Source of the DNA: Salegentibacter tibetensis | GTDB lineage: Bacteria; Bacteroidota; Bacteroidia; Flavobacteriales; Flavobacteriaceae | DNA: 64,000 nucleotides | Reading direction: 5' to 3' | Assembly: GCF_020164485.1 (NCBI RefSeq) | Contig: NZ_JAIQZA010000019.1 | Coordinates: 1-64,000 of the forward strand | Part shown: positions 1 to 64,000 of the stretch, one piece after another | Position numbering within the stretch: the first letter of the stretch is position 1 | How the letters are laid out: each line of letters opens with the position of its first letter | The notes under the pieces: model-generated | What the model was told of the DNA's origin: nothing | The model's input: only the letters and a program-made list of their open reading frames with translations | The model's database searches: none | Position numbers and translations under genes: made by a program

Positions 1-45
1 TCCGCATCCCACGGAAATAACCTGCTCGTAGTCAATTGCTTTCAT
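1..45 (-). CDS. N-terminal fragment of a gene cut by the window edge, possibly an IS110/IS1111-type transposase
   Basis: An ATG at 45-43 on the minus strand opens 15 codons reading MKAIDYEQVISVGCG before the window ends. From memory, IS110/IS1111-family transposases often begin with a short lead followed by a GCG-(I/L)-DVH motif, and this fragment would fit such a start if the next residues were IDVH; they lie outside the window. A 12-bp palindrome, CTTAAATTTAAG, sits at 66-77 in the untranslated stretch before it. The call is a guess from very little sequence; any protein with this N-terminus is possible. Confidence 0.35.
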   Translation of the reverse strand, partial: MKAIDYEQVISVGCG

Positions 46-155
46 CCCAATAAGTTTTTACATCACTTAAATTTAAGCAAAAAACTCATCGGTGTTTGCG
101 TGGGCTAAATCATGGGTATTTCATAATAATATTAGTGAATTCGTGGCAAAAACAT

Positions 156-1469
156 CTACAAGTCTGAAGTAAACTGCTTCAGTTTCCCGCTTTTACTTCT
201 TTTAAGCTTGTCTTTTCTTTCAAAAACAACTCTCAGGTTTTTACCCACGTAGATTTCAATTGCCTGCAATATTTTCTGTTTTTGATTTTCAGAAAAATCG
301 GTTTGACTTACATATTCAATTTTAAAAGAATCCGGTGTATTTTGATTGATCACAAATTCCTTAATACTACCGTTATCTTCAATAATACTTTTGGTTACAT
401 AATAAAAAGTAAGTCCCGGGACCACTTTTCCATCGGGAAGTTTGGCGATATCGTTGGTGCGTCCAATCAACTTCTCCAGAATTGGTTTTTTAACAGTGCT
501 TTTTTCTGAAAATATCCCGCTATCTCCAATGTCATAACGAATTATTGGATGGGCTTTGTTAAAAAGCGAAGTAATCACGATACGACCTTCTGTTCCGTTG
601 GGCACGGAATTATTGTTTTCATCAAGGATTTCCACAAAAAGATCTTCTGTATTAACTACCCATTGATTTTCTTCATTTTCAAATGCGATGAGCCCTACTT
701 CACTGGCGCCATATTCATTCACCACAGGAACACCAAAAACCTTTTCCATAAGACCTTTATCTTCTTCAAATAGTCTTTCAGAAGTGACAATACAAAGTTT
801 CAGGCTGGGGCAAACATCTTTTAAAATTAAATTTTTATGGTCCAGGAATTTAGCGAAAAGAAGTACCGCACTTGTGTAACCATTTATATAACTGAAGTTT
901 GAATTTTGAAAACGCTTCAGGAACTTTTCCATTTTCTGCTCACTTAAGTCAAAAATGGGGAATCTTCGGCGTAAGCTAATGCGGTCTTTAATTCGCTCAT
1001 GGATATTTCCGTAGAAATCCAGCGGGATACCATAAAATCTTGCTTGCAAAGACTTGTTGAGGTCAATATCGTGCCACTGATACCGGTTCTCAAATCCCGC
1101 CCAGCTTAGTGCGTGGGCAAATTTATCTTTGGCGAAAATAAAAGGTGTTCCGCTACTGCCTGAGGTTTTACCAACATAAGCTGTAGATTTTGAAAAACCT
1201 TTGCTCAGTCTTTTTTGGAGTCTTTGCTGTAAATCGGTTTTAGCCATCACAGGCACTTCGTTCCAGCTGGAAAACTCCTTTTTTCCAAAGAAATTTTTAT
1301 AAAAAGAATTGTTTTTTAAGTGGTATTCAACAATTTCCTTCCGCTTTTCGGAGATAAAATCGCTATAATTTTCTTCGGGAATTTCCTGTATTTCCAGTAA
1401 TATTTTTTGCGCCCGGTTTATGGGAAATTTGTTTAGCTGCAACGAGAGTTTAAACCAGTCCAAGGGCAA
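156..1469 (-). CDS. Phenylacetate-CoA ligase/CapK-like adenylate-forming enzyme
   Basis: A member of the ANL superfamily (AMP-binding adenylating enzymes), 437 residues. Visible motifs in order are the phosphate-binding loop GKTSGSSGTPF at 100-110, the A5-type NEYGASEVG at 251-259, RYDIGD at 311-316, GRTND at 336-340, and a C-terminal KSGKLKQ that carries the usual adenylation lysine. Length and motifs match the PaaK/CapK group. True PaaK makes phenylacetyl-CoA; the CapK branch is found in capsule and surface polysaccharide clusters and its substrate is generally unknown. No phenylacetate genes are nearby, and the possible transposase fragment beside it would suit the edge of a variable polysaccharide locus, so the CapK role is favoured. 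The gene is transcribed away from purD. Confidence 0.7.
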   Translation of the reverse strand: MPLDWFKLSLQLNKFPINRAQKILLEIQEIPEENYSDFISEKRKEIVEYHLKNNSFYKNFFGKKEFSSWNEVPVMAKTDLQQRLQKRLSKGFSKSTAYVGKTSGSSGTPFIFAKDKFAHALSWAGFENRYQWHDIDLNKSLQARFYGIPLDFYGNIHERIKDRISLRRRFPIFDLSEQKMEKFLKRFQNSNFSYINGYTSAVLLFAKFLDHKNLILKDVCPSLKLCIVTSERLFEEDKGLMEKVFGVPVVNEYGASEVGLIAFENEENQWVVNTEDLFVEILDENNNSVPNGTEGRIVITSLFNKAHPIIRYDIGDSGIFSEKSTVKKPILEKLIGRTNDIAKLPDGKVVPGLTFYYVTKSIIEDNGSIKEFVINQNTPDSFKIEYVSQTDFSENQKQKILQAIEIYVGKNLRVVFERKDKLKRSKSGKLKQFTSDL

Positions 1470-1492
1470 AAAAGCTTTTTTATCAGAAATAA

Positions 1493-1524
1493 TTGGTGCT
1501 TCAATTTACAAACAATTATTTTTG
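1493..1524 (+). promoter_or_regulatory. Bacteroidetes-type promoter for purD
   Basis: TTG at 1493-1495 and TATTTTTG at 1517-1524 are 21 bp apart, matching the Bacteroidetes consensus (TTTG near -33, TAnnTTTG near -7). The purD ATG follows at 1549. Confidence 0.5.
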
Positions 1525-1548
1525 GTGCATAACTAAAATGACTTCAGG

Positions 1549-2823
1549 ATGAAAATTTTAATTCTCGGTGCCGGCGGACGCGAACATACATTTGCATATA
1601 AACTGGCTCAAAGCCCAAAATGTTCTCAGCTTTTTGTAGCACCCGGTAACGCGGGAACCGCCGAAATTGCTAAGAATATCGAGCTAAAAGTAACCGATTT
1701 TAAAGCGATTAAAGATTTTGTGCTGAAAGAAGAAATTGAGATGCTGGTAGTAGGCCCTGAAGATCCTTTGGTGGATGGAATCACTGATTTTTTTAGCCAG
1801 GATGAAGCGTTAAAGAATTTAAAGGTAATTGGCCCGTCAAAACGGGGGGCGCTTTTGGAAGGAAGTAAAGAGCGCGCCAAAGAGTTTATGGCAATACACA
1901 ATATCCCTACCGCCGCTTACGAGAGCTTTACCGAGAAGAGTCTTGCCGCAGGGAAAGAATTCCTGGAAACACTAAAGCCACCTTATGTTTTAAAAGCTGA
2001 TGGACTCGCTGCCGGAAAGGGAGTTTTAATTATAAACGATCTTGAAGAAGCCAAACAGGAACTTCAAAATATGCTGGCTGAAAAGAAATTTGGTGCCGCC
2101 AGTGCCAAGGTGGTGATCGAGGAATTTTTAGACGGAATTGAGCTAAGTGTTTTTGTATTAACTGATGGTAAAAATTATAAGATCCTACCAACCGCCAAAG
2201 ATTATAAAAGAATTGGTGAAGGGGATACCGGTTTAAATACCGGCGGGATGGGCGCTATCTCCCCAGTTCCTTTTGCAGATGATGAATTGTTGCAAAAGAT
2301 TGAGGAACGAATCGTCAAACCTACGGTTAAGGGCTTACAGGAAGAGAATATCGATTATAAAGGCTTTATTTTTATCGGCCTGATTATGGTGAAAAATGAA
2401 CCTTACGTAATAGAGTATAATGTGCGCATGGGTGATCCGGAAACGGAAGTTGTGCTTCCACGTATAAAATCAGATCTGGTAGATATCTTTGAAAAAGTTT
2501 CTGAAGGAAAATTAAATGAAGCTAAAATTGAAATTGATGAACGGGCGGCAACAACCGTGATGCTGGTATCTGGCGGTTATCCCGAAGCTTACGAAAAATC
2601 TAAAGAAATTACAGGGTTTGATGAAATTGAAGATTCTATAGTATTCCACGCAGGAACCAGAATTGAAGGGAATAAAATTGTGACCAGCGGTGGCCGTGTG
2701 ATTGCGGTGACTTCTTTTGGGAAAGATTACAAAGAAGCACTAAAAAAATCTTATCAAAATGCAGCAAAACTACATTTTGATAAGATGTATTATAGAAAAG
2801 ATCTCGGTTTTGATTTATCCTAA
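1549..2823 (+). CDS. purD: Phosphoribosylamine-glycine ligase
   Basis: Catalyses the second step of purine synthesis, joining glycine to 5-phosphoribosylamine with ATP to give GAR. The 424 residues match the family length. The N-terminal [13 protein letters not shown] nucleotide-fold motif, [12 protein letters not shown] near 229-240 and [12 protein letters not shown] near 289-300 are characteristic of this ATP-grasp enzyme. A good promoter lies just upstream. The 3' end overlaps by 9 bp the convergent small membrane-protein gene that ends at 2815. Two other purine genes (a long purF and purN) lie far away at 40.8-44.8 kb, so the pathway is not in one operon here. Confidence 0.96.
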
Positions 2824-3048
2824 AAACGAGTGTGCTGTAGGATCGCGATCTTCGTCATCAAGTTCGTTGTAGTGCTTAAGCTGTTTCATCCAGAAAGCAA
2901 AAGCTGCTAAACCAACAAGGATAAATATAAAATTTAAGGCGTTTGCAGCCCACCAGGAATCTAATTCTAAATCCCTTAGTAAATCAAATGGATAGAATAA
3001 TATCTCTTCAAACAAGTAGGCGATACCTTCAAATATATCTGTTAACAT
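2815..3048 (-). CDS. Small membrane protein, DUF6341-like
   Basis: A 77-residue protein with one clear membrane segment (about 33-54, starting at [11 protein letters not shown]) and a short acidic C-terminus. It resembles a small flavobacterial family that I recall as DUF6341, usually found beside purD and a DUF6427 membrane protein, as here; some databases mislabel it uracil phosphoribosyltransferase, and nothing in it supports that. It is convergent with purD (9-bp overlap) and divergent from the next gene. Function unknown; probably an inner-membrane accessory protein. Confidence 0.6.
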
Positions 3049-3158
3049 TTTTTAATGAATTTAAGTTCAATTTATTTAAAGCGATATTAAAATACCTTTC
3101 GGGGCGTTCAATACCTAACTTTGTCTCATTCAAGATTACAAAAATATAAAAAACCACA

Positions 3159-4082
3159 ATGCTAACAAGCTTTTTTGGCAAATCAAAACCGGTAAATGGG
3201 GTAGCGATCACCGTTTTTTTGATCGTATTTTTTATTATCGCCAATTTTAAGGAGTGGTTTACAGATTTTAACCTGCTGTATTTCCTGGAAAAATTAGCTG
3301 TTTTATTAAGTCTTATCGTAAGCGTCTTTACACTTAATTTTATCGCCAAGAAAAATGAACTTACCAGGAGAAGCGCTTATAAAATACTGTTTTTCGTCAT
3401 TTTTTCAGCCTCTTTTTTTACTCTTTTAAGAAACCACCAGGTAATCTTAGCCAATCTCTGTGTGTTATTTGCTTTTAGAAGGATTATTAGTTTAAAGTCT
3501 AAAAAAGTGATGCAGAAAAAAGTTTTTGATGCCACTTTCTGGATTTGTATCGCTTCACTATTTTATTTCTGGTCTATTTTGTTTTTGGTCGTGGTTTATG
3601 CAGGTATCTTATATTATTTGCCAAAACCTAAAAACTGGTTAATACCGCCAATCGGGGCATTAGCTGTAATGTCTTTAACCCTTAGTTTTCATATTATAGC
3701 TTACAATCATTTCTATACGTTTTCACAGTGGTTTGAGAAGAGTAATTTTGATTATTCCAACTATCAAAACCTGGAAATCCTGATTCCCGTGAGTATTATT
3801 TTGGCGATTGCCCTTTGGACCCTAGTTAGGTATTTTGGGGTAGTCAATAAAGCTAGCGTTTCTATGAAACCATCGCTGAACCTTGTATTGCTCAGTTTGA
3901 TTACTGCAGTTGTAGTAGCGATTTTTGCGCCTACTAAAGATGGCAGCGAGCTTATTTTCTTTTTTGTGCCGCTAAGTATTGTAGCCTCCATTTATTTTGA
4001 TCAAAAACAGGATAAAGTGTTTCGGGAAGTTTTGCTGGTATTGCTTATCTTAATGCCTTTGTGTATCCCATTACTCTCTTGA
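3159..4082 (+). CDS. Polytopic inner-membrane protein, DUF6427-like
   Basis: 307 residues, strongly hydrophobic throughout, with about eight predicted membrane spans separated by short basic loops (for example LKSKKVMQKK near 109-118). No catalytic motif is visible. Its place next to purD and the DUF6341-like gene is the arrangement I recall for the flavobacterial DUF6427 family, where upp often follows; upp is not present here. Start chosen at the ATG at 3159, which opens MLTSFFGKSKPVNG. Function unknown; the neighbour association is the only clue. Confidence 0.65.
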   Translation: MLTSFFGKSKPVNGVAITVFLIVFFIIANFKEWFTDFNLLYFLEKLAVLLSLIVSVFTLNFIAKKNELTRRSAYKILFFVIFSASFFTLLRNHQVILANLCVLFAFRRIISLKSKKVMQKKVFDATFWICIASLFYFWSILFLVVVYAGILYYLPKPKNWLIPPIGALAVMSLTLSFHIIAYNHFYTFSQWFEKSNFDYSNYQNLEILIPVSIILAIALWTLVRYFGVVNKASVSMKPSLNLVLLSLITAVVVAIFAPTKDGSELIFFFVPLSIVASIYFDQKQDKVFREVLLVLLILMPLCIPLLS

Positions 4083-4228
4083 TCCGAACAAAAATAATCG
4101 GGTTTTAAAGCCGAAATTTCCCGACTAAAACAGGTCATTGAAAAATATGTTGCTACTTTTGACACTTTACAATTAATAGAATTCCAATTTTAGCAAAGGC
4201 AATTTGCTGATATGGTTTGGTCGTTAAA

Positions 4229-5227
4229 ATGAATTATATAGGTTCCAAACATAAGCTGGGCGAATTTATAAAAGCTACGGTAAAAGATGTGGTGGGCGAA
4301 GATCTTTCGCAGATGGTTTTTTGCGACCTTTTTGCCGGCACCGGCAGCGTGGCCAGGAATTTTAAAACTTCGGTAAAGTCGGTTATCGCTAACGATGTGG
4401 AATATTATAGCTATGTTTTACTCAAAAATTATATTGAAAACCATCAAAATTTAGATGCCGGAGATTTCCTTGCGGAATTAATTGAACTTAAAGGAAAACC
4501 GGGTTTTATTTTCGAAGAATATAGCGAAAATGGCAAAGCCGACCGGCTCTACTTTTCTGAAGCAAATGGTAAAAAAATTGATGCCGTTCGGCAACAGATA
4601 GAAAATTGGAATTTGAATAAAAATATAGGGGAAAACCAGTATTTCTTCCTTCTGTCTTCATTATTGGAAAGCGCCGATAAAGTAGCCAATACTGCATCAG
4701 TTTATAGTGCATTCTTAAAAGAAATAAAACTTTCGGCACAGAAAGAATTACAATTGAAACCGGCAAAATTTGAGTTAACAGAGCATTCGCACCAGGTTTT
4801 TCAAAGGGATGCAAATCAATTAATTAAAGAAATTGAAGGTGATATTTTATATTTAGACCCGCCCTACAACGCACGCCAGTATGGCGCAAACTACCATATT
4901 TTAAATACCATCGCAAAATATGATACCTTTGTACCAAAGGGTAAAACCGGCCTTCGCGATTACTATCGCTCAAATTATTGTAGTCGGAGAGAGGTGGAAA
5001 AATCTTTTCAGGTTTTGCTTGAAAATGCAAATTTCAAGTATATATTTTTCAGCTATAACAACGAGGGCTTTATGCCTTCCGAAGAAATAAAAAAAATAAT
5101 GAGCCGTTTTGGAAATTATGACCTGGTAACCAGAAATTATCAGCGCTTTAAAGCAGATAAAACCGAAAACCGAAACCATACGGCCAATAATACTATAGAA
5201 TTTTTACACATTTTAGAAAAAAAATAG
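4229..5227 (+). CDS. D12-class N6-adenine DNA methyltransferase (orphan)
   Basis: Transfers a methyl group from S-adenosylmethionine to adenine N6 in a specific DNA site. With the ATG at 4229 the protein is 332 residues and opens MNYIGSKHKL, the usual start of this class; an upstream TTG at 4217 adds only four residues and is rejected. The SAM-binding motif FAGTGS is at 35-40 and the catalytic DPPY at 210-213, in the order expected for the alpha (D12) class. No restriction endonuclease gene is adjacent, so it is an orphan methylase rather than a visible restriction-modification pair. The next gene follows within 4 bp. Confidence 0.85.
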   Translation: MNYIGSKHKLGEFIKATVKDVVGEDLSQMVFCDLFAGTGSVARNFKTSVKSVIANDVEYYSYVLLKNYIENHQNLDAGDFLAELIELKGKPGFIFEEYSENGKADRLYFSEANGKKIDAVRQQIENWNLNKNIGENQYFFLLSSLLESADKVANTASVYSAFLKEIKLSAQKELQLKPAKFELTEHSHQVFQRDANQLIKEIEGDILYLDPPYNARQYGANYHILNTIAKYDTFVPKGKTGLRDYYRSNYCSRREVEKSFQVLLENANFKYIFFSYNNEGFMPSEEIKKIMSRFGNYDLVTRNYQRFKADKTENRNHTANNTIEFLHILEKK

Positions 5228-5230
5228 TTT

Positions 5231-5836
5231 ATGTTTTCAGATAAGGCGAATAAGATATTTCAGGAAGTAATCGAAAAGTACCACGAAAAAAATACTGTAG
5301 AGCAAGCTTTTAAAAATTCTTACGACAGCGAAAATGAACTGATTGAGCATTTGTTATACAGGAAATGTTGGATAGATACGGTGCAGTGGCATTATGAGGA
5401 CATTATACGCGATAAACACATTGATCCCGTAGATGCGCTGGCGCTAAAACGCCAGATAGATGCCTCTAACCAAGACCGAACAGACACAGTGGAATATATT
5501 GACAGTTACTTTTTGGAGAAATTTAAAGATGTTGAGCCAAAAGCTAATGCGACTATTAATTCTGAAAGTCCGGCCTGGGCCGTAGATAGACTTTCCATTT
5601 TGGCTTTAAAAATCTACCATATGCACGAAGAAGCAAACCGTGAAGATGCTTCACAGGAACACCAGATGAAGTGTACGGCTAAACTGGATGTTTTACTCGA
5701 GCAGCGTGTAGACCTTTCTACTGCTATAAATCAATTGCTGGAAGACATTGCCGCCGGGAATAAATATATGAAGGTATACAGGCAAATGAAAATGTATAAT
5801 GATGATGAACTGAATCCTGTTTTAAGAAAGAAATAG
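5231..5836 (+). CDS. DUF4254 family protein
   Basis: A 201-residue soluble, largely helical protein with an acidic N-terminal half (DSENELIEHLLYRKCW near 27-42) and a helix rich in Gln/Glu at the C-terminus. It matches my recollection of DUF4254, a Bacteroidetes family usually encoded directly before a family-9 glycosyltransferase, as it is here (20 bp gap to that gene's ATG). It follows the methyltransferase by 4 bp, so the three genes may be cotranscribed. No catalytic motif is evident; a supporting role in envelope glycan synthesis is only an inference from position. Confidence 0.7.
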   Translation: MFSDKANKIFQEVIEKYHEKNTVEQAFKNSYDSENELIEHLLYRKCWIDTVQWHYEDIIRDKHIDPVDALALKRQIDASNQDRTDTVEYIDSYFLEKFKDVEPKANATINSESPAWAVDRLSILALKIYHMHEEANREDASQEHQMKCTAKLDVLLEQRVDLSTAINQLLEDIAAGNKYMKVYRQMKMYNDDELNPVLRKK

Positions 5837-5855
5837 CTTATTAAAATTGTTTAAA

Positions 5856-6953
5856 ATGAAGAAGCAGGCTTCTGTTAAGAAAAGAGATTCTCCCCTTTCG
5901 GGGGAGATGATGCAGGCAGAGGGGACTTCTCATATTTTGGTTATTCGGTTATCGGCTATGGGCGATGTAGCAATGACGGTTCCGGTGTTACGCGTTTTAA
6001 CCGCCACTTATCCTCATTTAAAAGTCACCGTTTTAACCCGTGGTTTTTTTGAGCCGATGTTTAAAGGAATTCCGCGGGTTTCGGTTTATGAAGCCGATGT
6101 AAACGGAGTGCATAGTGGCGTAATTGGACTTTGCCGACTTGCAAAAGATTTACGGGATATAGGCATTGATAAAGTTGCCGATCTCCATGATGTTTTGCGC
6201 AGTAATGTGTTGAATTCTGTTTTTTATATGTTTGGAATTCAGGTAAAGCAAATTGATAAAGGCCGAAGCGAAAAGAAAGCCTTAACCCGGGAAAACAATA
6301 AAGTTCTTAAACAATTAAAGCCCACCGTACAACGCTATGCTGATGTTTTTGAAGCACTGGATTATCCCTTAGATCTCAGTACACACCAATTTCCGCAGAA
6401 AGAAAAAATTTCAGAAAAAATAAGAACCCTGGTAGGTACTGAACCTAAAAAATGGCTGGGGATTGCACCTTTTGCGCAGCATAGTTCCAAGGCATACCCG
6501 GCAGATTTAATGGAGGAAGTTTTAGAAGAATTAAGTGAAAATTCAAAAATTAAGGTTTTACTTTTTGGCGGCGGAAAAAAGGAAAAACAACAAATGGAAA
6601 CCTGGGCCGCCAGCTTCAAAAACACAATTAGTATTGCCGGAAAACTCACCTTAGCCGAAGAACTCGCATTGATCTCAAACCTAGATGCAATGCTTTCTAT
6701 GGATAGCGGGAACGGCCATATGGCTGCCATGTATGGTATTCCGGTAATTAGTATTTGGGGCGTCACCCATCCCTATGCCGGGTTTAGACCTTTTCATCAG
6801 CCGGAAAAGAACAGCTTACTTCCAGACCTTAACCAATACCCAAAAATACCGACTTCCGTTTACGGAAATAAATTTCCTGAAGGCTATGAGAACTCCATTA
6901 GAAGTATTTTTCCGCGAACTGTTTTAAAGAAGATTGAAGAAATACTTTTTTAA
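5856..6953 (+). CDS. Glycosyltransferase family 9 (heptosyltransferase-like)
   Basis: A GT-B sugar transferase of the ADP-heptose:LPS heptosyltransferase family. The family core starts at HILVIRLSAMGDVAMTVPVL and ends with the donor-site motif SMDSGNGHMAAMYGIPVISIWG. The length from the ATG at 5856 is 365 residues; the TTG at 5847 is a worse start. About 20 residues before the core are extra and are encoded by a repeat-like DNA hairpin at 5889-5907 (see findings), so translation may instead begin at the ATG pair at 5907/5910. Acts at the cytoplasmic face on lipid A core or a related surface glycan. Acceptor and sugar cannot be read from sequence. Confidence 0.85.
   Translation: MKKQASVKKRDSPLSGEMMQAEGTSHILVIRLSAMGDVAMTVPVLRVLTATYPHLKVTVLTRGFFEPMFKGIPRVSVYEADVNGVHSGVIGLCRLAKDLRDIGIDKVADLHDVLRSNVLNSVFYMFGIQVKQIDKGRSEKKALTRENNKVLKQLKPTVQRYADVFEALDYPLDLSTHQFPQKEKISEKIRTLVGTEPKKWLGIAPFAQHSSKAYPADLMEEVLEELSENSKIKVLLFGGGKKEKQQMETWAASFKNTISIAGKLTLAEELALISNLDAMLSMDSGNGHMAAMYGIPVISIWGVTHPYAGFRPFHQPEKNSLLPDLNQYPKIPTSVYGNKFPEGYENSIRSIFPRTVLKKIEEILF
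5889..5907. repeat. Hairpin of an interspersed repeat inside the 5' end of the GT9 gene
   Basis: TCTCCCC at 5889-5895 and GGGGAGA at 5901-5907 form a perfect 7-bp stem around TTTCG. The surrounding GC-rich stretch (about 5885-5928) resembles the short interspersed repeats common in Bacteroidetes intergenic DNA. It reads through in frame and would encode SPLSGEMMQAEGT. Confidence 0.5.
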
Positions 6954-7070
6954 GGATTGACTTTTATAAAACGGGTTAATTTCTTGTTTAGAAAATGATA
7001 AAATTAATGTCGGGAAGATGAATCTTAGTATCTTTCTTTAGATAAGTCTAACCAGTTTTTTATTAGAAAG

Positions 7071-7673
7071 ATGCAGGAAATAATAGTTTACGACCTTAAC
7101 CAGACCTTGTATAAAAAATCTTCAAAGGATGAATTCTTTAAATTCATTTGCTATAAAAAAGGCTATAAACTGGTTCACCTGTTTCAAATTGGCTGGCTCA
7201 AGGCACTGGGTAAGCTGCGCATAATGAGTAAGACCTATTTCAAGGAAAATTTCTATGATTATTTGAATAAAATTCCACCGGAAAAAGTAGAAAAGTATGC
7301 AAAACAATTCTGGAACCTGGAATTTCCTGAGTATTTTAGAGAAGAAATGGTGGTCGATATCAGGGAAAAAGATAAGGCCGGAATAAAGGTTTATATCGTT
7401 ACCGGTGGTTTTGAAGTCTACACTAAATACTTGGAAAAACTTTTACCCTTAAAAGTGATTGGCACCCTTACAAAATATGAAAATGAAGATTATAAAATTA
7501 TTGGAAAGACCTGTAATGATGCAGAAAAGGTAAAACGCCTTGATGCAGAAATTAATGGGGAGTACAGGCTTCTGGAAGCTTATTCAGACGATGATGAGGA
7601 GATTCTATATAAAGCAGAAAAAGGATATTTGCTTGAGGAAGGGGAATTGAAATTAGTGCAAAAACAAGAATAA
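7071..7673 (+). CDS. HAD-like hydrolase with altered motif I
   Basis: A 200-residue protein of the haloacid dehalogenase superfamily, closest in layout to phosphoserine-phosphatase-like (HAD-IB) proteins. Motif I reads DLNQT at 8-12: the nucleophile Asp8 is present but the second acidic residue (the usual general acid/base, D+2) is Asn10. Motif II is VTGG with Thr111, motif III Lys146 in GKTCND, motif IV the acidic run SDDDEE at 172-177. A helical cap fills residues 15-95. The Asn change may slow or alter the phosphatase step, so substrate and activity are uncertain. It stands alone, downstream of the glycosyltransferase by 117 bp. Confidence 0.65.
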   Translation: MQEIIVYDLNQTLYKKSSKDEFFKFICYKKGYKLVHLFQIGWLKALGKLRIMSKTYFKENFYDYLNKIPPEKVEKYAKQFWNLEFPEYFREEMVVDIREKDKAGIKVYIVTGGFEVYTKYLEKLLPLKVIGTLTKYENEDYKIIGKTCNDAEKVKRLDAEINGEYRLLEAYSDDDEEILYKAEKGYLLEEGELKLVQKQE

Positions 7674-7726
7674 ATACTTCTACAGTGCAGCGTTTATGTT
7701 TGTATAAATGCCATTTTAAAATAAAA

Positions 7727-7854
7727 GAGGCTGTCTGAAAAGTTTTTTATACGTCATTCTGAATTCGTTTCAGAATCTAAGATGTTGATAATCAAAACAT
7801 GTTAAAAGCTGAAACAAGTTCAGCTTGACGAGATAAGACCTTTCAAACAGCCTC
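7727..7854. repeat. Interspersed long inverted repeat (REP-like)
   Basis: Nested arms: outer 7727-7742 pairs with 7839-7854 (14 of 16 positions), inner 7752-7773 pairs imperfectly with 7809-7830. The pieces GAGGCTGTCTGAAA and GTCATTCTGAA resemble a repeat I recall as common between genes in flavobacterial genomes. It sits between the convergent HAD and prolyl oligopeptidase genes, where it could act as a two-way transcription stop. Confidence 0.6.
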
Positions 7855-7875
7855 AATATTCTAATACTTGAAAAA

Positions 7876-10032
7876 TTATCCTTTTACTTCTGCTTCAGTT
7901 TTATTTGGTAAAACATCAAAGCCCATGTTGTAAAGGGTAAAGCCAAAAATATCGGCATATTCTTCAATAATCATTTTTGTAGGTTTTCCAGCACCGTGTC
8001 CGGCTTTGGTCTCAATTCTTATTAAACTTGGATTGTCCCCGGCTTGCTTATCCTGCAATTCGGCAGCGAATTTAAAGGAATGCGCGGGTACCACACGATC
8101 GTCGTGATCTCCAGTGGTCACCAAAGTAGCCGGATATTCGGTTCCTTCTTCCAGGTTATGAACTGGGGAATAATCAAGAAGGTAGTTAAACATTTCTTCG
8201 CTATCCTCGGCAGTACCATAATCGTAAGCCCAACCTGCACCGGCGGTAAAGGTGTGGTAGCGTAACATATCCATCACGCCAACGGCCGGTAAAGCTACCT
8301 TCATAAGATCTGGGCGCTGCGTCATTGTAGCGCCAACTAAGAGTCCGCCATTAGAACCTCCACGAATTGCCAGGTAATCGCTTGACGTATAGTTCTCTTC
8401 GATAAGGTATTCCGCAGCAGCGATAAAGTCGTCAAATACGTTTTGTTTTTTCAGTTTAATACCGGCATCGTGCCATTCTTTACCATATTCACCACCACCT
8501 CTAAGGTTTGGAACGGCATAAACACCACCCTGTTCCATCCAGATAGCGTTTGCAGTGCTAAAAGAAGGCGTTAAACTAATATTGAATCCTCCGTAGCCAT
8601 AAAGCATCGTTGGGTTCTTACCGTTAAGCTCAAGCCCTTTTTTGTGGGTAATGATCATCGGGATTTCTGTGCCATCTTTTGAAGTATAAAATACCTGCTT
8701 GCTTTCGTAATCGTCTGGATTAAATTTAATGTTTGGTTTATTATAAACTTGAGAAGTTCCTTCTTCAATATTGTATTTGTAGATAGTACCCGGAGTTACG
8801 TAATTTGTGAAAGAATAATACAATTCTTCGTTCTCCTTTTTAGTGCCAAATCCACCGGCAGAACCAATACCCGGAAGTTTCACATCGCGAACCAAGTCGC
8901 CATCATAATCATATTGTTTTACTTCAGAAACCGCGTCTACCATATATTTGGCAAAGAAATAACCACCACCGGTAGAAGGGCTTAATACGTTTTCGGTTTC
9001 AGGAATAAAATCTTCCCAGTTTTCAGGAGAAGGGTTTGCGGCATCTACGGTCACAATCTTGCGGTTAGGGGCGTCCAAATTAGTAACTATAAATAGTTTG
9101 CTGCCATTGTTTTCAATCACATAAGTATCAGAATCTTCGTGGTCTAAAACCGTAACAAGTTCAGGATTGGTTTTAGAAAGATCCATCATAAAAAGTTTTC
9201 CCCCGGAAGTTGAATTCCTGGCCGAAATAAATAAGAACTGATCGTCTTCTGAAACGCTCCCGCCAACATATCGGTGTTTTTGATCTTCAGAATCTCCGAA
9301 AATCACTTTGTCTTCGCTCTGTGGAGTTCCCAGTTTATGGTAAAATAATCTATGCTGATCTGTTTTAGCTGAAAGCTCGCTGCCTTCAGGCTTTTCGTAG
9401 CTTGAATAGTAAAAACCGTCGTTTCCTTTCCACGAAATTCCGCTGAATTTTACATTCTGAAGGGTATCTTCAGCACGTTCTTTATTTTCAGCATCTATAA
9501 TAATGATTTTTCTCCAGTCGCTCCCGCCTTCAGAAATAGCATATGCGGCTTTGCTACCGTCTTTTGAAAAGCTTAAACCGGCAAGGGAAGTAGTGCCATC
9601 TTCACTAAATTTATTGGGATCCAGGAAAACTTCAGTTTTACCATCATCACCTTTTTTTCTGTAAACCACGTATTGGTTTTGTAAACCGTCGTTTTTGTAG
9701 AAATAGGTATAATCGCCTTCTACAAAGGGAGCACCTATTTTCTCGTAATCCCATATTTCTGAAAGTCTTTCTTCAAGCTCTTTTTTGTAGGGAATACTGT
9801 TTAAATAATCGAAAGTAACCTCGTTTTGAGCTTCTACCCAATCTTCGGTTTCTTCGCTGCGGTCGTCTTCCAGCCATCGGTATGGATCCTTTACTTCGGT
9901 CCCAAAATAATCGGTTACCGTATCTACTTTTTTGGTTTCAGGATAATTCAAACTAATTTCTTTTTCGGTTTTGGAGTCGTTGCAGGAGGCCAGAATGGCA
10001 AGTGCAAAAATTCCGGAGAATGTTTTTTTCAT
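7876..10032 (-). CDS. Prolyl oligopeptidase family lipoprotein (S9A)
   Basis: A 718-residue serine peptidase that should cleave short peptides after proline. The N-terminus [17 protein letters not shown] is a lipoprotein signal with lipobox Cys17, so it is membrane-anchored on the periplasmic side. Residues up to about 430 form the beta-propeller; the alpha/beta-hydrolase domain holds the triad: Ser560 in GGSNGG, Asp644 or 645 in DHDDRVVP, and His679 in KAGHGAGKP, positions almost identical to pig prolyl oligopeptidase (554/641/680). It is a single gene, with candidate -7 boxes at 10058-10065 and 10075-10082. Likely role is peptide scavenging. Confidence 0.93.
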
Positions 10033-10102
10033 ATAAAATTATTATTGATAATGATTTCAAAAGTAATTAATTTTCAAATGTATAAGTGTAAAGAGATAAA
10101 AT

Positions 10103-10138
10103 AATAAAGGCCGTATTTTAATAGATACGGCCTTTATT
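10103..10138. terminator. Two-way intrinsic terminator
   Basis: A perfect 14-bp stem, 10103-10116 with 10125-10138 (AATAAAGGCCGTAT / ATACGGCCTTTATT), flanked by A and T runs. On the minus strand it lies just past the end of the DUF4625 lipoprotein gene and would end the TonB-receptor operon. Confidence 0.75.
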
Positions 10139-10158
10139 AAGATTAAAATGATTAAATT

Positions 10159-10638
10159 TTAATGATCGTGGTCGTCATCGTGCTCTCCTTCAATATGTAC
10201 TTCCACAAAAGCCTGGGCTTCATTTCCAGCTGCATCGGTTACAAAAACTCCTACATCATACACTCCTTCGCTAATAGCCATTCCGTCTATTGTTTCTGGA
10301 ACTTCTATATGTTGTACAGCTGTAAAACTGGTTTGGCCAGGTTCTATCTGAAATACTTCACTATAACTCCAGGTTTTGCCTTCACTCTGCTTTAAACTTG
10401 CGTGATCGTGCCCATCAAAATTAGAATGAACATCAATTTTATAAGAGGCAAGCTCCACATTATCTGTAAAAAGAGCTTCAAAATGTAATTCCCCTCCCGG
10501 AGCTATTTCTTCATCATCATGTGGTTCCATGATGGTGATCTCTGGAGATTCTGTGTCTATTACTGTATCGTCATCACTACAGGATGCAAATAATAAACTT
10601 GCTGTAATACTGAATAAATAAACTAATCTGGTTTTCAT
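10159..10638 (-). CDS. DUF4625 lipoprotein with His/Asp-rich tail
   Basis: A 159-residue lipoprotein: signal with lipobox FASC (Cys20), then one Ig-like beta-sandwich domain of the DUF4625 type (about 30-150) and a C-terminus reading HIEGEHDDDHDH. Extra His/Asp clusters occur inside (HDDEE near 40, FDGHDHAS near 74). Such tails can bind transition metals. It is the last gene of the operon headed by a small Cys/His protein and a TonB-dependent receptor, 11 bp after the gene before it, so a surface or periplasmic metal-handling role is inferred. No enzyme motif is present. Confidence 0.75.
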   Translation of the reverse strand: MKTRLVYLFSITASLLFASCSDDDTVIDTESPEITIMEPHDDEEIAPGGELHFEALFTDNVELASYKIDVHSNFDGHDHASLKQSEGKTWSYSEVFQIEPGQTSFTAVQHIEVPETIDGMAISEGVYDVGVFVTDAAGNEAQAFVEVHIEGEHDDDHDH

Positions 10639-10649
10639 TTTTGTATGTT

Positions 10650-11018
10650 TTATGATTTAACTGTGTATTTCTTATAATTAATATTGCGAAAATCTATGGC
10701 AAAAGGCGGACCGCGAAGCTGAAAATTAAAATCGGGTTGATGTACATAATTTTCCAGGCAGCAATACTTTATAGCGGCTACTGGAGTAAAATATCTGTCT
10801 GCTCCTTCAAAGTTTTCTATTCCCAGAATTAGGGGTGAAAACCCGTTCAGATGATAGATGCAGGAATGGTATTCAAAGTTGTTTAAATTATTAAAAGTAA
10901 ACTCACTACTGTTATAAGCTTTATGTTCTACTAAAAAATAATGCATACCGCTAGCTCCCTGAGGAAATAAGAATCCAGCAAGAAAAAAAATGGCGATATG
11001 TGCTTTAAACCTCTGCAT
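10650..11018 (-). CDS. Small secreted Cys/His protein, LRGPP C-terminus
   Basis: 122 residues, not a recognised family. Residues 1-24 are a signal peptide. The mature part has a Cys/His cluster HSCIYH at 51-56, a vicinal CC at 86-87, His93 and a C-terminal LRGPP at 101-105. The gene at 13476-13796 encodes a protein of similar layout (CxxCxxH at 51-57, LRAPP at 98-102). Its ATG overlaps the stop of the TonB-dependent receptor by one base (TAATG), so the two are translationally coupled. A metal-binding partner of the receptor is the simplest inference. Confidence 0.6.
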   Translation of the reverse strand: MQRFKAHIAIFFLAGFLFPQGASGMHYFLVEHKAYNSSEFTFNNLNNFEYHSCIYHLNGFSPLILGIENFEGADRYFTPVAAIKYCCLENYVHQPDFNFQLRGPPFAIDFRNINYKKYTVKS

Positions 11019-13393
11019 TAATTAATAGGTATTTTCACCATTAACTGGATATTTCTTCCCATTTCAGGGATTTCCAGCGCCCTGTAAAAATTGGTATGGT
11101 TAAAATATTTAGTGTTGAAAATATTTGTGGCCTGTAAGTTTACAGTTGCTTTAAAATCTCCTATTTCTAGATTGGACCTAAGCCCACCGCCAAAGATTTG
11201 GTAACCCGGGGTGATCTCTTCATTTTGTGCAATCCTGTCTTGCTCAAAAGCAAAAGCGCTATTGGCAAACACTTCGGTATCTTTAAACGTGTTCGATTTT
11301 TGTAAAAAATCGTAGCCAACTTCAAAAAATCCATTAACGGGAGGTGTGAAGGGTAGGGGGAAGTTTCGCGAACGGTTGTCGGTGACTTGCCGGTTGTATA
11401 AATATTCGAATGTAAACTGGGTATGCCATTTTTCAGCAATAACCGTACTAAAATCGAATTCTATTCCGGTTAGCAAAGCTTCACTCTGAGTAAACTGATA
11501 AATTTGCCCGGCGTGCGGCAAAATTGAAAACTGCCCGCTGGGATTTAGAAATATATAATTTTCAAAATAATATAAATAAGGACTAACAGAAGCCTTAAAG
11601 GATTTTTTTCGATAATTAAGCTTCGTATCGAATACATAACCCTTTTCGGCATCCAGATTGGGATCTCCACGCTCGTGCCTGAATGAACCATGATGAATAC
11701 CATTAGCGCCTAATTCTATAGCGGTAGGCAGTCTAAAACTTGTGCCGGTATTTACAGAAAAGTCCCAATTTTTGTGGAAATTAAAAAGCGCACCGGCCAT
11801 TAGGTTTATGTTGGTAAAGTCCCTATTAGTATCGGTGCTTCGGGTAGCAAACTCGTTTGCGGTAGCTTCAGTAGTCCCTCTCCTAATTAAATACCGGTAC
11901 AAATTGTCATCATAATAACCTTCAATTTCAATCTTGCTAAAATCTAATCTTGCGCCTGCGTTTAGGTTGATATTTTTAGAAACCTGATAGGAATGAGTAG
12001 CATAAACTCCCTGGTTAATCCGTGAATATTCAGGCAATAAAAAGTTAAATCCACTTATGCTATTATCCTGAATTTGGGTTTGTGCGCCTATACCTGTAGT
12101 ATGATTTTCGTGAAAATCTTTACTGAATTTTACCTGGGCATCATAGGTGTTTAGGTCAAAATTTAATTCCAGATCTGGATTAACTTCCGGGGCTACCTGT
12201 CCGGCGTAGTGTGTATGAAACCTACTCCATTCCTGCCTGTGGTTATTTTGAAATCCTAAGATAACTTCCAGGTTGGAATTGTGAAAAAACCATTCGTTTT
12301 TATTAATGAATTTTAAATGGTTTACCCGCTGAAACGGATAGTCTATATTTCGTTGATCGCCATCATCCTGCACCCTGTTTATAGATGGAATACCGTGGGC
12401 CCCCGGGAAAAATCCAGATTTAAAATAAACATTACTGATGCTAAGTGTACCTTTATAATGTTCCCCCAGGTAACCTACCTGCCCATATAAATCGACCTCT
12501 TTGCCGGCGGTATTTTTAAGCCTTTCGTTATAGATTGGGATATTCTGACTCAAATAAACAATGTTATCTGTAGGCACCGAATAATCTCCAAATTCGCTTC
12601 CGGTTGCTTTTATTTTATAAAAAAATCGGTCGGTTCTTAGCGATAGGTTAGTAGAAGCTGCCAGGGTATTATTCACACTTTTGGTAAGGCCAATAACTTC
12701 GCCGCTAAAGCCTTCTTCGGGCACCCTGTCGTTAATAATTTTTATGACCCCGCCAATGGCATCACTCCCGTGTTCTATGGCACCAACACCTTTAATAATT
12801 TCAATGTCTTCTACAGAGAAAGCATCTATTTCCAATCCATGATCTGCACCCCATTGCTGGCCTTCCTGTTTAATGCCGTTTTCTGTAACCGCAACCCGGT
12901 TAAATCCGAGTCCGCGAATAATGGGTTTGGAGGCACCTGCCCCAATTTCTGTAGCATTAACGCCGGGTAACCTTTCCAGGGTGGTAGCTAGCGAGCCCGA
13001 AAATTGCTCCTGAAGGTATTCTTTATTGACCTTTTCAATATTTTCCGAAGATCTTCTGCGCGTACTGCCATTAAGCAAGATTGCTTCCAGGGCAGCGGTA
13101 TCTTCGGTTAGTTTAAAATTAACCACAGCATTTTCAGCCAGCGGGATTACCGTATCTAAAGTTCTAAAACCAATATATGAAACGCTGATACGATACTCAC
13201 CTTCCTTTAAATTACCAATGCGGTAATTGCCATCTTCCCCGGCTAAGACAAACCTGTTGTTTATATGAACATGAGCACCATCAAGGGCTACGTTGTGTTC
13301 ATCTACAACCTTTCCTTCCAGACTTAATTGCTGAGAGAAAGTATTTGTGGGAAAAATGGTGAAAAGCAATAAAACAAATAGGAATTGTTTCAT
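11018..13393 (-). CDS. TonB-dependent outer-membrane receptor, probably for a metal
   Basis: A 791-residue receptor that imports a substrate across the outer membrane using TonB energy. Order of parts: signal peptide (1-20), a carboxypeptidase-regulatory-like beta domain (about 24-105), the plug (about 125-220) with RLPGVNATEIG, RGLGFNR and GSDAIGGVIKI, then a 22-strand barrel ending in the aromatic-poor but typical MGRNIQLMVKIPIN. The plug segment WGADHGLEID is one I associate with the zinc/copper (ZnuD-like) receptors rather than SusC sugar receptors; no SusD gene is present. Neighbours are small Cys/His proteins and a His-rich lipoprotein, which supports metal uptake. Substrate identity is inferred. 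Confidence 0.88.
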   Translation of the reverse strand: MKQFLFVLLLFTIFPTNTFSQQLSLEGKVVDEHNVALDGAHVHINNRFVLAGEDGNYRIGNLKEGEYRISVSYIGFRTLDTVIPLAENAVVNFKLTEDTAALEAILLNGSTRRRSSENIEKVNKEYLQEQFSGSLATTLERLPGVNATEIGAGASKPIIRGLGFNRVAVTENGIKQEGQQWGADHGLEIDAFSVEDIEIIKGVGAIEHGSDAIGGVIKIINDRVPEEGFSGEVIGLTKSVNNTLAASTNLSLRTDRFFYKIKATGSEFGDYSVPTDNIVYLSQNIPIYNERLKNTAGKEVDLYGQVGYLGEHYKGTLSISNVYFKSGFFPGAHGIPSINRVQDDGDQRNIDYPFQRVNHLKFINKNEWFFHNSNLEVILGFQNNHRQEWSRFHTHYAGQVAPEVNPDLELNFDLNTYDAQVKFSKDFHENHTTGIGAQTQIQDNSISGFNFLLPEYSRINQGVYATHSYQVSKNINLNAGARLDFSKIEIEGYYDDNLYRYLIRRGTTEATANEFATRSTDTNRDFTNINLMAGALFNFHKNWDFSVNTGTSFRLPTAIELGANGIHHGSFRHERGDPNLDAEKGYVFDTKLNYRKKSFKASVSPYLYYFENYIFLNPSGQFSILPHAGQIYQFTQSEALLTGIEFDFSTVIAEKWHTQFTFEYLYNRQVTDNRSRNFPLPFTPPVNGFFEVGYDFLQKSNTFKDTEVFANSAFAFEQDRIAQNEEITPGYQIFGGGLRSNLEIGDFKATVNLQATNIFNTKYFNHTNFYRALEIPEMGRNIQLMVKIPIN

Positions 13394-13475
13394 AAAGAAA
13401 ATACTGTGATTAATTAAAAAGGGTAATTCAGTAAAAATCGATTTTAAAAAACGAGAATCTCTGAATAAATTTCTT

Positions 13476-13796
13476 TTAGCTAATCACTGCAGGAGGTGCC
13501 CTAAGGGAAAATAGTCGGTTGGGAAAAAGGTTTACGGTTTCTGCCAGAGAAATAGCATTAACCGTTTCCTTTTGAGGTGTATGAATTTTGTAAGTAAAGA
13601 TTGAAGGTGCATCTGTATTAGCAATGTGGAAATCGCACAAATCACAATCTAAAGATGCTTTAGTAAATTCTACGCTTAAAGCCTTATCGCTTTCAGAACT
13701 TACTTCATGATCAAACGCGTGCAGTGCCGGAAGAAGGCTTGCTGCTAATATCACTATTGATAAAATAGTGCTTATATGTACGCTTATTTTTTTCAT
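13476..13796 (-). CDS. Small secreted Cys/His protein, LRAPP C-terminus
   Basis: First gene of the TonB-receptor operon. The ATG at 13796 gives 106 residues with a clean signal peptide (MKKISVHISTILSIVILAAS); the longer frame from 13832 would run through the upstream asd terminator and is rejected. The mature protein has CDLCDFH at 51-57 and LRAPP at 98-102, the same layout as the gene at 10650-11018. A TAATTTTG box (13803-13810, minus strand) sits only 6 bases before the ATG, so the transcript may be nearly leaderless. Family not recognised; a metal-sensing or metal-binding job is inferred from the operon. Confidence 0.6.
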   Translation of the reverse strand: MKKISVHISTILSIVILAASLLPALHAFDHEVSSESDKALSVEFTKASLDCDLCDFHIANTDAPSIFTYKIHTPQKETVNAISLAETVNLFPNRLFSLRAPPAVIS

Positions 13797-13812
13797 GGTT
13801 TGCAAAATTAGT

Positions 13813-13840
13813 AAACCGGCTCGTAATAACAAGCCGGTTT
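13813..13840 (-). terminator. Stem-loop terminator after asd
   Basis: AAACCGGCT at 13813-13821 and AGCCGGTTT at 13832-13840 form a perfect 9-bp stem. It follows the end of asd on the minus strand; the trailing T run is short, so efficiency is uncertain. Confidence 0.55.
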
Positions 13841-13867
13841 CTATCTTTTAACAAAGCATATAACTAA

Positions 13868-14857
13868 TTATACCAGTTTATTGGCCATTAAATATTCGGC
13901 TATCTGGATGGTATTTGTGGCAGCACCTTTTCTAAGGTTATCGGCCACTACCCACATGTTTAAGCTTTTAGGTTGGGAATAATCCCTGCGAATTCTTCCT
14001 ACAAAAACATCGTCTTTCCCTTCAGCATAAATAGGCATTGGGTAAGTATTGGTTTCAGGATTGTCCTGTACGGTTACCCCGGGAAACTGACTTAGAATTT
14101 TTCTAACTTCGGCTTCATCAAATTCATTTTCAAATTCAACGTTTACAGATTCTGAATGTCCGCCAACAACCGGAATTCTAATCGCGGTAGCGCTAACCAA
14201 AACCGAATCGTCTCCAAGAATCTTCTTGGTTTCTTTGGTAAGTTTCATCTCTTCTTTGGTGTAGCCGTTATCCTGAAAAACATCACAATGCGGAAGCGCA
14301 TTCTTATGAATAGGATAAGGATAAGCCATTTCACCTTTTTCGCCTTTGTACTCATTTTCTAGTTGTTCCACTGCCTTTACACCGGTTCCGGTGATGGACT
14401 GGTAGGTAGATACAATTACACGTTTAATTTTAAAAGCATCGTGCAGCGGTTTTAGCGCTATTAACAACTGAATGGTAGAACAGTTTGGGTTGGCTATTAT
14501 TTTGTCTTCTTTGGTTAGTTCTGATGCGTTTATTTCAGGAATTATCAGTTTTTTGGTTTCATCCATTCTCCAGGCCGAAGAATTATCTACTACGGTCGTA
14601 CCGTTTTTAGCAAATTTTGGTGCCCATTCTAAAGAAGTGTCTCCACCTGCAGAAAATAAAGCTATGTCCGGCTTTATATCTACCGCTTCCTGAAGCCCAA
14701 TAACTTTATAGTCTTTTCCTTGAAAATTGATCTTTTTTCCAACTGACCTTTCTGAAGCCACCGGATACAATTCGGTTACCGGGAAATTTCTTTCTGCCAA
14801 AACCTGTAACATTACCTGGCCTACCATTCCGGTAGCACCTACCACTGCTATTCTCAT
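13868..14857 (-). CDS. asd: Aspartate-semialdehyde dehydrogenase
   Basis: Reduces aspartyl phosphate to aspartate semialdehyde with NADPH, feeding lysine/diaminopimelate, threonine and methionine synthesis. 329 residues. The N-terminal dinucleotide fold is GATGMVGQ at 7-14, the acyl-enzyme cysteine is Cys126 in NPNCSTIQ, and the base is His234 in VGGHSES. It is the last gene of the same-strand run tdk-alr-mscL-asd, though a terminator after mscL and a 327-bp leader suggest its own promoter (TAAATTTG at 15004-15011). Confidence 0.95.
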   Translation of the reverse strand: MRIAVVGATGMVGQVMLQVLAERNFPVTELYPVASERSVGKKINFQGKDYKVIGLQEAVDIKPDIALFSAGGDTSLEWAPKFAKNGTTVVDNSSAWRMDETKKLIIPEINASELTKEDKIIANPNCSTIQLLIALKPLHDAFKIKRVIVSTYQSITGTGVKAVEQLENEYKGEKGEMAYPYPIHKNALPHCDVFQDNGYTKEEMKLTKETKKILGDDSVLVSATAIRIPVVGGHSESVNVEFENEFDEAEVRKILSQFPGVTVQDNPETNTYPMPIYAEGKDDVFVGRIRRDYSQPKSLNMWVVADNLRKGAATNTIQIAEYLMANKLV

Positions 14858-15184
14858 AATTATAAAACTTTAATCTTTCCCGTGAAGACGGGAAACTTTG
14901 TTATTTTTTTCATTTCCGCACTTCGACAATGCTCAGCATAAATTCCGACGGAAATCTTATTTGGGTAATTTTTATTTGTTTATACGTTCTTAAAAACCAG
15001 CCGCAAATTTATTATCCCGGACTTAACTTACCCAGCCTCGAGACATAAAATTGAAAAGAATTATTGTTTTTAAACTAATTCGTCTTTTTCGTTAAAAAAA
15101 GACCCCACAGTTTACTGTGGGGTTTGGTTAAATTGCGATTTATTTAAAATGAGCAGTATAGCGGTGCTCGTATCTTCGATGATT
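14858..15184 (-). promoter_or_regulatory. Gene-free leader of asd with nested hairpins
   Basis: 327 bp without a gene. Going away from asd it holds a perfect 8-bp hairpin (TTTCCCGT at 14876-14883 with ACGGGAAA at 14888-14895), a second stem ATTTCCG/CGGAAAT (14912-14918 with 14949-14955) that encloses the palindrome ATGCTcAGCAT at 14929-14939, a candidate -7 box TAAATTTG (15004-15011, minus), and the mscL terminator. The hairpin pair looks like a fragment of an interspersed repeat rather than a riboswitch. Confidence 0.45.
15094..15123 (-). terminator. Intrinsic terminator after mscL
   Basis: ACCCCACAGT and ACTGTGGGGT (15102-15111, 15114-15123) form the stem; on the minus strand it is followed by a run of seven Ts. 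It lies about 60 bp past the mscL stop. Confidence 0.8.
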
Positions 15185-15619
15185 TTATGGTGTATTACCT
15201 TGTTTTTTCAGTTCGTCCCTAATTTGAGTAAGCAATTCCTCCTGGCTCGGCCCTTTTGGTTCCACCAATTTAGGAGCTTCTTTTTCCTTTTTGGTTTTTT
15301 CGTAAGCGCGTAACACCAAAAATATAAAAAAGGCGACGATTATAAAATTAATAATGGTATCTAATAAATTACCGTAGGTGATTACAGCGGCTTCAGCTTC
15401 TCTCGCTGCTTCAAGAGTTTCGTAAGAAACGCCGTCTAAAGAAATAAATTTTTTGGTGAAAGCTGTGCCTCCTGTCATTAAACCAATGATAGGCATAATC
15501 ACATCGGCAACAACAGAAGCAATAATTTTGTTGAAGGCGGCACCTATAACTACTGCGGTAGCCAGGGCTATAATATCGCCTTTCAGCATAAAGGCCTTAA
15601 AATCTTTGATAAAGCTCAT
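15185..15619 (-). CDS. mscL: Large-conductance mechanosensitive channel
   Basis: A pentameric inner-membrane channel that opens under membrane tension to release solutes after osmotic downshock. 144 residues, the usual size. The N-terminal amphipathic helix and TM1 ([20 protein letters not shown] and following, with the gating-helix glycines in VIGAAF), the periplasmic loop, TM2 ([22 protein letters not shown] near 84-105) and the charged cytoplasmic helix are all visible. It is in the run tdk-alr-mscL-asd, 73 bp after alr, and ends in a strong terminator. Confidence 0.95.
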
Positions 15620-15692
15620 AATAAATTGGGTTGATTAGTTATAACCAAGCCAATTTACAGAAAATTTAAAAACGATTTATTCTGAATGGAAA

Positions 15693-16799
15693 TCACTCAA
15701 TAATAACACGTTTTACCCTTTGGGAAATTCCGGTAATAAGTTCGTAGGAAATTGTCCCGCCGTCACCGGCAAGTTTTGTTACGTGTTGGGGACCGCCAAA
15801 AACAATTACTTCATCGCCCTCTTTGCAGTCAATGTTGGTGACGTCTATCATGATAATATCCATACAAACATTTCCCACGATTGGCACATATTCACCATTT
15901 ATAAAAACACCGGCTTTTCCGTGGCCGTAGATGCGTTTAATGCCATCGGCGTGGCCAATGGGAAGCGTGGCAATTCTGGTATGATTTTCAACTTTAAAAG
16001 CACGACTGTAACCAACCGTATCTCCTTCTTCTAAATTCTGGATCTGGGAAATCACCGTTTTAAGGGTGCCAACCGGTTTTAGGTTTTTATCCAGATTAGG
16101 ATCGTTGGCAAAACCGTAAAGTCCCAGGCCGCTTCTTACCATAGAAAAAGTGGCTGAAGGATAATTAAATATAGCAGAAGTGTTGCAAAGGTGTAAGAGC
16201 GGTTGGTAGCCAATATCATCTAAAAGTTTTCCGGCTAAATCCTTGAATTTATAAATTTGCGAAAGCGTAAATTCCCGCTCTTTCCAGTCTTCACTGGCCG
16301 CTAAGTGTGAAAATGCAGAAACAATTTTTATAGATTTTGTTTTTTCTAATTTCTCTGGAATATGATGATAATCGGCTTCAGTAAATCCAAGACGGTTCAT
16401 TCCCGTATTGAATTTTAAATGGACAGGATAGTTTTTCTGATTCTGCTTTTCAGCAATGTCTATAAAAAGCTGAAGGGTTCTTGCGCTGTATAAATTAGGT
16501 TCCAGGCAATTTTCAATGATTTCAGCATAATTTACAGGTTGCGGATGTAAGATTAAAATAGGTTTGCTAATCCCCGCTTTTCGCAGCCGAATACCTTCTT
16601 CGGTATAAGCAACTGCAAAATAATCGGTATCCAGTTCTTCCAGCTTTTTGGCCATGGCTACCGAATCATTTCCGTAGGCATAAGCTTTAATAACCGACAT
16701 AAATTTAACGCCGGGTTTCAACTGGGATTTTATGGTTCTAAAATTATGGGCAAGTGCGTTTAGGTCTATCTCCAGAACAGTTTCTTCGGCTTTAGGCAT
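15693..16799 (-). CDS. alr: Alanine racemase
   Basis: Makes D-alanine for peptidoglycan, using pyridoxal phosphate. 368 residues. The PLP lysine is Lys38 in VIKAYAYG and the second catalytic residue is Tyr264 in VGYSRAF, contributed across the dimer. The start ATG at 16799 lies inside the last codons of tdk (8-bp overlap), so the two are cotranscribed and probably coupled. Confidence 0.95.
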
Positions 16800-17439
16800 T
16801 CTTTTTCTTTAAGTTAGGATGAAGTTCTTCGGCATCGTTCACATCTAATTTCTTAACTCTTTCTCTCAGCATCGCCTTGTAATAGGCGCCGCGACTTAGC
16901 GGTTCATATTCTTCATTCTCACCAAGAAAAACCAGGTCGTCGTTTATAGCTTTTCGGTAACTAAATTGAGCCAGGTTTCCGGTTCGGGTGCAAACCGCGT
17001 GAACTTTGGTTACATATTCGGCAGTGGCCATTAGATAAGGCATGGGGCCAAAGGGATTTCCTTTAAAGTCCATATCGAGACCGGCTACGATTACTCGAAC
17101 TCCACGGTTGGCCAAATCATTACAAACGGTAACAATTTCATCATCAAAAAACTGTGCTTCGTCAATCCCCACCACATCACAACCATCGGCAAGAATCCTG
17201 ATATTGGAAGCTGAGGGCACCGGGGTAGACCTAATTTCGTTAGCATCGTGAGAAATTACCATTTCCTCGTCATAGCGCGTGTCTATGGCTGGTTTAAAGA
17301 TTTCTACGGTTTGTTTGGCGAACTGGGCTCTTTTTAAACGGCGAATTAGCTCTTCGGTCTTGCCAGAGAACATACTGCCGCAAATAACTTCAATCCAGCC
17401 AAATTGCTCTTCGTGATTTACTGTATTTTCGAGAAACAT
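16792..17439 (-). CDS. tdk: Thymidine kinase, type II
   Basis: Phosphorylates thymidine with ATP in the salvage pathway. 215 residues. The Walker A is GSMFSGKT at 21-28 and the catalytic Glu94 lies in DEAQFF (93-98). The usual zinc-site pairs of type II enzymes are reduced: the first pair reads CTRTG, with only one cysteine, and no C-terminal pair is seen, so structural zinc is probably absent. A TAAATTTG box at 17492-17499 (minus) is the likely promoter for the tdk-alr unit. Confidence 0.93.
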
Positions 17440-17611
17440 TTTGTAATTTTCAAATCGAAATGGGAACTTGCCCTTTTTGATAAAGGTGAAACAAATTTAT
17501 TAAAAATACAAGCTATAGCCGGTTGGTAACTGCTAAAGTTATTAAACCGAATTAGGGTCAGGCTGGCAAGACATTTAGTTTAAAAAACAACAGCTTTGAC
17601 ATTAAGGATGG

Positions 17612-17638
17612 AGATTTTAAATCTCACTTAGTAAGTAA
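17612..17638 (+). repeat. 27-bp double-palindrome leader element, copy 1
   Basis: The element holds AGATTT-T-AAATCT followed by ACTTA-G-TAAGT, two palindromes in a row. An identical 27-bp copy is at 22841-22867. Both lie in the untranslated region before a gene of unknown function (17717 and 22878). Confidence 0.7.
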
Positions 17639-17716
17639 GGCACTTTTTTTGCAGGAATTAAAATGAAATATTAGTCAGGATTTAAATAAATAGGGGTTCA
17701 TAAATATTGCTGAAAA

Positions 17717-18508
17717 ATGAAAAACAGACTTAAAAAAGAATTAGTAAAACTTGCCGAAGAAATAATTTCTGAAAAGGAAAATCTGGATACCAAAGCACTA
17801 AAGTTAAAAGCGGCGACTTTGTATGAGCAACTTTCAATATTGAATTTTACCGAGCAAAATCTACAGGCTTTTGAAGTTCCTGAACCTACACCAACTCCTA
17901 AGCTTGAAAAGAAAATTCAGCATAAAGCCCCGGAGCAAGAAGAACGTGACGATTATGCTCCCGATGGTACCGAATATAACCAGGATGCAGACTCAATTAC
18001 AGAACCCAATACTGAAAAAATAAAGGATATCGTTGCGCAAATGCCTGCAGAATCTGAGCTTGTTGACGAACTTATAGAACAGGCAAACCCCAAGCCAAAG
18101 GCCCCTCCGGTACAACAGCAACCCACTAGAGCCAAAGAAGAGCCTAAAAAACCAAAACCAGAAGCACCTAAAAACGATTTTAGAAATATTGGGGTGGATT
18201 ACGATAACCTTCCAGATTTTGAACCTTTAAATAATAGACAGAAAGATCAAAAACCAAGATCTGTAAACGACAGATTGAAAAAAGGGATTAACATTGGCCT
18301 TAATGAACGTCTTTCATTTATAAAAAACCTTTTTGACGGGAATTCTTCAGACTATAACCGCGTGCTTTCCCAACTAAATACCTTTAGTTCTTTAGATGAA
18401 GCTCAGCGATTCATTCAGTTAGTGGTGAAACCAGATTACAACCACTGGCAGGGAAAAGAAGATTACGAAGAGCGGTTTATGGCCAAAATAGAGAACAAGT
18501 TTCAGTAA
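17717..18508 (+). CDS. Conserved hypothetical protein with disordered middle
   Basis: 263 residues, family not recognised. The N-terminal 55 residues are a charged helical segment (MKNRLKKELVKLAEEI...), 56-175 is a Pro/Glu/Lys-rich stretch that looks disordered (for example PEPTPTPKLEKK and EEPKKPKPEAPKN), and 180-263 is a compact helical domain starting near DYDNLPDFEPL and ending DYEERFMAKIENKFQ. No signal peptide or membrane span, so cytoplasmic. It stands between divergent tdk and rsmI; the leader carries the 27-bp element shared with the gene at 22878. A scaffold or regulator is possible but unsupported. Confidence 0.75.
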   Translation: MKNRLKKELVKLAEEIISEKENLDTKALKLKAATLYEQLSILNFTEQNLQAFEVPEPTPTPKLEKKIQHKAPEQEERDDYAPDGTEYNQDADSITEPNTEKIKDIVAQMPAESELVDELIEQANPKPKAPPVQQQPTRAKEEPKKPKPEAPKNDFRNIGVDYDNLPDFEPLNNRQKDQKPRSVNDRLKKGINIGLNERLSFIKNLFDGNSSDYNRVLSQLNTFSSLDEAQRFIQLVVKPDYNHWQGKEDYEERFMAKIENKFQ

Positions 18509-18562
18509 ACTAACTCGGAGCAAGCTCACGAAACATTCGTAGCGAACAATTGACTAATTTTA

Positions 18563-18574
18563 GAGGCAAGCCTC
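18563..18574. repeat. Short GAGGC/GCCTC hairpin before rsmI
   Basis: GAGGC-AA-GCCTC lies between the hypothetical gene and rsmI. A related fragment, TTAGAGGCAAG, recurs just after rsmI at about 19297-19307. No poly-T follows, so it is not a clear terminator. Confidence 0.3.
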
Positions 18575-18616
18575 GAGCATTTAAATCTCGATTTTCGAAT
18601 AATTAAAGATTTTTTA

Positions 18617-19291
18617 ATGGGAAAATTATTCCTGGTCCCCACGCCAATAGGGAATTTAGAAGATATGACTTTTAGGGCAGTTAGAGTGCTAAAAGAAGTA
18701 GATACTATTCTTGCCGAAGACACGCGGAACAGCGGGAAACTCCTGAAGCATTTTGAGATTGGCACCCACATGCAAAGCCACCATATGCATAACGAACATA
18801 AAACGATAGATATTATAGTTGAGCGTATTAAAAGCGGGGAAAATATTGCGCTTATAAGCGATGCGGGAACTCCTGCAATTTCAGATCCAGGATTTCTACT
18901 AACACGTGCCTGCGTTGAAGCGGGGATAGAAGTAGATTGTCTTCCGGGAGCTACGGCTTTTGTGCCCGCCCTGGTAAATAGCGGATTTCCAAATGATAAG
19001 TTTATTTTTGAAGGTTTTCTTCCTGTAAAAAAAGGCCGACAAACCCGATTGAATTTACTAGCCGAAGAAACCCGAACCATGATTTTCTACGAATCGCCAC
19101 ATAAGTTGCTAAAAACACTAAAGCATTTTGCAGAATATTTTGGCGAGGAACGTCCGGTTTCGGTTTCCAGGGAAATCACTAAACTTCACGAAGAAACGGT
19201 TCGTGGCACGGCTACGGAAGTCCTTCAGCATTACACACAAAAACCACCCAAAGGTGAAATTGTGATTGTGGTTGGAGGAAAAGGGAAATAA
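18617..19291 (+). CDS. rsmI: 16S rRNA (cytidine1402-2'-O)-methyltransferase
   Basis: Methylates the 2'-OH of C1402 at the ribosomal decoding centre, using SAM. 224 residues, shorter than E. coli RsmI (286) because the small C-terminal domain is missing, as is common outside Proteobacteria. The tetrapyrrole-methylase fold motifs are LVPTPIGNLEDMT (residues 5-17), EDTRNSGKLL (35-44) and SDAGTPAISDPG (75-86). It is downstream of the hypothetical gene and convergent with adenine deaminase. Confidence 0.95.
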   Translation: MGKLFLVPTPIGNLEDMTFRAVRVLKEVDTILAEDTRNSGKLLKHFEIGTHMQSHHMHNEHKTIDIIVERIKSGENIALISDAGTPAISDPGFLLTRACVEAGIEVDCLPGATAFVPALVNSGFPNDKFIFEGFLPVKKGRQTRLNLLAEETRTMIFYESPHKLLKTLKHFAEYFGEERPVSVSREITKLHEETVRGTATEVLQHYTQKPPKGEIVIVVGGKGK

Positions 19292-19327
19292 ATTCTTAGA
19301 GGCAAGAGACAAAACGAAAAGGTTGAA

Positions 19328-20956
19328 TTACCGGTTATTGACTAAATCAACAAAATCGAACTTTTTTCCACTGAATAAACCTTTATCTGAAACTTTTAAA
19401 TCAGGAATTACCAGTAGAGCCATAAAAGAAAGCGTCATAAACGGGGCTTTTAAAGTGCTGCCCAACTCTTTGGCCATTTTGTCAATTTCCTGGTATAATT
19501 TTCCTGCTTCCCAGCCATCTTTATCGCTAATTATTCCCGCAATTGGCAACGGAAGAATTTTTTCGTCATTTTTATTTACGCTGCAAATTCCACCTTTATG
19601 TTTTATGATGAGGTTTACCGCCTTGCAAATTTCTTCGTCAGAGGTTCCAACGGCGATAACATTATGAGAATCGTGGGCTACAGAGCTGGCTATAGCTCCC
19701 ATTTTTAGTCCGAAATTCTTTATAAAAGCTACCGCAGCGGGTTTGTCTTCATACCGGTTTACTACAGTGATTTTTAAAATATCATTTTCAATATCTGAAA
19801 TGAGATTTCCATCTTTTTCTAAAGCTTGAAGCTGAAGCTCGTTGGTAATAAGTTCCCCATCCATAGCTTCGATAACCTTTGCAGTGTCCCCGGTGGCTTT
19901 AACTTTAAAATCTTTCGGTTGTTTATAGGAAGTATTAAAGTTATTTGGCTTCTCAAAAGCAGAAGCTTTAATGCGGGATTTACCGTTTTCGGCAACTAAT
20001 TCCCCGTATATATAAGTTTCTAAAACCTCAAAATGGGTTAGATCCTGTACCTGGATAAAATCGGCGGGATCGCCTTCTTTCAATTGTCCAACATCTAAAT
20101 TATAATGATTTACGGGATTAATACAAGCGGCTTCCAGAACTTTAAAAACATCTATACCTCTGGCAACAGCGCGAGCGCATAGCTGATTGATGTGTCCCAA
20201 AACCAAGTCGTCAGGGTGTTTATCGTCTGAACAGAACATCATATTTTTATAATGTTCCGGAAGCAGATCTATAAGGGCTTCAAAGTTTTTGGCAGCGCTC
20301 CCTTCACGGATTATCACCTTCATTCCCAGACTGAGTTTTTCCTTGGCTTCTTCGTAAGTATAGCATTCGTGATCTGTAGAAATGCCGGCTTCGGCATATT
20401 TTTTTGCATCTTCGCCTCGTAAACCCGGTGCGTGACCATCGGTAGGTTTCTTAAAATGTTTGGCCCAGGCAATTTTCTTCAGCACTTCTTCATCTTTACA
20501 AATTACTCCGGGATAATTCATCATTTCGGCCAGGTATTTTATTTCGGGAAGGGCAAGCAAATCTTTAATATCTTCAGCATTAATAACCGCTCCCGAAGTT
20601 TCAAAACCGGTCGCGGGCACACAGGAAGGTGCACCAAAATTGAATTTCAACGGACTTTTTTTTCCATTTTCAATCATAAATTGAACGCCCTCTTTCCCCA
20701 AAACATTCGCAATTTCGTGGGGGTCTGAAACCGTAGCCACGGTACCGTGGATTACGGCCAATCTTGCAAATTCTGTAGGAACCAACATAGAACTTTCAAT
20801 ATGAATATGGGCATCGATAAACCCGGGCAGCAAGAAGCTTTTTACATCGTGTTGTTTTTTTTCAATCTTTGTGATTTTGCCTTTTTCGATACTAATTTCT
20901 GCAGAAAAAATCCTTCTGTTTTTAATATCTACGAACTGTCCCTGTATAATTTTCAC
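19328..20956 (-). CDS. ade: Adenine deaminase
   Basis: Converts adenine to hypoxanthine and ammonia for purine salvage. 542 residues, matching the family (about 550-590). The amidohydrolase metal motif is [13 protein letters not shown] near 45-57; further metal-site His residues are in GHAPGL near 176-181 and in CSDDKHPDD. The C-terminal part (from about 375) is the typical small domain of this enzyme. Single gene, convergent with rsmI and divergent from recJ. Confidence 0.93.
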
Positions 20957-21083
20957 CTGTCTATGATTTAAAGCGTGAAATTAGGGATTATAATTAATTG
21001 CTGAAATTTTTTGAAAGCCGGTTTTAGTGAAATCCCTCTGATTGGGATTGAAATACAATACGTATTTTTGAAAAAAACTTAAC

Positions 21084-22778
21084 ATGCGCTGGACTTTAAA
21101 ACCTAAACCCGATTCTTTAGTTGTTAATAAGCTTGCCGGAGAATTAGGGGTGGCGCCAGCTGTTGCCATACTTTTGGTTCAGCGGGGAATAGATACTTTT
21201 GAAGCAGCAAAAAAGTTTTTCCGGCCCAGCCTGGACGATCTCCACGATCCATACCTGATGAAAGATATGGAGGTGGCTGTAAATCGAATGCAGCAGGCGA
21301 TCGCTTCCGAAGAAAATATTATGGTTTACGGCGATTATGACGTAGATGGCACCACGAGTGTGGCTTTAATGTCTTCGTATCTTAGAACCCTTACACCAAA
21401 TGTGGCGACCTATATTCCGGATAGATACGCTGAAGGTTATGGTGTTTCTTATCAGGGAATCGATTTTGCCGCCGATAACGAGATTTCATTGATAATTGCC
21501 CTGGATTGCGGGATTAAAGCCATTGATAAAGTGGCGTACGCCGCTGAGAAAGGGGTCGATTTTATTATTTGCGACCACCACCGGCCCGGCAATACAATTC
21601 CTGAAGCCATTGCGGTTTTGGATCCTAAACGGGAAGATTGCGAATATCCCTATAAAGAACTTTGTGGTTGCGGGGTTGGGTTTAAATTGATTCAGGCTAT
21701 AAATACCAAAAGGGGTGGCACTCTTGAAGTTTTACTGCCTTATCTTGATCTTGTAGCAACCGCCATTGGTGCCGATATTGTACCGATAACCGGCGAAAAT
21801 CGAATTCTCGCTTATCATGGCTTAAATGTAATTAACGTTGCTCCCAGAATGGGGTTTAAGGCGATTTTAGCCCAGATAAGAAAGGAAAAACTCACGATAA
21901 CTGATGTTGTATTTGTCATTGCCCCGCGTATAAATGCGGCCGGAAGGATGAAACACGGCCTGCATGCTGTGAATTTACTTACGGAAGAGAATGAAGCTAC
22001 CGCAATGGCATTTGCTTCGGAAATTGAGAATTTTAATTCGGAAAGAAAAACTACCGATAAAGCGATTACGGTGGAAGCACTGGAGCAAATAGAAGAATTA
22101 CAGGAACAACAGCGTTTTAGTACTGTAGTGTATCACGAAGCCTGGCATAAGGGAGTAATTGGCATTGTAGCTTCACGCCTTACCGAAACCTATTACCGTC
22201 CAACCCTGGTTTTTACTAAAAGCGGGGAGAAACTGGCGGCTTCGGCGCGATCGGTGAAGGGATTTGATGTTTACAATGCTTTGGAAGCATGTAAAGAACA
22301 CATTGAGCAATTTGGCGGACATAAATACGCGGCGGGGCTCACCTTAGAAGCTTCGGAATATGAAAATTTTAAAGCTAAGTTTGAATCGGTTGTTTCTGAA
22401 ACTATAGATAAACGTCTGCTTACGCCTGAAATTTTGGTGGATGCCCAAATTGACCTGGATGAAATTACTCCGAAATTTTTCAGGATTTTAAAACAATTTG
22501 CCCCTTTTGGCCCCGGCAATATGACACCCATTTTTATGACACAAAACCTTACCGATACAGGCTACGGAAAATGTGTAGGTGCCGATGAGGCCCATCTCAA
22601 ATGCCAGGTTAAGCAAAAAGGAAAACCTGCTATTTTTGATATGATTGGTTTTGGTTTGGGGGAAAAATTTGAAACAATTTCAGAGAAGAAAAGTTTCAAA
22701 GCCGTGTATTCTTTAGATGAAAATGAATGGAATGGTAATGTTTCTATTCAGTTACGATTAAGGGACATCAGTGAATAA
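21084..22778 (+). CDS. recJ: Single-stranded-DNA exonuclease RecJ
   Basis: A 5'-3' single-strand DNA exonuclease used in recombination and repair. 564 residues. DHH-family motifs are visible: DYDVDGT at 84-90, ALDCG at 139-143 and DHHRPG at 164-169, followed by the DHHA1 domain with a GGHKYAAG segment. It is divergent from ade, with about 127 bp between the starts. The AddA/AddB-like genes at 30.6-39.4 kb are the other recombination nucleases in the window. Confidence 0.95.
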   Translation: MRWTLKPKPDSLVVNKLAGELGVAPAVAILLVQRGIDTFEAAKKFFRPSLDDLHDPYLMKDMEVAVNRMQQAIASEENIMVYGDYDVDGTTSVALMSSYLRTLTPNVATYIPDRYAEGYGVSYQGIDFAADNEISLIIALDCGIKAIDKVAYAAEKGVDFIICDHHRPGNTIPEAIAVLDPKREDCEYPYKELCGCGVGFKLIQAINTKRGGTLEVLLPYLDLVATAIGADIVPITGENRILAYHGLNVINVAPRMGFKAILAQIRKEKLTITDVVFVIAPRINAAGRMKHGLHAVNLLTEENEATAMAFASEIENFNSERKTTDKAITVEALEQIEELQEQQRFSTVVYHEAWHKGVIGIVASRLTETYYRPTLVFTKSGEKLAASARSVKGFDVYNALEACKEHIEQFGGHKYAAGLTLEASEYENFKAKFESVVSETIDKRLLTPEILVDAQIDLDEITPKFFRILKQFAPFGPGNMTPIFMTQNLTDTGYGKCVGADEAHLKCQVKQKGKPAIFDMIGFGLGEKFETISEKKSFKAVYSLDENEWNGNVSIQLRLRDISE

Positions 22779-22814
22779 ATCTATTCTATTTAGATTCATT
22801 TTAAATAATATTTT

Positions 22815-22822
22815 TATCTTTG
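22815..22822 (+). promoter_or_regulatory. Candidate -7 box TATCTTTG
   Basis: Matches TAnnTTTG exactly and lies 55 bp before the ATG at 22878, placing the 27-bp element (22841-22867) inside the transcribed leader. No convincing -33 TTG is visible. Confidence 0.4.
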
Positions 22823-22840
22823 AGTAAACTACCTCGGGTA

Positions 22841-22867
22841 AGATTTTAAATCTCACTTAGTAAGTAA
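22841..22867 (+). repeat. 27-bp double-palindrome leader element, copy 2
   Basis: Identical over 27 bp to 17612-17638. It ends 10 bp before the ATG at 22878, so it overlaps the ribosome-binding region of that gene. Confidence 0.7.
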
Positions 22868-22877
22868 ATTATTTTAA

Positions 22878-23231
22878 ATGGAAGATGTTGCTTTAATATA
22901 TCATAACAAGCTTGGTATTGCTTTTAGGTGGAAGAAAAATGTAACAAATGCCGACTCCCGAAGGGTGCAAATGGTTTTTAAGGATATGGGTTTCTACCTA
23001 TTGCCCGAGGAAATCGAGCGTTTTTCCCAAAATATTCAAAAGGCTAAATTTTATAACTGCGGCAATTGCAATCGACATAAATCCTGCAGGAATATTTTAT
23101 TAAGGTCTCCCTTAGAAAAAATGGATTTTGCTGTAAGCGCACTGGAACTGGAGGAAATTTCAGACTTAATTGAGGGCACCTTGTTTAAATTAAACCTGGA
23201 AGATTATCTAAAAGGTTGTGGGAGGAATTAA
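22878..23231 (+). CDS. Small Cys-cluster protein, possibly DUF6686
   Basis: 117 residues, soluble. The middle has a cysteine cluster CGNCNRHKSC at 61-70 (Cys61, Cys64, Cys70), with one more Cys near the end (KGCGRN), which could bind zinc or an Fe-S cluster. I believe it matches a small flavobacterial family (DUF6686), with low certainty. It has its own promoter box and the shared 27-bp leader. Neighbours (recJ and a toxin-antitoxin pair) give no clear functional hint. Confidence 0.6.
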   Translation: MEDVALIYHNKLGIAFRWKKNVTNADSRRVQMVFKDMGFYLLPEEIERFSQNIQKAKFYNCGNCNRHKSCRNILLRSPLEKMDFAVSALELEEISDLIEGTLFKLNLEDYLKGCGRN

Positions 23232-23282
23232 TTATTCTTCTGATAAAATTCATTTAATCAAATTGTTAAAATCAAGATTAAA

Positions 23283-23314
23283 AGTACTTATTTAAGTACT
23301 CCTGTGTATTTTTG
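23283..23314 (+). promoter_or_regulatory. Operator palindrome and -7 box of the toxin-antitoxin operon
   Basis: AGTACTTA-TT-TAAGTACT at 23283-23300 is a perfect 18-bp inverted repeat. It is followed at 23307-23314 by TATTTTTG, an exact TAnnTTTG. The antitoxin ATG is at 23319, four bases past the box. Placement is that expected of an operator bound by the antitoxin-toxin complex; the mRNA may be leaderless. Confidence 0.6.
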
Positions 23315-23318
23315 TAGA

Positions 23319-23567
23319 ATGGAAACAGTAAATTATAGCAATTTTCGGTCAAATCTTAAATATTGGTTTGATAAAGTAATAAATGATGTAAGTGATGTGA
23401 TCATTAAGCGTAAAGGAGGTAAGGATCTTGTTTTAATATCATTGGACGAATATAATTCGCTTAAAGAAACTACTTATTTGTTAAGTGGGAATAATAGGGA
23501 TGTTTTGTTGAAATCTATTCAGGAATTGGAAGCCGGATCTGTTGTCCACAAAGATATTGTTGAATAA
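23319..23567 (+). CDS. Antitoxin of the YefM/Phd family
   Basis: Neutralises the YoeB-type toxin encoded next to it and should repress the operon. The ATG at 23319 gives 82 residues starting METVNYSNFRSNL; a GTG at 23304 is upstream of the -7 box and is rejected. The N-terminal half (YSNFRSNLKYWFDKV, then VIIKRKGGKDLVLISLDEYNSL) is the DNA-binding Phd/YefM fold; the C-terminal helix is the toxin-binding part. The stop overlaps the toxin ATG by one base. Confidence 0.9.
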   Translation: METVNYSNFRSNLKYWFDKVINDVSDVIIKRKGGKDLVLISLDEYNSLKETTYLLSGNNRDVLLKSIQELEAGSVVHKDIVE

Positions 23568-23827
23568 TGCGATTGGTTTGGTCTTTAACTTCGTGGGAAG
23601 ATTATTTGTATTGGCAAAAAGTAGATAAAAAGATTCTTAAACGAATTAATACACTGATTAAAAGTTGTCTTAGAACTCCACAAGAAGGTATTGGTAAACC
23701 TGAAGCTTTAAAAGGAGATTTGCAGGGCTATTGGTCTAGACGTATCACCTCGGAACATCGGCTGGTTTATAAGTTTGAAAAAGATCAATTAATGATAGCT
23801 GCTTGTCGCTATCACTATAGAAAATAA
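23567..23827 (+). CDS. yoeB: mRNA-cleaving toxin of the YoeB/Txe family
   Basis: A ribosome-dependent endoribonuclease that cuts mRNA in the A site. 86 residues, close to E. coli YoeB (84). The catalytic residues fall at the same numbers as in E. coli: Glu46 (KPEALKG), Arg65 (SEHRLVYK), His83 and Tyr84 (RYHY at 81-84), so it should be active. Its ATG overlaps the antitoxin stop by one base, giving tight coupling. It is convergent with lpxH, with 6 bp between the stops and no room for a strong terminator. Confidence 0.92.
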   Translation: MRLVWSLTSWEDYLYWQKVDKKILKRINTLIKSCLRTPQEGIGKPEALKGDLQGYWSRRITSEHRLVYKFEKDQLMIAACRYHYRK

Positions 23828-23833
23828 AATTAT

Positions 23834-24592
23834 TTATTTTTCCAATTTCTTCAAAACAGTCTTTTTACCATCAAAAACTGCATACGTATAAAAATTGATC
23901 CAGTCGCCGGTATTAATGTAAGTAGATTTTCCGTTTAGATCGATTTCTAAAGGCAAATGGCGATGGCCAAAGAGAAAATAATCGTAGTGTTTTTCCTCTA
24001 ATTTGCGACGGCAATATTGAATAAGCCATTCCTTTCCTTCGCCTAAAAATTCCTGCTCTTCGTCTCCCGAAATTGCTTTGTTTTTTACCGAAAAATACTG
24101 CGCTAATGGAATTCCCAGATCGGGGTGCAACCAACGATAAAGCCATTTTGAAAACGGATTGGTAAACACTTTTTTCATCCGTTTATAGCCGTGGTCCCCG
24201 GGACCCAGGCCGTCGCCGTGGCCCACAAGAAAGCTTTTGTTATTAAATTGAAATTCTTTCGGCTTATGAAATACCGGGATATTGAGTTCTTTTTCAAAAT
24301 AATCCTGCATCCACAAATCGTGGTTCCCGACGAAAAAATAAACCGGGATGCCACTATCTTTAATTTCTGCTAATTTTCCTAAAACCCTTACAAAACCTTT
24401 CGGTACAGCGTGTTTATATTCAAACCAAAAATCGAATAAATCACCTAAAAGGAAGATAGCAGCAGCGTCTTTCTTAATTTCATCCAACCATTTCACAAAC
24501 CTTAATTCCCGTGGTCTACTTTCTTCCTGTGTAGGTGCACCCAGGTGATTATCGCTGGAAAAATAGACTTTTTTGCCTTGTAGGATGGTCAT
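23834..24592 (-). CDS. lpxH: UDP-2,3-diacylglucosamine diphosphatase
   Basis: Hydrolyses UDP-2,3-diacylglucosamine to lipid X in lipid A synthesis; peripheral inner-membrane enzyme. 252 residues. Calcineurin-type metal motifs in order: SDNHLG (first motif, residues 13-18), GDLFDFW, VGNHD, GHGDGLG and FGHRHLP. The size and the order agree with LpxH rather than LpxI. The convergent yoeB gene stops 6 bp from it. Confidence 0.9.
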   Translation of the reverse strand: MTILQGKKVYFSSDNHLGAPTQEESRPRELRFVKWLDEIKKDAAAIFLLGDLFDFWFEYKHAVPKGFVRVLGKLAEIKDSGIPVYFFVGNHDLWMQDYFEKELNIPVFHKPKEFQFNNKSFLVGHGDGLGPGDHGYKRMKKVFTNPFSKWLYRWLHPDLGIPLAQYFSVKNKAISGDEEQEFLGEGKEWLIQYCRRKLEEKHYDYFLFGHRHLPLEIDLNGKSTYINTGDWINFYTYAVFDGKKTVLKKLEK

Positions 24593-24633
24593 AGATTATT
24601 ATTCTAAGCTGTAAATATAAATATTTTAATAAA

Positions 24634-24666
24634 AGACCTCACAGGTTCTTGAAACCTGTGAGGTCT
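24634..24666. repeat. Perfect 14-bp inverted repeat between queD and lpxH
   Basis: AGACCTCACAGGTT at 24634-24647 and AACCTGTGAGGTCT at 24653-24666 pair perfectly around CTTGA. This hairpin is one I recall as widespread between genes in Bacteroidetes. It lies past the end of queD and may help end its transcript. Confidence 0.65.
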
Positions 24667-24711
24667 ACGTGTTTTAACCCTTTCGTCTTAATCTTCTTAT
24701 CAATCCCGATG

Positions 24712-25173
24712 TTATTGGGATAGGGTCTGATCGCTGGCATACCACTCCGCAAAACTGGATTCTGTTTCCTGAAGTTTTAACGAGTGAAGTTTTATATGAT
24801 CTGGTAGGTGTTTCTGGATTTTATCAGCAAAATCAACTACCATATTTTCGCTTGTTGGTTGGTATTCAACCAGGATAACATGGTGCCCGCGATTTTTTAA
24901 TTCTTCAGCAAGTTCTACGTGCGGGGTGTTTTTATTAAAAACCGTTGCGTGGTCAAACTGGTCTACAATTTCAGATTTAACGATCTTTTTAAGATCCCCA
25001 AAATCTATGACCATCCCAAACTTTACATTATCTTTATCGGTAATAGGTTCTCCAATTACGCAAACACTTAGTTTGTAGCTGTGGCCGTGTACATTTCGGC
25101 ATTTGCCGTCGTAGCCATAAAGGGCGTGTCCGGTTTCAAAAGAAAACTTTTTGGTAATCCTAATCTTGCTCAT
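24712..25173 (-). CDS. queD: 6-carboxy-5,6,7,8-tetrahydropterin synthase
   Basis: Makes the queuosine precursor carboxytetrahydropterin from dihydroneopterin triphosphate; a zinc enzyme of the 6-pyruvoyl-tetrahydropterin synthase fold. 153 residues. Zinc ligands His16, His29 and His31 and the catalytic Cys25 are seen in ETGHALYGYDGKCRNVHGHS. A TAACTTTG box (25190-25197, minus) precedes it. No preQ1 riboswitch is recognisable in the 95-bp gap to the divergent oxygenase gene. Confidence 0.9.
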   Translation of the reverse strand: MSKIRITKKFSFETGHALYGYDGKCRNVHGHSYKLSVCVIGEPITDKDNVKFGMVIDFGDLKKIVKSEIVDQFDHATVFNKNTPHVELAEELKNRGHHVILVEYQPTSENMVVDFADKIQKHLPDHIKLHSLKLQETESSFAEWYASDQTLSQ

Positions 25174-25219
25174 CGCAGGTTATTTTTTGCAAAGTTAAGG
25201 GTTTTTTAGCGTTATATTT

Positions 25220-25254
25220 TTTGACGCCACATTTAACTTTCTGAAGTATATTTG
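25220..25254 (+). promoter_or_regulatory. Promoter of the 2OG-Fe(II) oxygenase gene
   Basis: TTTG at 25220-25223, 23-bp spacer, TATATTTG at 25247-25254. Both boxes match the Bacteroidetes consensus, and the ATG is 20 bp further on. Confidence 0.55.
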
Positions 25255-25274
25255 TAGACTTTTTTATTTTGAAA

Positions 25275-25931
25275 ATGGAAGCACAAAACACCACCGAACT
25301 TTTTGACCAACTGGATTTTAAAGAGAATCCGTTTTACGAAAGTATTATTACCGATCTGGTAGAAAATCAATATAGTATTGTAGATGACTTTTTTAATGCT
25401 GAAGAAGTTTCCTTGCTACGGAATTCCTTAAAGTCGAAGTTTGAAGAAGCCCAGTTCAAGAAAGCAGCAATTGGTAATAAAACCAACGAAATTGTTGCAA
25501 AATCTATTCGGGGAGATTTTATCCTGTGGCTTAATGAAGCTGAATTCGGTGAGGCTGAGAGCCTGTTTTTCAGCAAAATTAATTTGCTCGTAGCTTACCT
25601 GAACAAAACCTGTTTCCTCGGAATTTTAACCAAAGAATTTCACTACGCTCTTTATCCTGAAGGTACTTTCTATCAACGACATTTAGATACGTTTCAAAAT
25701 GATGGTCGGCGTAAACTTTCTATGGTTTGTTATTTAAATGAAGAAGACTGGAAGCCGGAAAATGGCGGGGAACTGGTAATTTATTCCGAAGAAAACGGGG
25801 TTGAGGTTTCTAAAGCTATTTACCCTATGCCTGGTCGCGTGGTAATTTTTGAAAGTCAGGTGCTGGAACATGAGGTGAAACCGGTAAAAACAGCCCGGTT
25901 AAGTATTACCGGTTGGTTAAAAACCAGGTAA
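25275..25931 (+). CDS. 2-oxoglutarate/Fe(II)-dependent oxygenase
   Basis: A 218-residue enzyme (ATG at 25275; the TTG at 25269 adds two residues) of the prolyl 4-hydroxylase-like class. The iron triad is His136, Asp138 (YQRHLDTF) and His199 (LEHEVKP), and Arg208 (ARLSITGW) should bind 2-oxoglutarate. Substrate unknown; relatives modify proteins, some of them ribosomal. Monocistronic with a clear promoter, convergent with two tiny membrane-protein genes. Confidence 0.88.
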   Translation: MEAQNTTELFDQLDFKENPFYESIITDLVENQYSIVDDFFNAEEVSLLRNSLKSKFEEAQFKKAAIGNKTNEIVAKSIRGDFILWLNEAEFGEAESLFFSKINLLVAYLNKTCFLGILTKEFHYALYPEGTFYQRHLDTFQNDGRRKLSMVCYLNEEDWKPENGGELVIYSEENGVEVSKAIYPMPGRVVIFESQVLEHEVKPVKTARLSITGWLKTR

Positions 25932-26042
25932 CTATTTGAAGTATTTCTTATACAGAACCACTACAATTAGAACGATGGCTAAAATGAGCCAGAACCCCAT
26001 TCCGCTAAGGAAACTTAAAAACTCCCAGGTATCTTCTCCCAT
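25932..26042 (-). CDS. Tiny membrane protein (36 aa), translationally coupled
   Basis: Minus-strand ATG at 26042-26040 opens 36 codons, MGEDTWEFLSFLSGMGFW then a hydrophobic run (about 15-31) and a basic end YKKYFK, stop TAG at 25934-25932. The ATG overlaps the stop of the next small gene by one base (TAATG), the same coupling used elsewhere here. A single-span inner-membrane peptide with a positive C-terminal end. No family recognised. Confidence 0.5.
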   Translation of the reverse strand: MGEDTWEFLSFLSGMGFWLILAIVLIVVVLYKKYFK

Positions 26043-26230
26043 TAGTTCATACGGTTTTTCTGCTGTCTTCTTCTCCAGTTATAACGGGCATAAAAGAAAA
26101 TTGCAAGAATTAATAAAATCCCAAGCAGATAAAGCCAGTTATCGGCAATAAAATCCCAAATGGTAAAACCCCATTCCTGTTCCCGGGTAGCAGGTCTGTC
26201 TTTTGGTAAATGCTGTTGTGGTAAACTCAT
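26042..26230 (-). CDS. Small single-span membrane protein (62 aa)
   Basis: 62 residues with a soluble N-terminus (MSLPQQHLPKDRPATREQEWG), one membrane span (about 34-49) and a basic tail RYNWRRRQQKNRMN. Not a recognised family. Base composition and codon use look like those of neighbouring real genes, and the hydrophobic segment is clean. It probably forms a two-gene unit with the 36-codon gene that overlaps its stop. Confidence 0.6.
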   Translation of the reverse strand: MSLPQQHLPKDRPATREQEWGFTIWDFIADNWLYLLGILLILAIFFYARYNWRRRQQKNRMN

Positions 26231-26344
26231 AATTTGGTTTCTAAGGTTGAAATTAAGCTTTTATGCCTAAGAAATATGTTATAGGGATGCTAATTTCCCA
26301 ATAACAGAAACCCACAACAAGTTTGAAATATCAAAAACAGGGGT

Positions 26345-26512
26345 CTATTTTTTATCTTGGCGCTCGTTATTTCTGATTCTTTTACGAAGAAAAAAACCAA
26401 AAAGACCGGCAATTATTAGAAAACCAAGAAGTTAAAAAAGAAGGTTATTACCTATAGAATATCCAAGGCCATGTGCCTTCTCACCCGTTTTGTCAAAATA
26501 AATGTAGAAACA
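26345..26512 (-). pseudogene. Decayed small membrane-protein gene
   Basis: On the minus strand one frame reads CFYIYFDKTGEKAHGLGY, then SIGNNLLF, a TAA stop (26434-26432), then LLGFLIIAGLFGFFLRKRIR, NNERQDKK and a final TAG (26347-26345). It looks like one small membrane protein broken by a nonsense change, and there is no ATG, GTG or TTG start in that frame before an upstream stop. It lies directly after the crotonase gene. Confidence 0.4.
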
Positions 26513-26516
26513 TTTT

Positions 26517-27284
26517 TTATTTTTTATATTTATTTAAAGCCTTTTTAGTAAAATCGGAAAGTACTAATTCCCCGGAAATAGCAGCTCTTTCGGCTAGTAA
26601 TTTGTCCCAGTTATCGGTGTTTTTCCAAAGCATTTGTTTCATTTCATAAAGGGCTTCGGGATTATAGGAAGCTAGTTTTTGGGTAAAAATTGTAACTTCC
26701 TTATCCAAATCCTTTAAACTTTCAAAAACACGTGCATAAAGTCCTTTATCTTTAGCCCAGTAAGCATTTTTCCATTCGTGGGCTGCCAGGCTTAATTCCC
26801 CAAGTGCACCCATGCCAATTTTACGCTCTACGGCCGGGGCAATCACAAATGGGCCAATCCCTATACTAATTTCTGAAAGTTTAACTGCAGCAGCATCAGT
26901 AGCCATGGCGTAATCGCAAGCTGCAACCAGCCCAACGCCACCTCCAACGGTTTTACCCTGGATGCGTCCCACAATGAGTTTTTTACATTTTCGCATCGCA
27001 TTTAATACTTTGGCAAAACCGGAGAAAAATAATTTTCCCTCCTGCATGGTTTCAATCGCCACCAGCTCGTCAAAAGAAGCACCGGCACAAAAGGCTTTTT
27101 CTCCTTCAGATTTTAATAAAATCACCTTTACGCTGTCGTCTTCAGATAATTTCTGGAACTCTTTCTCTAGCCGATCCAACAATTCTGAAGGAAAAGAATT
27201 ACTGGCCGGATGGCCAAATTCCAGGTGTGCGATTCCGTTTTCAATATTGGTGTATAAACTTCCGTTTTCTCGTGTGGTTGCCAT
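26517..27284 (-). CDS. Enoyl-CoA hydratase/isomerase family protein
   Basis: A 255-residue crotonase-fold enzyme acting on an acyl-CoA. The oxyanion-hole regions are AFCAGASFDEL (64-74) and GKTVGGGVGL (110-119). Glu138 (LSEISIG) and Glu163 (LGELSLA) fall where the two catalytic glutamates of hydratases usually lie, so a hydratase reaction is plausible. Which acyl-CoA is used cannot be read; a methylglutaconyl-CoA hydratase type is one option, but no leucine-degradation genes are near. Single gene. Confidence 0.82.
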   Translation of the reverse strand: MATTRENGSLYTNIENGIAHLEFGHPASNSFPSELLDRLEKEFQKLSEDDSVKVILLKSEGEKAFCAGASFDELVAIETMQEGKLFFSGFAKVLNAMRKCKKLIVGRIQGKTVGGGVGLVAACDYAMATDAAAVKLSEISIGIGPFVIAPAVERKIGMGALGELSLAAHEWKNAYWAKDKGLYARVFESLKDLDKEVTIFTQKLASYNPEALYEMKQMLWKNTDNWDKLLAERAAISGELVLSDFTKKALNKYKK

Positions 27285-27396
27285 AAAATAGAATTTCAGT
27301 TAGCTGAATAACCAAATTTAGAAAGATTAGTGTTGATATAATCTTTTTTGGTTTAATAATTTAGAATTCAATTTTAAACCTGTCGCTTAAAGTTTA

Positions 27397-27500
27397 CAGT
27401 AGGCAGTTGCAGTTTGCAGTAAATAAATAGTTGATTTGTTTTAGAAAAGAATTGAAGTTTCAATTTTAGACCAGAAACCCAACTGCCAACTGCCAACTGA
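27397..27500. repeat. Imperfect inverted repeat with CAGTTTGCAGT / AACTGCCAACT units
   Basis: 27397-27420 (CAGT-type units) and 27481-27500 (AACTGCCAACTGCCAACTGA) are imperfect inverses; a small stem ATTGAA/TTCAAT lies between them. It fills the gap between the MATE gene end and the crotonase start. It resembles interspersed Bacteroidetes intergenic repeats. Confidence 0.45.
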
Positions 27501-27524
27501 GCCTGCACGCTGCGCACTGAACTA

Positions 27525-28874
27525 TCAGACTTCTTTTTGCAAATATTTCCTTCGGAATTTGATCACTAAACCGGCGCTGCGAATAAGCATCCACACGAAA
27601 AATGCGATCCAAATTCCATAAAGTTTTAATCCGAAATAATCTGAAATTAATAGAGCAGGAGTGAAGCCCAGAAAAGTAGCTACGAGTAGTAAGTTCCGAA
27701 GGTATTTTGCCTCGCCCAGGCCTTTAAAAATACCGTCGAACATAAACGCGATAGCATTTACAGGCTGCATTAATAAAACGATCCAAAACACCGAAGAAAA
27801 TATAGCCAGGACCGTCACGTCTTTATTAAAAACTAAACCGATTTGGTTGTAAAAAAGTCCGCAAATAGCCATTAGCATAAACGCGATTAAAACTGCGTAT
27901 TTGCTTATTTTTTTACTGAGTTCCCACAGATTCTTATAATCACGAGAACCGAGTAATTTACCGCCAATCGCATTGCCGGCGTTAGCATAACCATCTATAA
28001 AAAAGCTGAAAAAGAGCCAAATATTCATCAAAATACTTTGCGCTGCGATATAGTTTTTCCCGTAATCTGTGGCGTAAGCATTGGCGAGGTAGATTGCGAA
28101 ATTGAGGGCGGCCGTCCTAACAAAAAGGTTGGCGGCCATAAGTAAAAGTCCTTTTAACCGCGGATTAATAGTAAAACTTAATTTTAAATGAAAAGGGGTC
28201 TTTTTAAAGAAAAACCATAGCGCCATAATCAGCATCGTAGCCTGCGCTGCCAGGCTGGCATAAGCAGCACCTTTAAGGTGCATCGCAGGAATAAGTCCGT
28301 CGATGCCGTAAACCAGTAGAAAATCCAGGGCTACATTTATCCCGGCACCGGCAAGGCTGCATTTCATTGCCCAAAGCGTATTTTGTAATCCGCGAAATAC
28401 ACCAAAAATCGCAAAAGTCACCAAAGTTAACGGATAGCCTAAAGCGCGAATTTGATAATATTCCTCAGAATATTGTAAAATCAAACCTTCAGCATTATAG
28501 GCACTAAAGATTGCCTCAGCAAAAAAAGCAGTAGTAGCATAAATCACCAGGCTAAAAGCAAAATTGAAATAAATTGCCTGGGGAATAAGGGTTTTTACCG
28601 CGTGAAGCCGATTTGCGCCCAAATGTTGTGAAACAATCGCCGAAATGGCGGTTTTGGTTTGCGCAACAATCCAAATTATTGCCGAAAGAAATGAACCAAC
28701 AATTCCCGCTGCGGCCAGGGCCTCTACCGAGTTTTCCTGTACATTCCCTATCACCGCAATATCGGTTAGGGAGATAAGCGGTTCGGCTATTCCCGCGATA
28801 ATCGCGGGAATGGCAATGCGGTTTATATTTTTAAAACTAACGGAAGATTCCAAAAGTGGTTTTTTCAGCAGCAA
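27525..28874 (-). CDS. MATE family efflux transporter
   Basis: A 449-residue inner-membrane antiporter of the multidrug and toxin extrusion family, closest in style to the DinF branch. About twelve hydrophobic segments can be counted in two similar halves; the first reads AIPAIIAGIAEPLISLTDIAVIG (near 20-42). It should export organic cations or other compounds against Na+ or H+. Substrate unknown. It lies 57 bp after the GNAT gene on the same strand. Confidence 0.9.
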   Translation of the reverse strand: MLLKKPLLESSVSFKNINRIAIPAIIAGIAEPLISLTDIAVIGNVQENSVEALAAAGIVGSFLSAIIWIVAQTKTAISAIVSQHLGANRLHAVKTLIPQAIYFNFAFSLVIYATTAFFAEAIFSAYNAEGLILQYSEEYYQIRALGYPLTLVTFAIFGVFRGLQNTLWAMKCSLAGAGINVALDFLLVYGIDGLIPAMHLKGAAYASLAAQATMLIMALWFFFKKTPFHLKLSFTINPRLKGLLLMAANLFVRTAALNFAIYLANAYATDYGKNYIAAQSILMNIWLFFSFFIDGYANAGNAIGGKLLGSRDYKNLWELSKKISKYAVLIAFMLMAICGLFYNQIGLVFNKDVTVLAIFSSVFWIVLLMQPVNAIAFMFDGIFKGLGEAKYLRNLLLVATFLGFTPALLISDYFGLKLYGIWIAFFVWMLIRSAGLVIKFRRKYLQKEV

Positions 28875-28931
28875 ATATAGAATGCTTTATTTTAAAGCCT
28901 TATCTACAGGTTTAAATTCTTAGGAATTTCC

Positions 28932-29453
28932 TCAATTTTTGTCTTCAGATTTAAACATTGGTTTTTCGTAACAATGAAACGGATATTCATTTTTATGTGG
29001 AAAATAGACATTTCCAAGTTTCTTGTATCCACGGGCTTCATAAAACTTTTGATTCCGAAGATTCTTACTGAAAGTATCCAGCCTTATAGAAGTGAAATTT
29101 TGATTTCTAGCGAATTTTTCGGCAAAATCCATCATTTTTCTGGCGTAACCCTTTCCCCAGAAATTGGGGTGCGTTGCCAGCCTGTGAACATATAAATTGT
29201 TGCCGGTTTTGGTTATCCAGGTGATATCGCGGTACACCGCATCCATTTTTTGGGTAAGTACGATAATGGCAATAATGCGATTTTCTATTTCGTAAACGAA
29301 TAAGTTATCCTCTTGAATATCATTTTTAAGCTTTTCCCGGGAAGGATAATGCTCGTTCCATTGAAAAATATTTTGTTCCTGAAGTGCTTCAGCACAGGCT
29401 TCAGTAAGTTTTTTGATTTCGTTGAGGTCTTTTAAGGTTGCTTTTCTAATCAT
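28932..29453 (-). CDS. GNAT family N-acetyltransferase
   Basis: 173 residues with the acetyl-CoA binding segment VHRLATHPNFWGKGYARKMM (near 89-108; the R/Q-x-x-G-x-G/A pattern is WGKGYA) and the C-terminal strand FYEARGYKKLGNVYF. Acetylates an amine on a small molecule or protein; the substrate cannot be told. Start at the ATG at 29453, opening MIRKATLKDLNEIKKL. It is divergent from tRNA-Ala. Confidence 0.82.
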   Translation of the reverse strand: MIRKATLKDLNEIKKLTEACAEALQEQNIFQWNEHYPSREKLKNDIQEDNLFVYEIENRIIAIIVLTQKMDAVYRDITWITKTGNNLYVHRLATHPNFWGKGYARKMMDFAEKFARNQNFTSIRLDTFSKNLRNQKFYEARGYKKLGNVYFPHKNEYPFHCYEKPMFKSEDKN

Positions 29454-29485
29454 TTTTATTCAGAATAATAAATAAAAGTTCTGTG

Positions 29486-29514
29486 TTGAAATTTACAGAA
29501 AATTATTACATTTG
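29486..29514 (+). promoter_or_regulatory. Promoter of the tRNA-Ala gene
   Basis: TTG at 29486-29488, 18-bp spacer, TACATTTG at 29507-29514. The tRNA begins at 29525. Confidence 0.65.
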
Positions 29515-29524
29515 CCTTCCAATT

Positions 29525-29598
29525 GGGGGATTAGCTCAGCTGGCTAGAGCGTTTGGCTGGCAGCCAAAAGGTCATCGGTTCGACTCCGATATTCTCCA
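29525..29598 (+). tRNA. tRNA-Ala (anticodon GGC)
   Basis: The 74-nt cloverleaf closes well: acceptor GGGGGAT/ATTCTCC, which includes the G3-U70 pair that identifies alanine tRNAs; D arm GCTC/GAGC; anticodon stem TTTGG/CCAAA with loop CTGGCAG, hence anticodon GGC reading GCC and GCT; T arm ATCGG/CCGAT around TTCGACT. A73 is present; the 3' CCA is not encoded. Confidence 0.97.
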
Positions 29599-29600
29599 CA

Positions 29601-29630
29601 AAACCACCGTTTTTCGCGGTGGTTTTTTTG
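29601..29630 (+). terminator. Intrinsic terminator after tRNA-Ala
   Basis: AAACCACCG at 29601-29609 and CGGTGGTTT at 29617-29625 form a strong stem followed by Ts to 29629. Confidence 0.88.
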
Positions 29631-29666
29631 TTTCTGAGTTTCTCATCTTAGAATTATAAATAACAA

Positions 29667-29702
29667 AAAAACTGCCCCAAACCTTAATTTAAGACAGTTT
29701 TT
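29667..29702 (-). terminator. Terminator after the alpha/beta hydrolase gene
   Basis: AAAAACTG (29667-29674) and CAGTTTTT (29695-29702) are the stem ends; on the minus strand a T run follows. It lies 25 bp past the hydrolase stop. Confidence 0.55.
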
Positions 29703-29726
29703 AATAAAATAATACTTTTAAAAAGC

Positions 29727-30629
29727 TTACGAATCTGCTTCGTCGCTATCTATATATTCATCCTTTAGATCCTGTACTTTAGCATCGAGAAAGGTAGCAG
29801 TTCTGTTGAGTACATGCTGAAATTCTTTGGTTAATTCGTCCTTATTCCACGGGTGGGAAATACCAAAAACGTGATCGGCATTTTCAACTAAGAGCAGTTT
29901 TGATATTGGGCTCCACTCGAACAAATTCCCGGCATCTGCAATAGAAACGGTGGTGTCATTACTTCCGTGCGCAATAAAATGCGGAATATCGAGCTTTTTG
30001 GTTGACTTCTGAATATTCAAGCGCTCTTTGTTCTCTTTAAAATTCTTGTAGAACTGATAATGATGCGGCAATTGCTGCCCAGTCCTGGTATTTTTTATAT
30101 ACTGTACACCTTTTTTCTCCCAGGCTTCCAGTTCTTTTTCCTTAGGAAAACGCGAAGCAAAATCGCTTACTGCGGCAAGGGTAATTAGTTTATTGATCCT
30201 TTCTTCTTCAGCGGCCTTTATAATGGCAATTCCGCCGCCACGGGAATGCCCAATTAGGTTGATGCTCTTCACATCAATTTGTTGCGCTTCGTTAAAATCG
30301 GGTGTTAGAACCCAATCTATAACTGTTTGTAAATCGTCAAGCTCTTTAATGTAATTGTTATCACCAAAAGCTTCGATATTCAAGAACTCAGTAGGACTTT
30401 CAGGAGAGGTCCCGTTATGCGAAAAATTAAATTTAACAAAGAAATAGCCCTTTTCAGCATAAAATTCTCCCATTTTATCCCAGGCGCCCCAGTCCTTAAA
30501 ACCTTTATAGCCGTGGCAAAAAATTACGATTGGCTTAGGCTTTTTATCGTCGTTAAAAATTAGATCTATAAGGATGGGTTTATTGTGTTTTCCATCAATC
30601 TGGAGGTTGGTTCTTTTAGTAATTTCCAT
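29727..30629 (-). CDS. Alpha/beta hydrolase (esterase/dienelactone-hydrolase type)
   Basis: A serine hydrolase. Start chosen at the ATG at 30629 (MEITKRTNLQ), 7 bp past the stop of the AddB-like gene, giving 300 residues; the frame's earlier ATG at 30668 would overlap that gene by 32 bp. The oxyanion motif FCHGYKG, the nucleophile elbow GHSRGGG, the acid in HGSNDTTV and the base His in NADHVFG are all visible. No signal peptide, so cytoplasmic. It is probably cotranscribed with the upstream nuclease gene, but the two jobs seem unrelated. Confidence 0.82.
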   Translation of the reverse strand: MEITKRTNLQIDGKHNKPILIDLIFNDDKKPKPIVIFCHGYKGFKDWGAWDKMGEFYAEKGYFFVKFNFSHNGTSPESPTEFLNIEAFGDNNYIKELDDLQTVIDWVLTPDFNEAQQIDVKSINLIGHSRGGGIAIIKAAEEERINKLITLAAVSDFASRFPKEKELEAWEKKGVQYIKNTRTGQQLPHHYQFYKNFKENKERLNIQKSTKKLDIPHFIAHGSNDTTVSIADAGNLFEWSPISKLLLVENADHVFGISHPWNKDELTKEFQHVLNRTATFLDAKVQDLKDEYIDSDEADS

Positions 30630-30636
30630 AGGTATT

Positions 30637-33372
30637 TTATATTTCTTTTTCTGTAAAGGGAATTTCATGATCGCAAATTTCGAGAATTAGTTTCTTTAAT
30701 TCTATCTCAAATGCATCTAGAATCTCCTTAGTTATAGCAGTTTCTTTATTTCTTGTCCTTGGTTTATCTTTCTTGCCGAATTTTAAAAATCCGCCTTTTA
30801 AATTTTTAAATGAAATGATGCCCGCTTCAACCGGTAAATCCAATGAATTTTGATCTTGCATCATCTTTGTATATGCTAAAACCTGAAAACTTTTGCTGTA
30901 TTTATCGTAATCTGAAGTGAGGTCTTCCCATTCTACAATTTCAATTTTATCCTGGGTTACCTTTCCAGTTTTATAATCAATAATCCTGGTGGTACCGTTG
31001 GTATTTTCTACGCGGTCCACTTTTCCGCGCATAAATATCGGAAAATCAAGATTCTCTATCCTAATTTCAGATTTTAAAGTTTTCTCAATTTTTAGGATTT
31101 TGATCTCTTCGGTCTTAAGTCGTTCTAATTCCAGATTTAAAAAATTGAGAAGGTAGCGTTTAGCCACTTCGTAAATTAAGAGGTTTTTACCTTGGTTTAC
31201 CGGTCCGTTCATATAAGACTTTTTAAACTGAAGGGTAATCTCTTCTTGAATTTTAGATTTAAAAGCCTGAATATCTTCCGCAGTAAGTAGTTTATCCTCG
31301 AGGGGCTTGTAGAAATTTTCAAGGCTATCGTGCACCACCGTGCCCAGTGTGTTGTAAGCAACAGTTTCTTCTACTTCTTCCCGGTCACGAATACCTAAAA
31401 CGTACTGCCTGTAAAAATCTAAGGGATTTCTAATGTAGGAAGTGAGGGCAGAAGGGGAGAAGCCAGAAGCAGCGAGAGATTTTAATTTTTCCATAATCTC
31501 CGGTGTTTTTTTAACTTCCCGAAGTTCATTTTTAATCGCAGGAACTTTTGGACTCACCATGGCGTGAGTGAGTTGATGTGCCGGTTGTTTCTCGATTTCT
31601 AATTGGGTGAGAAACCTGCTTTTTTCACCTGAATTTAATCCATTGGTTTCTGTATTATAAAGCAAATGTACGTTTTGCGCTCGTTGCAATAAGCGGTAAA
31701 AATGATAAGTGTAAACCGCATCTTTTTCCTTGTAGGTAGGCAGTTTGTAGGTTTGCTTTAAATCGAAAGGAATAAACGAACTCCCCGATTTTCCTGAAGG
31801 TAAAACGCCTTCATTCACCGAGCATATAATAACATTTTTAAAATCTAAAGCACGTGACTCCAGCATTCCCATTAGCTGCAAACCTTTAAATGGCCGTCCC
31901 TGAAAATCCAAACTTTGGGTACTTATGATTTCTTTATAAAACTGGTAAAGCGATTTAACCGATTTTAAATGGGGATAGGCGTCGTTTAAGTTCTCCAGTT
32001 TATTGAACAGCACATGAAATTGATACAAAAACTCAAGGCCCAGCTTATTTTGACCGTTTTTATAATGTTTTTTCACCTGGTTAATTATTTGCTGAAAAGC
32101 TTCAAGGGCTTTAATGGGGGTATTGTTCCAGCTTTTAAAACAGGCTTGGATTAAAGGTCTTGCTTCTGTGGAAAATGAATTTATTATTTCCTTTTCAGAA
32201 AGATTGACCATGTTTTTTGATTGGATTTCTTCAATAAAAACCTCGGTTTCCAGGTTTAATATTTCATTTAAAGCAGGATGGTTTATTACCGAAATCACAT
32301 CTTTGTAATAGTGAGCTGAAGCGGTATTTTGATGTATTTGGAACAGCTTGTCAAACAGAGAAGCTATAGGCGCATTTTTAAGTGGAAAACCCATCGTGAT
32401 GTTCAAATCCTGTACATTGTGAGGTAAACTGTTCAGCACCGGGAGCAAAAGGTCTTCTTCCCCTAAAACAACCGCGGTTTCCTGAAGCGTTTCTTCATCT
32501 AAATTTGCCAGTAATTCCCCTAAATATTTTGCCTGCCCAACATTTTTGGGAATCCCGGTAAGCTGAATATTCTTTGGTTTGCCATATTCATTTACATTTA
32601 GTTTTGCCTGTTTTTCACGATAAACCGGCCAGGCTTTTAAATATTGGTTTATAAAGAGTGAAGCATCGTGCTGCCCGTCTTTTACAAACACATTATCTAG
32701 ATCCCAATAGATCTCTGCACGATCGTTTTCCAATAAATGCTGCACGATTTGTTGCTCGGCTGTATTAAGGGCATTAAAACCTATGAAAATATGTTTAGCG
32801 TTATTCTTTTCGATGTATCCAGTAATATTTTCTGATGCTTTTCTGTAAATGAGTCCCTGGTAGCCGGTATTTTTTGAAAATAATTCCTTTTTTAAAGCTT
32901 CATAAAAGGCGGGTAGGCTATTCCAAAAGGATAAATAATTATTTATGAGTTCGGTTTTGGGTTCCTGAATTGACCAGTGCTTTAAGTCCTGTACATTTGC
33001 CAGGTAATTAAAAAAACTTTTGTAGTCTATTAAGTAGCGGTCTATTTCGTTAAAATCGTGAATTAAGCTTTGCGCCCAGGCCGTAAAAGTTTCAAAATCT
33101 TCCTGCTCTTCTATGGGCGTAATTCCTTTATAGACGTTATAAAATTCAAAAAGAGTAAGCGTATTATCTACTGTTTTGGTTTCAGAAATAACTTCCGTGA
33201 ACTCTTCAATGCTATAAACTTTAGGCGCGAAAATGTGATTTTCGCTTAACGCAGAAAGTTCTTTTAAAAGAAAACTTCCCGCACGCTTGCTGGGAAGAAT
33301 AAAGATAATTTCTGAAATATTTTCTCTGGAAGAAATGAGTTCTCTAAGAACTCCTGAAATAAAAGATACCAT
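30637..33372 (-). CDS. AddB-like subunit of a helicase-nuclease (PD-(D/E)XK nuclease)
   Basis: 911 residues. The C-terminal third is a RecB-family nuclease: FSPSALTSYIRNPLDFYRQY, a conserved His in VVHDSLENF, and the active-site GKVDRVENTNGTTRIIDYKTGK. The N-terminal part matches the inactive helicase fold of AddB proteins, starting with a degenerate Walker-like segment FILPSKRAGSFLL. With the AddA-like gene at 36274 it should form the AddAB enzyme that processes double-strand breaks. The position where AddB of Firmicutes has an Fe-S cysteine (Cys-Pro) reads Asn-Pro here, so the iron-sulphur staple is probably absent. Confidence 0.82.
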   Translation of the reverse strand: MVSFISGVLRELISSRENISEIIFILPSKRAGSFLLKELSALSENHIFAPKVYSIEEFTEVISETKTVDNTLTLFEFYNVYKGITPIEEQEDFETFTAWAQSLIHDFNEIDRYLIDYKSFFNYLANVQDLKHWSIQEPKTELINNYLSFWNSLPAFYEALKKELFSKNTGYQGLIYRKASENITGYIEKNNAKHIFIGFNALNTAEQQIVQHLLENDRAEIYWDLDNVFVKDGQHDASLFINQYLKAWPVYREKQAKLNVNEYGKPKNIQLTGIPKNVGQAKYLGELLANLDEETLQETAVVLGEEDLLLPVLNSLPHNVQDLNITMGFPLKNAPIASLFDKLFQIHQNTASAHYYKDVISVINHPALNEILNLETEVFIEEIQSKNMVNLSEKEIINSFSTEARPLIQACFKSWNNTPIKALEAFQQIINQVKKHYKNGQNKLGLEFLYQFHVLFNKLENLNDAYPHLKSVKSLYQFYKEIISTQSLDFQGRPFKGLQLMGMLESRALDFKNVIICSVNEGVLPSGKSGSSFIPFDLKQTYKLPTYKEKDAVYTYHFYRLLQRAQNVHLLYNTETNGLNSGEKSRFLTQLEIEKQPAHQLTHAMVSPKVPAIKNELREVKKTPEIMEKLKSLAASGFSPSALTSYIRNPLDFYRQYVLGIRDREEVEETVAYNTLGTVVHDSLENFYKPLEDKLLTAEDIQAFKSKIQEEITLQFKKSYMNGPVNQGKNLLIYEVAKRYLLNFLNLELERLKTEEIKILKIEKTLKSEIRIENLDFPIFMRGKVDRVENTNGTTRIIDYKTGKVTQDKIEIVEWEDLTSDYDKYSKSFQVLAYTKMMQDQNSLDLPVEAGIISFKNLKGGFLKFGKKDKPRTRNKETAITKEILDAFEIELKKLILEICDHEIPFTEKEI

Positions 33373-33385
33373 AGGCTAAAAATAA

Positions 33386-33413
33386 AAAACGCCCCGGAAA
33401 CCGGAGCGTTTTT
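33386..33413 (-). terminator. Intrinsic terminator after ompA
   Basis: The stem AAAACGCCCCGG with CCGGAGCGTTTT (one mismatched pair) lies between the ompA stop (33435) and the AddB-like start (33372); a T run follows on the minus strand. It separates ompA from the nuclease gene. Confidence 0.75.
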
Positions 33414-33434
33414 CTAGATTTATTATCTAACTAA

Positions 33435-34850
33435 TTACTGATTATCGCTAGAACCTTTCATTTCTTTGTCTTTATCCAAAGAAATCTCAACCCTACGGTT
33501 GTCTTGTCTTCCAGCTGCAGTGTTGTTAGTTGCAATTGGTCTTTCTTCACCATAACCTTCAGAAGTCAATCTGCTGCTTGGGATACCATTCTCTTCCAAC
33601 CATGCTTTTACTGAAGCAGCACGTTCACGAGATAATTTCTCGTTGTATTCTGCACTACCGGTACTATCGGTATGACCTTCAATGTGGAAGATTGTGTTTG
33701 AATATTCGTTCATTATTTCAGCGATAGACTGAAGAGCTTCTTCTGAATCTGTTCTAATAGTTGCTTTGTTCAAGTCGAACAATACAGTTTTAGAATATTC
33801 GTTTAATTCAGAAATAACTTCTACGTCTGGCTCTGGACATCCATTGTTAGCGGCAGTTCCAGGAACATCTGGACATTCGTCGTCTTTATCTAAAACACCA
33901 TCACCATCACGATCTTCGTAAGGACATCCGTTGTTTTCAACTGGTCCGGCTTCTTCTGGACAATCATCTTTATGATCTGGAACCCCGTCACCATCGGTAT
34001 CAGGACATCCATTAAATTCAGCAAGTCCGGCTACTTCTGGACACTCATCTTCAGGATCTGGGATACCATCACCATCAGTATCAGGACATCCATCAAATTC
34101 AGCTAGACCGGCAACATCTGGACAGGCATCTAAATGATCTGGGATACCATCACCGTCAGAATCTGGGCATCCGTTAAATTCTGGTAATCCAGGAATTTCA
34201 GGACATTCATCATCTTTATCGTAAATACCATCACCATCAGAGTCAACTCCACCAAACATAAATTTCACACCGGCAGAGTGTTGAAAGTGAGTACCATTAT
34301 CTATTTCGAAAACGTGCTTATACATAGATTCAACTGTAAAAGCAACGTGGTCTGAAAACCAAAAATTTAAACCAAATTTACCGTTTAGGGTAGGGGTGTC
34401 TAAATTAGAAATATCTTCACTACCCTGATCTCCAATCCAGGTATAACCACCACCTACACCTACATAAGGATCTATCCAACCTTCGTTAAGTAGTGCTCGT
34501 AAACTATAGTCAAATGTACCGTCTAGGGCATAATAAGTAAGGTCGTTAATAGCTCTATCTCCAAATTTATCTATTTGGTTAACAGAACCTCCAATTTCAA
34601 ATACAAGACCAGACCCAATATATCTACCTAGGGTCAATTTAGAAAAAGAAGGAATAATATTCCAGTGGTCTCCAGTATTGAAAAAATCTTCGAAAGTTCC
34701 ACCTAAGGGAGCATCTCCACCGGTAGGGTAAAAATCTACCACGTTGGTCTTAACTCCTATAGACCAAGGATTGTTAGCATCCTGTGCAGTTACCGAAGTA
34801 ATGCCCAGAACCAACATTGTAGCGAATAAAATTTTGCTAAGATGTTTCAT
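33435..34850 (-). CDS. OmpA-family outer-membrane protein with thrombospondin type 3 repeats
   Basis: 471 residues. A signal peptide ends near AQDAN (22-26); a beta-barrel follows to about 195; then six calcium-binding thrombospondin type 3 repeats ([15 protein letters not shown]-like, about 203-335); then the OmpA peptidoglycan-binding domain from [10 protein letters not shown] with [11 protein letters not shown] and RRVEISL (about 350-463). It anchors the outer membrane to the cell wall. The acidic DxDxDG repeats explain the tandem DNA repeats at 33890-34250. A strong promoter (34885-34915) and a terminator make it monocistronic. Confidence 0.92.
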
Positions 34851-34884
34851 ATTTAATAGTTTAGTTTTAAGTGTTAATTGTTAA

Positions 34885-34915
34885 CAAAAGTAGACTGTTA
34901 AAGCTTATTGGCAAA
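34885..34915 (-). promoter_or_regulatory. Promoter of the OmpA-family gene
   Basis: On the minus strand TTTG at 34915-34912, 19-bp spacer, TACTTTTG at 34892-34885. Both boxes are perfect matches, and the start codon is 35 bp on. Confidence 0.7.
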
Positions 34916-35045
34916 GCATAAAATAATAAAGTTTTCTTAATAAACCCTTGAATAATGCCGTTTTAGAGAGCTTTTTAAGAATTGTAAGCCTTTGTTTTTG
35001 CTAAATTTTCAATACAAATGTTCTATATTTTAACAGTATCAAAAC

Positions 35046-36239
35046 TTAAATTACTTCTAGCTCTTTTCCAACTTTAATAAATGCAGATATTGCATTGTCT
35101 AAATGTTCTTGCTCGTGAGCTGCAGACAGTTGTACTCTTATTCTGGCCTTTTCTTTTGGCACCACAGGATAAAAGAATCCAATTACATAAATGCCTTCTT
35201 CCAATAGCCTTTCTGCCATTTTTTGGGAAAGTTTGGCATCATAGAGCATTACCGGAACAATTGCAGATTCTCCATCAATAATATCAAAACCAGCATCTTT
35301 AATTCCTTTCTTAAAATATTCGGTGTTGCTTTTTAGTTTTTCTCTTAGGCTATTATCGTTTTTAAGCATATCAAATACCTTAATCGAGGCACCAACAATG
35401 GAAGGAGCAAGGGAATTTGAAAATAAATAGGGTCTTGAGCGTTGTCTTAGCAACTCTATAATTTCCTTTTTAGCCGTGGTATAGCCGCCCATAGCACCAC
35501 CAAGTGCTTTTCCTAGCGTTCCTGTGATGATATCTACGCGATCCATAACCCCTTTTTCTTCCAGGGTTCCAATACCTTTTTCGCCAATAAACCCGGTTGC
35601 GTGGCATTCATCTATCATTACCAATGCATCATATTTATCGGCCAGGTCACAAATTTTGTCCAGGGGAGCTACAAGCCCGTCCATGGAGAAAACACCATCG
35701 GTTACGATAAGTTTAAATCTGGCTCCTTTTTCGTTAGCATCCTGAAGTTGTTTTTCCAAATCGGCCATATCGCCGTTTTGGTACCGATATCTCGCCGCCT
35801 TACATAAACGCACCCCATCAATAATAGAGGCGTGGTTTAGGGAATCTGAAATTATCGCATCTTCCTTAGTTAAAAGCGGTTCAAAAATTCCGCCATTGGC
35901 GTCAAAACACGCAGCGTATAGAATAGTATCTTCTGTTCCGTAGAAATCGGCAATTTTTTGTTCCAGTTCTTTATGGATATCCTGGGTTCCGCAAATAAAC
36001 CTAACGCTAGACATTCCAAATCCGTGGGTGTCCATAGTATCTTTTGCCGCCTGAATAACTTCCGGATGGGAGGAAAGCCCTAAATAATTATTGGCGCAGA
36101 AATTAATCACTTCCTGCCCTGTAGAAATTTTGATTACCGCATCCTGAGGTCCGGTAATTATGCGTTCTTTTTTAAAAAGCCCGTCTTCTTCAATTTGTTT
36201 CAGTTCCTTTTGTAAATGGTCTTTTATCTTTCCGTACAT
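35046..36239 (-). CDS. kbl: Glycine C-acetyltransferase (2-amino-3-ketobutyrate CoA ligase)
   Basis: Cleaves 2-amino-3-ketobutyrate with CoA to glycine and acetyl-CoA, the second step of threonine breakdown. 397 residues, very close to E. coli Kbl (398). The PLP lysine is Lys244 in [11 protein letters not shown], at the E. coli position, and [12 protein letters not shown] (208-219) binds the cofactor ring. Threonine dehydrogenase is not adjacent. A TAAATTTG box (36258-36265, minus) is the likely -7 site. Confidence 0.93.
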
Positions 36240-36273
36240 AATTTTTCTATTTTTTTACAAATTTACATTTCTT

Positions 36274-39200
36274 TTAAACAAGGCGTACTTTAAGCGTTTT
36301 ATTTGTATAAACAAGGTTTTTACTGCCTATAATGTAGCCCATATCCTGTAAAATCGAGGCATAATTATTAATTTGAGTTTCGTGAGAAGCATTGAACTTT
36401 CCGGTTTTGTAATCTATAATATTCACGGTGTTTCCCGAAAAATTAATGCGGTCTGGCCTAAGTCTTTTACCTTCCGGACTTAAAATGTCGCGTTCGTTAT
36501 AACTTGTTGCGTTTTCTGTAAAGTATTCTGAAAGTTGCGGGTGACTCGTAATTTCAACAAGTAATTTTTCTATTTTCTCCGCGGAATCTTTTGTGATTAT
36601 TCCATTGTTTACAGCTTGGGCAACAACAGGTTTTACCTGGTCCTTGTAATCTATTTGCGCCAGTAATTCGTGCAGGATTTCTCCTTTTTCAATCGCTTCT
36701 TCCTGCTTGCTGTCCCACAGCATTCCCGATTTTGTAACGATATTCACCGCCTTATTCTGTGTTGCTGAAGAATAAAATTTTTCAGAAATAATATTTTCTG
36801 AAAGCTTTTCTTCTGAAGTTGTCGGGATCCCAATTTCTCCAAATTCATAAACATTGATGTTAGGATCCCATCTCCCGATGTTTTTTAAAAAACCGATCAA
36901 TAAACCTGAAGTTTTATAAGCTTTTTCATTGCCTTTTGCATCTATTTCTTTCTTACTCAACAAATATAATTGCTGAGAAGCCCTTGTACAGGCTACGTAA
37001 AGCACATTTAAGGTGTCAAGTTCCTTTTGATGAATTAGCTCTGTATAAATCTCGGAGGCCTTCGGACCCCAATTCAGCATTTTATCTGAAGCGCTTAGGT
37101 AATTCATTGGAATTTCATTTAAAGGCGGCTCCATAGGTAGCCAAAGCGAATCCATTCGAGTGCTTTTTGAATCGGAATTTGCATAGGGATAGATCACTAC
37201 CGGAAATTCTAAACCTTTGGATTTATGAATCGTCATTATTTGTACAGCATCTTCAGCTTTAGGAACCACAATGCTTAAACTTTCTTTTTCCTGAAGCCAT
37301 AAATCAATAAAATCAGCTATACCGGCAGTTGCTTTTTGTGTGCTTTCAAAAATGAAATCGAGAAAAAACTGTACGTAAGCATTGGAAGTTTCTACCAGTG
37401 AGAAGCTTCGAATAATATATTCAGCAGCTTCATAGACGGAAAGGTGCTTTATTTCATCAAGATTAAAATGGATATCATAATCCTTTAACCAATGGAAAAA
37501 TGCTCTTCCGTCTTTGGGTAAATTCGCCGAAATAATAAGGTAGTGGTTTTCTATTTCAAGAAAATCAGCCAGGAAATCAAAAAGCTCCAGTTTTAAGGTG
37601 TTGTCTTTGGGGCTTAAAGAAAATTCCAACAAATGGGCAATAAAATTTACTTCGGGGGAATTAGCTACCAGTAAGGTTTCCGAAGAAACCACGGGAATAT
37701 TATTCTCGCTTAAATAACTCGCAATAGTAATACCTTCTTTCTTTTTGCGGGTTAAGATGCAGATATCTCCTTTTTTAAACTTTTTATCCTCCAGATTTTG
37801 AATAATTTCGAGGATCTTTTCAGGATAAATCTCGTGTTCTTCAGCAATATTTTCGGCTTCAATAAAATTGATATTCACATAGCCAAAATCCCCTTTTCTA
37901 GGATTTTGCTTACTTTCTTCAAATAAATTGCAATAAGCCGGATGTTGTAAAGTGCCGGAGGCATAATTGAATAAGCTATTGTTGAAATTTACAATCTGGC
38001 TCCCGCTTCGGTAATTATCTGGTAAGTTTGCTACCCGTTTTTCAATACTAAATGGATTGGTATCTAAGCATAGGTCTATAAACTGCTCGGCTTTGCCACC
38101 GCGCCACCTGTAGATAGATTGTTTCGCGTCGCCAACCAACATCGCGCTGGCGGGATCTTGAATATTTTCAGAAGAAAGTTTGTTGTCTATAAGCGGGATC
38201 AGGTTTTCCCACTGCATTTGCGAAGTGTCCTGAAATTCGTCTATAAAATAATTTTGATACCGCTCACCAAGCCTTTCGTAAATAAAAGGTGCCGGCTGGT
38301 CTTTAACCTGCGCGCTAATTTTTGGGTTAAATTCTGAAATAAGGATTAGATTGCGCTCTTTTTTTATAAGCTCCACTTCCTGGTTTATGGCGTTAAGCAA
38401 AGAGAGTTGGGTAAGATTCTTTCTAATTGCACTTAGAAAATCCAGATTTAAGTAAGCCCTTTTCGAAATCTCGAAAAGACTAACTATTAAAGATTGGATA
38501 CTATCCAACGCATCCTTAGCAGCTTGATTTTTATTTGCTTTTGCATAAAGAGGAGCAGTTTCCAGCTTTTGCATCCAGGATTTCTCAAAACCGTCTATGG
38601 ATTTTTGATCCCTTAATTTCACGAAATGCTTATAAACGTATCCCCCGCTAAAATCTTTTTCTTCGATATTGTTATTTTCAACCAGATCGAAAAATTCGTG
38701 GCTTGTTTCAGCAATTAGATCTTCGGTATTTTTAATTTCTGAACTTATTCTTTCCTTGAATTTCCGAAAATCTTCTGGAGTTTTTCCTTTAAGCTTTTTC
38801 AGCGCTTCCTGGTGATTTTCGCCAATAAGTAATTCAGAAATCTCAAAAAGGTCTTTCGCGATATCCCAGCTCTTATCATCATCGGTTTTACTTACGGCAA
38901 AAGCGATTAGTATTTTGGTGAGATCTTTATCGGTTCCGGCTTTGCTTATAAGTCGGTCTACGGCTTCCGTCAGGATTTGCCGGGTGTTAAGGGCAATTTC
39001 AAAATTTACCGGAAGACCAAGATCCTTAGCGAAAGTTCTAAGAACCCTATGTGTAAACCCGTCTATGGTTGATACTTCAAAAGCAGCGTAATTATGAATG
39101 ATGCTTTTCAAAATCTTTGCTGCCTTTGTTTTGAGGTCAGTTTCAGATAAACCGGTTTCTTCAGAAATAATTTTAAAAAGAGGATTATTGGCAGCAGTAG

Positions 39201-39405
39201 TTTCTTCAGCAGTAAAACCCCTTAAACTACTTATAATTCTTGATTTCATTTCATCTACCGCCTTATTGGTAAAAGTAATTGCGAGGATATTTTTATAAGC
39301 GTCATGTTTTTTACTTTTAAACAAGAGAAGTAAATACTCCTTAACAAGGGTGAAAGTTTTTCCCGATCCCGCAGAAGCATTGTAAATGGTAAAGTTATTA
39401 TTCAA
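36274..39405 (-). CDS. AddA-like helicase-nuclease subunit (UvrD family)
   Basis: 1043 residues. The N-terminal Walker A is NASAGSGKTFTLVK (9-22), later helicase motifs include YFIDEFQDTSQMQW, GDAKQSIYRWRGG and MTIHKSKGLEFPVV, and the C-terminal RecB-type nuclease has RPDRINFSGNTVNIIDYKTG. It should unwind and trim DNA ends with the AddB-like protein. kbl and ompA sit between the two subunit genes; all four share a strand. It is divergent from sod. Confidence 0.88.
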   Translation of the reverse strand: MNNNFTIYNASAGSGKTFTLVKEYLLLLFKSKKHDAYKNILAITFTNKAVDEMKSRIISSLRGFTAEETTAANNPLFKIISEETGLSETDLKTKAAKILKSIIHNYAAFEVSTIDGFTHRVLRTFAKDLGLPVNFEIALNTRQILTEAVDRLISKAGTDKDLTKILIAFAVSKTDDDKSWDIAKDLFEISELLIGENHQEALKKLKGKTPEDFRKFKERISSEIKNTEDLIAETSHEFFDLVENNNIEEKDFSGGYVYKHFVKLRDQKSIDGFEKSWMQKLETAPLYAKANKNQAAKDALDSIQSLIVSLFEISKRAYLNLDFLSAIRKNLTQLSLLNAINQEVELIKKERNLILISEFNPKISAQVKDQPAPFIYERLGERYQNYFIDEFQDTSQMQWENLIPLIDNKLSSENIQDPASAMLVGDAKQSIYRWRGGKAEQFIDLCLDTNPFSIEKRVANLPDNYRSGSQIVNFNNSLFNYASGTLQHPAYCNLFEESKQNPRKGDFGYVNINFIEAENIAEEHEIYPEKILEIIQNLEDKKFKKGDICILTRKKKEGITIASYLSENNIPVVSSETLLVANSPEVNFIAHLLEFSLSPKDNTLKLELFDFLADFLEIENHYLIISANLPKDGRAFFHWLKDYDIHFNLDEIKHLSVYEAAEYIIRSFSLVETSNAYVQFFLDFIFESTQKATAGIADFIDLWLQEKESLSIVVPKAEDAVQIMTIHKSKGLEFPVVIYPYANSDSKSTRMDSLWLPMEPPLNEIPMNYLSASDKMLNWGPKASEIYTELIHQKELDTLNVLYVACTRASQQLYLLSKKEIDAKGNEKAYKTSGLLIGFLKNIGRWDPNINVYEFGEIGIPTTSEEKLSENIISEKFYSSATQNKAVNIVTKSGMLWDSKQEEAIEKGEILHELLAQIDYKDQVKPVVAQAVNNGIITKDSAEKIEKLLVEITSHPQLSEYFTENATSYNERDILSPEGKRLRPDRINFSGNTVNIIDYKTGKFNASHETQINNYASILQDMGYIIGSKNLVYTNKTLKVRLV

Positions 39406-39525
39406 ATAGGTTGGATTTTAGAGAAGATTATAATTTTTAAAGGTAAAATAAAAAAGTTTTGTACTATACGCAGGCTTTTAAGTATTTTATAACACTAAAA
39501 TGTTTCTATTAAATAGCTTAATACC

Positions 39526-39533
39526 TAAATTTG
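39526..39533 (+). promoter_or_regulatory. -7 box of sod
   Basis: TAAATTTG, an exact TAnnTTTG, 38 bp before the sod ATG at 39572. No clear TTG at -33. Confidence 0.45.
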
Positions 39534-39571
39534 AGTGAATTTATTACTAATCACTAAAATATTATATACAA

Positions 39572-40180
39572 ATGGCTTTTGAGTTACCAAAGTTAAAATA
39601 TGCATTTGATGCATTAGAACCACATATAGATGCAAAAACCATGGAAATACACCATGGAAAACATCACGCAGGTTATACTAAAAAATTGAACGCTGCAATT
39701 GAAGGTACTGATCTGGAAGGAAAAACCATAGAGAATATCCTTGAAAATCTTGATAAATCTAACACAGCCGTAAGAAATAACGGAGGTGGATTTTATAACC
39801 ACAGATTATTTTGGGAAATTATGTCTCCAGATGGTGGCGGAAAACCAGAAGGTGAACTTGCGAAAGCAATAGATACCGCATTTGGATCTTTTGAAGCTTT
39901 TAAAGATGAATTTTCTAAAGCGGCTGCTGGACAGTTTGGTTCCGGATGGGCCTGGCTTTGTGTTCAGGAAGGTGGAAAAGTAGAGATTTGCTCTACTGCA
40001 AATCAGGACAACCCTTTAATGCCGGGAATCGGTTGTGATGGAACTCCAGTTTTAGGTTTAGATGTTTGGGAACACGCATATTACCTAAATTACCAAAACC
40101 GTCGTCCAGATTACATTGAAGCTTTCTTTAATGTAATTGACTGGAAAGAAGTAGGAAGCAGATATGCGAAGCAGAAATAA
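39572..40180 (+). CDS. Superoxide dismutase, Mn/Fe type
   Basis: Converts superoxide to oxygen and peroxide; cytoplasmic. 202 residues. The metal ligands are His27 (MEIHHGKHH), His77 ([10 protein letters not shown]), Asp164 and His168 ([10 protein letters not shown]). Gln145 in NQDNPLM is at the place of the Mn-type glutamine, which suggests manganese, although metal preference cannot be settled by motif alone. Monocistronic, ending in a strong terminator at 40206-40234. Confidence 0.95.
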
Positions 40181-40205
40181 TATAATTAGTATTTCTTAAT
40201 ATATT

Positions 40206-40234
40206 AAAAGACCGCCTTTAGAGCGGTCTTTTTC
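40206..40234 (+). terminator. Intrinsic terminator after sod
   Basis: AAAAGACCGC (40206-40215) and GCGGTCTTTT (40223-40232) around CTTTAGA, followed by Ts. Confidence 0.85.
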
Positions 40235-40250
40235 GTGCCAGAATGTTTAG

Positions 40251-40343
40251 AATAAAAAAAGGTGGATTTTTAGATCCACCTTTTTTTGCCCCAAATCTAC
40301 CATGAACTTAACCTACTTATGTTATGGTGATTCTAAAGTATAC
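40251..40343 (-). ncRNA. Candidate small RNA/terminator unit, copy A
   Basis: The 72 bp 40251-40322 match 40615-40686 with a single difference, and looser similarity runs on to about 40343. Read on the minus strand each copy has TTGC, then TATACTTTAG (candidate -7 region), a 35-nt conserved segment including GGTTAAGTTCATGGTAGATT, and a terminator stem GGTGGAT/ATCCACC with U tail. Here the stem is fully paired. No gene explains it; existence of a transcript is an inference. Confidence 0.45.
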
Positions 40344-40370
40344 TGAATAAATCTTGCTCGCAACTTTTTT

Positions 40371-40555
40371 AGATCAACGGCATATTTATTAGTTAAATCA
40401 TTGAAAATCAAAAATAAATGTAAGAAAATGATGTTTTCTGTGGCTTTGAAATCTTTACTTAAATAAGTTAGGAGGCTGAATAAGATCAATAAAGATCAAA
40501 GACGTATTTATCTGTTAAAGTATTGAATATCAAAATTTAATGTAAGAAAGACTGA
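40371..40555. repeat. Diverged direct repeat within the sod-purF gap
   Basis: 40371-40434 and 40493-40555 align at about four of five positions, both beginning AGATCAA and ending AATGTAAGAAA. They lie between the two candidate small-RNA units, so the whole gap seems built from duplicated pieces. No reading frame or known element explains them. Confidence 0.55.
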
Positions 40556-40614
40556 ATTTTCATGTCAGTTCACTACGGTATTGTTATAATGGGAAAATTT
40601 ATAATTCGGGTACA

Positions 40615-40708
40615 AATAAAAAAAGGCGGATTTTTAGATCCACCTTTTTTTGCCCCAAATCTACCATGAACTTAACCTACTTATGTTTATGGTTCTGCTA
40701 AAGTATAT
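40615..40708 (-). ncRNA. Candidate small RNA/terminator unit, copy B
   Basis: Second copy, beginning about 60 bp past the end of the long purF gene on the minus strand. The one difference from copy A in the core turns a T-A stem pair into a G-U wobble if the minus strand is transcribed, but into a C-A clash on the plus strand, which favours minus-strand transcription. It may be the purF terminator, a processed 3' RNA or an independent small RNA. Another stem, TTCCTGC/GCAGGAA (40716-40722 with 40745-40751), lies between it and purF. Confidence 0.45.
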
Positions 40709-40767
40709 AAACTTATTCCTGCAAAAAATCATTTTAGACGAAAGGCAGGAAAATTTGTTTAAATGCA

Positions 40768-42666
40768 CTAATAGGCTCTTCCTGCGGTTCCTTCGTAGAA
40801 ATTAATAAAAGCCCTATTCACTACTCTATTACCTCCAAAGGTTGGATAATTCCCTGTAAAATACCAGTCGCCCAGGTTTTTAGGGCAGGCTTTATGTAAA
40901 TTATCTACTGTTTGGTAAATTACTTTCACATCTGCTCTTACATCGGTATCACAAAGTAATTCTGAAATTTTATCAGAAATTTGCTCATCGGTAAAAGGCT
41001 CGTAGATTTCCTTTACGAAGTTCTTAACCTCTACATCGGCAAGATCTACCTGTAGTTTACATTTTTCGTAAACTTTCTCTACCATATCGTATTGTTTGTT
41101 TTCCTGTAAAAGTTCCAGGGCTGCTCTAAAAGCAACAAGATCTTCCAGTCGTGCCATATCTATTCCGTAACAATCTGGATAGCGAATTTGCGGAGCCGAA
41201 GAGACTACTACAATTTGTTTTGGGTTTAACCTGTCCATCATTTTAATAATACTCTTCTTTAAAGTGGTTCCCCTAACAATGCTGTCATCTATAATTACCA
41301 GGCTGTCTTCCGGCTTTACCACGCCGTAAGTCACATCGTAAACGTGAGCTACAAGATCGTCCCGGCTGCTATCTTCAGTAATAAAAGTTCTAAGCTTAAC
41401 GTCTTTAATCGCAATTTTTTCGGTACGTAGGCGGTGTGCTAATATTTCCTGAAGTCGCGCATCAGTTAATGTTTCCTTTTCGGCAAGGATAGCATCGTTC
41501 TTCTGTTTGTTCAATTCATCCTGTGCTGCTTCAACCATTCCGTAGAAACTTGTTTCCGCAGTATTCGGAATAAAAGAGAAAACTGTATTTATAGTATCGT
41601 GGTCTATAGATTTTAATACTTCAGGCATCAATAAACGCCCAAGCATCTTACGTTCTTTATAGATCTCGGCATCGCTTCCGCGGGAAAAATAAATACGCTC
41701 AAAAGAACAGGCTTTTCGCTCTAAAGGTTCAAGAATTTGTTTGATGTTAACCTCGCCGCTTTTTTTGGTAATAATAGCGTGTCCCGGCGGTAGTTCGTGT
41801 ACATCATCAAAATCTACATTGAATGCGGTTTGAATTACCGGCCTTTCTGAGGCAACTACTACAACTTCGTCATCTTTATAATAATAAGCAGGGCGAATTC
41901 CCGCCGGATCACGTAAAACAAAAGAATCACCGTGCCCAAGTAAACCGGCCATAGCGTAACCACCATCCCAGTTTTTAGAGGATTTCCTAAGTATTTTGGC
42001 AACGTTTAATTTTTCAGCAATAATAGGGGATGCTGAAACTTTTGAGAAACCTTGCTTTTTTAATTTTTTATAAAGTTTTTCTACTTCTGAATCCAGGAAA
42101 TGACCAATTTTTTCCATAACCGTAACGGTATCGGCCTTTTCTTTTGGATGCTGTCCTAATTCTACCAGGTTGTTAAAAAGCTGGTTAACATTAGTCATAT
42201 TAAAATTTCCCGCAACAATCAGGTTACGGTGCATCCAGTTATTTTGCCGAAGAAATGGATGTACATTTTCTATACTGTTTTTCCCGAAAGTTCCGTAACG
42301 AACGTGACCAAGATAAACTTCCCCTACATAAGGGATGTGTTTCTTTTGCAGGGAAACATTTTCGGCGTACTCAGGGTTAGCTTTAATTTCCTCGTTGATC
42401 CTGCCGTTAATCTGCTCGAAAATATCCTGAATGGGCTGTGCCGCATTCGATCTAATTCGACTTATATAACGATCTCCTGGAGCGGTACTCAATTTGATGT
42501 TGGCAAAACCGGCACCATCTTGGCCGCGGTTATGCTGTTTTTCCATCATTAAATACATCTTGTTAATCCCATAAAAGGCAGTACCATATTTTTCTTTATA
42601 GTATTCCAGGGGTTTTAACAAGCGTATTTGTGCAATTCCACATTCGTGTTTTAGGGCGTCACTCAT
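40768..42666 (-). CDS. purF: Amidophosphoribosyltransferase, long form
   Basis: Transfers glutamine amide nitrogen to PRPP to start purine synthesis. 632 residues, much longer than E. coli PurF (505). The N-terminal Ntn glutaminase has Cys9 in HECGIAQI, so eight residues must be removed to free the catalytic cysteine, and HNRGQDGAG. The phosphoribosyltransferase motif is VIIDDSIVRGTTLKK. The extra length lies in the glutaminase and at the C-terminus. I recall flavobacteria having a shorter canonical purF elsewhere, so this may be a paralogue. It is separated from the upstream kinase by a terminator. Confidence 0.82.
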   Translation of the reverse strand: MSDALKHECGIAQIRLLKPLEYYKEKYGTAFYGINKMYLMMEKQHNRGQDGAGFANIKLSTAPGDRYISRIRSNAAQPIQDIFEQINGRINEEIKANPEYAENVSLQKKHIPYVGEVYLGHVRYGTFGKNSIENVHPFLRQNNWMHRNLIVAGNFNMTNVNQLFNNLVELGQHPKEKADTVTVMEKIGHFLDSEVEKLYKKLKKQGFSKVSASPIIAEKLNVAKILRKSSKNWDGGYAMAGLLGHGDSFVLRDPAGIRPAYYYKDDEVVVVASERPVIQTAFNVDFDDVHELPPGHAIITKKSGEVNIKQILEPLERKACSFERIYFSRGSDAEIYKERKMLGRLLMPEVLKSIDHDTINTVFSFIPNTAETSFYGMVEAAQDELNKQKNDAILAEKETLTDARLQEILAHRLRTEKIAIKDVKLRTFITEDSSRDDLVAHVYDVTYGVVKPEDSLVIIDDSIVRGTTLKKSIIKMMDRLNPKQIVVVSSAPQIRYPDCYGIDMARLEDLVAFRAALELLQENKQYDMVEKVYEKCKLQVDLADVEVKNFVKEIYEPFTDEQISDKISELLCDTDVRADVKVIYQTVDNLHKACPKNLGDWYFTGNYPTFGGNRVVNRAFINFYEGTAGRAY

Positions 42667-42708
42667 AGTAAATGCTTAGCGGATTTTATTCCGGCTTTAT
42701 ATAAAAAA

Positions 42709-42728
42709 TGCCCTGAATAATCAGGGCA
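42709..42728 (-). terminator. Terminator after the PfkB kinase gene
   Basis: TGCCCTGA and TCAGGGCA form a perfect 8-bp stem; a T run follows on the minus strand. It separates the kinase from purF. Confidence 0.8.
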
Positions 42729-42733
42729 TAGGT

Positions 42734-43657
42734 TTAGGTTAATGCTATTTCAAATTGAGTTAATTTCTTAAACTCTTCGAGGCGAGAATCAACTTCATCG
42801 GCTGAAAGTTCCTGCATTCTTTCGGTACCAAATTTTTCTACGCAAAAAGATGCGAGATTGGAGCCGTAAATAATGGCGTTTTTCATATTCTCAAAGCTAA
42901 TGTCTCCGGTTTTGGCGAGATAACCTGCAAAACCTCCTGCAAATGTATCTCCGGCGCCGGTTGGATCAAAAACTTCTTCCAGTGGAAGGGCGGGAGCAAA
43001 AAACACCTGCTCTTCGTGAAATAATAAAGCACCGTGCTCTCCTTTTTTAATCACTACATATTTTGGACCCATAGTAGCGATCTTTTTAGCAGCTTTTGCC
43101 AAAGAATATTCGCCTGAAAGTTGTCTGGCTTCTTCATCGTTAATCGTAATCACATCTACTTTGCTTATCACTTTCTTTAAATCTTCCAGGGCATTATCCA
43201 TCCAGAAATTCATCGTGTCCAGGATTGCCAGTTTTGGAGATTCAATTTGTTCTAAAACGCTAAGCTGAACAAGTGGATGCAGGTTGCCCAACATCACAAT
43301 TTCAGAATCTTTATAAGCATTTGGTACTACTGGATTAAAATCGGCGAGTACATTTAATTGTGTATCTAAAGTATCTCTGGAATTTAAATCGTTATGGTAA
43401 CGACCGCTCCAAAAGAAAGTTTTTCCGCCGGGAACCACTTCAATTCCATCAATATTTATATTGTTTTTAGTAAGCAGGTCCAGGTATTTTTGTGGAAAAT
43501 CATCTCCAACAATAGATACCACCGCGCTATCTACATTAAATTGTGAGGCTGAAAGCCCAATATAGGTTCCTGCACCTCCAAGAATTTTATCGGTTTTCCC
43601 GAACGGGGTTTCAATAGCATCAAAGGCTACAGTGCCTACAATCAGTAATTTACTCAT
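42734..43657 (-). CDS. PfkB-family sugar or nucleoside kinase
   Basis: A ribokinase-fold kinase of 307 residues. The N-terminal GGAGTYIGLSAS segment binds substrate and the C-terminal DPTGAGDTFAGGFAGYL (near 228-244) holds the anion hole and catalytic Asp. Adenosine/ribokinase-like members are hard to tell apart; the nearby purF and purN make a purine or ribose substrate plausible but not shown. It has its own promoter (43681-43711) and terminator. Confidence 0.85.
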   Translation of the reverse strand: MSKLLIVGTVAFDAIETPFGKTDKILGGAGTYIGLSASQFNVDSAVVSIVGDDFPQKYLDLLTKNNINIDGIEVVPGGKTFFWSGRYHNDLNSRDTLDTQLNVLADFNPVVPNAYKDSEIVMLGNLHPLVQLSVLEQIESPKLAILDTMNFWMDNALEDLKKVISKVDVITINDEEARQLSGEYSLAKAAKKIATMGPKYVVIKKGEHGALLFHEEQVFFAPALPLEEVFDPTGAGDTFAGGFAGYLAKTGDISFENMKNAIIYGSNLASFCVEKFGTERMQELSADEVDSRLEEFKKLTQFEIALT

Positions 43658-43680
43658 AATTTGATTTAAAAAATGTGCTG

Positions 43681-43711
43681 CAAATATACAGTTTGTTTTT
43701 CAAGGGCTCAA
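43681..43711 (-). promoter_or_regulatory. Promoter of the PfkB kinase gene
   Basis: Minus strand TTG at 43711-43709, 20-bp spacer, TATATTTG at 43688-43681; the ATG is 24 bp on. Confidence 0.55.
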
Positions 43712-43730
43712 TCAAAATAGGAGGTTCGTT

Positions 43731-44198
43731 TTAACTTTGCTGAAAACCTTCATCTATTAAAAGCCTTTTTTCTTTTGAGGCAGCTACCGCTAAAGCGTCG
43801 CAGCGTTCGTTTTGCGGATGGTCATTATGTCCTTTTATCCACTTAAAACTTACATTATGTTTGCGAAATTCTTTCAGAAATTCTATCCAGAGATCGGAAT
43901 TTTTACGGTCTTTAAAATTTTTCTTTTCCCAACCAAAGACCCATTTTTTGTTTACCGCATCAGCTACATATTTTGAGTCGGTAAAAACAATAGCAGCAAC
44001 ACCGGGCTTTTTCAGCTTTTTTAGAGCGTCAATTACAGCCAGCAATTCCATCCTGTTGTTGGTGGTATGTTTAAAACCCTTTGCAAATTCTTTGCGGTAA
44101 GCTTTTCCTACCCATTCCATCACAATTCCGTAACCACCCGGGCCGGGATTTCCTCTCGCGGCACCATCGGTATAAATGTGTACCTGGACTGTTTGCAC
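43731..44198 (-). CDS. rnhA: Ribonuclease HI
   Basis: Degrades RNA in RNA-DNA hybrids. 155 residues, the E. coli length. The catalytic acids lie in IYTDGAARGNPGPGGYG (Asp11), NNRMELLAVIDAL (Glu in MELL), FTDSKYVADAVNKKW (Asp) and the C-terminal ERCDALA (Asp). Its ATG overlaps the purN stop by one base, so the two genes are coupled; the link between them is one of expression, not pathway. Confidence 0.95.
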   Translation of the reverse strand: MQTVQVHIYTDGAARGNPGPGGYGIVMEWVGKAYRKEFAKGFKHTTNNRMELLAVIDALKKLKKPGVAAIVFTDSKYVADAVNKKWVFGWEKKNFKDRKNSDLWIEFLKEFRKHNVSFKWIKGHNDHPQNERCDALAVAASKEKRLLIDEGFQQS

Positions 44199-44797
44199 TA
44201 CTGCGATTTCTTTTGAAGTAATTCCTGAATAATTTCCGGGAAGTGTTTGTATTCCAGTTTATGAATCTTTTGGGCGAGCGTTTCAGGCGTATCTTCTTCT
44301 GAAATTTCTATTTTTGCCTGAAAGATCACTTCCCCTTCATCATAATTTTCATTTACATAATGAATACTGATGCCGCTTTCTTTTTCTTTATTCTGAATAA
44401 TGGCTTTGTGAACATTCATACCGTACATTCCTTTTCCTCCATATTTTGGAAGTAGTGCCGGATGAATGTTTACAATCTTATTAGGAAACTTTTTTAGGAT
44501 GTCTTTTGGAAACATCCACATAAATCCTGCTAAAACGATTAAATCAGGATTTATATCGTTCAAAATATGCAGAACATCGTAACTATTATAGAGTGCATCA
44601 CGATCAAAATGAAGGGCTTTAACATTTAAATCATGTGCTCTTTTTAGTACTTTTGCCGATCTTTTATTGGAGAACACCGCTACCACACTGGCATTGGGCG
44701 ACTTTTGGAAATATTTTATGATATTTTCAGCATTGGTTCCTGAGCCGGAGGCAAAGACAACTATTTTTTTTTCTTTGATATGTGCTGGATTGCTCAA
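44198..44797 (-). CDS. purN: Phosphoribosylglycinamide formyltransferase
   Basis: Formylates GAR with 10-formyl-tetrahydrofolate in purine synthesis. 199 residues. The N-terminal GSGTNAENII binds phosphate; NIHPALLPKYGGKGMYG contains the catalytic Asn and His, and the Asp lies in NENYDEG. It is divergent from acpP and heads the purN-rnhA unit. Confidence 0.95.
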   Translation of the reverse strand: MSNPAHIKEKKIVVFASGSGTNAENIIKYFQKSPNASVVAVFSNKRSAKVLKRAHDLNVKALHFDRDALYNSYDVLHILNDINPDLIVLAGFMWMFPKDILKKFPNKIVNIHPALLPKYGGKGMYGMNVHKAIIQNKEKESGISIHYVNENYDEGEVIFQAKIEISEEDTPETLAQKIHKLEYKHFPEIIQELLQKKSQ

Positions 44798-44907
44798 AAT
44801 AAGCTTGTTAACAATTATTAGAATGTAAAATTAAGCCCTTTCAATGAAATTTATGTAAATTACAACCACATTTTTAAAGTAAAAATCGGTTTTAAAATAA
44901 AGTTTTT

Positions 44908-44915
44908 TATTTTTG
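44908..44915 (+). promoter_or_regulatory. -7 box of the acpP operon
   Basis: TATTTTTG, an exact TAnnTTTG, 30 bp before the acpP ATG at 44946. No TTG at -33 is evident. Confidence 0.45.
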
Positions 44916-44945
44916 CCACCTAATCAAAATTAAAATAAAAGTATT

Positions 44946-45182
44946 ATGTCAGACATTGCATCAAGAGTAAAAGCGATTATCGTTGACAAGTTAGGTGTTG
45001 ACGAGAACGAGGTTGTTAACGAAGCGAGCTTCACAAATGACCTGGGTGCTGATTCATTGGACACTGTGGAATTGATCATGGAATTCGAAAAAGAATTCGA
45101 CATCCAGATTCCTGATGACCAGGCTGAGAACATTGCCACAGTAGGTCAGGCAATTTCTTATATTGAAGACGCAAAAAAATAA
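44946..45182 (+). CDS. acpP: Acyl carrier protein
   Basis: Carries growing fatty acids on a phosphopantetheine arm. 78 residues, strongly acidic. The modified serine is Ser37 in GADSLD. It opens the operon acpP-fabF-rnc; fabF starts 16 bp after its stop. This is the common order in Bacteroidetes and Proteobacteria. Confidence 0.98.
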
Positions 45183-45198
45183 AAAGAGTATAGACCAT

Positions 45199-46452
45199 AT
45201 GGAGTTAAAGCGAGTTGTAGTAACGGGCCTGGGAGCCCTAACCCCCATTGGTAACAATATTGAAGAATATTGGGAGGCTTTGGTAGCCGGAAAAAGTGGT
45301 GGTGCACCTATTACCTATTTCGATACTGAAAAATTCAAAACCAAATTCGCTTGTGAACTCAAAAATTTTGACCCGCTGGATTTCTTTGACCGAAAGGAAG
45401 TAAGAAGGCTGGATAGGTTCGCCCAATATGCCATTGTCGCTTCGGATGAAGCGATAAAAGATTCCGGCATCAATCTGGATACTGTAGACAAGTACCGTGT
45501 TGGTGTGATATGGGGGGCCGGAATTGGCGGATTGGAAACTTTTCAAAACGAAGTTATAAACTTCGCGACGGGAGATGGTACACCAAGGTTTAATCCTTTT
45601 TTTATTCCTAAGATGATTGCAGATATTGCTCCGGGTAATATCTCCATTCGTCATGGGTTTATGGGAGCAAATTACACTACGGTTTCAGCCTGTGCATCTG
45701 CGGCAAACGCTATGATAGATGCATTGAATAATATAAGGCTGGGACACAGTGATATTATTGTTTCCGGAGGTTCTGAAGCCGCGGTAACTATGGCCGGTAT
45801 GGGTGGCTTTAATGCTATGCATGCCCTTTCTACACAAAACGATAATCCCGAAACAGCTTCAAGACCTTTTGATTCTACACGGGACGGATTTGTATTAGGA
45901 GAAGGCGCTGGAACACTTATTCTTGAAGAATATGAGCACGCCAAAGCCAGGGGAGCTAAAATTTATGCTGAAGTTCTTGGAGGAGGTTTATCTTCTGATG
46001 CTTACCATATGACCGCGCCCCATCCTGAAGGTAACGGAGTTGTTGCAGTTATGGAAAACTGTCTTAGAAATGCAGAAATGAAACCCGAAGACGTAGACGC
46101 CATAAACACGCACGGAACTTCTACTCCATTAGGTGATGTAGCCGAACTGAAAGCGATAAGCAAAGTTTTTGGAAATCATGCCAAAACAATGAACATCAAT
46201 TCAACAAAATCAATGACCGGGCATTTGCTTGGTGCCGCTGGTGCCGTAGAGGCAATTTCGGCAATTTTGTCTATGAAACATGGAATAGTACCACCTACTA
46301 TCAACCACGAGCACAAAGACGAGAACATTGATCCAGATTTGAACCTTACGCTAAACAAAGCTCAAAAACGTGATGTAAAGGTGGTAATGAGCAACACGTT
46401 TGGGTTTGGAGGGCATAACGCCTGTGTGTTATTTAAAAAGTTTGAAGAATAA
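45199..46452 (+). CDS. fabF: 3-oxoacyl-[acyl-carrier-protein] synthase II
   Basis: Extends acyl-ACP with malonyl-ACP in fatty acid synthesis. The ATG at 45199 (MELKRVVVTGLGALTPIG) gives 417 residues; the earlier ATG at 45163 lies inside acpP and is rejected. The nucleophile is Cys165 in VSACASA, with His in NTHGTSTPLGD and in SMTGHLLGAAG. Sits between acpP and rnc. Confidence 0.96.
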   Translation: MELKRVVVTGLGALTPIGNNIEEYWEALVAGKSGGAPITYFDTEKFKTKFACELKNFDPLDFFDRKEVRRLDRFAQYAIVASDEAIKDSGINLDTVDKYRVGVIWGAGIGGLETFQNEVINFATGDGTPRFNPFFIPKMIADIAPGNISIRHGFMGANYTTVSACASAANAMIDALNNIRLGHSDIIVSGGSEAAVTMAGMGGFNAMHALSTQNDNPETASRPFDSTRDGFVLGEGAGTLILEEYEHAKARGAKIYAEVLGGGLSSDAYHMTAPHPEGNGVVAVMENCLRNAEMKPEDVDAINTHGTSTPLGDVAELKAISKVFGNHAKTMNINSTKSMTGHLLGAAGAVEAISAILSMKHGIVPPTINHEHKDENIDPDLNLTLNKAQKRDVKVVMSNTFGFGGHNACVLFKKFEE

Positions 46453-46463
46453 CCTATTGTATT

Positions 46464-47195
46464 ATGGGCGTTCTTCGAAATATATTAAATTCCCGTTCTG
46501 ACAAAGGCGGGAATTTTTTTTCGGTTTTATACAAAATGCTGGGGTTTAAACCCAAAAATATTCTACACTATCGTAAAGCCTTTACACATCGTTCCTTAAA
46601 TATAAAAGATGAAAAAGGTAATGCTATAAGTTTTGAGCGACTGGAGTTTTTGGGAGACGCAATGCTAAGCGCTGTAATCGCTTCCCATCTTTTTAAAGCA
46701 GTCCCCGGCGGTAATGAAGGTTATCTTACCAAAATGCGTTCTAAAGTAGTTAGCCGAAAACATCTAAATGAACTCGGGAAAGACCTTGATCTTATAGATC
46801 ACGTACAAACCAATATTCCGAAAGATCAATTTGGAGCTAATATTCACGGCAATTTATTTGAAGCGCTCATAGGTGCGATTTATCTTGACAGGGGCTATAA
46901 ATATTGCAAACGCTTTATTTATGAAAGGGTAATAGATCCTTATGTAGATATAGAGCAATTAGAAGGGCAGGTAATAAGTTATAAGAGCCTTTTTATAGAA
47001 TGGTGTCAAAAAGAAAAACGGGAATTCGATTTTGAGGTTTATGAAGATACCGGAAATGACGAGGTGAAACATTTTGCCGTAAAATTACGCTTAGACGACA
47101 AGGTGGTGGCTAAGGCGCGGGCAACCTCGAAAAAGAAGGCGGAAGAAAAAACCGCAAAAAGAGCCTTTTATGCACTTCAAAATAAAATCACTTAA
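46464..47195 (+). CDS. rnc: Ribonuclease III
   Basis: Cuts double-stranded RNA in rRNA maturation and regulation. 243 residues. The signature ERLEFLGDAMLS (near 52-63) and the second acidic site ANLFEALIGAIYLDRG-like (here GNLFEALIGAIYLDRG) are present, followed by a C-terminal double-stranded-RNA-binding domain ending KKKAEEKTAKRAFYAL. Third gene of the acpP-fabF-rnc operon, 11 bp after fabF. Confidence 0.95.
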   Translation: MGVLRNILNSRSDKGGNFFSVLYKMLGFKPKNILHYRKAFTHRSLNIKDEKGNAISFERLEFLGDAMLSAVIASHLFKAVPGGNEGYLTKMRSKVVSRKHLNELGKDLDLIDHVQTNIPKDQFGANIHGNLFEALIGAIYLDRGYKYCKRFIYERVIDPYVDIEQLEGQVISYKSLFIEWCQKEKREFDFEVYEDTGNDEVKHFAVKLRLDDKVVAKARATSKKKAEEKTAKRAFYALQNKIT

Positions 47196-47308
47196 AATTG
47201 TGAAATTAGCGCAAACTATAACGTTTTCGTAGATAAATATGAAGTTTTGAGGGTATAAAGCTTCATTTTTCTCAATCTTATCTTATCTTTAGCCTTAAAT
47301 TAAAAGTT

Positions 47309-47797
47309 ATGCAATCGCATAAAATGCTGCTTGAGGATGTTGAGGAAGATGAATTCGGCTTAATAGCGCTTTATAGTGATTTAGAAGAATACAAGATGGC
47401 TTATCTATTAAATAAGTATCTTAAGCTTCAATTAAAAAGAGAACGTAGAGATATAGACTTCAATCACAAATCGGTAGAAGCATACTACGCTCATTATTCC
47501 TTTAAAGATCCGGCAAATTTCAGGTCTTATCACCTGGTTGCTAACAAGTTTAAAGGAGAACCGAAGAAGATATTAAGTTCGGGTTCTTTATTTGAAGAAG
47601 AAGAAGTTAGACCTTTGCAGGTAAACCTGGTTCCTGATTATAAAAAGGTGGATTTCTTTCTCAAAATAGACGAGGAACTAAGTCAAAGAGACCTCAATTT
47701 ACTTGTTAATGCTATAAGCCAAATACCACAAATTAGAGCAGTTTATAAAATTGACACAGATTTATTAAAATCCAAACAAAATTTAATTTTTGAATAA
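47309..47797 (+). CDS. IPExxxVDY family protein
   Basis: 162 residues; a small flavobacterial family named after a short motif near the C-terminus. Here the related stretch reads LVPDYKKVDFFLKI (near 111-124). Soluble, no signal peptide. Function unknown, but in flavobacteria the gene usually comes directly before pyruvate kinase, as here, with stop and start overlapping in TAATG at 47795-47799. That coupling hints at a role linked to pyruvate kinase, which remains an inference. Confidence 0.75.
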   Translation: MQSHKMLLEDVEEDEFGLIALYSDLEEYKMAYLLNKYLKLQLKRERRDIDFNHKSVEAYYAHYSFKDPANFRSYHLVANKFKGEPKKILSSGSLFEEEEVRPLQVNLVPDYKKVDFFLKIDEELSQRDLNLLVNAISQIPQIRAVYKIDTDLLKSKQNLIFE

Positions 47798-49227
47798 TGC
47801 CAACAAATAAGAAAACTAAAATAGTTGCTACCCTCGGTCCGGCAACTAGTTCCAAAGAAACCTTAGATAAAATGCTCCAGGCCGGAGTAAACGTGTTTAG
47901 AGTTAACTTCTCACATGCTAATTATGATGATGTAAGAGAACGCATTAAAATGATTAGGGATTTAAACAAGGAAAAAGGTTACAATGCCGCAATCCTTGGT
48001 GATTTACAAGGCCCTAAACTGCGTGTAGGAGTAATGAAAGACGAGGTTGTAGTTTCTGAAGGTGATGAAATTGTTTTCGCCACCGGAAAGGAATTTAAAG
48101 GAACTGCTGAGCGTGTTTATATGAATTACGATACTTTTCCACAGGATGTTTCTGCGGGAGAGCGTATTCTTTTAGACGACGGAAAGCTTATGTTTGAAGT
48201 AATAAGTTCAAATAAAAAAGATGAAGTTAGAACCCGGGTTATCCAGGGTGGACCTTTAAAATCTAAAAAGGGAGTAAATCTTCCGAATACCAATATTTCT
48301 CTTCCTGCTTTAACAGAAAAAGATGTAGAAGATGCGATTTTTGCTTGCGAAATGCAGGTAGACTGGATGGCACTATCTTTTGTGCGTCACGCTGAAGATT
48401 TAAAAGAACTTCAGGATCTAATTAAGAAGCACAGCGATTATAAAATTCCGATCATTGCTAAAATTGAGAAGCCGGAAGGTGTAGCGAATATCGATAAGAT
48501 CGTGGCTTATTGCGACGGCTTAATGGTTGCGCGGGGAGATTTAGGGGTAGAAATTCCTGCCCACGAAGTTCCGCTTATTCAAAAGAAACTGGTGCTTACT
48601 GCTAAAAAAGCAAGAATTCCGGTAATTATCGCCACACAAATGATGGAGACCATGATCACCAGCCTTACGCCTACCAGAGCTGAGGTTAACGATGTGGCCA
48701 ACTCTGTTATGGATGGTGCCGATGCCGTAATGCTTAGTGGAGAAACTTCAGTAGGACAATACCCGGTGCAGGTTATTCAGAAAATGGCTCAAATTCTGGC
48801 TACAGTAGAGAACTCTCCTTTGATTAAAGTTCCTCACGACCCGCCACATGTGCGCACCAAACGTTATATAACTAAATCTGTTTGTTACCACGCGGCGCAT
48901 ATGGCCAACGAAATTAAGGCTAAAGCTATTTGTACACTAACCAATAGTGGTTATACCGCTTTCCAGATTTCTGCCTGGAGACCTGAAGCACATATTTTAG
49001 TATTTACATCTAATAACAGAATTTTATGCCAGCTTAGTCTATTGTGGGGTGTAAAAGCTTTCCATTACGATAAATTTGTAAGTACAGATGAAACTATCGA
49101 TGATATAAACCGGATCGCAAAAGAGAAAGCATTCGTTGAAATCGGCGATTATACCATTAACCTTGCAGCGATGCCAATTGGTGAAAAAGGAATGGTAAAT
49201 ACCTTAAGGGTTTCTGAAATAGAATAA
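47797..49227 (+). CDS. pyk: Pyruvate kinase
   Basis: Makes pyruvate and ATP from phosphoenolpyruvate. 476 residues. Visible features: KIVATLGPATSSKE at the N-terminus, the metal/K+ region RVNFSHANYDD, the active-site Lys in IPIIAKIEKPEGVANID, and the ATQMMETM segment. The C-terminal domain is short, consistent with type II-like regulation but not proof of it. Coupled to the IPExxxVDY gene and ended by a terminator shared with dinB. Confidence 0.96.
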   Translation: MPTNKKTKIVATLGPATSSKETLDKMLQAGVNVFRVNFSHANYDDVRERIKMIRDLNKEKGYNAAILGDLQGPKLRVGVMKDEVVVSEGDEIVFATGKEFKGTAERVYMNYDTFPQDVSAGERILLDDGKLMFEVISSNKKDEVRTRVIQGGPLKSKKGVNLPNTNISLPALTEKDVEDAIFACEMQVDWMALSFVRHAEDLKELQDLIKKHSDYKIPIIAKIEKPEGVANIDKIVAYCDGLMVARGDLGVEIPAHEVPLIQKKLVLTAKKARIPVIIATQMMETMITSLTPTRAEVNDVANSVMDGADAVMLSGETSVGQYPVQVIQKMAQILATVENSPLIKVPHDPPHVRTKRYITKSVCYHAAHMANEIKAKAICTLTNSGYTAFQISAWRPEAHILVFTSNNRILCQLSLLWGVKAFHYDKFVSTDETIDDINRIAKEKAFVEIGDYTINLAAMPIGEKGMVNTLRVSEIE

Positions 49228-49238
49228 TTGAAATAATT

Positions 49239-49289
49239 TAGAAACAAAAAAGCCGCGAATGCATGGTATTCGGGGCTTTTTTGTTTCTA
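49239..49289. terminator. Shared two-way terminator of pyk and dinB
   Basis: A 22-bp stem, 49239-49260 with 49268-49289, has one mismatch and a 7-nt loop. It carries A and T runs on both sides, so it can stop transcription from either direction. Its right arm includes the dinB stop codon. Confidence 0.85.
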
Positions 49290-50390
49290 AAACTCAAACT
49301 TTAGCTGGACTTCAATTTTCTTTTCTTCTGAAGATTTCTTCTCGTTTTTCTCGGTATTTAAGTTTGAAAGGGAAATGCCCAAAAGACGCACTGAATTTTT
49401 CATTTTTTCCTGGTATAATAATTCTTTGGCGTTCTCCAAAATCAGCTCCTTGCTGGAAATAAAAAAAGAGATGGTTTTACTGCGGGTTTGCAAGGTGAAA
49501 TCGCTGTATTTTATCTTGAGGGTCACGGTTTTTCCGGCGACTTTACTTTTTTTAAGTCGGTGTTCTATTTCTTCAGCAATATTTTCCAGCCTTTCCAGCA
49601 TAAAAATTTCCGAAGAGATATTTTCATTAAAGGTGCGTTCGGCACCAAGTGATTTTCGTATTCTGTTTGGTTTTACTTCGCTAAGGTGAATGCCGCGAAC
49701 CACATTAAAATAATGCGCACCACTTTTTCCGAATTTTTCTGTTAAATATTCCTGCGATTTTTGTTTAAGATCTTTTCCGGTAAAAATGCCCAGCATATAC
49801 ATTTTTTCGGCGGTCACTTTTCCCACGCCGTGAAATTTCCTGATGTCCAGAACTTCCAAAAACTCTTCAACTTCTTCGGGATTTACCGTTTTTTGCCCGT
49901 TGGGTTTATTAAAATCGCTGGCAATCTTGGCGATAAATTTATTGATAGAAATCCCCGCGGAAGCATTTAATCCAGTTTTCTCTTTAATTTTCTCCCTGAT
50001 TTCCTTCGCTATAAGACTCGCGCTGGGATTACCTTTTTTATTTTCGGTTACATCAAGATAAGCTTCATCCAAAGAAAGCGGCTCCACAAGATCGGTGTAC
50101 TCCAGGAAAATTTCCCTAATGCGTTGTGAGAATTCGTGGTAACGTTCAAAGCGAGGTTTTACAAAAATAAGCTGGGGGCAATTTCGCTTTGCAATCACGC
50201 TACTCATAGCGCTTTTAACGCCAAATTTACGAGCTTCGTAGCTGGCGGCACTAACTACCCCTCTTTGTGAACTTCCTCCCACAGCAATTGCCTTACCGCG
50301 CAAGTCGGGATTGTCCAGTTGCTCTACCGAGGCATAGAACGCATCCATATCAATATGGATAATTTTACGAATTGGAAGTTCTTCGATCAC
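49287..50390 (-). CDS. dinB: DNA polymerase IV (Y-family)
   Basis: A translesion DNA polymerase without proofreading. 367 residues. Catalytic acids lie in IHIDMDAFYASVEQ (near 11-24) and LSLDEAYLDVTE (near 103-114); the helix-hairpin-helix KFHGVGKVTAEKM and the little-finger domain with RIRKSLGAERTF follow. A beta-clamp-binding peptide may be in the C-terminal tail (VQLKFEF). Convergent with pyk. Confidence 0.95.
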   Translation of the reverse strand: MIEELPIRKIIHIDMDAFYASVEQLDNPDLRGKAIAVGGSSQRGVVSAASYEARKFGVKSAMSSVIAKRNCPQLIFVKPRFERYHEFSQRIREIFLEYTDLVEPLSLDEAYLDVTENKKGNPSASLIAKEIREKIKEKTGLNASAGISINKFIAKIASDFNKPNGQKTVNPEEVEEFLEVLDIRKFHGVGKVTAEKMYMLGIFTGKDLKQKSQEYLTEKFGKSGAHYFNVVRGIHLSEVKPNRIRKSLGAERTFNENISSEIFMLERLENIAEEIEHRLKKSKVAGKTVTLKIKYSDFTLQTRSKTISFFISSKELILENAKELLYQEKMKNSVRLLGISLSNLNTEKNEKKSSEEKKIEVQLKFEF

Positions 50391-50555
50391 TTTACAAAGT
50401 TAAAGAAAGAAGTATTGGTTTCGTATTTCTTAATGAAGCAAGCTTTCTTAAAATTTCGTTAGGGCATAGACCTGGACGGCATATTTTGTTTATATTCTTT
50501 ACTGAAAGCTAATATTGTTTATTCAAGCAATTATTAACCGTCAAAAAAATAATAT

Positions 50556-51221
50556 ATGCCAAAAACAGCAATAATTTTAGGGGCTACCGGCCTTACCGGG
50601 GGGATATTACTTCAGCAATTACTTGAGGATGATAGGTATGAAAAGATTAAACTTTTCTCGAGGAATTCAGTAGAAATAGACAATCCAAAAATCGAGGAAC
50701 ATTTAATAGATCTTTTTAAACTGGAGGAACATAAAGAAAAATTTACCGCCGATGAGGTTTTTTGTTGTGTGGGTACCACAAAAAAGAAAACCCCAGATCA
50801 TGACACCTACACCAAAATAGATCGCGGGATTCCTATTACGGCTGCCAAACTTTGCAAAGAAAACAACATAGATACTTTTCTGGTGGTTTCTGCGCTTGGC
50901 GCCAATCCTAAAAGTCGGGTGTTTTATAACCGCACTAAAGGGAAAATGGAAAAGGAAGTTTTGGAGGAGGAAATTAAGCACACTTACATTCTGCAGCCTT
51001 CTCTTATTACCGGCGAGCGGAAGGAAAGCCGAAGTTTTGAAAAAATAGGAAAAGTAATGCTCAGCTTTATCAATCCTTTTTTCCTGGGAACTATGCGAAA
51101 ATACAAATCTATTTCAGCTGAAAGTATTGCTAAAGCGATGGTAGCTATTGCCAATACGCCTGAATTAGATGTGCAAAGAATTCCCTCAGATGAAATTAAA
51201 AATATAGCACACAATAATTAG
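50556..51221 (+). CDS. NAD(P)-binding TIP30/HTATIP2-like oxidoreductase
   Basis: A 221-residue short-chain/atypical Rossmann protein. The N-terminal nucleotide motif is GATGLTGG (8-15); FCCVGTTKKKTPD and VVSALGANPKSRVFYNRTKGKME hold the usual Ser and YNRTKG (Tyr and Lys) positions. Relatives are of uncertain substrate. First gene of a run of five small genes; the CYTH gene begins right after its stop with no gap. Confidence 0.82.
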   Translation: MPKTAIILGATGLTGGILLQQLLEDDRYEKIKLFSRNSVEIDNPKIEEHLIDLFKLEEHKEKFTADEVFCCVGTTKKKTPDHDTYTKIDRGIPITAAKLCKENNIDTFLVVSALGANPKSRVFYNRTKGKMEKEVLEEEIKHTYILQPSLITGERKESRSFEKIGKVMLSFINPFFLGTMRKYKSISAESIAKAMVAIANTPELDVQRIPSDEIKNIAHNN

Positions 51222-51689
51222 ATGCGGGAAATTGAACGTAAATACCTTGTGGTTTCAGACGATTTCAAAAAGGAATCATTTAAGAATTTTCATATAAAAC
51301 AGGGGTTTTTAAATACCGATCCTCAAAGAACGGTGCGATTAAGAATTACAGGCGAGAAAGCATTTTTAACCATTAAAGGAAAATCTTCTAAAAACGGACT
51401 TACCCGATTTGAATGGGAAAAGGAAATCGATAAAAATGAAGCTGAAGCCCTTTTTGAACTTTGTGAACCCGGGGTTATAGAGAAAACCCGGTATTTAGTG
51501 GAAACAGGTGATTTTGTTTTTGAAATTGACGAATTTTACGATGAAAATGAAGGCTTAACTGTTGCGGAAATCGAACTGAATACGGAAACCGATACCTTTC
51601 AAAAGCCTGAATGGCTGGGGAAGGAAGTTACCGGTGAAATAAAATATTATAATTCACAATTAAGTAAAAGACCTTATAAGAACTGGTAA
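51222..51689 (+). CDS. CYTH-domain phosphohydrolase (triphosphatase-like)
   Basis: 155 residues with the diagnostic N-terminal EIERKYLV (ExExK), a strand rich in basic residues (RTVRLRITGEKAFLTIKGK) and the acidic FEIDEFYDENEGLTVAEIE, which together form the tunnel that binds triphosphate and metal. Short bacterial members are inorganic triphosphatases or of unknown activity. Adjacent to the NAD(P)-binding gene. Confidence 0.88.
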   Translation: MREIERKYLVVSDDFKKESFKNFHIKQGFLNTDPQRTVRLRITGEKAFLTIKGKSSKNGLTRFEWEKEIDKNEAEALFELCEPGVIEKTRYLVETGDFVFEIDEFYDENEGLTVAEIELNTETDTFQKPEWLGKEVTGEIKYYNSQLSKRPYKNW

Positions 51690-51698
51690 AGCTTTAAG

Positions 51699-52199
51699 AT
51701 GAAAAAATTAATTTATATACTCGTTTTTCCATTCCTAATAGTTTCCTGTAATGATATTCCGCAACAGGAGCGCGGAATTCCAGGCCCCGAAGAAGTTGTC
51801 GCAAAGAAGCCCAAGATAAATATAGATTCCGTGGAGAAGGATTTAAAACAAAAAGGCTATCAAACCTTTAGATATGAAGAAGGCGATACCACTTATTTGA
51901 TGCAGCAGTATTATATGGTTTTTCTGAAAAGAGGCGAAAACCGAAGTCAGGATTCTACCGAAGCCGCCAGATTGCAAAAAGAGCACCTGGCCTATTTAAC
52001 CAGAATGGCCGAAGAAGGTTATGCCAGTTTAATTGGTCCATTTGGTAGTGACGGAGAAATTCGCGGAATCGCAGTTTATAATACAGCAACCCGGGAAGAA
52101 GCCGATAGTTTGGCAAACCAGGATCCTATGGTGAAATCTGGCAGGTTAAAAGTTGAAGTTCATCCCTGGTGGACCGCAAAAGGAGGAAAGCTTAATTAA
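51699..52199 (+). CDS. YciI-like domain lipoprotein
   Basis: 166 residues. A lipoprotein signal ends in LIVSC (Cys17); from about 66 comes a YCII-type domain: YYMVFLKRG, then LQKEHLAYLTRM and the end part GYASLIGPFGSDG with AVYNTATREEADSLANQDPM. YciI proteins are small ferredoxin-like folds with a conserved His-Asp pair; here His98 is in EHLAYL. Being a lipoprotein is unusual for the family. Third gene of the run. Confidence 0.75.
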   Translation: MKKLIYILVFPFLIVSCNDIPQQERGIPGPEEVVAKKPKINIDSVEKDLKQKGYQTFRYEEGDTTYLMQQYYMVFLKRGENRSQDSTEAARLQKEHLAYLTRMAEEGYASLIGPFGSDGEIRGIAVYNTATREEADSLANQDPMVKSGRLKVEVHPWWTAKGGKLN

Positions 52200-52235
52200 G
52201 CCTGAAGGATACGAGTAATTTTAAAGAAGTGAATT

Positions 52236-52517
52236 ATGAAGATTGAACAAAATGATGAAGGAAGAAAAGGCTTTTTCCAGGCTTTAAAAGACCAAAAACA
52301 AGCTGGGAAGATGACTTATACCTGGGCCGGAACAAGAAAATTTATAATAGACCATACGGAAGTTGATTCAAATTTTAAAGGCGAAGGTGTTGGTAAAAAG
52401 ATGGTTGAATCTGCAGTAGATTTTGCTAAAGAGAATAAATTAAAAGTAATTCCGCTCTGTCCTTTTGCTAAAAATGTAATAGAAAAAAACCCAGAATTTC
52501 AAGAAGTGCTTGCCTAA
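52236..52517 (+). CDS. Short GNAT-fold N-acetyltransferase (COG2388 type)
   Basis: 93 residues, the minimal acetyl-CoA-binding form of the GNAT fold. The key region is HTEVDSNFKGEGVGKKMVES (acetyl-CoA loop GEGVGK) followed by VIPLCPFAKNVIEKNPEF, which is the family signature end. Substrate unknown. Fourth gene of the run, 36 bp after the lipoprotein. Confidence 0.85.
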   Translation: MKIEQNDEGRKGFFQALKDQKQAGKMTYTWAGTRKFIIDHTEVDSNFKGEGVGKKMVESAVDFAKENKLKVIPLCPFAKNVIEKNPEFQEVLA

Positions 52518-52534
52518 TTTTTAAGCGTATTATC

Positions 52535-53461
52535 ATGAAAACTTCTTCACTTCCAGATTTGAAATATGTGAGCTTCGAAAAGGAGAAACTCACGCTTCAT
52601 CTCTTCCTGCAAATTGTGGGTAAAATCAGGTTAAAACTTACACCCCGAAAAAATCACTGGTGGTATGTCACCCATTATATCACAGAAATGGGATTCAGCA
52701 CCGGGCCGATTCCCTATAACAATGGATTTAGCAGTTTTTCTATAACTTTTAATGTAAGTAAACATCAATTGGATATACAAACCAGCGAAGGTGGTTTTGA
52801 AACCTTAAAACTTGAAAATGGTTTATGCGTAGCGGAGTTTTATACTCAAGTTTTTACGATTTTAAAAGAGTTGAACATCTGGGTGAAAATTGTTGAGAAA
52901 CCTTATGATCTTGGAATTGAAAATGAATTTTCAGCAATTTCAGAATATCATCATTATGATGAATCTTATGTTGAAAAGCTATGGAAAGGTTTATTATGGA
53001 TAGACAGTGTTTTTAAAGAATTTAGCGGACGATTCTGCGGAAAAACCTCTCTTGTTCATTTATACTGGCATTCTATGGATATAGCTGTGACAAGGTTTTC
53101 CGGGAAAAAAGCACCAAAAATGCCCGCTGAAGCAAGAATTTCAGATAAAGATGCTTATAGCCACGAATGTATAAGTTTTGGCTTTTGGCCAGGAGATGAT
53201 AAGGTGCAGGAACCTGCATTTTATTCCTATACTTTTCCTAATCCCGAAGGTATTGAAAACGAAGAATTACGACCGGCTTCTGCAAGCTGGGAAATGAGTA
53301 ACGGAAGTCCAATTGCTATTCTTACTTACGCAAATCTAAGGGAAGAGGAAAATCCGAGGCAGGCTTTGCTGGATTTTATAGAAAGTGCTTATCATGCCGG
53401 CGCAGAACTTGCAGGCTGGTCCATAGAAGATTTCAAGGTCCAGGATCTTGAAAACCTTTGA
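52535..53461 (+). CDS. DUF5996 family protein
   Basis: 308 residues, soluble, rich in Trp and aromatic residues, with the recurring segment TLHLFLQIVGKIRLKLTPRKNHWW near the start and HECISFGFWPGD (231-region) in the second half. It matches my recollection of DUF5996, a family of unknown function in many bacteria. Starts 17 bp after the GNAT stop and ends the five-gene run. Confidence 0.75.
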   Translation: MKTSSLPDLKYVSFEKEKLTLHLFLQIVGKIRLKLTPRKNHWWYVTHYITEMGFSTGPIPYNNGFSSFSITFNVSKHQLDIQTSEGGFETLKLENGLCVAEFYTQVFTILKELNIWVKIVEKPYDLGIENEFSAISEYHHYDESYVEKLWKGLLWIDSVFKEFSGRFCGKTSLVHLYWHSMDIAVTRFSGKKAPKMPAEARISDKDAYSHECISFGFWPGDDKVQEPAFYSYTFPNPEGIENEELRPASASWEMSNGSPIAILTYANLREEENPRQALLDFIESAYHAGAELAGWSIEDFKVQDLENL

Positions 53462-53519
53462 GAGACCAAAGAATTTATCTGAAAAAAAAAATAAACTATG
53501 TTCGCTACGTTAACTGCGA

Positions 53520-53598
53520 ACCCTTTTTAGGGTGAAGCAATCTGTTGTAGGAAATGTAATGTTGTAGCGAAGTAAGTTTAAATTCAACAGATTCCTTC
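53520..53598. repeat. Interspersed hairpin repeat after the DUF5996 gene
   Basis: ACCCT/AGGGT (53520-53524 with 53529-53533) and a second stem, 53534-53547 with 53585-53598 (one mismatch), form nested hairpins. The neighbouring phrases GTTCGCTACG (near 53496) and CAATGACGAA fit interspersed intergenic repeats I recall from flavobacteria. Confidence 0.5.
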
Positions 53599-53653
53599 AG
53601 TCGTGCCTACTTCTCAATGACGAATAGATTGAAATTTTTTTCCTTTGTATTTT

Positions 53654-53953
53654 TTATGAATTAGAATTGATAATATCTATAATCTCCGCTTTCTGTAAAA
53701 CGCCCGATTGTCTCCAAAGTTGTTGCCCGTTTTTAAATAGCATCATGGTAGGTACTCCGCGCACCTGGTATTTTCCTGCCAATTCCTGGTTTTTATCTAC
53801 ATCTATCTTTACGATTTTGACTCCGTCGCCTAATTCTGCTTTTACGTCTTTTAGAATTGGCGCCAGCGTTTTGCACGGTCCGCACCAATCTGCATAAAAA
53901 TCGACTAAAACTGGTTTTTCATCTTTTATAATTTCACTGAAATTGCTTTTCAT
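53654..53953 (-). CDS. Thioredoxin
   Basis: A small dithiol reductant. 99 residues. The active site is WCGPCK with Cys24 and Cys27, and the cis-proline region is RGVPTMMLF. No signal peptide, so cytoplasmic. It stands alone between the DUF5996 gene and the efflux operon. Confidence 0.93.
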   Translation of the reverse strand: MKSNFSEIIKDEKPVLVDFYADWCGPCKTLAPILKDVKAELGDGVKIVKIDVDKNQELAGKYQVRGVPTMMLFKNGQQLWRQSGVLQKAEIIDIINSNS

Positions 53954-54030
53954 AATTGAATAATTTTATACTTTCTTAAAGTTACTGAATTTCCAGGTTT
54001 AGTCGAAAATAAATCCAATTAGCAACAAAA

Positions 54031-54061
54031 AAACAGCCCCGAAATAATTGCGGGGCTGTTT
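54031..54061. terminator. Two-way terminator after the efflux operon
   Basis: AAACAGCCCCG (54031-54041) and CGGGGCTGTTT (54051-54061) form an 11-bp stem flanked by A and T runs. It ends the operon at 54095. Confidence 0.85.
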
Positions 54062-54094
54062 CTTCAACAATTAACAGAACAAATTCAACAAAAA

Positions 54095-55501
54095 TTATTG
54101 CCAGCCGCCTCCAAGGGCTTTATAAAGATTTACAATGGAATTTAATTTATTGTATTCAGCATTAATCAGGTTAAGCTGAGAATTTAGAGCGTTCTCCCTT
54201 GCGGTTAAAACCTCCAGATAATTTATTAAACCATTATTAAGCAATTCTTCTGAATAACCTGATGCCTTATTGTAGGCCTCATATTCATTTTCAAGAATTT
54301 CAATACGTTCTGTACTCGCCTCATAGTTGGAAAGCGCATCTGAAACCTCCCTGCCGGCTATCAAAATAGCCTGTTTAAAGTTTAGTAGGGCTTCTTCCTG
54401 TTGCGCCTGCGAAACCTCATATTGCGTCCTTATTTGTCTTTTGTTGAAAACAGGTTGTAATAGAGAAGCACCAAAATTGGCAAAAAGGGAATTTACATTT
54501 AATAATTTATCCAACTCCAAACTCTGCAGACCACTTGCAGCGGTTAAGGTAAGCGACGGATAAAAATCGGCCCTTGCAGCATTGGTAAGTTCAAAAGCGT
54601 TTATAAGCCCGTATTCGGCTGCAATCACATCTGGCCTGTTTCTTAACAATTGAAAAGGCACCCCGGTGTTAAGCGACGTTATAATATTCTGTTCCGAAAG
54701 ATCGGTTCTTTCTATTTGTTGAGGTCCTTCCCCAAGCAATATAGAAAATGAATTCTCCAGCAAACGTATTTGATTTTTAAGCTGAACCACCAATGCTTCG
54801 GCCGTGTGTAACTGGGCTTTGGTTTGCTGCACCCCAACTTCGGTAACATTTCCCGCCTGTTTTAAAGCTTCTGTAGTTTCAAGGCTGCTTTTCCTGGTTT
54901 CTACCGTTTCTTCAGCAATTCTAAGTTGCTCATCAAGGCTAAGTAACTGGTAATAATTATTGGCAATGTTAGCAATAAGCTGGGATTTAACTGCCTTATG
55001 CGCAGCTTCACTTTGTAGGTAAGCCGCGGTAAAAGCCCGGTCATTACTTCTAATTTTTCCCCAGATATCGGCTTCCCAGGATAGGTTTCCGGTTATATCA
55101 TATTGAGTGATGCTCCCGTCAAAGAAAGAACCGAACTGACTGTTTGGAGAAAGAATTTGGTGAGTAATCCCAGGTCCTGCGCTAAGAGTGGGGAAATAAC
55201 TGGCTCTACCTTGTTTCGCATAGGCTTCGGCCGCCAGCATTTGCTGGATGGCAATCCTTATATCTATATTGTTTTCCAGGCCTTCTGCAATATGGTTTTT
55301 CAGAATAGGATCGTTAAAAATTTCGGTCCAGGAAATTGCAGCCATATTTAAAGAATCCTGCGGAAGATTATCTGTTCTATACAATTCTTCAGAAACTTCT
55401 TCTATTTCAGGACGTTCGTATTCTTTTGCAGCAAAGCAGGAAACCAGTAAAAATGGTAAAGTTCCAGCCAGCAAAAATTTATATATACTATTCTTTCTCA
55501 T
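54095..55501 (-). CDS. Outer-membrane efflux channel (NodT/TolC family lipoprotein)
   Basis: Forms the outer-membrane duct of the RND pump encoded beside it. 468 residues with a lipoprotein signal (LVSC, Cys22) and the two OEP domains of alternating helices and strands; repeats such as NYYQLLSLDEQLRIAEETVE are typical of the coiled-coil hairpin. It starts 1 bp after the permease gene, so translation is likely coupled. Confidence 0.9.
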   Translation of the reverse strand: MRKNSIYKFLLAGTLPFLLVSCFAAKEYERPEIEEVSEELYRTDNLPQDSLNMAAISWTEIFNDPILKNHIAEGLENNIDIRIAIQQMLAAEAYAKQGRASYFPTLSAGPGITHQILSPNSQFGSFFDGSITQYDITGNLSWEADIWGKIRSNDRAFTAAYLQSEAAHKAVKSQLIANIANNYYQLLSLDEQLRIAEETVETRKSSLETTEALKQAGNVTEVGVQQTKAQLHTAEALVVQLKNQIRLLENSFSILLGEGPQQIERTDLSEQNIITSLNTGVPFQLLRNRPDVIAAEYGLINAFELTNAARADFYPSLTLTAASGLQSLELDKLLNVNSLFANFGASLLQPVFNKRQIRTQYEVSQAQQEEALLNFKQAILIAGREVSDALSNYEASTERIEILENEYEAYNKASGYSEELLNNGLINYLEVLTARENALNSQLNLINAEYNKLNSIVNLYKALGGGWQ

Positions 55502-55502
55502 T

Positions 55503-58500
55503 TTATTCTTTTTCAGAAATTGATTTGTTTTCTGTTTTTGCAGCTTCAGGAGTACCGGTTATCTTTTCCTGTAACCACTGGAAAATGATATACAGAATAG
55601 GAATAACAAAAACCCCTACTACGGTTCCAATTAACAATCCGCCAACAGCTCCGGTACCAATAGACCTATTTCCCTGGGCCCCAACGCCAGTGGCGAGTAC
55701 CAGCGGAGTTAAACCTAAAATGAAGGCAAAGGAGGTCATTAAAATGGGTCGTAATCTTACCCTGGCACCATTTATGGCCGCCTCGGTTAAAGGCATACCT
55801 TCTCTACGCCTTTGAATGGCGAACTCAACGATAAGAATGGCATTTTTCGCCAATAATCCAATTAACATAATTAAGGCTATCTGGAAGTAGATGTTGTTCT
55901 GTAAACCAGCCAGCCAGGTTGTGAAATAAGCTCCTGCAACCCCAATTGGCAATGAAAGAATTACTGAAAACGGTAAAAGGTAACTTTCGTACTGTGCTGC
56001 CAGTAAAAAGTAAACAAATACAATACTTAAGAGGAATATTATTCCTGCCTGCCCAGAGGAAGCGATTTCTTCTCTGGTAAGGCCTGAGAAAGCAATATCG
56101 TATTCATTAGGTAAGTCTTGTGTTGCAACCTGCTCAATCGCGTTAATTGCATCACCTGAGCTATAACCCGGTGCTGAGGAACCTGTGAGTGTTACCGCGT
56201 TAAAGAGGTTAAAACGGGTTACTGTTTGAGGGCCATAAATTCTCTCTAAGGTTACGAATTGAGAAACAGGCGCCATTTCACCGCTGGGAGTTTTAAGAAA
56301 CATGCTGTTTAAACTTTCTTCATTTATACGATCTTCCGGCAATGCCTGAACGAAAACCCTAAATTGTTTCCCAAATCGGCTAAAGTTTGCTGTATAAATA
56401 CCTCCAACATAACCTTGCAAAGTGCTTAAAATATCGCTAATACCAACTCCGGCTTCTTTGGCCTTTGGCACGTCTATATTCATTTGCAATTGTGGATAAT
56501 TTGTACTGAAAGGATTAGAAGCAAATGCGATTTCAGGTCTTTGCATTAGACTTCCTACGAAGTTAGATGCAGTTTCATCTAAGTCTTTTAGTTGGCCTGA
56601 AGTACGATCTATTAACTGCATCTCAAAACCATCTGCACTACCAAAACCGGGAACACTGGAAGGTGTAAAATAGATAATTTCAGCGTCACTAACTGTAACA
56701 GCTTTTTCATTTAATTGGGCTATTATCCCGTCTATCGAAGTTTCTTCTGTTTCCCTGTCTTCCCAGTTTTCAAGTATTATAAAGCCCATAGCGTAAGAAC
56801 TACCTGATCCGGAGAAAAAATTACGGCCTGCAATAACTGTCGCGGTTCGTACCCCTTCTATAGTTTCCATTTGATCGTAAAGGGTTTGAGAAACCTGGTA
56901 GGAGCGATCTAAGGAAGAACCCGGAGGAAGTTCGACATTTACAAAAATTACCCCACGATCTTCTGTGGGTACAAAACCTTTAGGAATAGAATTATCTGCC
57001 CAGAAAATGCCTGCCGTAGCAAGTGCCAGGATTAAGAAAGTAATCCATTTGTGCTTCACTAAAAAGCCAAGCGAGGTCGTGTATTTTCTGGTCGTCGCTT
57101 TAAATGCGGTATTAAAGGCTGTGTAAAATCGTTGTAAGAGATTTTTCTTTTTTTCTTTTTCTGAATGCGGTTTTAAAAAAAGCGCACATAATGCAGGACT
57201 AAGCGTTAACGCATTTACTGCTGAAATTAATATTGCAATAATTAGGGTTACACCAAATTGTTCGTAAAATACCCCAGAAGGCCCCTGGATAAAGGTAATA
57301 GGAATAAAAACCGCTGCCATTACCAGCGTGATTGAAACAATAGCTCCTGCTATTTCACTCATCGCTGAAACCGAAGCTTTCTTAGCACTTTCGGCACCGT
57401 CTTCCAGCTTTGCGTGGACTGCTTCAACTACTACAATGGCATCATCTACCACAATACCAATGGCTAGTACCAACGCAAATAAAGTAAGCAGGTTAACCGA
57501 GTATCCTAAAATCCCCAGGAAGAAAAATGTTCCAATAATAGAAACCGGAACGGCGATTGCTGGAATTAAAGTAGATTTTAAATCCTGAAGAAATACAAAT
57601 ACTACTAAGAATACCAATAAGAATGCTTCAATTAAAGTTGTTCTTACTTTTCCTATAGACGCGGTTAAAAATTTGTTGGTATCGTAGTTTATAATGTAAT
57701 CTACACCTTCCGGGAAATCCTCTTTTAAATCATCTAACTTCAAATAAATTTCTTCAATAACTTCCTGGGCATTAGAGCCCGGAGTTTGAAAAACACCAAA
57801 ACTAATCGCCGGATGTCCTTTAGATCTGGAAAGGGAAGCATAAGAGAACGCATCCAGTTCTACACTTCCAACATCTTTTACCCTTAGAAACTGACCATTA
57901 TCCTGTGCAGAAATTATAATATTTCCGTACTCCTCGGCGGTTTTATAACGTCCTTTATATTTCAATACATATTCAAAAGATTCTCCAACATTCTGGCCTA
58001 AAGCTCCGGCAGCTGCTTCTAAACTTTGTTCTCCTATAGCGGCGGTTACATCGCTGGGAACCAAACCATAATTAGCCATTTTTGCGGGATCTAACCAAAC
58101 TCTCATCGCGTAGTCTTTTCCTCCAAATACATTCACTTCCCCAACACCATTAATACGCTGTAATTCTGGTTTTACGTTAATATTCAAATAATTCTGAATA
58201 AAAGTATCGTCATAATCTGGATTGGTAGAGTATAAACCGGCGTATAATAAAGCTGAATTCTGTCTTTTTGTAGTAGTAACCCCGGCGCGAATCACTTCTG
58301 CAGGCAAAACCGCGTTTGCCCTGGAAACCCGGTTTTGAACGTTTACTGCTGCGATATCTGGATCGTAGCCCTGTTCAAAAAATACCGTGATACTCGCGCT
58401 ACCATCGTTACTGGCACTAGAGGTAAGGTAGGTCATTCCTTCAACCCCGTTAATTTGTTCTTCAATTGGAACAATTACACTTTCGAGTATGGTTTCAGCA

Positions 58501-58658
58501 TTGGCTCCGGCATACGAGGCATTCACTTGTACCGTGGGTGGTGCAATATCGGGGTATTGGGTTACCGGTAATTCTGATAGTCCCAAAATACCTAACATCA
58601 CGATTATGATAGATATAACTGTAGATAGTACAGGACGTTCTATAAAGGTTTTTAGCAT
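55503..58658 (-). CDS. RND efflux permease (HAE1/AcrB type)
   Basis: The proton-driven inner-membrane pump. 1051 residues, matching AcrB (1049). The N-terminal MLKTFIERPVLSTVI, twelve membrane helices, and VVDDAIVVVE in TM4 with the proton-relay Asp pair are visible, with two large periplasmic loops. Substrates are probably drugs or hydrophobic compounds and cannot be told from sequence. 6 bp after the adaptor gene. Confidence 0.95.
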   Translation of the reverse strand: MLKTFIERPVLSTVISIIIVMLGILGLSELPVTQYPDIAPPTVQVNASYAGANAETILESVIVPIEEQINGVEGMTYLTSSASNDGSASITVFFEQGYDPDIAAVNVQNRVSRANAVLPAEVIRAGVTTTKRQNSALLYAGLYSTNPDYDDTFIQNYLNINVKPELQRINGVGEVNVFGGKDYAMRVWLDPAKMANYGLVPSDVTAAIGEQSLEAAAGALGQNVGESFEYVLKYKGRYKTAEEYGNIIISAQDNGQFLRVKDVGSVELDAFSYASLSRSKGHPAISFGVFQTPGSNAQEVIEEIYLKLDDLKEDFPEGVDYIINYDTNKFLTASIGKVRTTLIEAFLLVFLVVFVFLQDLKSTLIPAIAVPVSIIGTFFFLGILGYSVNLLTLFALVLAIGIVVDDAIVVVEAVHAKLEDGAESAKKASVSAMSEIAGAIVSITLVMAAVFIPITFIQGPSGVFYEQFGVTLIIAILISAVNALTLSPALCALFLKPHSEKEKKKNLLQRFYTAFNTAFKATTRKYTTSLGFLVKHKWITFLILALATAGIFWADNSIPKGFVPTEDRGVIFVNVELPPGSSLDRSYQVSQTLYDQMETIEGVRTATVIAGRNFFSGSGSSYAMGFIILENWEDRETEETSIDGIIAQLNEKAVTVSDAEIIYFTPSSVPGFGSADGFEMQLIDRTSGQLKDLDETASNFVGSLMQRPEIAFASNPFSTNYPQLQMNIDVPKAKEAGVGISDILSTLQGYVGGIYTANFSRFGKQFRVFVQALPEDRINEESLNSMFLKTPSGEMAPVSQFVTLERIYGPQTVTRFNLFNAVTLTGSSAPGYSSGDAINAIEQVATQDLPNEYDIAFSGLTREEIASSGQAGIIFLLSIVFVYFLLAAQYESYLLPFSVILSLPIGVAGAYFTTWLAGLQNNIYFQIALIMLIGLLAKNAILIVEFAIQRRREGMPLTEAAINGARVRLRPILMTSFAFILGLTPLVLATGVGAQGNRSIGTGAVGGLLIGTVVGVFVIPILYIIFQWLQEKITGTPEAAKTENKSISEKE

Positions 58659-58664
58659 AGCTTT

Positions 58665-59792
58665 TTATTTAAAAACTGTGTTGAAGGAATTTACAATGCT
58701 ATCTAATGTGATAGGTTGTGGCTGGATTTTGGTTCCGGGTTTTACCTTATTAGCGCCTTTGGCCAGAATAATACTTCCTTTTTCTATACCCTCTTTTACT
58801 ACATAAACCTTATTTACTTCCTCTAAAATCACTATAGATGAAGCTACCAGGCTTGAATCATCCTTAACCCTATATACAAAAGTCTTTCCCTGTTGTTCGA
58901 AAGTAGAAAGTGTAGGAACAATCACCGCATCTTCATAAACCTCAGGTATTCTCACAGTTCCGCTACTTCCATTTCGGAGCAAGCCGTTGCTATTATCAAA
59001 CTTTGCCCTAAAAGTTACTGTACCGGTTTGCTGATTTATTTCTCCGGAAATTGTTTCAATAGTTCCTTTGTTTTCAAATTCCATTCCGTTGGCTAATACC
59101 AAGTTTATTTCGGGTAGATTCTCGATTTTTTCTTCCATTGTATTGGCTTCGGTAGTATTCATAAAGCTTAAGAAGTTTTTCTCATTCATAGAAAAGAATG
59201 CATAAACTTCATCGGTTTGAGAAACCGTGGTAAGGGGAGTAGGATCTCCGGGAGAGACTAAAGCTCCGTTTCTAAAATTAATATTACCTACTTGTCCATC
59301 TATCGGACTTTTAATATTCGCATAATCTATATTTGCTGCAATACTATTATAATTCGCTTCGGCCTGAGCGAGTTGTGCTTTAGCCGTTTCGAGCTGCACA
59401 GGACTAATAATATCTTTCTCTACCAAAGGTTTTAGTTTTTCTACTTCTACCTTGGCTGCATTTACATTGGCTTTCGCCGCTGCAGCATCGCCAGATAAAG
59501 ATTCGGTTTCAAGCTTAAAGAGCAATTGGCCCTTTTTAACTTTAGCGCCTGCATCTATCAACACATCGGTGATGTAACCTGGCACCTTTGCTCTTACTTC
59601 ACTATTTACAACACCTTCAATACTGGTTGGGTAGGAAGTATAGCCCGTAACTGTCCTGGTTGGTACTTCTATAACAGGGAAAGGCTGTGGCCCTTTCGCC
59701 TGGTTTTCTTGTGCCTGTCCACCTTTACTGTCTGCGCAGGAAGTGAAAATAGCAGTACTTATAAATAGACTTAAATAAATTATCTTTTTCAT
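58665..59792 (-). CDS. RND periplasmic adaptor subunit (membrane fusion protein)
   Basis: Bridges permease and outer channel. 375 residues. A lipoprotein signal with lipobox (TSC, Cys19) is followed by a lipoyl half (ITDVLIDAGAKVKKGQLLFKLE), a helical hairpin and a second lipoyl part, and beta-barrel and membrane-proximal domains. It opens the pump part of the operon, 15 bp after the regulator. Confidence 0.93.
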   Translation of the reverse strand: MKKIIYLSLFISTAIFTSCADSKGGQAQENQAKGPQPFPVIEVPTRTVTGYTSYPTSIEGVVNSEVRAKVPGYITDVLIDAGAKVKKGQLLFKLETESLSGDAAAAKANVNAAKVEVEKLKPLVEKDIISPVQLETAKAQLAQAEANYNSIAANIDYANIKSPIDGQVGNINFRNGALVSPGDPTPLTTVSQTDEVYAFFSMNEKNFLSFMNTTEANTMEEKIENLPEINLVLANGMEFENKGTIETISGEINQQTGTVTFRAKFDNSNGLLRNGSSGTVRIPEVYEDAVIVPTLSTFEQQGKTFVYRVKDDSSLVASSIVILEEVNKVYVVKEGIEKGSIILAKGANKVKPGTKIQPQPITLDSIVNSFNTVFK

Positions 59793-59807
59793 TGCTTAAA
59801 GGTGTAG

Positions 59808-60293
59808 TTAAGAATTGGTGATCTTTTGCTTTAACTTATTAACTGCTGTAGTGGCTTCGTCTAAAAAGGTTAACAGGCTTTTCTGAAATTCCAGGTCAAA
59901 ATTTTCCTCGGAATTCAGTTTGTTCATTTCTGTTTTATATTCCAGCACTTCCTGATGAATACATTTTTGAGCTTCCCATTTTGCGGTCATTTCATCAATA
60001 TAATTCACCATTAGATCAGGCTTTACAATAAAATAGCGCTTGCGATCCCCGGCTTTGGTATAATATTCAATCCTGTTGGTCGCCTGAAGATGTTCAAGAT
60101 GGGTGGAAACCGTACTTTTTCCGGCTTTTAGGTCTGTAACCAATTGATCGAAGGTGCATCCTTTTTTACCAATCATTATTAGGGTTGCGAAAATTCTTGC
60201 GGCAACCGGTGCCAGTTGGTGTTCCTTTTCAATTTGCACCCCGAGTTTCTCTATAAGCCGGGTTTTATGTGCTTCCAATTGTTTTTTATTCAT
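59808..60293 (-). CDS. GbsR/MarR-like transcription regulator
   Basis: 161 residues with a winged helix-turn-helix: GKKGCTFDQLVTDLKAGKST, then VSTHLEHLQATNRIEY. The C-terminal helix is likely the dimer part. As the first gene of the efflux operon it should repress it and release on ligand binding. Candidate box TAATTTTG at 60311-60318 (minus). Confidence 0.85.
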   Translation of the reverse strand: MNKKQLEAHKTRLIEKLGVQIEKEHQLAPVAARIFATLIMIGKKGCTFDQLVTDLKAGKSTVSTHLEHLQATNRIEYYTKAGDRKRYFIVKPDLMVNYIDEMTAKWEAQKCIHQEVLEYKTEMNKLNSEENFDLEFQKSLLTFLDEATTAVNKLKQKITNS

Positions 60294-60310
60294 TTCGATA
60301 ATTTGAACTG

Positions 60311-60415
60311 CAAAATTAATATTTAGTTCCGAATAAACCGAACCAACGAAACTTAATTATTCGTTAATTAAATTTAAAGCTGAAATCAGCTAGGATTAGG
60401 ACTATAGTCAGCTGA
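60311..60415 (-). promoter_or_regulatory. Upstream region of the efflux operon with AGCTGA repeats
   Basis: A -7 box TAATTTTG lies at 60311-60318 (minus). Further upstream, AGCTGA-AA-TCAGCT at 60378-60391 and the palindrome TCAGCTGA at 60408-60415 repeat the same hexamer. They could be binding sites for the regulator; distance from the box is large, so this is uncertain. Confidence 0.3.
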
Positions 60416-60450
60416 AATGGTTTAATTGCTTGTTAAATTATTAAACAATA

Positions 60451-60486
60451 AAAAAGGCTCAAAAAGCAGAAGCTCTTTGAACCTTA
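60451..60486 (-). terminator. Terminator after the isoaspartyl peptidase gene
   Basis: AAGGCTCAAA and TTTGAACCTT pair (one wobble on the minus strand) with a T run downstream. Confidence 0.6.
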
Positions 60487-60540
60487 AACTCATTAAGTTC
60501 CCTTTAAACAGAATATAGAATTGGTAAAACTTATTAAGGA

Positions 60541-61620
60541 TTACTTTTCTTCATAAATCCCTATTTCGAGATCTCCGTCTTTGTTCATTTTAGCGCGGTA
60601 CATTCCCGCAGTGTTAAACTCCATAGAAACATTTCCTTGATGATCTATAGCGATGATTCCTCCACTACCTCCCAATTCAGGATTCTTTTTTTGAATTACT
60701 TCTTTTGCAGCTTCGGCAAGGCTCATTTCTTTATATTCCATAAGTGCTGAAATATCGTAAGCTACAACGCCACGAATAAAAAATTCACCCCAGCCTGTCG
60801 CTGAGATCGCCGCTGTTTTGTTGTTGGCGTAAGTGCCGGCCCCAATTATTGGCGCGTCCCCTATACGTCCCCATTTTTTATTGGTCATTCCGCCGGTTGA
60901 GGTTCCTGCGGCCAGGTTTCCATTTTTATCCAAAGCGGCGCAACCCACAGTACCAAATTTTGAATCTTTGATAAACGGATCTACAAATGCAGTTTTGCCA
61001 TCGTGATCCAGCTCTGTTTTTTCTGAATCTCTTGCTTTTAAGCGTTCTAAGCTTTTAAATCGGCTTTTGGTATAGAAATATTCTGGGTCTACAATTTCCA
61101 AACTGCGTTCTTCAGCAAACTGCTCAGCGCCTTTTCCTGAAAGCATCACGTGTTCTGAATTCTCCATCACTTCCCAGGCTAAATTTATTGGATTTTTAAC
61201 CGTGGTTACGCCAGATACTGCACCGGCATTTAAAGTTTTCCCATCCATTATTGAAGCATCGAGTTCGTTTTTACCTTCATTGGTAAAAACGGCTCCTTTG
61301 CCCGCGTTAAAAAGTGGTGAATTTTCCATTACATTTATTGTGTGTTGCACGGCTTCTATGGCAGTTCCTCCATTCGCTAGGATTTCGTGTCCGGTTCTTA
61401 TGGCTTCTTCCAACTTGGCGTTGTATGCCTGCTCGAGGGAATCGCTCATATTCTCTTTAAGAATAGTACCGGCGCCACCGTGAATTACAATTCCGAAATT
61501 CTCTACGGAATCCTGGGCTTTTTCGGCTTCGGAAGTTTGATTTTCATTCGTTTCATTTTCAGCCGAAGAATTGCAGGCTAGAAAAAGTGATAAACTGAAT
61601 AACAGGAATATTTTTTTCAT
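60541..61620 (-). CDS. Isoaspartyl peptidase/L-asparaginase family, lipoprotein form
   Basis: An N-terminal-nucleophile hydrolase that cleaves beta-aspartyl peptides or asparagine. 359 residues. A lipoprotein signal ends at LFLAC (Cys16). IHGGAGTIL (47-55) is the N-terminal family motif; the chain should cleave itself before Thr224 in DSKFGTVGCAALD, making that Thr the nucleophile. GGMTNKKWGRIGDAPIIGAGTY is the substrate region. Cytoplasmic forms lack the lipobox, so this one likely acts outside the inner membrane. Single gene. Confidence 0.9.
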   Translation of the reverse strand: MKKIFLLFSLSLFLACNSSAENETNENQTSEAEKAQDSVENFGIVIHGGAGTILKENMSDSLEQAYNAKLEEAIRTGHEILANGGTAIEAVQHTINVMENSPLFNAGKGAVFTNEGKNELDASIMDGKTLNAGAVSGVTTVKNPINLAWEVMENSEHVMLSGKGAEQFAEERSLEIVDPEYFYTKSRFKSLERLKARDSEKTELDHDGKTAFVDPFIKDSKFGTVGCAALDKNGNLAAGTSTGGMTNKKWGRIGDAPIIGAGTYANNKTAAISATGWGEFFIRGVVAYDISALMEYKEMSLAEAAKEVIQKKNPELGGSGGIIAIDHQGNVSMEFNTAGMYRAKMNKDGDLEIGIYEEK

Positions 61621-61672
61621 AAAAGATAGATTTTACGTCGAAGATAAGCATTTTGTAAGGTTTTTTGCATTT

Positions 61673-61740
61673 GCGCCAGGGATAGTATCGAAAAGCCCAC
61701 AGGAGCCAACAGGCGACGAGGACTTGAAGCGAATAGCCCG
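61673..61740. repeat. Interspersed repeat with two half-units
   Basis: 61679-61698 and 61720-61739 share 14 of 20 positions, both ending AGCCC. The phrases AAAGCCCACAGGAGCC and GACGAGGACTTGAAGCGAA are ones I recall from a widespread flavobacterial intergenic repeat. It sits between the divergent peptidase and dioxygenase genes. Confidence 0.5.
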
Positions 61741-61821
61741 TTAAGACGGCCAAAAAGATAAGAAAATCGGCCTTTTTTCTAAGCTTTAAGTTGTAATTTT
61801 AAGCAATATAATTTTAAAATC

Positions 61822-62364
61822 ATGGCAGTAAATAAACCTTTTAATCTCGATAAATGGATTGAGCAAAACCGCAAATCACTTAAACCGCCGGTAGGAAACC
61901 GTAACCTTTATAAAGAATCTGAAGACTACATTGTAATGGTGGTTGCCGGGCCAAATGCTCGCAAAGATTATCATTACAACGAGACCGAAGAGCTTTTTTA
62001 TCAGCTGGAAGGTGAAATAGAAGTGCATATTCAGGAAGATGGTAAGAAAAGAACGATGCAATTAGGCCCGGGAGATATGTATTTACATCCGGCAAAAGTG
62101 CCACATTCGCCGGTTAGAAAAGAAGGTTCTATTGGCCTTGTTGTAGAGCGAAAACGTGTGCAACTTGAAGGACAAGACGGACTTTTATGGTTTTGCGATA
62201 ATTGTAATCATAAACTGTATGAAGTTTATTTTCCACTGGAAGATATCGAGAAAGATTTTTTAAAGCATTTTAAACATTTCTACGGAAGCAAAGACTTGCG
62301 TACCTGTGATAAATGCGGGGAGGTCATGCCGGTAGATGAACGTTTTGTAGCCGAAACGGAATAG
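61822..62364 (+). CDS. 3-hydroxyanthranilate 3,4-dioxygenase
   Basis: Opens the ring of 3-hydroxyanthranilate in the kynurenine pathway of tryptophan breakdown or NAD synthesis. 180 residues, cupin fold. Iron ligands are His51, Glu57 and His95 (HYNETEELFYQ, HPAKVPHSP). The C-terminus has the rubredoxin-like second metal site, Cys125/Cys128 and Cys162/Cys165. Usual gene symbols (nbaC, haao) are not assigned because the pathway neighbours lie outside the window. Confidence 0.95.
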   Translation: MAVNKPFNLDKWIEQNRKSLKPPVGNRNLYKESEDYIVMVVAGPNARKDYHYNETEELFYQLEGEIEVHIQEDGKKRTMQLGPGDMYLHPAKVPHSPVRKEGSIGLVVERKRVQLEGQDGLLWFCDNCNHKLYEVYFPLEDIEKDFLKHFKHFYGSKDLRTCDKCGEVMPVDERFVAETE

Positions 62365-62425
62365 CTTAAAAATTTTATTATTTTAGCAGGAAAGACACAA
62401 AAGAACAGATAAAATTTACAAATTA

Positions 62426-63979
62426 ATGAGTGAAGTAGCAGAAAAATTCGGAATAAAACAGGCTTTGAAAGATCTCGGTTTACAGGAAACCAATAATGGA
62501 ACCTCAACCGGGAAAGATTTTTTTAGCAGTGGGGAAGTAATTGAATCTTATTCACCCGTTGATGGCGCTTTAATAGGAAAAGTAAAAGCAACCACTAAAG
62601 AAGATTATGAAAAAGTAATTACCACTGCTGAAGCAGGATTTAAAGAATGGCGCACCTGGCCGGCACCACTTCGTGGAGAAGTGGTTCGCCAATTCAATGA
62701 CGAATTAAGAAGATTAAAGGAACCTTTGGGAAAACTGGTTTCCTACGAAATGGGAAAATCTTACCAGGAAGGTTTGGGAGAAGTTCAGGAAATGATAGAT
62801 ATCTGCGATTTTGCAGTTGGACTTTCCCGTCAGTTACATGGTTTAACCATGCATTCTGAGCGTCCCGGGCATAGAATGTACGAACAGTACCATCCGCTAG
62901 GTGTGGTTGGGATTATTTCGGCCTTTAACTTTCCCGTGGCAGTTTGGTCGTGGAACACGGCTTTGGCCTGGGTTTGTGGCGATGCCTGCGTTTGGAAGGG
63001 TTCAGAGAAAACTCCGTTAACTTCGGTTGCCTGTCAAAACATCGCAGCCCGCGTTTTTGCAGAAAATGATGTTCCGGCAGGGATTTCATCATTAATTACC
63101 GGCGATTATAAAGTTGGTGAAATGATGACTAACGATAAACGAGTGCCTTTGATTTCGGCTACCGGTTCTATTAGGATGGGGAAAATTGTTGCCCAGGCCG
63201 TAGCCGCAAGATTAGGAAAATCGCTTCTTGAATTAGGAGGAAACAATGCCATTATCGTAACCCCAGATGCCGATATTAAAAATACAGTAATCGGGGCAGT
63301 ATTTGGAGCCGTAGGAACCTGCGGACAACGTTGTACTTCTACCCGAAGAGTGATAATTCACGAATCTATTTACGATAAAGTAAAAGACGCGATCGTAAAA
63401 GCTTATAAGCAGCTGCGTATTGGGAACCCTTTGGATGAGAACAATCACGTTGGCCCGCTTATCGATAAAGATGCGGTAAAAAATTACCAAAGCGCTTTAG
63501 ATAAGGTAGTAGAAGAAGGTGGTAAGATCTTAGTTGAAGGCGGCGTGCTGGAAGGCAAAGGCTATGAAAGCGGTTGCTATGTAAAACCAGCTATTGCTGA
63601 AGCTAAAAATGATTTTAAAATCGTACAACACGAAACTTTTGCACCCGTACTTTATATTATGAAATATTCAGGAGATGTATCAAATGCACTAGAATTGCAA
63701 AATGGGGTAGTGCAGGGTCTTTCTTCAGCAATAATGACCAATAATTTAAGGGAAGCAGAGCGTTTTCTTTCTGTAGAAGGGTCAGATTGTGGGATAGCGA
63801 ATGTAAACATAGGAACTTCAGGTGCTGAAATTGGCGGTGCCTTTGGCGGTGAGAAAGAAACCGGCGGTGGAAGAGAATCTGGCTCTGATGCCTGGAAAAT
63901 CTATATGCGCAGGCAAACCAATACGATTAATTATACTACTGAACTGCCATTGGCACAAGGAATTAAGTTTGATTTGTAA
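62426..63979 (+). CDS. Aldehyde dehydrogenase, ALDH7 (antiquitin)-like
   Basis: Oxidises an aldehyde to an acid with NAD+. 517 residues. The nucleophile is Cys303 (GQRCTSTRR) and the general base Glu269 (LELGGNNAI); NFPVAVWSWN is the cofactor segment. The sequence has the ALDH7 style (AEAGFKEWRTWPAPLRGEVV), whose best-known role is in lysine degradation (piperideine-6-carboxylate). The gene is 62 bp after the 3-hydroxyanthranilate dioxygenase on the same strand, so a semialdehyde from tryptophan breakdown is another possible substrate. Confidence 0.88.
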   Translation: MSEVAEKFGIKQALKDLGLQETNNGTSTGKDFFSSGEVIESYSPVDGALIGKVKATTKEDYEKVITTAEAGFKEWRTWPAPLRGEVVRQFNDELRRLKEPLGKLVSYEMGKSYQEGLGEVQEMIDICDFAVGLSRQLHGLTMHSERPGHRMYEQYHPLGVVGIISAFNFPVAVWSWNTALAWVCGDACVWKGSEKTPLTSVACQNIAARVFAENDVPAGISSLITGDYKVGEMMTNDKRVPLISATGSIRMGKIVAQAVAARLGKSLLELGGNNAIIVTPDADIKNTVIGAVFGAVGTCGQRCTSTRRVIIHESIYDKVKDAIVKAYKQLRIGNPLDENNHVGPLIDKDAVKNYQSALDKVVEEGGKILVEGGVLEGKGYESGCYVKPAIAEAKNDFKIVQHETFAPVLYIMKYSGDVSNALELQNGVVQGLSSAIMTNNLREAERFLSVEGSDCGIANVNIGTSGAEIGGAFGGEKETGGGRESGSDAWKIYMRRQTNTINYTTELPLAQGIKFDL

Positions 63980-64000
63980 TTGGTGCATTCCTCTCGTTCG

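Follow-up and report, generated by a model that had tools for sequence, protein, structure and literature searches.

The window analysed here comprises positions 1 to 64,000 of contig NZ_JAIQZA010000019.1 of Salegentibacter tibetensis (GCF_020164485.1) and contains, on its minus strand, four genes that encode in order a small protein A, a TonB-dependent receptor, a second small protein B and a DUF4625 lipoprotein (Table 1). The ATG of B overlaps the stop codon of the receptor by one base. This layout, the Cys/His clusters and LR(A/G)PP ends of the two small proteins, the WGADHGLEID sequence of the receptor and the HDDDHDH end of the lipoprotein had been noted in a preliminary description of the locus and are confirmed by coordinates and translations. 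The lipoprotein matches PF15418 with an E value of 8e-31 and 107.5 bits, above the Pfam cut-off of 27. In a Pfam profile search A and B fall below every cut-off, including that of DUF2946 (PF11162), which is weakly matched by 12 of 24 aligned A members (best E 0.0054). Among weakly matched family names, Hikeshi, p25-alpha, LIC10965 and CzcI were set aside as uninformative or too weak.

Table 1. Features of the four-gene group and their positions in the window.
Feature	Position	Strand	Remarks
Presumed Bacteroidota-type -7 promoter element TAATTTTG	13803..13810	-	ends 6 nt before the start of A
Candidate leader protein A, 106 aa	13476..13796	-	N-terminal hydrophobic helix; CDLCDFH at 51-57; LRAPP at 98-102, four residues from the end
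CDLC of A (residues 51-54), putative metal site	13635..13646	-	first Cys 48 residues before the Arg of RAPP
RAPP codons of A, putative ribosome arrest site	13491..13502	-	motif known from PMC9426467 and PMC12992588
Predicted long-range mRNA stem, 5' arm	13473..13491	-	inside and just past the stalled-ribosome footprint
Predicted long-range mRNA stem, 3' arm	13402..13420	-	9-27 nt upstream of the receptor ATG
ZnuD-like TonB-dependent receptor, 791 aa	11018..13393	-	WGADHGLEID at 181-190; N-terminal carboxypeptidase-regulatory-like domain
Receptor plug Asp184-His185	12839..12844	-	aligned with ZnuD zinc ligands D99-H100
Receptor His567	11693..11695	-	aligned with ZnuD zinc ligand H499
Candidate leader protein B, 122 aa	10650..11018	-	N-terminal hydrophobic segment; HSCIYH at 51-56; LRGPP at 101-105, 17 residues from the end
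HSCIYH of B, putative metal site	10851..10868	-	Cys 49 residues before the Arg of RGPP
RGPP codons of B, putative arrest site	10704..10715	-	position of the motif
DUF4625 His/Asp-rich lipoprotein, downstream partner	10159..10638	-	PF15418; ends GEHDDDHDH

Invariance across the 24 aligned A members is limited to one His, the CxxC and R..PP, and structure prediction leaves A unstructured beyond an N-terminal helix, which suggests that the protein is exported. Many leaders present a CxxCH sequence, yet this His is not conserved and a haem c site was rejected. What is fixed is a distance: in 66 A-like leaders, that of the window included, the first Cys of the CxxC lies 47-50 residues before the Arg of R(A/G)PP (mean 47.56, sd 0.70), whereas the distance from the N-terminus to the CxxC is far looser (sd 6.9). 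The count accepted a CxxC located 40-60 residues ahead of the Arg and omitted L013-L015, which are KPPP leaders with a spacing of 55, as well as L044 and those leaders not caught by the loose pattern. The intervening linker, 44 residues in the window, is free in sequence. The Cys positions agree in 28 of 28 loci found by profile, an agreement not fully independent of the spacing since the search profile contains both motifs. R(A/G)PP itself is kept as a peptide, being encoded by 55 different 12-mers among the 66 leaders, and corresponds to a published ribosome-arrest motif of small exported leaders (PMC12992588).

The 4.2 Mb genome holds 44 R(A/G)PP codon sites, six of them in frame in an ORF of at least 100 aa. 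All six start 7-21 residues from the protein end, and in each case the gene that follows immediately codes for a TonB receptor, efflux or DUF4625 protein. The control motifs, read at those sites that were given loci, yielded no C-terminal position among four in-frame sites for A(A/G)PP (30 of 72 sites read) and none among two for K(A/G)PP (30 of 82). It is very improbable that R(A/G)PP is instead a C-terminal binding or sorting signal unrelated to the ribosome, as its place near the C-terminus of these six proteins and of the 66 leaders might suggest; the motif is not terminal, being followed by 1-17 further residues, it equals one shown to arrest ribosomes (PMC12992588; PMC10951233), and the adjacent mRNA pairing described below starts at it.

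Of 77 relatives with a flank of 450 nt or more, 67 carry an R(A/G)PP-ending ORF upstream of their receptor (a count that replaces the 69 of 80 given by an earlier, looser pattern). Among 190 other ORFs of at least 300 aa in the same loci, such an ORF precedes only 2, and in both exceptions the leader found belongs to the same receptor-leader system. The association of such proteins with TonB receptors, a survey of which had been proposed in the preliminary description, is therefore more than chance. The ten loci in which no R(A/G)PP leader was recognised include three with KPPP at a spacing of 55, one with a CxxC leader that lacks the motif, and one in which the receptor is split in two and the leader lies upstream of the 5' part. 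DUF4625 follows in 73 of 75 relatives, and the compact gene unit envisaged earlier is borne out by the joint occurrence of receptor, A-type leader and DUF4625 across Bacteroidota. A search with the A profile, in which RSPP was also accepted, covered 29 loci in other genomes, none of which repeats a leader of the relatives set (with the window, 30 of the 42 matches, being those given loci); the leader was present in 28 and a receptor after it in 27. The loci of the relatives include those of gut Bacteroides and Parabacteroides relatives. A -7 element of what we take to be the Bacteroidota type stands just ahead of the leader in 42 of 57 leaders for which a start was picked by script, against a mean of 2.2 and a maximum of 7 in shuffles, and inspection by eye of the upstream sequences listed showed no Zur box.

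By NCBIfam, by PDB sequence and by fold, ZnuD is the closest match of the receptor, although the latter scores 125.4 bits against the cut-off of 950 for NF038289 (ZnuD) and shares 17-18% identity with ZnuD in the structural alignment. Three of the four zinc ligands described for ZnuD of Neisseria meningitidis (PMC4557270) are retained and are invariant in 33 aligned receptors, the region of the fourth, E340, lying outside the alignment. The fold matches that follow ZnuD are haem, siderophore and copper (OprC) receptors. These matches, together with related leaders that carry CLACHF or a single Cys and precede other receptors, the copper site that the CxxC forms in CruR (PMC9426467) and the sensing of export reported for SecM-type peptides, could point to the same arrest mechanism with an input other than zinc, such as copper, iron/haem, the redox state of the Cys pair or export capacity. 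We consider this rather unlikely given the proximity to ZnuD in all three comparisons, the retained D, H and H ligands, and the reported absence of copper-related RAPP leaders from Bacteroidota (PMC12992588). The accessible part of PMC11960050, on zinc in Riemerella, holds nothing on leaders.

A long-range mRNA stem is predicted to join the stall site of A to the sequence just before the receptor start, and is kept by pairing and not by sequence: arms paired with their own partners give -11.12 kcal/mol, against -8.23 with swapped partners (sd 0.47, 0 of 5000). The sample was drawn from 68 leader regions, of which 58 had a gap of at most 140 nt and a usable start and 52 passed a redundancy filter, 36 of the latter with non-overlapping arms. 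Masking the ribosome footprint opens positions -32 to -1 by 0.068, compared with 0.008 (sd 0.007) in shuffles of the 52 loci; this stretch was chosen after a narrower test had failed, the start region from -12 to +9 not being freed (gain 0.007 against -0.005, sd 0.009, 58 loci), and strict sequestration of the start codon is accordingly unsupported. In some loci, inspection by eye shows a T-rich stretch after an inner hairpin. The stem might act on transcription, by Rho-dependent or intrinsic attenuation, and not on receptor translation, a possible but doubtful alternative to which such hairpins, the unopened start codon region and the use of Rho-dependent termination by CruR (PMC9426467) lend weight; on the other hand, the conserved outer stem reaches to a point shortly before the start, and the footprint opens it.

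These features also bear on the proposal in the preliminary description that the small proteins pass a metal to the receptor or sense it on its behalf. Mature periplasmic carriers or buffers that deliver zinc to the receptor or take it over from there would have exported-type N-termini and Cys/His clusters and would be conserved beside a zinc-type receptor, as A and B are, but an A predicted to be unstructured, with so few invariant residues, does not support the passing of metal, and such carriers would have no reason for a rigid spacing to a known arrest motif or for paired mRNA. This reading is improbable and was dropped as the main one, since conserved residues, spacing and mRNA pairing alike are typical of a regulatory nascent chain; the arrest motif and its context fit A as such a chain, and sensing of metal for the receptor is the part of the proposal that probably holds.

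In B an HxCxxH replaces the CxxC of A, and in the B proteins and one paralogue the Cys again lies 47-50 residues from the Arg of the motif. The earlier statement that A and B have little else in common holds for their middle segments, which alone reach a probability of 1.4% in hhalign, but not for the N-terminal segments and ends, which match as profiles (97.9% over the full length). As the match rests on these parts, A and B cannot be taken as proven homologues. B is present in 13 of 80 relatives. A B profile run against 119 sampled genomes of the order revealed no clear B outside the genome of origin (of 14 other genomes matched, 12 gave A-type leaders and two were weak), and a widespread occurrence of B is unsupported. 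The same applies to action through an mRNA stem (-3.56 against -3.42, 1668 of 5000, 13 loci). Since B is so restricted and lacks the stem, the roles of A and B need not be equal; B is probably a second leader of the A type, whose target would be DUF4625.

Taken together, it is probable that A is a CruR-like regulatory leader whose zinc-relieved arrest sets receptor output and that B is a second such leader. The course of events that we infer, from the arrest and the metal to the direction of the response and the target of B, would be as follows. A would be exported during its synthesis and, when zinc as the presumed metal is scarce, the ribosome would arrest with residues three and four of RAPP placed in the P and A sites. 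It would then cover the 5' arm of the stem, the other arm of which lies just upstream of the receptor start, and the receptor would therefore be expressed. At this point the CxxC, 47-50 residues from the arrest point, would just have left the ribosome tunnel; metal bound to it would relieve the arrest through folding or pulling, the ribosome would leave, the stem would close and receptor output would fall. B, with its HxCxxH and RGPP, would most likely act on DUF4625 by some means that does not involve a stem. The small proteins thus look like determinants of the amount of receptor and probably of its partner lipoprotein, and the operon is probably a Bacteroidota-wide, zinc-responsive variant of CruR-type regulation, doubled here. 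More tentatively, A before the receptor and B before the lipoprotein may be two different nascent-chain metal sensors and the first zinc-responsive arrest leaders; such leaders would follow a modular code across Bacteroidota, in which one ligand set can replace another at a constant distance of some 48 residues from R(A/G)PP and output is governed by the stem located where the ribosome stalls.

If this is true, members of the Bacteroidota, gut Bacteroides and Parabacteroides relatives among them, control how much zinc they take up across the outer membrane through ribosome arrest on a nascent chain that binds metal, and may need no dedicated DNA-binding regulator for it; metal-sensing arrest would extend beyond copper to a zinc-type system. 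The DUF4625 gene group and a number of small genes that lack annotation would be explained, Cys/His some 48 residues ahead of R(A/G)PP would serve as a simple rule for finding sensors, and the standing question whether an arrest peptide is pulled free when metal drives folding at the tunnel exit would become testable.

Several known systems share parts of this arrangement. SecM, ApdA and ApdP likewise end exported leaders with a RAGP/RAPP arrest motif, but monitor protein localization and precede sec/yidC genes (PMC10951233; PMC10987492). CutF of Rhodobacter capsulatus, of the DUF2946 family, is also an exported Cys-containing leader with a Pro-rich end and a stem-loop before the next gene; it differs in its metal (copper), its CxxxC, its Pro-rich sequence, the multicopper oxidase concerned and the opposite sign of the response, metal switching the next gene on (PMC9973294). 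ZnuD resembles the receptor in fold and in three of its four high-affinity zinc ligands (PMC4557270) but lacks the N-terminal carboxypeptidase-like domain and the leader-headed group with DUF4625. The TonB-related RAPP/RGPP upstream ORFs (PMC12992588, EMBO J 2025) are similarly small, exported, with the motif near their end and situated before TonB receptors, and as this class is reported to be universal in Gram-negatives A belongs to a class already in print; the word "zinc" is absent from the main text of that paper, and its accessible sections name no Cys-to-motif ruler in Bacteroidota, mRNA pairing or two-leader operon. As far as the literature found extends, the copper version is known from other bacteria and the zinc-type leader pair is not described. 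The closest model for A is CruR of Bordetella pertussis (bp2923-bfrG-bp2921), in which a CxxC is followed by 45 residues and RAPP before a TonB receptor, arrest is relieved by copper bound at the CxxC and regulation proceeds through Rho-dependent termination (PMC9426467). Both are exported-type small proteins, poorly structured by prediction, with a free linker of near-identical length and a C-terminal RAPP. Gene order and promoter element place A, like CruR, at the head of a probable operon that includes a TonB transporter, whereas B is internal. The copper, DUF2946 membership and mapped Rho site of CruR contrast with the zinc-type receptor, the scores below the DUF2946 cut-off and the predicted mRNA stem near the receptor start in the window, where the host is a member of the Bacteroidota and the operon contains a second candidate leader, with RGPP, within it.

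The small protein genes flanking the receptor (A and B) and the lipoprotein gene form the group listed below, in which the residues named in the preliminary description were all found at their positions; its assignment of the lipoprotein to DUF4625 is firm. The receptor comprises a plug, a barrel and an N-terminal carboxypeptidase-regulatory-like domain, and among the best 80 of its 298 relatives, all Bacteroidota, the nearest belong for the most part to Salegentibacter (identities of 70, 80 and 84%), while Salinimicrobium receptors reach 66 and 75%. Upstream of A, an aspartate-semialdehyde dehydrogenase-like gene (named by eye) is followed at 13813-13840 by a predicted terminator-like hairpin that abuts A's promoter element.

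Genes of the receptor group in the window
Feature	Position	Strand	Reading order
Small protein A	13476-13796	minus	1st
Receptor	11018-13393	minus	2nd
Small protein B	10650-11018	minus	3rd
DUF4625 lipoprotein	10159-10638	minus	4th

Both small proteins carry a C-terminal R(A/G)PP motif, LRAPP in A and LRGPP in B, and neither exceeds the cut-off of any family model. Profile comparison matches them with a probability of 97.9%, but the match is carried by their N-terminal segments and LR(A/G)PP ends; the probability for the middle region alone is 1.4%. Judged from their sequences A and B are alike in build, and a common ancestor is possible. Apart from a long helix at residues 2-35 and a short one at 44-48, the AlphaFold2 model of A (mean pLDDT 68) shows no fold.

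The association of such a protein with the receptor, part of what the preliminary description had read as a compact metal-capture unit, extends to other genomes. An R(A/G)PP-ending ORF (hereafter leader) precedes the receptor in 67 of the 77 relatives' loci whose flank measures 450 nt or more, compared with 2/190 other ORFs of at least 300 aa in the same loci, both of these neighbours being members of the receptor-leader system itself. Among the ten misses, one (L044) has a CxxC protein lacking the motif and another (L048) a receptor in two pieces with a leader 5' of its 5' part; three more, from Mesonia (L013-L015), have a CxxC protein ending NKPPPF, with a spacing of 55 and a B that retains RGPP. 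DUF4625 follows the receptor in 73/75 relatives, and six loci (L021, L027, L029, L030, L032, L033) have a second, diverged DUF4625-like lipoprotein gene after the first. A profile of 24 A proteins gave 42 matches, spread over 34 of the order's 119 genomes; 30 of the 42 matches were examined as loci, 29 besides the window's own. An R(A/G/S)PP leader is present in 28 of these 29, none identical to a leader from the 80 receptor relatives, and a TonB receptor comes next in 27; the exceptions are L171, which yielded no leader, and L156, which yielded no downstream ORF. This indicates that A-type leaders serve many receptors beyond the ZnuD-like one. The loci L155, L157-L165, L167 and L169 have CLACHF leaders separated from the TonB receptor by 178-371 nt, which points to a subfamily whose ligand differs and whose mRNA region is longer. 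B was found in 13/80 loci, 12 flavobacterial and one from Geofilum (L026). When 13 B proteins were made into a profile, it had matches in 15/119 genomes of the order, but as 12 of the 14 matches outside the own genome are A-type leaders from the A-profile search and two are weak, B looks restricted in distribution.

The distance between the two motifs of A is nearly fixed. In the 66 A proteins carrying both, that of the window among them, the distance from the first Cys of CxxC to the Arg averages 47.56 residues (sd 0.70, range 47-50), while the distance from the N-terminus to CxxC varies (sd 6.9) and the linker is poorly conserved. A Cys stands at 47-50 in 13/14 B proteins, the remaining one having only His there, at 48 in the CDLH leader of another receptor in the own genome (L124), and at 47-49 in 28 leaders from other genomes, in some of which the second Cys is absent; the 48-residue spacing does not hold for the leaders of the two efflux genes (L115, L119). 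The ribosome tunnel hides a chain somewhat shorter than 44-45 residues, so that the putative metal site would have just left the tunnel when the ribosome stalls. With 55 different 12-mers in 66 leaders, the motif is conserved as peptide, not as RNA.

The Bacteroidota-type -7 promoter element has the consensus TAnnTTTG. In 42/57 leaders its end falls no more than 40 nt from the start of A (shuffles: mean 2.2, maximum 7), in flavobacterial loci mostly at 4-7 nt. It is therefore likely that the group begins with A and that A is nearly leaderless. In the window, the stretch that begins with the last RAPP codon is predicted to pair with the bases 9-27 nt 5' of the receptor ATG. Across 36 non-redundant loci the pairing with the own locus is stronger than with swapped loci (-11.12 versus -8.23 kcal/mol, sd 0.47, 0/5000 permutations), compared with 382/5000 for a control segment 5' of the motif; five order-sample loci gave 79/5000. 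In 52 loci the expected pairs between the arms number 6.87, where dinucleotide shuffles give 3.09 (sd 0.44), with at least four in 30 of the loci, and a stalled-ribosome mask raises the predicted openness of positions -32 to -1 by 0.068 against 0.008 (sd 0.007) in shuffles, with a gain above 0.1 in 15 loci and a loss above 0.1 in two. Strict masking of the start codon by the stem is unsupported, since the start region (-12 to +9) shows no gain from the mask. No stem like that of A was found at B.

The metal may be approached through the receptor. Among named models it comes nearest to the zinc receptor ZnuD, though at 125 bits it is far below the cut-off of 950. ZnuD is also its top match by sequence (E 5e-17, or 8.8e-39 with a profile) and takes places 1-4 in the fold comparison. 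The zinc ligands of ZnuD are D99, H100, E340 and H499 (PMC4557270); if a chain offset of 14 is allowed for, as the numbering implies, D184-H185 and H567 of the receptor stand at the positions of D99-H100 and H499 and are invariant in 33 aligned receptors, while E340 falls outside the alignment. With ZnuD nearest by sequence and fold and three ligands aligned, zinc is the best guess.

All codon-level R(A/G)PP sites on both strands of the own genome (4.21 Mb) were surveyed. There are 44 (26 with CGN, 18 with AGR), against 118 matches to the reversed patterns. Six lie in frame in an ORF of at least 100 aa, and all six begin 7-21 residues before the C-terminus, with 11-176 nt to the next gene; none of the in-frame control motifs is C-terminal (A(A/G)PP, four in frame in 30/72 sites read; K(A/G)PP, two in 30/82). 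Besides A, which precedes the ZnuD-like receptor, and B, which precedes DUF4625, these ORFs stand before two other TonB receptors, an AcrB-type efflux pump and an efflux protein of the outer membrane. One of these two TonB receptors, 29% identical to that of the window, follows a 105-aa leader with CDLH and LRGPPLAV (L099/L124, C144:57407-57706, minus). Immediately 5' of the other is a 239-aa DUF2064 protein ending LRAPPQIYSLLIKS (L094/L135, C112:47334, minus), enzyme-like with an arrest-type tail and no signal peptide evident by eye. His-containing RGPP leaders precede the efflux pump (L093/L115, C112:27613) and the efflux protein (L096/L119, C127:3484), the latter with a weak DUF6769 match and a predicted stem from the stall site to the next gene.

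A metal-sensing RAPP leader 5' of a TonB receptor is of a kind already known. R-A/G-P-P is described as a ribosome arrest motif (PMC9426467; PMC12992588), and the broad class of small exported RAPP/RGPP proteins 5' of TonB receptor genes is published across Gram-negative groups (PMC12992588), its copper-related members being reported absent from Bacteroidota; that paper's main text nowhere uses the word 'zinc'. No zinc-type or doubled leader, and no publication naming DUF4625, was found in the open-access literature. CruR of Bordetella pertussis, a small, reportedly poorly structured exported protein in which 45 residues separate CxxC from RAPP, heads an operon with a TonB transporter, whose expression is reportedly abolished when RAPP is changed; changing CxxC strongly impairs the copper response, and inserting five residues between the motifs strongly reduces it (PMC9426467). 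Arrest of CruR in vitro places RAPP residues 3 and 4 in the P and A sites (PMC12992588). A fails the DUF2946 profile cut-off, although its testable motif features fit. Like CruR as reported (PMC9426467), A is poorly structured in the AlphaFold2 prediction, and it has 44 residues between CxxC and RAPP where CruR has 45.
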